Position numbers and translations under genes: made by a program | NCBI GenBank assembly: GCA_012032575.1 | Contig: JAAUSP010000232.1 | Coordinates: forward strand, 1-10,623 | Direction: 5' to 3' | DNA: 10,623 nucleotides | Source: Anaerolineales bacterium | GTDB taxonomy: Bacteria; Chloroflexota; Anaerolineae; 4572-78; J111 | Shown: piece after piece, positions 1-10,623 of the stretch | How the letters are laid out: every line of letters starts with the position of its first letter | Numbering within the stretch: position 1 is the stretch's first letter | Notes under the pieces: generated by a model | What the model saw: the letters and a program-made list of their open reading frames with translations, nothing else | Databases searched by the model: none | What the model was told of the DNA's origin: nothing

Positions 1-18
1 GGCGGGGTGGTCCTCTGT

Positions 19-594
19 TTAAAGATACTGATCCGCCCCTGCCGGGGTGGGTCGCTGGCGGCGATAATAGATGCCCGGGTCAACCCCAAATTGCGGAATG
101 AGATGAATGGGTCCGGTGTAGCCTTTCCGCCGCCACACCTGGGCCGACTCGCTGTTGCCGGCCAGCAGGGCATCGGCGTGGTTGAGTACGTAACGCTCCA
201 TCCAATTAAAAGGGGGCGGGTAGCGGCGCTGCAAGTTTTGCCAGCTAAAAACCACCGTCCCGGCCTTCACCGAGCGGGCCAGCCGCATCGCCAGAAATGT
301 GGCTAAATTATACGGTTCTTCGTCAATATGAAAAATATCTGGCCGCACCTGGCGTACTATCTTGCCCAGCTTGGGGTAAAAGTGAAGATGGTAATTGCCG
401 TTAAAAGCAATATCTGTCACCAGCAGGTTGTAGCCTTTGGTGTAAATCTTTTCCAGGCGAGTCGGGGCGCGGGGGTCATCCCAGGAAGGCGGAACCACGA
501 CCGTCAAATCAACCCCATCAATGGCCGCTAACTCTTCGAGTTTTTTTTGATAAGCGCCCACAATGCAGGCTTTGGAGAGCATGAGAACTTTCAT
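19..594 (-). CDS. Glycosyltransferase family 4-like, N-terminal half (broken or cut)
   Basis: This encodes the N-terminal Rossmann half of a GT-B glycosyltransferase, the cytoplasmic type that moves a sugar from an activated donor onto a growing surface glycan. The start is placed at position 594, where MKVLMLSKACIVGAY opens the first beta strand; an in-frame ATG at 699 would add 35 residues unlike the family. The recognisable parts are the acceptor-domain core (VRPDIFHIDEEPYN, about residue 100) and the pre-linker segment AGNSESAQVWRRKGY followed by LIPQFGVDP. Only 191 residues precede the TAA at 19-21, whereas the family usually has about 370-400, and the donor-binding domain with its EX7E motif is absent. 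A G- or C-run indel near positions 34-46 would bypass the stop, as in the neighbouring glycosyltransferase, but the rest lies beyond the window. There is no clear Shine-Dalgarno sequence. It is the last of three minus-strand genes. The exact sugar specificity cannot be read. Confidence 0.75.
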   Translation of the reverse strand: MKVLMLSKACIVGAYQKKLEELAAIDGVDLTVVVPPSWDDPRAPTRLEKIYTKGYNLLVTDIAFNGNYHLHFYPKLGKIVRQVRPDIFHIDEEPYNLATFLAMRLARSVKAGTVVFSWQNLQRRYPPPFNWMERYVLNHADALLAGNSESAQVWRRKGYTGPIHLIPQFGVDPGIYYRRQRPTPAGADQYL

Positions 595-723
595 CAGGTG
601 TAAATTCAGTTGCTTTAGCGAGAAATTTAGTGAAATGTGAAGCGCGAAACGTACCCTTAAATTCGTCAAACCTGACGTTTCATGCCTCAACTTGAGCATG
701 GGGTAGGCTATTATCTGCTATTG

Positions 724-753
724 ATTGTAGCACAAGTTACCCTAATTCTTCAA
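724..753 (-). promoter_or_regulatory. Candidate promoter for the leftmost glycosyltransferase
   Basis: Read on the minus strand there is a TTGAAG hexamer (748-753), an 18-base spacer and TACAAT (724-729). This would give a leader of roughly 120 bases before the ATG at 594. It lies in the 168-base gap between the two glycosyltransferase genes. A short hairpin (681-700, CATGC/GCATG arms) sits in the leader. The matches are four of six and five of six to the sigma-70 consensus, so this is suggestive only. Confidence 0.3.
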
Positions 754-762
754 ACTTTAAGG

Positions 763-1928
763 TCATTGCCGACCCTCTTTCTTAAAGACTGCCTCTTGAT
801 ATGCCTGTAACGTCTCCTGGGCTGTCTGCGCCCAGCTAAACTTCTCCACCTGAGTAAAGCCGCGCTCGATCATGGCATCCCGCGACTCCTCTTCGGTGCA
901 GAGCCGAATAATGGGCGCGGCCATGTGCTTGGTGTCGCTGGGGTCAAGCTGAAAGGCAGCGGGGCCGGCCAGTTCCGGGATCGAGGCGGCATTGGTGGTC
1001 ACAACGGGGACGCCGCAGGCCATCGCTTCCAGCACCGGCAGACCAAAGCCCTCGTAGCGCGAAGGGTAGACAAACACCGCCGCCGCCGCGTAGAGCAGCG
1101 GTTTATCCTCTTCGGCAATCCAGCCGGGGTAATGATAAATTCTTCCAGGCCCAGTTCGCGGGCCATGCGGCGCGGGTCGGGAAAAAAAGCGGTATCAGTT
1201 TCGGGCAGGCGTCCGGCCAGCACCAGCGGATACTGGTCGCCCAGGGTGGCGCTGACCCAGGTATAGGCGTGCAGCAACGCGCTGACATTCTTACGCACAT
1301 CATAGCCGCCCAGGTAAAGGACAAAATTCTCCGGCAGATTGTACTTTTTCTTGATCTCGACAAGCTGCTGCCAGGTTTCGGCAGGCTGAAAGTGGGGCGC
1401 GGGGGCCAGGTAAATGGTGCGAACTCGCTCGGCGGGCAAGCGGAGCTTCGCCAGAATATCCCGCCGGCTGGCCTCCGAATCGGCCAGGATGAGGCTGGCC
1501 TGCCCGGCCGCCGCCGCCACCAGCGAGGTATACAGCCGCACCAGCAAGCCGCCCCGGTATTCAGGCAGCACCATCGGGATCACATCATGAATGGTGACGA
1601 CTGTGGGCACGGCGGGAGCCAGCGGCGAGCCGAAGTAGGGCACGTGGGCCAGGTCCACCTTCAGCCTGCGGCAGACGCGGGGAAAAGTAACCTGCTCAAA
1701 CCACACTTTAGCCAGATTCGATGAGGAGCCGCCAAAAGGGGGCGAGGCCACCAGGGATTTTAGCCGGGGCTGAACGGTAGCCGGGTCGGGATCAAAAGGT
1801 TTGGGGGCGATAAGGGTGATCTCCAGGCTGGGGTCGGTCTCCAGCAGGGCCGGCAGCAGGCAGCGCAAATATTGGCCGCTGCCGACGGTGGGATTATCCC
1901 AAAACCAGGCGTTGATGGCAATTTTCAT
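763..1928 (-). CDS. Glycosyltransferase family 4-like (GT-B fold), one-base frameshift
   Basis: This is a retaining GT-B glycosyltransferase, probably acting in surface polysaccharide or glycoconjugate assembly at the inner face of the membrane. The N-terminal domain begins MKIAINAWFWDNPTVGSGQYL with the glycine-rich loop. The C-terminal domain carries the nucleotide-sugar site EGFGLPVLEAMACGVPVV, whose E-x7-E pair is the family hallmark, followed by SIPELAGPAAFQLDP. The two domains are in different frames. Near the G4 run at 1126-1129 one frame ends in nonsense, while the other reads PGWIAEEDKPLLYAAAAVFVYPSRYEG. Adding one base to that run restores a single 388-residue protein, the normal family length. 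The gene starts at an ATG overlapping the upstream lipoprotein stop (ATGA), with a GGAGGG about 12 bases upstream, so translation is probably coupled. The family assignment is firm; the substrate is unknown. Confidence 0.88.
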
Positions 1929-2563
1929 GGTTCAAACAGTCCCTCCGCTGGGGTTGAAAGCAACTCAAAACTGCGGGCGCGCAGTGTAGCCTGCTGCCGG
2001 CCCGAAACAAAACTGAGGCGAACCGGCAGGCCCGTAGCTTCGTCGCGCCAGACGGCCAGGGTGTCCCCGCCGGTGAACGTCAGGGTGATTTTTTGGGCCG
2101 GCGCGCGTCCCACCTGAACTGGTTCTTCGGTGGCGCTGGCCGGAGTGGCCGCCAGCAGCCCGGTGATGATGGCAAAAGCATCCGTCACCGGCGAAAGCCG
2201 GGCTTCGGTTGGCTGAGGTGCGGCCGGTGGCGAGTCAAAACGCCGGTAGCGCCAGGCGGTTGTGCCGTCAAAAATCAGGGTTTGGCCCACCAGATCAGGC
2301 GCGACGGCTTCCAAAATTTCCAATCGGTAACGCGAGCCGGCCCGCCATGTGGCTACGGTCAGCGGCCCGCCCATTGGCGCGTCCGGCCAGTCAAGCTCCC
2401 AGGCGATATGCTGGTCAGCTTGCCAGGCTGCAAGCAGGGCCGCTTGCGCCGTCTCGACTCCGACCGATTTGGCCGGGGCACAGGCGCTCAGGCTGAGCGC
2501 CAGAGCAATAAAGTATAGAAATTTGAGGATCAAAAATGAGGACTTCTGTTTGCCTAAATTCAT
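1925..2563 (-). CDS. Outer-surface lipoprotein, LolA/RseB-like appearance
   Basis: This is a predicted lipoprotein of 212 residues. Residues 1-27 form a signal peptide with a basic start (K5, K7, K14), a hydrophobic core and a lipobox L-S-A-C, so C28 should be lipidated. The mature part has no cysteine-rich or enzymatic motif. Strings such as TWRAGSRYRLEILEA, QTLIFDGTTAWRYRRF and LPVRLSF resemble the antiparallel sheet of LolA/RseB-type proteins, where a phrase about the applied value and a phrase 'D-G-x-x-x-W-x-Y' recur; this is fold-level resemblance only. The role could be binding a lipid or hydrophobic ligand. Its TGA overlaps the ATG of the glycosyltransferase by 4 bases, so the two are one transcript, which hints at a job in envelope assembly. 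The gene starts almost at its putative promoter, with no visible Shine-Dalgarno site. Confidence 0.72.
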   Translation of the reverse strand: MNLGKQKSSFLILKFLYFIALALSLSACAPAKSVGVETAQAALLAAWQADQHIAWELDWPDAPMGGPLTVATWRAGSRYRLEILEAVAPDLVGQTLIFDGTTAWRYRRFDSPPAAPQPTEARLSPVTDAFAIITGLLAATPASATEEPVQVGRAPAQKITLTFTGGDTLAVWRDEATGLPVRLSFVSGRQQATLRARSFELLSTPAEGLFEP

Positions 2564-2570
2564 ATCTTAA

Positions 2571-2600
2571 ATTATATCTATAGCCTAATTTATAGGCCAA
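2571..2600 (-). promoter_or_regulatory. Candidate promoter for the lipoprotein-glycosyltransferase operon
   Basis: On the minus strand TTGGCC (2595-2600) and TATAAT (2571-2576) are 18 bases apart. Transcription would begin at about 2564, one base before the ATG at 2563, making the message leaderless, which fits the lack of a Shine-Dalgarno site. A second candidate lies just upstream (TATAAA at 2589-2594 with TTGGCT at 2613-2618) and would give a leader of about 19 bases. Which is used cannot be told from sequence. Confidence 0.35.
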
Positions 2601-2607
2601 TAGTCAC

Positions 2608-2636
2608 TTGTAAGCCAATTTGGGATGTGGTATAAT
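2608..2636 (+). promoter_or_regulatory. Strong sigma-70-type promoter for the DUF151 gene
   Basis: TTGTAA (2608-2613), a spacer of exactly 17 bases and a perfect TATAAT (2631-2636) preceded by TGG, which is the extended -10 form. The start of transcription would be near 2643, about 70 bases before the gene. It is divergent from the lipoprotein promoter in the same 150-base gap. Confidence 0.6.
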
Positions 2637-2693
2637 CCAGCCAATTCGGTGTCACCTTAACCTGGCATTGAAAATGATAATAATATCTGAAAG

Positions 2694-2708
2694 CCTGCGG
2701 GCAGGAGG
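2694..2708 (+). promoter_or_regulatory. Shine-Dalgarno site of the DUF151 gene, overlapped by a small hairpin
   Basis: AGGAGG at 2703-2708 is the strongest ribosome binding site in the window. It touches an ATG at 2709 but sits at a proper 6-base spacing from the ATG at 2715, which decides the start. The CCTG at 2694-2697 can pair with CAGG at 2702-2705, partly covering the site; this is a weak 4-base stem and may be chance. Confidence 0.5.
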
Positions 2709-2714
2709 ATGGGC

Positions 2715-3239
2715 ATGATTGAGGTCAAAATAGATAGTATTCGGGTTAGCTTAATGTCTCAGCATCGTGTGGTAGTTTTGAAAGATGTGGACACAGATCG
2801 CTACCTGCCCATTTGGATTGGTCCTTTTGAGGCCGATGCCATTACGATCCAATTGCAGGGAGTTCAGGTAGCTCGCCCGCTCACGCACGATCTGTTAAAA
2901 AGTATTATTGATGAAATGGGCGCGACCATTTCTCATGTGATGGTCAGCGAGTTGAAAAACGATACCTTTTTTGCCCGGATTGTTATGGATGTCAATGGGC
3001 AGAGCATGGAAATTGATGCCCGGCCCAGTGATGCTATCGCCCTGGCGGTTCGGGCCAATGCGCCTCTGTTTGTGGCCGAAGATGTCATGTCGGCGGCCTC
3101 GATTGTGCCGGAGACAAGTCTGGAAGAGTCCAGCATGGATGTCGAAAGCGAACCGCTGTCGGAAGAAGAAGTAGAGAAGCTGGCCGTTTTTCGCGATTTT
3201 ATTGACGAACTTGATTTGGACGATTTGGGTAAGAATTAG
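2715..3239 (+). CDS. Bifunctional nuclease family (DUF151) protein
   Basis: The 174-residue protein matches the bifunctional nuclease (BFN/DUF151) family along its first 135 residues. Visible family signatures are the opening MIEVKIDSIRVS, the segment VVVLKDVDTDRYLPIWIGPFEADAI (about residues 20-42), LTHDLLKSIIDEMGA, and the conserved core ARPSDAIALAVRANAPLFVAEDV (about 100-122). Members in plants are described as having RNase and DNase activity, while the bacterial role is poorly defined. The last 40 residues are acidic and glutamate-rich (EEEVEKL), as is usual for a bacterial tail of this family. The start at 2715 is preferred over 2709 because of Shine-Dalgarno spacing. It has its own promoter, and a separate promoter precedes dnaB downstream, so the two need not be co-transcribed. 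Confidence 0.9.
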   Translation: MIEVKIDSIRVSLMSQHRVVVLKDVDTDRYLPIWIGPFEADAITIQLQGVQVARPLTHDLLKSIIDEMGATISHVMVSELKNDTFFARIVMDVNGQSMEIDARPSDAIALAVRANAPLFVAEDVMSAASIVPETSLEESSMDVESEPLSEEEVEKLAVFRDFIDELDLDDLGKN

Positions 3240-3399
3240 ACAGCCCGTCTGGCATTTGATGAGCACAAACGGCGGGGCACAGTCAACCCTCGTCAAATAC
3301 TGAGTTTACCTCGCGCTAACTGTTTTTAGTCATTATCTTTAAAATTTATTGCTGTTTCTGGCTGGCTCGCGTGCGCGGAAGGTCGTTGAAATCTATTGT

Positions 3400-3428
3400 T
3401 TGACGAACCCCCGCGCTCGTGTTATTAT
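3400..3428 (+). promoter_or_regulatory. Candidate promoter for dnaB and the primosome cluster
   Basis: TTGACG (3400-3405, five of six to consensus), a 17-base spacer and TATTAT (3423-3428, five of six). Transcription would begin near 3435, about 28 bases before the dnaB ATG. It is the only convincing signal in the 223-base gap between the DUF151 gene and dnaB; the rest of that gap (3240-3399) shows no gene and no clear terminator. Confidence 0.5.
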
Positions 3429-3462
3429 TGTAAATCAGAACTTTTGTTCTGGGAATCAAACA

Positions 3463-4823
3463 ATGATTGATATTCTACCGGGCACTGTGCCCGACCGATT
3501 ACAGCCCCATAATGTCGAAGCTGAAGAAGCGGTTCTGGGCGCACTGTTGATTGATACCGACGCGATTATCCGTATTGCGACCTTTTTGCAGCCGCTTGAT
3601 TTTTATGTAGAGCGCCATAGCTGGATTTTCGAGGCCATTCGTGACCTGCACGAGCGGCGTGAACCGGCTGACCTGGTAACGCTGACCGACGAGTTGGAAC
3701 GCCGGGGTCAAATGGTTGAAATTGGCGGGGCGGCCTATCTGACCAGCCTGATGAACGCCACGCCTACCTCGATCCACGTTGAGTTTTACGCCCGCATTGT
3801 CGAGCGCACGGCGGTTTTACGCCGGCTGATTGACGCTGCCGGACAGATTGCCCGGCTGGCCTACGAAGGCAGCGACGACGCCGACGAAGTGGTGGATCGG
3901 GCCGAGGAGATTATTTTTGGTGTCGCCGCCCGACGGGTGGACCGGGATTTACGTCCCATCCGCCAGATTCTCGACCAATATCACGACCGGGTGGAGTATC
4001 TGTGGAACCATCGCGGCGAGATTGTCGGCATCCCCACCGGCCTGTCTGACCTGGATAAACTGCTGGGCGGCTTGCAGCGCTCGGATGTGATTATTCTGGC
4101 GGGCCGGCCTGGTATGGGTAAAACGTCGCTGGCTTTGAGTATGGCCCTCCATGCCGCCCGCCGCTGGCAAAAACGGATTGCCCTGTTTAGCCTGGAAATG
4201 AGCGATGAGCAGTTGGTCCAGCGCCTCATCTCCGCCGAAACCGGCATTGACAGCCAGCGCCTGCGCCTGGGCGACATTAAAGACAACGAGTGGCCCACCT
4301 TTATGCAAGCCACCACCCTCCTTTCCAATACCTTTATTTTTATTGACGACACCCCGGCCATTTCAGCCCTGGAACTGCGGACCAAAGCCCGCCGCCTCCA
4401 CGCCGAACACGGCCTGGATATGATTATCATAGATTACCTGCAACTCATGCGCGGCGATTCGCGCAGCGAAAACCGGCAGCAGGAAATCAGCTACATTTCC
4501 CGCTCGATCAAGGCCCTGGCCCGCGAGCTGAACGTGCCCATTCTGGCCCTCAGCCAGTTGTCCCGCCAGGTCGAATCGCGCCACGACAAGCGCCCGATGC
4601 TCTCGGATTTGAGAGAAAGTGCTCGATCGAGCAGGATGCCGACATCGTGATGTTTGTCTACCGCGACGACGTGTATAACCCCGACACCGAATTTCCCAAT
4701 ATTGCCGAGATTATTGTCAGCAAACATCGTTCCGGCCCCACCGGCATCTTCTCCGTTTACTTCAAAAAGCATCTGGCCCAGTTTGTAGATTTGGAAGTTA
4801 AAAGACAAGCGATGGAGTATTAG
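3463..4823 (+). CDS. dnaB: Replicative DNA helicase DnaB, with a one-base frameshift
   Basis: This is the hexameric 5'-3' helicase that unwinds DNA at the replication fork and recruits primase. The start at 3463 ([29 protein letters not shown]) matches the usual N-terminal collar domain; upstream codons are not family-like. GGGA at 3451-3454 may serve as ribosome site. The RecA-type motor domain shows Walker [10 protein letters not shown] (about residues 214-222), Walker [10 protein letters not shown] (D near 324) and the DNA-loop motif [10 protein letters not shown] (about 360-370). Immediately after SDLRES the frame is lost at 4620-4621. One inserted G there restores [17 protein letters not shown], and the protein then runs to [12 protein letters not shown] and a TAG at 4821-4823, giving 453 residues, the standard length. 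Because dnaB is essential, a missing base in the assembly is more likely than inactivation. No intein is present, although DnaB is a common intein site. DnaD-like and DnaI-like genes follow. Confidence 0.95.
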
Positions 4824-4830
4824 GGAATCA

Positions 4831-4889
4831 GCGAATGATGAATGGCGAATAAAGAACTTCTTTTCGCCATTCGCCATTCGCCATTCATC
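4831..4889. repeat. Palindromic repeat of GCGAAT/ATTCGCCATTC type, copy A
   Basis: The bases 4831-4849 pair with 4863-4881 in perfect register around a centre near 4856, with a two-base mismatch, and an extra partial ATTCGCCATTC unit lies to 4889. The core unit, GAATGGCGAAT, recurs in the second copy after the dnaD-like gene. The element lies between dnaB and the dnaD-like ATG at 4894 and occupies the place where a ribosome binding site would be. It could act as a hairpin in the transcript or be a dispersed repeat. Confidence 0.8.
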
Positions 4890-4893
4890 GAGT

Positions 4894-5592
4894 ATGGAGA
4901 AATTCAACGGTTTTCCCGCAGGCGAATTACGCTTTACCTCCGTGCCGGATTTGTTTTTTGCCCGGTTGCTGCCTCAAATTGACAGCCTGGCCGAATTGAA
5001 GGTCACGCTTCATTTTCTATGGGTGCATTATCGGCAGGCCCGGCAGGTGATTGCCAGGAATGAACTGCTGGCCGATGAAACATTGGTCCACAGCCTGGCT
5101 TTGATTGACGAAGATGTAGAAAACGCCCTGAGCCAGGGGTTGAACCGGGCCGTCGAACGGGGCGCTTTGTTGTATGCCCAGGTTGAGGACGATGCGGGTT
5201 TGCATGATCTCTACTTTCTGAATAGCGAGCGGGGTCGGCAGGCGCACGCCAAAGTTGAAGCCGGTGAAATGGGCGTTGTCGCCGTGAGTGGGGCGGAAAT
5301 TGTGCCGCCAGTCAAGCGGCCCAACATTTTTGATTTGTACGAGGCCAACATTGGCCTGCTTTCGCCCATCATTGTGGACGAATTGAAAGACGCCGAGGCC
5401 ACCTATCCGCAGATTTGGATTGAGGATGCCTTCAAGATTGCCGTGGAAAACAATGTCCGCAAGTGGAGCTACATCCGGGCGATTTTGGAACGGATGGCTA
5501 CAGCCGGCCGCGATGACGGTAAAGGCAAAAAAGAGGAAGGCGTCAAGCCCTGGTACACCGACGAAGAGTTTAAACAGTTGATCCAACATTAG
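4894..5592 (+). CDS. DnaD-domain primosomal protein
   Basis: This 232-residue protein has the architecture of DnaD-family primosome proteins, which in Firmicutes bind DNA and DnaA and help deliver the helicase to the origin and to stalled forks. Residues 1-130 form a winged-helix-like N-terminal part (GELRFTSVPDLFFARLLPQI, AELKVTLHFLWVHY, and helix-rich stretches). Residues about 142-202 are the DnaD domain: NIFDLYEANIGLLSPIIVDELKD, then IEDAFKIAVENN and WSYIRAILERM, matching the family's closing YI-x2-IL motif. A lysine/glutamate-rich linker follows and the tail is WYTDEEFKQLIQH. The gene begins right after palindromic repeat A and has no good Shine-Dalgarno site. Being between dnaB and a DnaI-type ATPase supports a role as helicase-loading adaptor. 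The function is inferred from family and context. Confidence 0.85.
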   Translation: MEKFNGFPAGELRFTSVPDLFFARLLPQIDSLAELKVTLHFLWVHYRQARQVIARNELLADETLVHSLALIDEDVENALSQGLNRAVERGALLYAQVEDDAGLHDLYFLNSERGRQAHAKVEAGEMGVVAVSGAEIVPPVKRPNIFDLYEANIGLLSPIIVDELKDAEATYPQIWIEDAFKIAVENNVRKWSYIRAILERMATAGRDDGKGKKEEGVKPWYTDEEFKQLIQH

Positions 5593-5593
5593 C

Positions 5594-5653
5594 ATGGCGA
5601 ATAGCGAATGGCGAATGAAAACTCTGTATTCGCCATTCGTCATTCGCCATTCG
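5594..5653. repeat. Palindromic repeat of GCGAAT/ATTCGCCATTC type, copy B
   Basis: Bases 5594-5616 pair with 5628-5650 in register (23 positions, one mismatch and one G-T pair) around an 11-base loop. This is a stronger hairpin than copy A and shares its core unit. It begins two bases after the dnaD-like stop and ends about 20 bases before the ATG of the dnaI-like gene. The open frame through it adds residues such as FAIRHSPF to the apparent N-terminus of the next gene; these are repeat-derived. Confidence 0.85.
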
Positions 5654-5673
5654 TTCATTCACTTATTCACCCA

Positions 5674-7086
5674 ATGGACAGATTAGACGAAATTCTCAAT
5701 CGCAACACAAATTACTGGCCTGATGAGCGCCCCAGCGGAAGTAATTCTGAAATTTTGTTGCCCGCCGATGAGGAGTGGCTGTGCCCTGTTTGCGGCGGCA
5801 CCGGCTATTTGCGCCAGGATGTGCCGGTCGGTCATCCGAACTTTGGCAAACTGGCCCCCTGCCAATGCCGCTTGCAGGAACAGGAAAGCAAGCGGCTGAA
5901 TCAGCTTCGGATCATCAGCAACATGGACAAGATGACTCGCTACACTTTTGATAAATTTGTCCCCGATGGTTATGGGCTGACCGATGAGCGGCGGCGCAAC
6001 CTGCACATGGCCTATGACATGGCCTACAACTTTGCCAACCAGCCCGAAGGCTGGCTGATTTTGCTGGGCGGCTACGGCTGTGGCAAATCGCATCTGGCCG
6101 CTGCCATAGGGAATCACGCCATCAGCCAGGGCAAGCCGGCCTTGTTTGTGGTGGTACCCGACCTGCTCGATCACCTGCGGGCAGCTTATGGGCCTAACAG
6201 CGGGACCTCTTATGACCAGCGCTTTGAAGAGATTCGCAATGCTTCCCTGCTGATTCTGGACGATTTGGGCGCGCATAGTTCGACGCCCTGGGCGCAGGAA
6301 AAGCTGTTCCAGTTGTTCAACTATCGTTACAATGCCCAACTACCCACCGTTGTCACCTCCAACCACGAGTTGGAAGAGATTGACATTCGCATCCGTTCGC
6401 GCATGGTGGACCCCGACCTGGCGCAAATTATCAAAATTCTGGCCCCTGATTTCCGCCAAATTGGGGTGGCCCAGGGCAGTTCGGAACTGTCCAGCCTGTC
6501 GCTGCACGCCGATCAGACCTTTGAGAGTTTTAGCTTGCGCGAAGGTGAGTTAGACCCGGCCAAAGCCGAAAACCTCAAGCGGGCCTTTGAACGCGCCCGC
6601 AACTACGCCGTCCGTCCCCAGGATTGGATTGTTTTTACCGGCACCTACGGCTGCGGCAAAACGCACCTGTCCGCTTCCATCGCCAACGAAGTAGCCAAGC
6701 GGGGCGAGCCGGCCCTGTTCGTGGTCGTGCCCGACCTGCTCGACCATCTCCGCGCCGCCTTCAATCCCAACAGCCTGACCCCCTACGACAAACGCTTCGA
6801 CGAAGTGCGCCGGGCCTCGCTGCTGGTGCTGGACGATTTGGGCACCGAAAGCGCCACCCCCTGGGCCGAGGAAAAACTGTACCAGCTTTTCAACCATCGC
6901 TACAACGGTCGCCTGCCGACCATCATCACCATGGCCAAGGATATTGACCTCAAACCGCGTCTCAAATCGCTTTTTTTGGATGTGGGCCGCTGCACCACCT
7001 TTGAAATTATGGCCCCCAGCTATCGCGGCCTGCCCGCTCGCGGCGCGGCCAATAGGGCCAGAGTGCCGGTCAGACGGGTGCGCTGA
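5674..7086 (+). CDS. DnaI/DnaC-type helicase-loader ATPase with two tandem AAA+ modules
   Basis: This resembles the AAA+ loaders (DnaC, DnaI, IstB group) that open or hold the DnaB ring, but it carries the ATPase twice. The start is put at 5674 (MDRLDEILNRNTNYW) because the longer frame only translates a repeat. Residues 37-65 hold C37-x2-C40 and C63-x-C65, a likely zinc ribbon as in DnaI. Module 1 has Walker A GGYGCGKSHL (K138), Walker B LLILDDLG and RIRSRMVD with R243. Module 2 repeats this about 191 residues on: Walker A GTYGCGKTHL (K329), Walker B LLVLDDLG. Strings such as PALFVVVPDLLDHLRAA are identical in both, and the DNA is similar too, so it is an internal duplication. In module 2 the position of R243 is L433 (PRLKSLFLD), so this copy may lack an arginine contact. 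The protein is 470 residues, against about 250-310 for usual loaders. It closes the dnaB-dnaD cluster. Confidence 0.88.
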   Translation: MDRLDEILNRNTNYWPDERPSGSNSEILLPADEEWLCPVCGGTGYLRQDVPVGHPNFGKLAPCQCRLQEQESKRLNQLRIISNMDKMTRYTFDKFVPDGYGLTDERRRNLHMAYDMAYNFANQPEGWLILLGGYGCGKSHLAAAIGNHAISQGKPALFVVVPDLLDHLRAAYGPNSGTSYDQRFEEIRNASLLILDDLGAHSSTPWAQEKLFQLFNYRYNAQLPTVVTSNHELEEIDIRIRSRMVDPDLAQIIKILAPDFRQIGVAQGSSELSSLSLHADQTFESFSLREGELDPAKAENLKRAFERARNYAVRPQDWIVFTGTYGCGKTHLSASIANEVAKRGEPALFVVVPDLLDHLRAAFNPNSLTPYDKRFDEVRRASLLVLDDLGTESATPWAEEKLYQLFNHRYNGRLPTIITMAKDIDLKPRLKSLFLDVGRCTTFEIMAPSYRGLPARGAANRARVPVRRVR

Positions 7087-7090
7087 TGCC

Positions 7091-7194
7091 TGTCATTTCG
7101 AGGCCATAGGCCGAGAAATCTTCGAGCCGGTTATATGCACACGCGGGGTTCTAAGATTTCTCGCTCCCTGCGTAGCGTGTCGCTCGAAATGACA
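7091..7194. repeat. Long palindromic repeat with TGTCATTTCGAG/CTCGAAATGACA ends
   Basis: The 12-base ends at 7091-7102 and 7183-7194 are exact inverted copies, and inner segments GAGAAATCT (7113-7121) and AGATTTCTC (7154-7162) are also inverted. Together they form a REP-like hairpin element of about 104 bases, located just after the dnaI-like stop and before the JAB gene. The TGTCATTTCGAG...GAGAAATC unit recurs near 7705-7740, and a partial copy overlaps the JAB start codon. This pattern is a widely dispersed intergenic repeat in several phyla, and no transposase is nearby. Confidence 0.85.
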
Positions 7195-7217
7195 CGAGTG
7201 AGTAGGTACGATGAAGG

Positions 7218-7240
7218 TTCTCGATGCGGTCGAAATGACA
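7218..7240. repeat. Partial copy of the TGTCATTTCGAG repeat
   Basis: CGAAATGACA at 7231-7240 is the inverted end of the same repeat, preceded by TTCTCGATGCGG, which resembles its middle. Its last base is the A of the JAB start codon, so the coding region begins exactly at the repeat edge. No Shine-Dalgarno site is visible. Confidence 0.65.
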
Positions 7241-7668
7241 TGAAAATCACCGATGCCCAACTCAAACAAATCTATGCTCACGCCAAAGAGGCGTATCCGG
7301 CGGAATGTTGCGGCTTTTTGCTGGGCAGTTTTGATAACGGCGGCCTGGTGCGCGAAGTCCGCCGGGCCACCAATCAGAACACCGAGCGTACCGACCGTTT
7401 TGTCATCAGCGCCGAGGAGTTCGGGCAGGTCCAGTTCGCCGCCGACGAGGCCGGAGTGGACATCATCGGCATCTATCACTCCCACCCCGATTGGCCCGCC
7501 ATCCCCTCTCAAACCGATATGGACAGCGCCTTTGAGGATGTCTATTATCTGATTGCTTCCGTTCATGAAGGCAAACCGCTCAACACTCAAATCTGGCGGC
7601 TGCTCGACGACGGGTTGCGCCGTTTTGAGTGGGTGGCGCTAGAGATTGTGGACGAGAAGGGGCTGTAG
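7240..7668 (+). CDS. JAB/JAMM (M67-type) metallopeptidase
   Basis: This 142-residue protein is a single JAB/MPN+ domain, a zinc-dependent isopeptidase fold. The JAMM signature is complete: E22 in the AECCGFLLG segment, then H80-S-H82 and S90-x2-D93 in YHSHPDWPAIPSQTDMD. Bacterial stand-alone members usually cut a C-terminal extension from small sulfur carriers of the ThiS/MoaD type or act near cysteine synthesis; which applies here is not shown, as no ThiF/MoeB or carrier gene lies in the window. The start is the ATG at 7240 (MKITDAQLKQIYAHAKEAYP), chosen because the longer frame upstream only translates repeats. It is flanked on both sides by TGTCATTTCGAG elements, so any partner genes may have been separated from it. 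Confidence 0.93.
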   Translation: MKITDAQLKQIYAHAKEAYPAECCGFLLGSFDNGGLVREVRRATNQNTERTDRFVISAEEFGQVQFAADEAGVDIIGIYHSHPDWPAIPSQTDMDSAFEDVYYLIASVHEGKPLNTQIWRLLDDGLRRFEWVALEIVDEKGL

Positions 7669-7676
7669 ATAGAGTC

Positions 7677-7698
7677 TAAGGCTAAGGCTGAGGCTAAG
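7677..7698. repeat. Short tandem hexamer array (TAAGGC)n
   Basis: Three and a half hexamer units (TAAGGC, TAAGGC, TGAGGC, TAAG) follow the JAB stop codon by about 8 bases and lead straight into the next palindromic repeat. It is too short to call a satellite and shows no coding content. Confidence 0.7.
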
Positions 7699-7704
7699 AA
7701 ATCA

Positions 7705-7740
7705 TGTCATTTCGAGTGAAGCGAAGCGGAACGAGAAATC
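7705..7740. repeat. Third copy of the TGTCATTTCGAG...GAGAAATC repeat
   Basis: TGTCATTTCGAG at 7705-7716 is followed by GAAGCGAAGCGG and GAGAAATC at 7733-7740, the complete short form of the element. It ends three bases before the GTG start of the HigA-like gene. It also marks the point where base composition changes from GC-rich to AT-rich. Confidence 0.85.
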
Positions 7741-7743
7741 CCT

Positions 7744-8085
7744 GTGTTATACACTGAAGAGCATTACACCCAGGCTTTAGAAACTTTGGATAATTTGTTG
7801 GAGATTGTGGGTGAAGATGAAAATCATCCATTCTATGAACTGTTAGATACTTTAGGTATAATGATAGCAGCCTATGAAGAAATTCATCATTCTGTTGATG
7901 ATGTGGTGAGTAGGGATGTGTTAAGATTTCTCATGGATGAACACCACTTGACCCTTTCCTTTTTACCCGAATTGGGTGTTCCAGAAACCGTATCAGAAAT
8001 ACTGATCGGGAAACATAAATTGAATGTGACGCAGATTCGCGCCTTGTCTGAACATTTTGGGTTATCTCCAGTTACCTTTCTTTAA
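7744..8085 (+). CDS. HigA-like antitoxin / HTH regulator (orphan)
   Basis: This 113-residue protein resembles HigA-type antitoxins (COG5499-like), in which an N-terminal helical part binds the toxin and a C-terminal XRE-type helix-turn-helix binds its own promoter. The helix-turn-helix is about residues 65-110 (LTLSFLPELGVPETVSEILIG followed by LNVTQIRALSEHFGLSPVTF), and LIGKHKLNVTQIRAL is the characteristic stretch. The helical N-terminus (YTQALETLDNLLEIV, LLDTLGIMIAAYEEIHH) is typical. The only in-frame start is a GTG lying three bases after the repeat at 7705-7740, with an in-frame TGA at 7717-7719. The true N-terminus may therefore have been cut by repeat insertion, or the gene is a remnant. 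No HigB-type toxin gene is present on either side. Codons are visibly more AT-rich than in the dnaB cluster. Confidence 0.8.
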   Translation: MLYTEEHYTQALETLDNLLEIVGEDENHPFYELLDTLGIMIAAYEEIHHSVDDVVSRDVLRFLMDEHHLTLSFLPELGVPETVSEILIGKHKLNVTQIRALSEHFGLSPVTFL

Positions 8086-8150
8086 ACCGCATTTTGGCTG
8101 GCCGAGGGAAGTGCTGCATTATTTCGAGGGGGTAAGGCAGGATATTGTGG

Positions 8151-9022
8151 ATGAAAACGTACTTTTGGCTGGTACTTCTATTTCTCATTTTGCTTCTGCC
8201 GTTGCGTCTCTTCTCTGCCGTCCCCACTTTTGCTCAGGAAGAAAGTAAAGCTCCACCGGCCCAAATTCAACTTACCGTTGACCGCACGACTCTTAATGTA
8301 GGTGACTCGAGCCAGGCTATATTAATCTTGCGTAATACTTCGCCTTATACCTTGACCGGCATCGCCGCTCAATTTCAGGGTACGGCCTTCAAAACTCTCA
8401 ATTTAACCAACTTACCCGACACTTTATCTCCTTACAGTAGCACCCAAGCCGAATATACTCTCCAAAGCCAGGTTGCCGGTTCTCACAATGTTACTTTTGC
8501 GGTACAATATTCTTGGGATGATCCAAACATAGGTTTGGTTCATCAATGGATTGAAACGGTGTCGGCTACTAAGTTTGAGGTAGCCAAGGTTATTCCCTGG
8601 TGGTTTAATTTTGACTGGCCGGCTTATCTAATTCCGCTTATCATCGGCCTTGTAGTTGGCTGGGTAGGAGCATGGTTTGCGGAATGGCGAAAGCAGCGGC
8701 AAGAAGAAAAACAACAAGAGGAACAAGTTGCCGGTATTACTCTGGCAATGTTGCAAGCGATTCGTAAAGGGATAGAACAAAAAGAGGCGGTTCGCTTTAA
8801 CCTGTGGGAAGAGGCTGTTGTGAAGGGTAATCTCTATCCCGCGCTTCATCGCTTGGGACGACGGATAGGCAAGCCAGAGTTATCTAAACGACTGGCTGAG
8901 TTGTCAATTACCTTGATTGATTATAATGATCGGCAAGGTAAAAAATTTTCACAGAAAAACTTACAACGGATTTGGTTAATGAGTTGACAGACTTGATTAG
9001 GGTGATTGAAAGTAGAGACTAG
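8151..9022 (+). CDS. Signal-peptide membrane protein with an Ig-like ectodomain and cytoplasmic helical tail, one-base frameshift
   Basis: I do not recognise a named family. The start at 8151 (MKTYFWLVLLFLILLLP) is preferred over a TTG two codons upstream and has an AGG about 9 bases before it. Residues 1-28 are a signal peptide with likely cleavage after A28. Residues about 35-140 look like an immunoglobulin-type beta domain resembling CARDB-like modules (IQLTVDRTTLNVGDSSQAILILRN...). One membrane helix (about 155-178, WPAYLIPLIIGLVVGWVGAWF) follows, then a charged coiled coil (RKQRQEEKQQEE) and a helical cytoplasmic tail. The frame runs out as IWLMS, but one extra base in the A6/T4 stretch at 8940-8949 gives IFTEKLTTDLVNELTDLIRVIESRD and a stop at 9020-9022, a plausible 290-residue protein. 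The STAND ATPase gene begins 87 bases on, so a shared function is possible. Confidence 0.72.
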
Positions 9023-9095
9023 TGCATTATCCAGAGTTAAAATTCGGGTTTTGCGGTGGAAATAGCCCGAATTTTTAGCATAGACGATGCACTAG
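9019..9095. repeat. 77-base imperfect palindrome (MITE-like or hairpin element)
   Basis: The element is symmetric about position 9057 with no register shift. The 9-base ends CTAGTGCAT (9019-9027) and ATGCACTAG (9087-9095) are perfect inverted copies, and AAAATTCGGG (9039-9048) is inverted as CCCGAATTTT (9066-9075). The intervening positions pair partly. The TA at each outer edge, inside CTAG, matches the target choice described for IS630-type elements, so a small non-autonomous element is plausible. The left end overlaps the inferred TAG stop of the membrane protein, and the element ends 14 bases before the STAND ATG. As a hairpin it would separate the two genes. Confidence 0.8.
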
Positions 9096-9109
9096 GTAGG
9101 AAATTTATA

Positions 9110-10570
9110 ATGTTTAGGATAAAAGATCAGTTTGCTAAGTTACAAAATCCCTATACTTTCGGCGTACCTGTCCAGGGTAAGGACAATTTCTTTGGGCGTG
9201 AGAAAGAATTACAGCTTATTTTTGATACCCTTGAAAATGTACCTCGTGGACAAAAGCAAGATTTGGTTGTGATGGGGCCACGCCGGATTGGAAAATCTTC
9301 ATTACTTTATCGTCTCGTTGACTTGTTAACCCCAAGAAAAGATTTTGTTTCAGTATATATAGATGTTCAGAGTATTAAACCTAGAACAACTCGATTATTG
9401 TTCTTTGAAGTAATGCAAAAAATTGAAGATGGTTATAGCAAAAAAGGAATATGGTCTAGACATTTGCCGTCTTTTGTGACACTTAAACCAGATAATATTC
9501 CTGTAGATTTAGAATTTTATACCTTTAAAAAGGATATGATTCGGCTGAATGAAGTGATAGTTTCTCAAAATTTACCGCGTTTAGTTTTGATGTTTGATGA
9601 GGTTGAACTGCTTATAGAATTCGGTGGGGCGGATATTTTGAGCTGGTTTCGAGGCCTTATTCAAAGTATGCTTTATATCATTTTTGTTGTATCCGGGGCT
9701 GAACAACTCTATTCGCTAACTCAAGATTATGGCTCGCCTTTTTACAATATCTTTAAGACAATTGAATTACATCCCTTAACTCCTAGGGCTGCCAGAAAGT
9801 TAATAGAGGAACCGGCGAACCAAATTGGGATGCAAATTCCGTCGACTGAGGTTGACAAAATCCTGCGTTATGCCGGTAACAGCCCTTACTTCATTCAAGG
9901 CATGGCCCATTATTTAGTTGAGACCTTGAATCGACAAAAGCGATACGAAGTTTACCCAGAAGATGTAGCTGAAGTTATCAAACAGAGTGTTGAATACCTC
10001 TCGCCTCAATTTGCTTATGTTTGGGGCGGAGCATCTCAAGTACAACGAATTATTCTGTATGCCCTGGCTAAAAAAGGACATCCTCGAACTGCTGAGGCTT
10101 TGATTGCTGGTTTGCCTCAATTAAAGAGTATTATCCAGTCTCGACAACAACAACAAGAAACATTTGACAACCTAGTTCAGCAGCAAATCCTTAAATTAGA
10201 TAATAATCTCTATTGGTTTGTAGTTTTGTTATTTGTTGACTGGATTTTAGCCAAAGTAGATGATGAAAACATTATCAATCTGGCTACTGAGTCCGAGGTT
10301 ATCCATATTCGGCGCGGTTACAATATTCGTGCCATTCGTCAACTCTTAACTCTAGCATTCTCAGATGAAGAGCTACGGGGAATTGTTTTTGACTATCCTG
10401 AATTTCGTCCTGTATATGAACAACTCTCACATGACACAGGCAAATCTCGAGTTATTCAATATTTGATTGAATATGCCGAGCGGAAGGAATTACTTGATCA
10501 ATTACTTGACTCTATAAAGAAACAAAACCCGAAGCAATACGCTACCTTTGAGAACGATTTGTATCAGTAA
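9110..10570 (+). CDS. STAND-like AAA ATPase with C-terminal EAD-like domain
   Basis: A 486-residue signalling ATPase. The start at 9110 (MFRIKDQFAKLQNPY) has AGG at 9098-9100 with a 9-base gap, while upstream codons to 9056 lie in the palindrome. The NTPase opens with NPYTFGVPVQGKDNFFGREKE, has Walker A GPRRIGKSS (residues 56-64), Walker B RLVLMFDEVE (D163/E164), a sensor-like strand IIFVVSGAE, and a helical lid with LTPRAARKLIEEPANQ. A winged-helix-like part follows (about 305-395). Residues about 400-486 (IRAIRQLLTLAFSDEELRGIVFDYPEFRPVYEQL to ENDLYQ) resemble the small effector-associated domains (EAD) that pair STAND proteins with effectors carrying the same domain. STAND proteins are switches for bacterial immune or cell-death responses. 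No effector domain is in this protein, so a partner would be expected. The EAD assignment is by eye. The gene is clearly AT-rich. Confidence 0.85.
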   Translation: MFRIKDQFAKLQNPYTFGVPVQGKDNFFGREKELQLIFDTLENVPRGQKQDLVVMGPRRIGKSSLLYRLVDLLTPRKDFVSVYIDVQSIKPRTTRLLFFEVMQKIEDGYSKKGIWSRHLPSFVTLKPDNIPVDLEFYTFKKDMIRLNEVIVSQNLPRLVLMFDEVELLIEFGGADILSWFRGLIQSMLYIIFVVSGAEQLYSLTQDYGSPFYNIFKTIELHPLTPRAARKLIEEPANQIGMQIPSTEVDKILRYAGNSPYFIQGMAHYLVETLNRQKRYEVYPEDVAEVIKQSVEYLSPQFAYVWGGASQVQRIILYALAKKGHPRTAEALIAGLPQLKSIIQSRQQQQETFDNLVQQQILKLDNNLYWFVVLLFVDWILAKVDDENIINLATESEVIHIRRGYNIRAIRQLLTLAFSDEELRGIVFDYPEFRPVYEQLSHDTGKSRVIQYLIEYAERKELLDQLLDSIKKQNPKQYATFENDLYQ

Positions 10571-10596
10571 ACCTGACTTAGTCAAAGGAAATTCCT

Positions 10597-10623
10597 ATGT
10601 CCCCTTACAAACCGATTCCCGAC
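10597..10623 (+). CDS. Start of a downstream gene, cut by the window edge
   Basis: An ATG 26 bases after the STAND stop, with AAAGGA at 10584-10589 giving a 7-base spacing, opens MSPYKPIPD and runs off the end. Close spacing and a good ribosome site suggest it belongs to the same operon and may encode the EAD partner or a second ATPase. Nine codons are too few to identify it. Confidence 0.5.

What the first reader, a model, noticed from the sequence alone, without database searches (positions are those of the whole stretch)
7744..10623. AT-rich cluster of HigA-like regulator, membrane Ig-domain protein and STAND-EAD ATPase as a candidate conflict module
The region right of the repeat at 7705-7740 is compositionally different: in a counted 60-base line, 9361-9420 has 18 G/C, versus 40 in 6721-6780. 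It groups an orphan antitoxin-type HTH protein, a secreted-then-anchored one-TM protein with a cytoplasmic tail, and a STAND-like NTPase whose C-terminal domain looks like an EAD. STAND-EAD proteins are known parts of bacterial immunity and cell-death networks. The combination with this membrane protein is not one I recognise. A next gene starts 26 bases after the ATPase. The linkage to defence is inferred.
Basis: partly seen in the sequence, partly recalled or inferred. Interest (0 to 1): 0.75.

Follow-up and report, generated by a model that had tools for sequence, protein, structure and literature searches.

The report
Membrane receptor paired with STAND switch
A rare pair of genes from an uncultured Chloroflexota bacterium encodes an outward-facing membrane protein and a switch protein of the kind used in bacterial and plant immunity; it looks like a self-contained alarm whose output end is swapped between relatives, but its defence role is inferred and not tested.

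Summary
The window comes from a close relative of a 9.4 Mb Chloroflexota MAG (DnaB 93% identical). The HigA-like gene does not belong: a close relative has JAB, the same repeat, the HigA-like gene, then ThiF, with no insertion. The newcomer is the membrane-STAND segment after HigA (8086 to at least 10570).

The two genes are linked elsewhere. Of 14 membrane homologs on contigs of 4 kb or more, 11 share an exact contig length with an ATPase homolog; 0.01 would be expected. Across ATPase relatives the end domains are exchanged (EAD7, EAD1, TIR, nucleoside phosphorylase, bDLD1), as in conflict systems. The STAND protein has no repeat sensor of its own, so I propose that the membrane protein senses or anchors in trans, and that EAD7 recruits effectors. 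Two close relatives carry 22 and 16 EAD7 matches; in the first, some sit on TIR, CHAT or phosphorylase proteins.

Gene order on other contigs, the third gene and any anti-phage activity remain unseen. New variant of a known kind.

The parts
7240..7668 (+). JAB/MPN (Prok-JAB) gene, resident flank
   Evidence: Pfam Prok-JAB E 1.3e-23; found beside ThiF in 14 of 20 ThiF loci of relatives
7701..7740 (+). dispersed repeat, resident, not the border of the insertion
   Evidence: 7702-7739 identical at the same place in G001 and G011
7744..8085 (+). HigA-like (COG5499-type, label recalled) orphan antitoxin-type gene, GTG start; resident, not part of the module
   Evidence: PADLOC PD-Lambda-2_B E 5.6e-14; 83% identical copy between JAB and ThiF in G011
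8086..8150 (+). left junction of the inserted segment; 8123-8165 resembles the 3' end of a JAB gene
   Evidence: HigA match to G011 ends at 8085; 43-base match to the JAB tail of G011, 0 of 2000 mononucleotide shuffles as good; weaker against other JAB tails
8151..8987 (+). membrane protein gene: signal peptide, Ig-like ectodomain, one TM, charged/coiled segment, conserved helical cytoplasmic tail; frame break near 8963, family-type C terminus continues in another frame to a stop at 9020-9022
   Evidence: 22 homologs besides itself, no Pfam family; model; frame break
8259..8585 (+). Ig-like ectodomain (residues 37-145)
8616..8678 (+). predicted transmembrane helix, followed by RKQRQ (type I topology, inferred)
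   Evidence: helix 156-209; hydropathy
9019..9095 (.). intergenic palindrome between the two genes; dispersed, MITE-like element
   Evidence: arms 30 nt, 77% complementary; fold z -5.6; matches in 3 of 21 relatives
9110..10570 (+). STAND NTPase with C-terminal EAD7; no sensor repeats recognised
   Evidence: Pfam ATPase_2 1.7e-14, nSTAND1 7.2e-10, EAD7 7.3e-9; model and fold matches
10334..10531 (+). EAD7 (residues 409-474)
   Evidence: 35.7 bits against a cut-off of 32; helical 406-483 in the model
10597..10623 (+). start of the next gene (nine codons, MSPYKPIPD), unidentified; window ends here
   Evidence: sequence; no match to its coding pattern in 61 and 396 genomes

Best explanation
It is an accessory two-gene (perhaps larger) receptor-switch module. 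The membrane protein is exported, held by one helix, shows an Ig-like domain outside and a conserved helical tail inside. The STAND NTPase is a bare switch: nucleotide-binding, helical and winged-helix parts, then EAD7, with none of the sensor repeats that NLR/Avs proteins carry. I propose that the membrane protein is the missing sensor and scaffold in trans: an envelope-side event (a phage, a contact toxin, or envelope damage) is passed through the tail to the NTPase, which exchanges nucleotide and oligomerises under the membrane; the clustered EAD7 domains then recruit EAD7-tagged effectors encoded elsewhere (TIR, CHAT protease, phosphorylase) and stop or kill the cell. In some relatives the effector is fused directly to the NTPase. 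Shown by computation: the domains, the same-contig linkage, the end-domain exchange, the insertion site, the EAD7 repertoires of relatives. Inferred: topology, contact between the two proteins, direction of signalling, trigger, outcome.
For: Domains and models. Linkage: 11 of 14 membrane homologs on contigs of at least 4 kb share an exact contig length with one of 52 ATPase homologs, and each of the 11 also shares a source database with it; mean 0.01 coincidences when lengths are shifted by 1-50. Three of these contigs are 4.8-5.9 kb, which forces near-adjacency. Parallel divergence of the partners: r 0.79 for 9 EAD/effector-type pairs (16 of 20000 re-pairings as high), r 0.36 for all 12 (783 of 20000). 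End exchange in 36 of the 97 ATPase homologs, at E 1e-3: EAD7 24, EAD1 5, TIR 2, PNP 2, bDLD1 2. EAD7 matches: 22 in G001 (12 over the cut-off), 16 in G011 (9 over), none in 14 control genomes. Among 20 of the 22 EAD7 proteins of G001: 4 with TIR, 1 CHAT plus receiver, 1 phosphorylase, 4 other STAND/NACHT/NB-ARC. Insertion into a conserved JAB-ThiF locus. EADs as recruiting adaptors: PMC7159879 (passages) and PMC8195603 (passages and section 7).
Against: No contig other than the window was read, so order and strand elsewhere are unseen. Three of the 14 membrane homologs have no matching ATPase contig, and only 11 of the 37 ATPases on contigs of at least 4 kb match. The window ATPase's closest sister (P0004, 67% identical) sits on a 68.6 kb contig with no membrane homolog found, so the NTPase may do without it. 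Correlated divergence also arises from linkage alone, and is weak with all 12 pairs. EAD7 is below its curated cut-off in several linked ATPases (P0003 25.8, P0017 19.1, P0028 27.2 bits). In the protein scan it is also below it in the five TIR- or phosphorylase-bearing proteins of G001 (24-30.5 bits), of which three pass it in the genome search. The membrane tail is not recognisably an EAD (hhalign probability 5.5%). The window's own effectors are unknown, because its genome is not held. The membrane gene is out of frame near its end. Model pTM is 0.45 and 0.52, so domain arrangement is uncertain.
Confidence: 0.55

Rival explanations
1. The membrane protein is the anchor or the membrane-acting output, not the sensor: the NTPase detects an intracellular signal and uses the partner to place or open something at the membrane.
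For: 16 of the family's 33 invariant residues lie in the tail from residue 195 on (KGNLYP region), which fits a docking surface; nothing shows ligand binding by the Ig domain.
Against: A signal peptide plus a large, confidently folded outer domain is more than an anchor needs; one TM of modest hydropathy (over 1.6 in 11 of 23 members, fragments included) is a poor pore; output domains already sit on the NTPase in relatives.
Confidence: 0.22
2. The module is a signalling switch for envelope stress or multicellular development, not for immunity.
Against: Swapped TIR, phosphorylase, Death-like and EAD ends and no match in any of the 25 order genomes searched (no positive control) are typical of conflict genes.
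Confidence: 0.13
3. A decaying or chance cluster: the membrane gene is broken and the grouping has no meaning.
For: Frame break near 8963 against the family.
Against: The same contig has similar breaks in the DnaB gene near 4623 and in a glycosyltransferase gene between 1122 and 1260, which points to assembly errors; the ATPase is intact; linkage recurs on 11 other contigs.
Confidence: 0.06
4. The first reader's three-gene cluster, with the HigA-like protein as its regulator.
For: Adjacency and shared low GC.
Against: G011 has the HigA-like gene in the same place without the other two genes, directly before ThiF.
Confidence: 0.04

Closest known systems
EAD-linked STAND-FGS counter-invader systems (Kaur et al. 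2021, PMC8195603, section 7 read)
   Same: STAND NTPase of the nSTAND1, MNS or NACHT clade joined to an exchangeable EAD (EAD1, 2, 7, 8) or effector (TIR, peptidase, kinase)
   Different: There the EAD or effector is N-terminal and a lectin-like FGS domain is on the same protein. Here the EAD is C-terminal, no sensor domain is recognised, and a separate membrane Ig protein is the linked partner
Avs / bNACHT antiviral STAND proteins (described in PMC10907252, passages read)
   Different: Not tripartite: no N-terminal effector, no C-terminal repeat sensor
MoxR-vWA/VMAP ternary systems and the EAD hub (Kaur et al. 2020, PMC7159879, passages read)
   Same: EAD7 as a small helical adaptor that recruits effectors
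   Different: No MoxR, vWA or VMAP gene seen in the window proteins scanned
Archaeal STAND-type ATPases 2qen (Pyrococcus abyssi) and 2fna (SSO1545); 'MNS clade' is a recalled label
   Different: Chains of about 350 residues, too short for an added EAD; function not known to me (recalled)
DGR-diversified STAND sensors of multicellular bacteria (PMC10907252, passages read)
   Same: STAND plus EAD; some targets predicted to face the periplasm
   Different: Sensor is a C-type-lectin domain on the same protein; no Ig partner in the passages I read
TRAP translocon subunits and other Ig-type sandwiches (fold only)
   Same: Ig-like domain followed by a helix (8b5l_v, Foldseek E 2.1e-6; aligned 34-185); that TRAP subunits are single-pass is recalled
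   Different: 13% identity, no sequence relation shown; a fold is not a function

Membership tests
STAND NTPase | Walker A and Walker B motifs | tested here: met
   GPRRIGKSS (56-64) invariant except P57 (90% or more), and D163-E164 invariant, in 36 sequences; motif names recalled
STAND NTPase | AAA+ NBD followed by helical and winged-helix domains | tested here: met
EAD-coupled conflict system | an EAD fused to the core NTPase | tested here: met
   EAD7 35.7 bits, cut-off 32
EAD-coupled conflict system | further copies of the same EAD fused to effectors in the same genome | tested here: inconclusive
   own genome not held; matches in close relatives G001 (22) and G011 (16)
EAD-coupled conflict system | cognate EAD in an adjacent gene | tested here: inconclusive
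   only nine codons of the next gene are visible
Avs / bNACHT | N-terminal effector, central STAND, C-terminal repeat sensor | tested here: not met
   486 aa: STAND then EAD7 only; PADLOC: no Avs model at E 1
STAND-FGS system | FGS (FGE-sulfatase, PF03781) domain on the STAND protein | tested here: not met
   no such Pfam match in the protein at E 1
VMAP/iSTAND ternary system | MoxR, vWA and VMAP/iSTAND genes together | tested here: inconclusive
   Pfam of six window proteins shows none; the right side is cut off
HigBA toxin-antitoxin | toxin gene next to the HigA-type gene | tested here: not met
   JAB upstream and the membrane gene downstream; in G011 JAB and ThiF
Any named antiphage system | demonstrated protection | not testable with these tools
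   needs an experiment

The most novel reading that the evidence does not exclude
A split NLR with an outward-looking receptor: a new family of type I membrane Ig proteins serves as the constant sensor for a bare STAND switch whose output end is freely exchanged (EAD7, bDLD1, TIR, phosphorylase, unnamed helical hairpins) and can plug into a genome-wide EAD7 effector pool.
Probability: 0.4. Interest if true: 0.78.

Novelty: new variant of a known kind. Interest (0 to 1): 0.6.

Why it matters
Characterised antiviral STAND proteins usually carry their own sensor, which binds phage proteins (PMC10907252, passages). A membrane partner with an outer Ig domain would put detection at the cell surface and separate receptor, switch and effector into exchangeable pieces. 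It also gives a concrete entry point to the idea that EAD domains form a shared recruiting hub in large-genome bacteria: one defined switch, one defined adaptor, and a short list of EAD7-tagged candidate effectors in the relatives to test.

Tried and rejected
Rejected: HigA as part of the module; the repeat as the border; a JAB-like reading of the junction as a live gene (its frames are broken); the membrane tail as an EAD. Next gene as ThiF: not proven either way. ThiF begins MTNNNISRYLRQ in G001 and MTNPNFSRYLRQ in G011 and is 91% identical between them; the window reads MSPYKPIPD, which does not fit; coding patterns of it found nothing in 61 and 396 genomes. My first peptide comparison of the junction used the wrong frame and was replaced by a nucleotide test with mononucleotide shuffles.

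Led nowhere: own genome not held; membrane profile in genome contigs (28 pattern stretches, 0 confirmed) and viral contigs (13 and 0); ATPase profile in viral contigs (197 and 0). ATPase profile in genome contigs: 349 stretches, 178 relatives, the best 80 kept, all 32% identity or less; a local membrane-profile search of the 104 loci then held hit none of these 80, only L104 (E 3e-7 whole, 0.0013 best stretch). L104 is the one weak genome match (E 7e-4, profile 2-144 only), which I did not accept as a family member. I did not examine the architectures of the 80 loci beyond ORF lengths. Membrane protein in plasmids and phages: none. The inserted DNA with its left flank (7690-10623) in plasmids: none. 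ATPase: 3 distant plasmid hits (21-28% identity), no phage hit. Membrane profile in genomes: 0 of 61, 1 of 396, 0 of 25, 0 of 400; these sets overlap, at most 6 candidates a genome were scored, and the tool warns that an empty answer without a positive control shows nothing. Rfam: none at gathering scores. In the structure searches a fifth or more of the rows spanned only 33-147 and 10-396, so the EAD7 and the membrane tail were barely tested; that says nothing about their novelty. Two of the large protein searches scored only the candidates sharing most words, so homolog counts are lower bounds.

Rows dropped: 3 fragments (P0114, P0118, P0119) and later P0120 are not in A1 (19 of 23); A2, A3 and A4 hold 36, 32 and 31 of 97 ATPases; 44 distant ATPases (P0054-P0097) and the window's own pair were left out; P0008, P0041, P0051 and P0054-P0097 out of the tree; P0035 (truncated) and the window's own protein (scanned) out; two of the 22 EAD7 loci out; L118 out of the gap list.
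Full report
WHAT THE WINDOW IS. The 10,623-base window lies in an uncultured Chloroflexota bacterium. Its own genome is not held, but its DnaB is 93% identical to that of G001, the genome behind locus L002, whose public record is MAG H5_CFX7, 'Anaerolineales bacterium'. G011 is another close relative (JAB 91.5% identical).

THE OBSERVATION. The right-hand part is AT-rich (per gene GC 0.38 HigA-like, 0.45 membrane, 0.38 ATPase, against 0.49-0.62 to the left). The ATPase 9110-10570 matches ATPase_2, AAA_16 and nSTAND1, and its C terminus matches EAD7 with 35.7 bits against a cut-off of 32. The gene at 7744-8085 is HigA-like. The gene at 8151-8987 has no Pfam family above its cut-off (a sub-threshold NCBIfam choice_anch_D match, E 1.9e-5, 25.1 bits against 45).

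WHAT WAS INSERTED. JAB was found in 14 of 20 ThiF loci of relatives; of the 13 whose gap I measured, 8 have 5-49 bases between the two, and L110, L111 and L120 have 211, 210 and 119, which I did not examine. In G001 the gap is 174 bases and holds the same repeat as the window; in G011 it is 419 and holds the repeat plus a HigA-like gene 83% identical to the window's, whose stop lies one base before the ThiF start. The simplest order of events, inferred from these three genomes, is repeat first, then the HigA-like gene, then the membrane-STAND segment after 8085; a loss of the HigA-like gene in G001 is not excluded. Near the junction, 8123-8165 resembles the 3' end of a JAB gene (43 bases; of 8 JAB tails tested, 0-2 of 2000 mononucleotide shuffles were as good for five, 21 for the window's own, 54 and 138 for two others), perhaps a trace of the recombination or of the module's former neighbour. 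The right end lies beyond the window: the next nine codons do not resemble the ThiF start of G001 or G011.

THE MEMBRANE PROTEIN. A single-sequence search finds 21 homologs besides itself, and a profile search adds one more, in a database of 5.8 billion sequences; none has a Pfam domain in the table (a lower bound). The model (mean pLDDT 79.5, pTM 0.45) has an N-terminal helix, an Ig-like sandwich at 37-145 with high confidence, a long helix from 156 that begins as the presumed TM, and a helical tail. Fold matches are generic Ig-type sandwiches. Of 33 invariant residues, 16 lie in the tail from residue 195 on and 6 in the WPxYLIPL stretch at the start of the TM. The window copy is out of frame for its last ~20 codons. 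DnaB (near 4623) and a glycosyltransferase gene (between 1122 and 1260) on the same contig are broken in the same way, so I take this as probable assembly error.

THE STAND PROTEIN. The model (mean pLDDT 82.0, pTM 0.52) shows NBD, helical and winged-helix parts to about residue 395 and a helical EAD7 at 406-483. Matches are archaeal STAND-type ATPases, MalT, origin-recognition proteins and plant NLRs. The protein ends with EAD7. No TPR, WD40, LRR or FGS part was recognised, which in Avs, bNACHT and STAND-FGS proteins is the sensor.

LINKAGE. I could not read the contigs of the homologs, so I compared exact contig lengths. Of 22 membrane homologs, 14 are on contigs of at least 4 kb; 11 of these share their length with one of 52 ATPase homologs, against a mean of 0.01 when lengths are shifted, and each matching pair also shares a source. 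None of the 8 on shorter contigs (1.3-2.4 kb) does. On contigs of 4.8-5.9 kb the genes must be near neighbours. Counter-evidence: only 11 of the 37 ATPases on contigs of at least 4 kb match. In the tree of 50 ATPases a group of 16 (support 94/73, not strong) has no linked member; the label needs 8 changes (shuffled mean 10.8, 9 of 500 as low). The window ATPase's sister P0004 lies on a 68.6 kb contig without a detected partner. So the membrane protein goes with the ATPase more than the reverse. Pairwise distances correlate for the 9 EAD/effector-type pairs (r 0.79, 16 of 20000) and weakly for all 12 (r 0.36, 783 of 20000), because three ATPases with helical ends (P0043, P0048, P0049) are distant while their membrane partners are not. 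That suggests the partner has met more than one switch type.

EXCHANGED ENDS. Of 36 ATPases, 24 match EAD7, 5 EAD1, 2 TIR, 2 phosphorylase, 2 bDLD1 (E 1e-3, not the curated cut-off). Among ATPases linked to the membrane protein (window, 10 of the 11 others): EAD7 over its cut-off in the window, P0002 and P0010 (the last with TIR); EAD7 below it in P0003 (25.8 bits), P0017 (19.1), P0028 (27.2, with phosphorylase) and P0023 (19.3, with bDLD1 over its cut-off); TIR in P0019; no known end domain in P0043, P0048, P0049.

EAD7 IN THE LINEAGE. G001 has 22 EAD7 matches (12 over the cut-off), G011 16 (9 over), G015 12; 11 of 25 genomes of the order have at least one at E 1e-3 and 7 over the cut-off, and 0 of 14 control genomes. 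Of 20 EAD7 regions of G001 scanned, 4 carry TIR (one of these with FGE), 1 CHAT plus receiver, 1 phosphorylase, 1 NACHT, 2 NB-ARC-TPR, 1 nSTAND1, 1 LRR-Roc-COR, 1 FGE without TIR, 1 pentapeptide, 1 SH3, 5 nothing else at E 1e-4, and 1 only kinase (its EAD7 was not recovered by the protein scan). In that protein scan EAD7 passes its cut-off in 9 of the 20, the CHAT protein among them, but not in the TIR and phosphorylase proteins (24-30.5 bits; three of those five pass it in the genome search), so their EAD7 assignment is weaker. Kaur et al. (PMC7159879, passages; PMC8195603, passages and section 7) describe EADs as homotypic adaptors, place EAD7 among those that recruit effectors, and report EAD7 fused to STAND proteins. 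I found no mention there of an Ig-domain membrane partner ('ig-like' 0 hits in both; 'immunoglobulin' in PMC8195603 only in an oyster protein and the reference list). Seven full-text searches listed no paper whose title or shown abstract describes such a pair. The library holds only open-licence papers, and of most I saw listings only.

HOW IT PROBABLY WORKS. Shown by computation: domains, same-contig linkage, exchange, insertion. Inferred: the outer domain senses, the tail docks the NTPase, ATP-driven assembly clusters EAD7, and EAD7 effectors act. The most useful doubt is whether the membrane protein is sensor or anchor; the sequences cannot decide.

VERDICT. A real, rare, accessory module; a new variant of EAD-coupled STAND systems, with a membrane family that has no Pfam entry as its linked partner. 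Pairing: high confidence. Receptor-switch mechanism: about 0.55.

Noticed in passing
window 9019-9095; L145-L152: Palindrome of about 77 bases between the two genes, strongly folding (z -5.6), with matches in G015, G018 and G025; in G018 the two arms lie further apart. Looks like a small mobile or REP-type element.
   Followed up: partly
window about 4623, 1122-1260 and 8963: Three frame breaks against relatives, one in DnaB, which suggests indel errors in this assembly.
   Followed up: partly
window 8123-8165: Possible trace of a JAB gene 3' end at the left junction, overlapping the start of the membrane gene.
   Followed up: partly
window 4831-4886 and 5594-5652: Two copies of a GCGAATGGCGAAT-type palindromic repeat on either side of the DnaB_2/DnaD-like gene.
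   Followed up: no
window 5674-7083: DnaC/IstB-like protein with two matched stretches of the IstB_IS21 AAA domain, as if internally duplicated; 88% identical in G001.
   Followed up: no
P0043, P0048, P0049: Repeated helical-looking segments at the ends of these ATPases, no Pfam name; candidate unnamed adaptor domains.
   Followed up: no
L126, L127, L128, L138, L139: EAD7 proteins of G001 whose other part matches nothing in Pfam at E 1e-4; candidate new effectors.
   Followed up: no
G001, G011, G015: The relatives with 9.0-9.8 Mb genomes carry 12-22 EAD7 matches each; the other 22 genomes of the order that were searched have 0-5.
   Followed up: no
L106 (G011), 2534-2860: Orphan HigA-like gene between JAB and ThiF with no toxin beside it; probably a second, older insertion at the same place.
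   Followed up: partly
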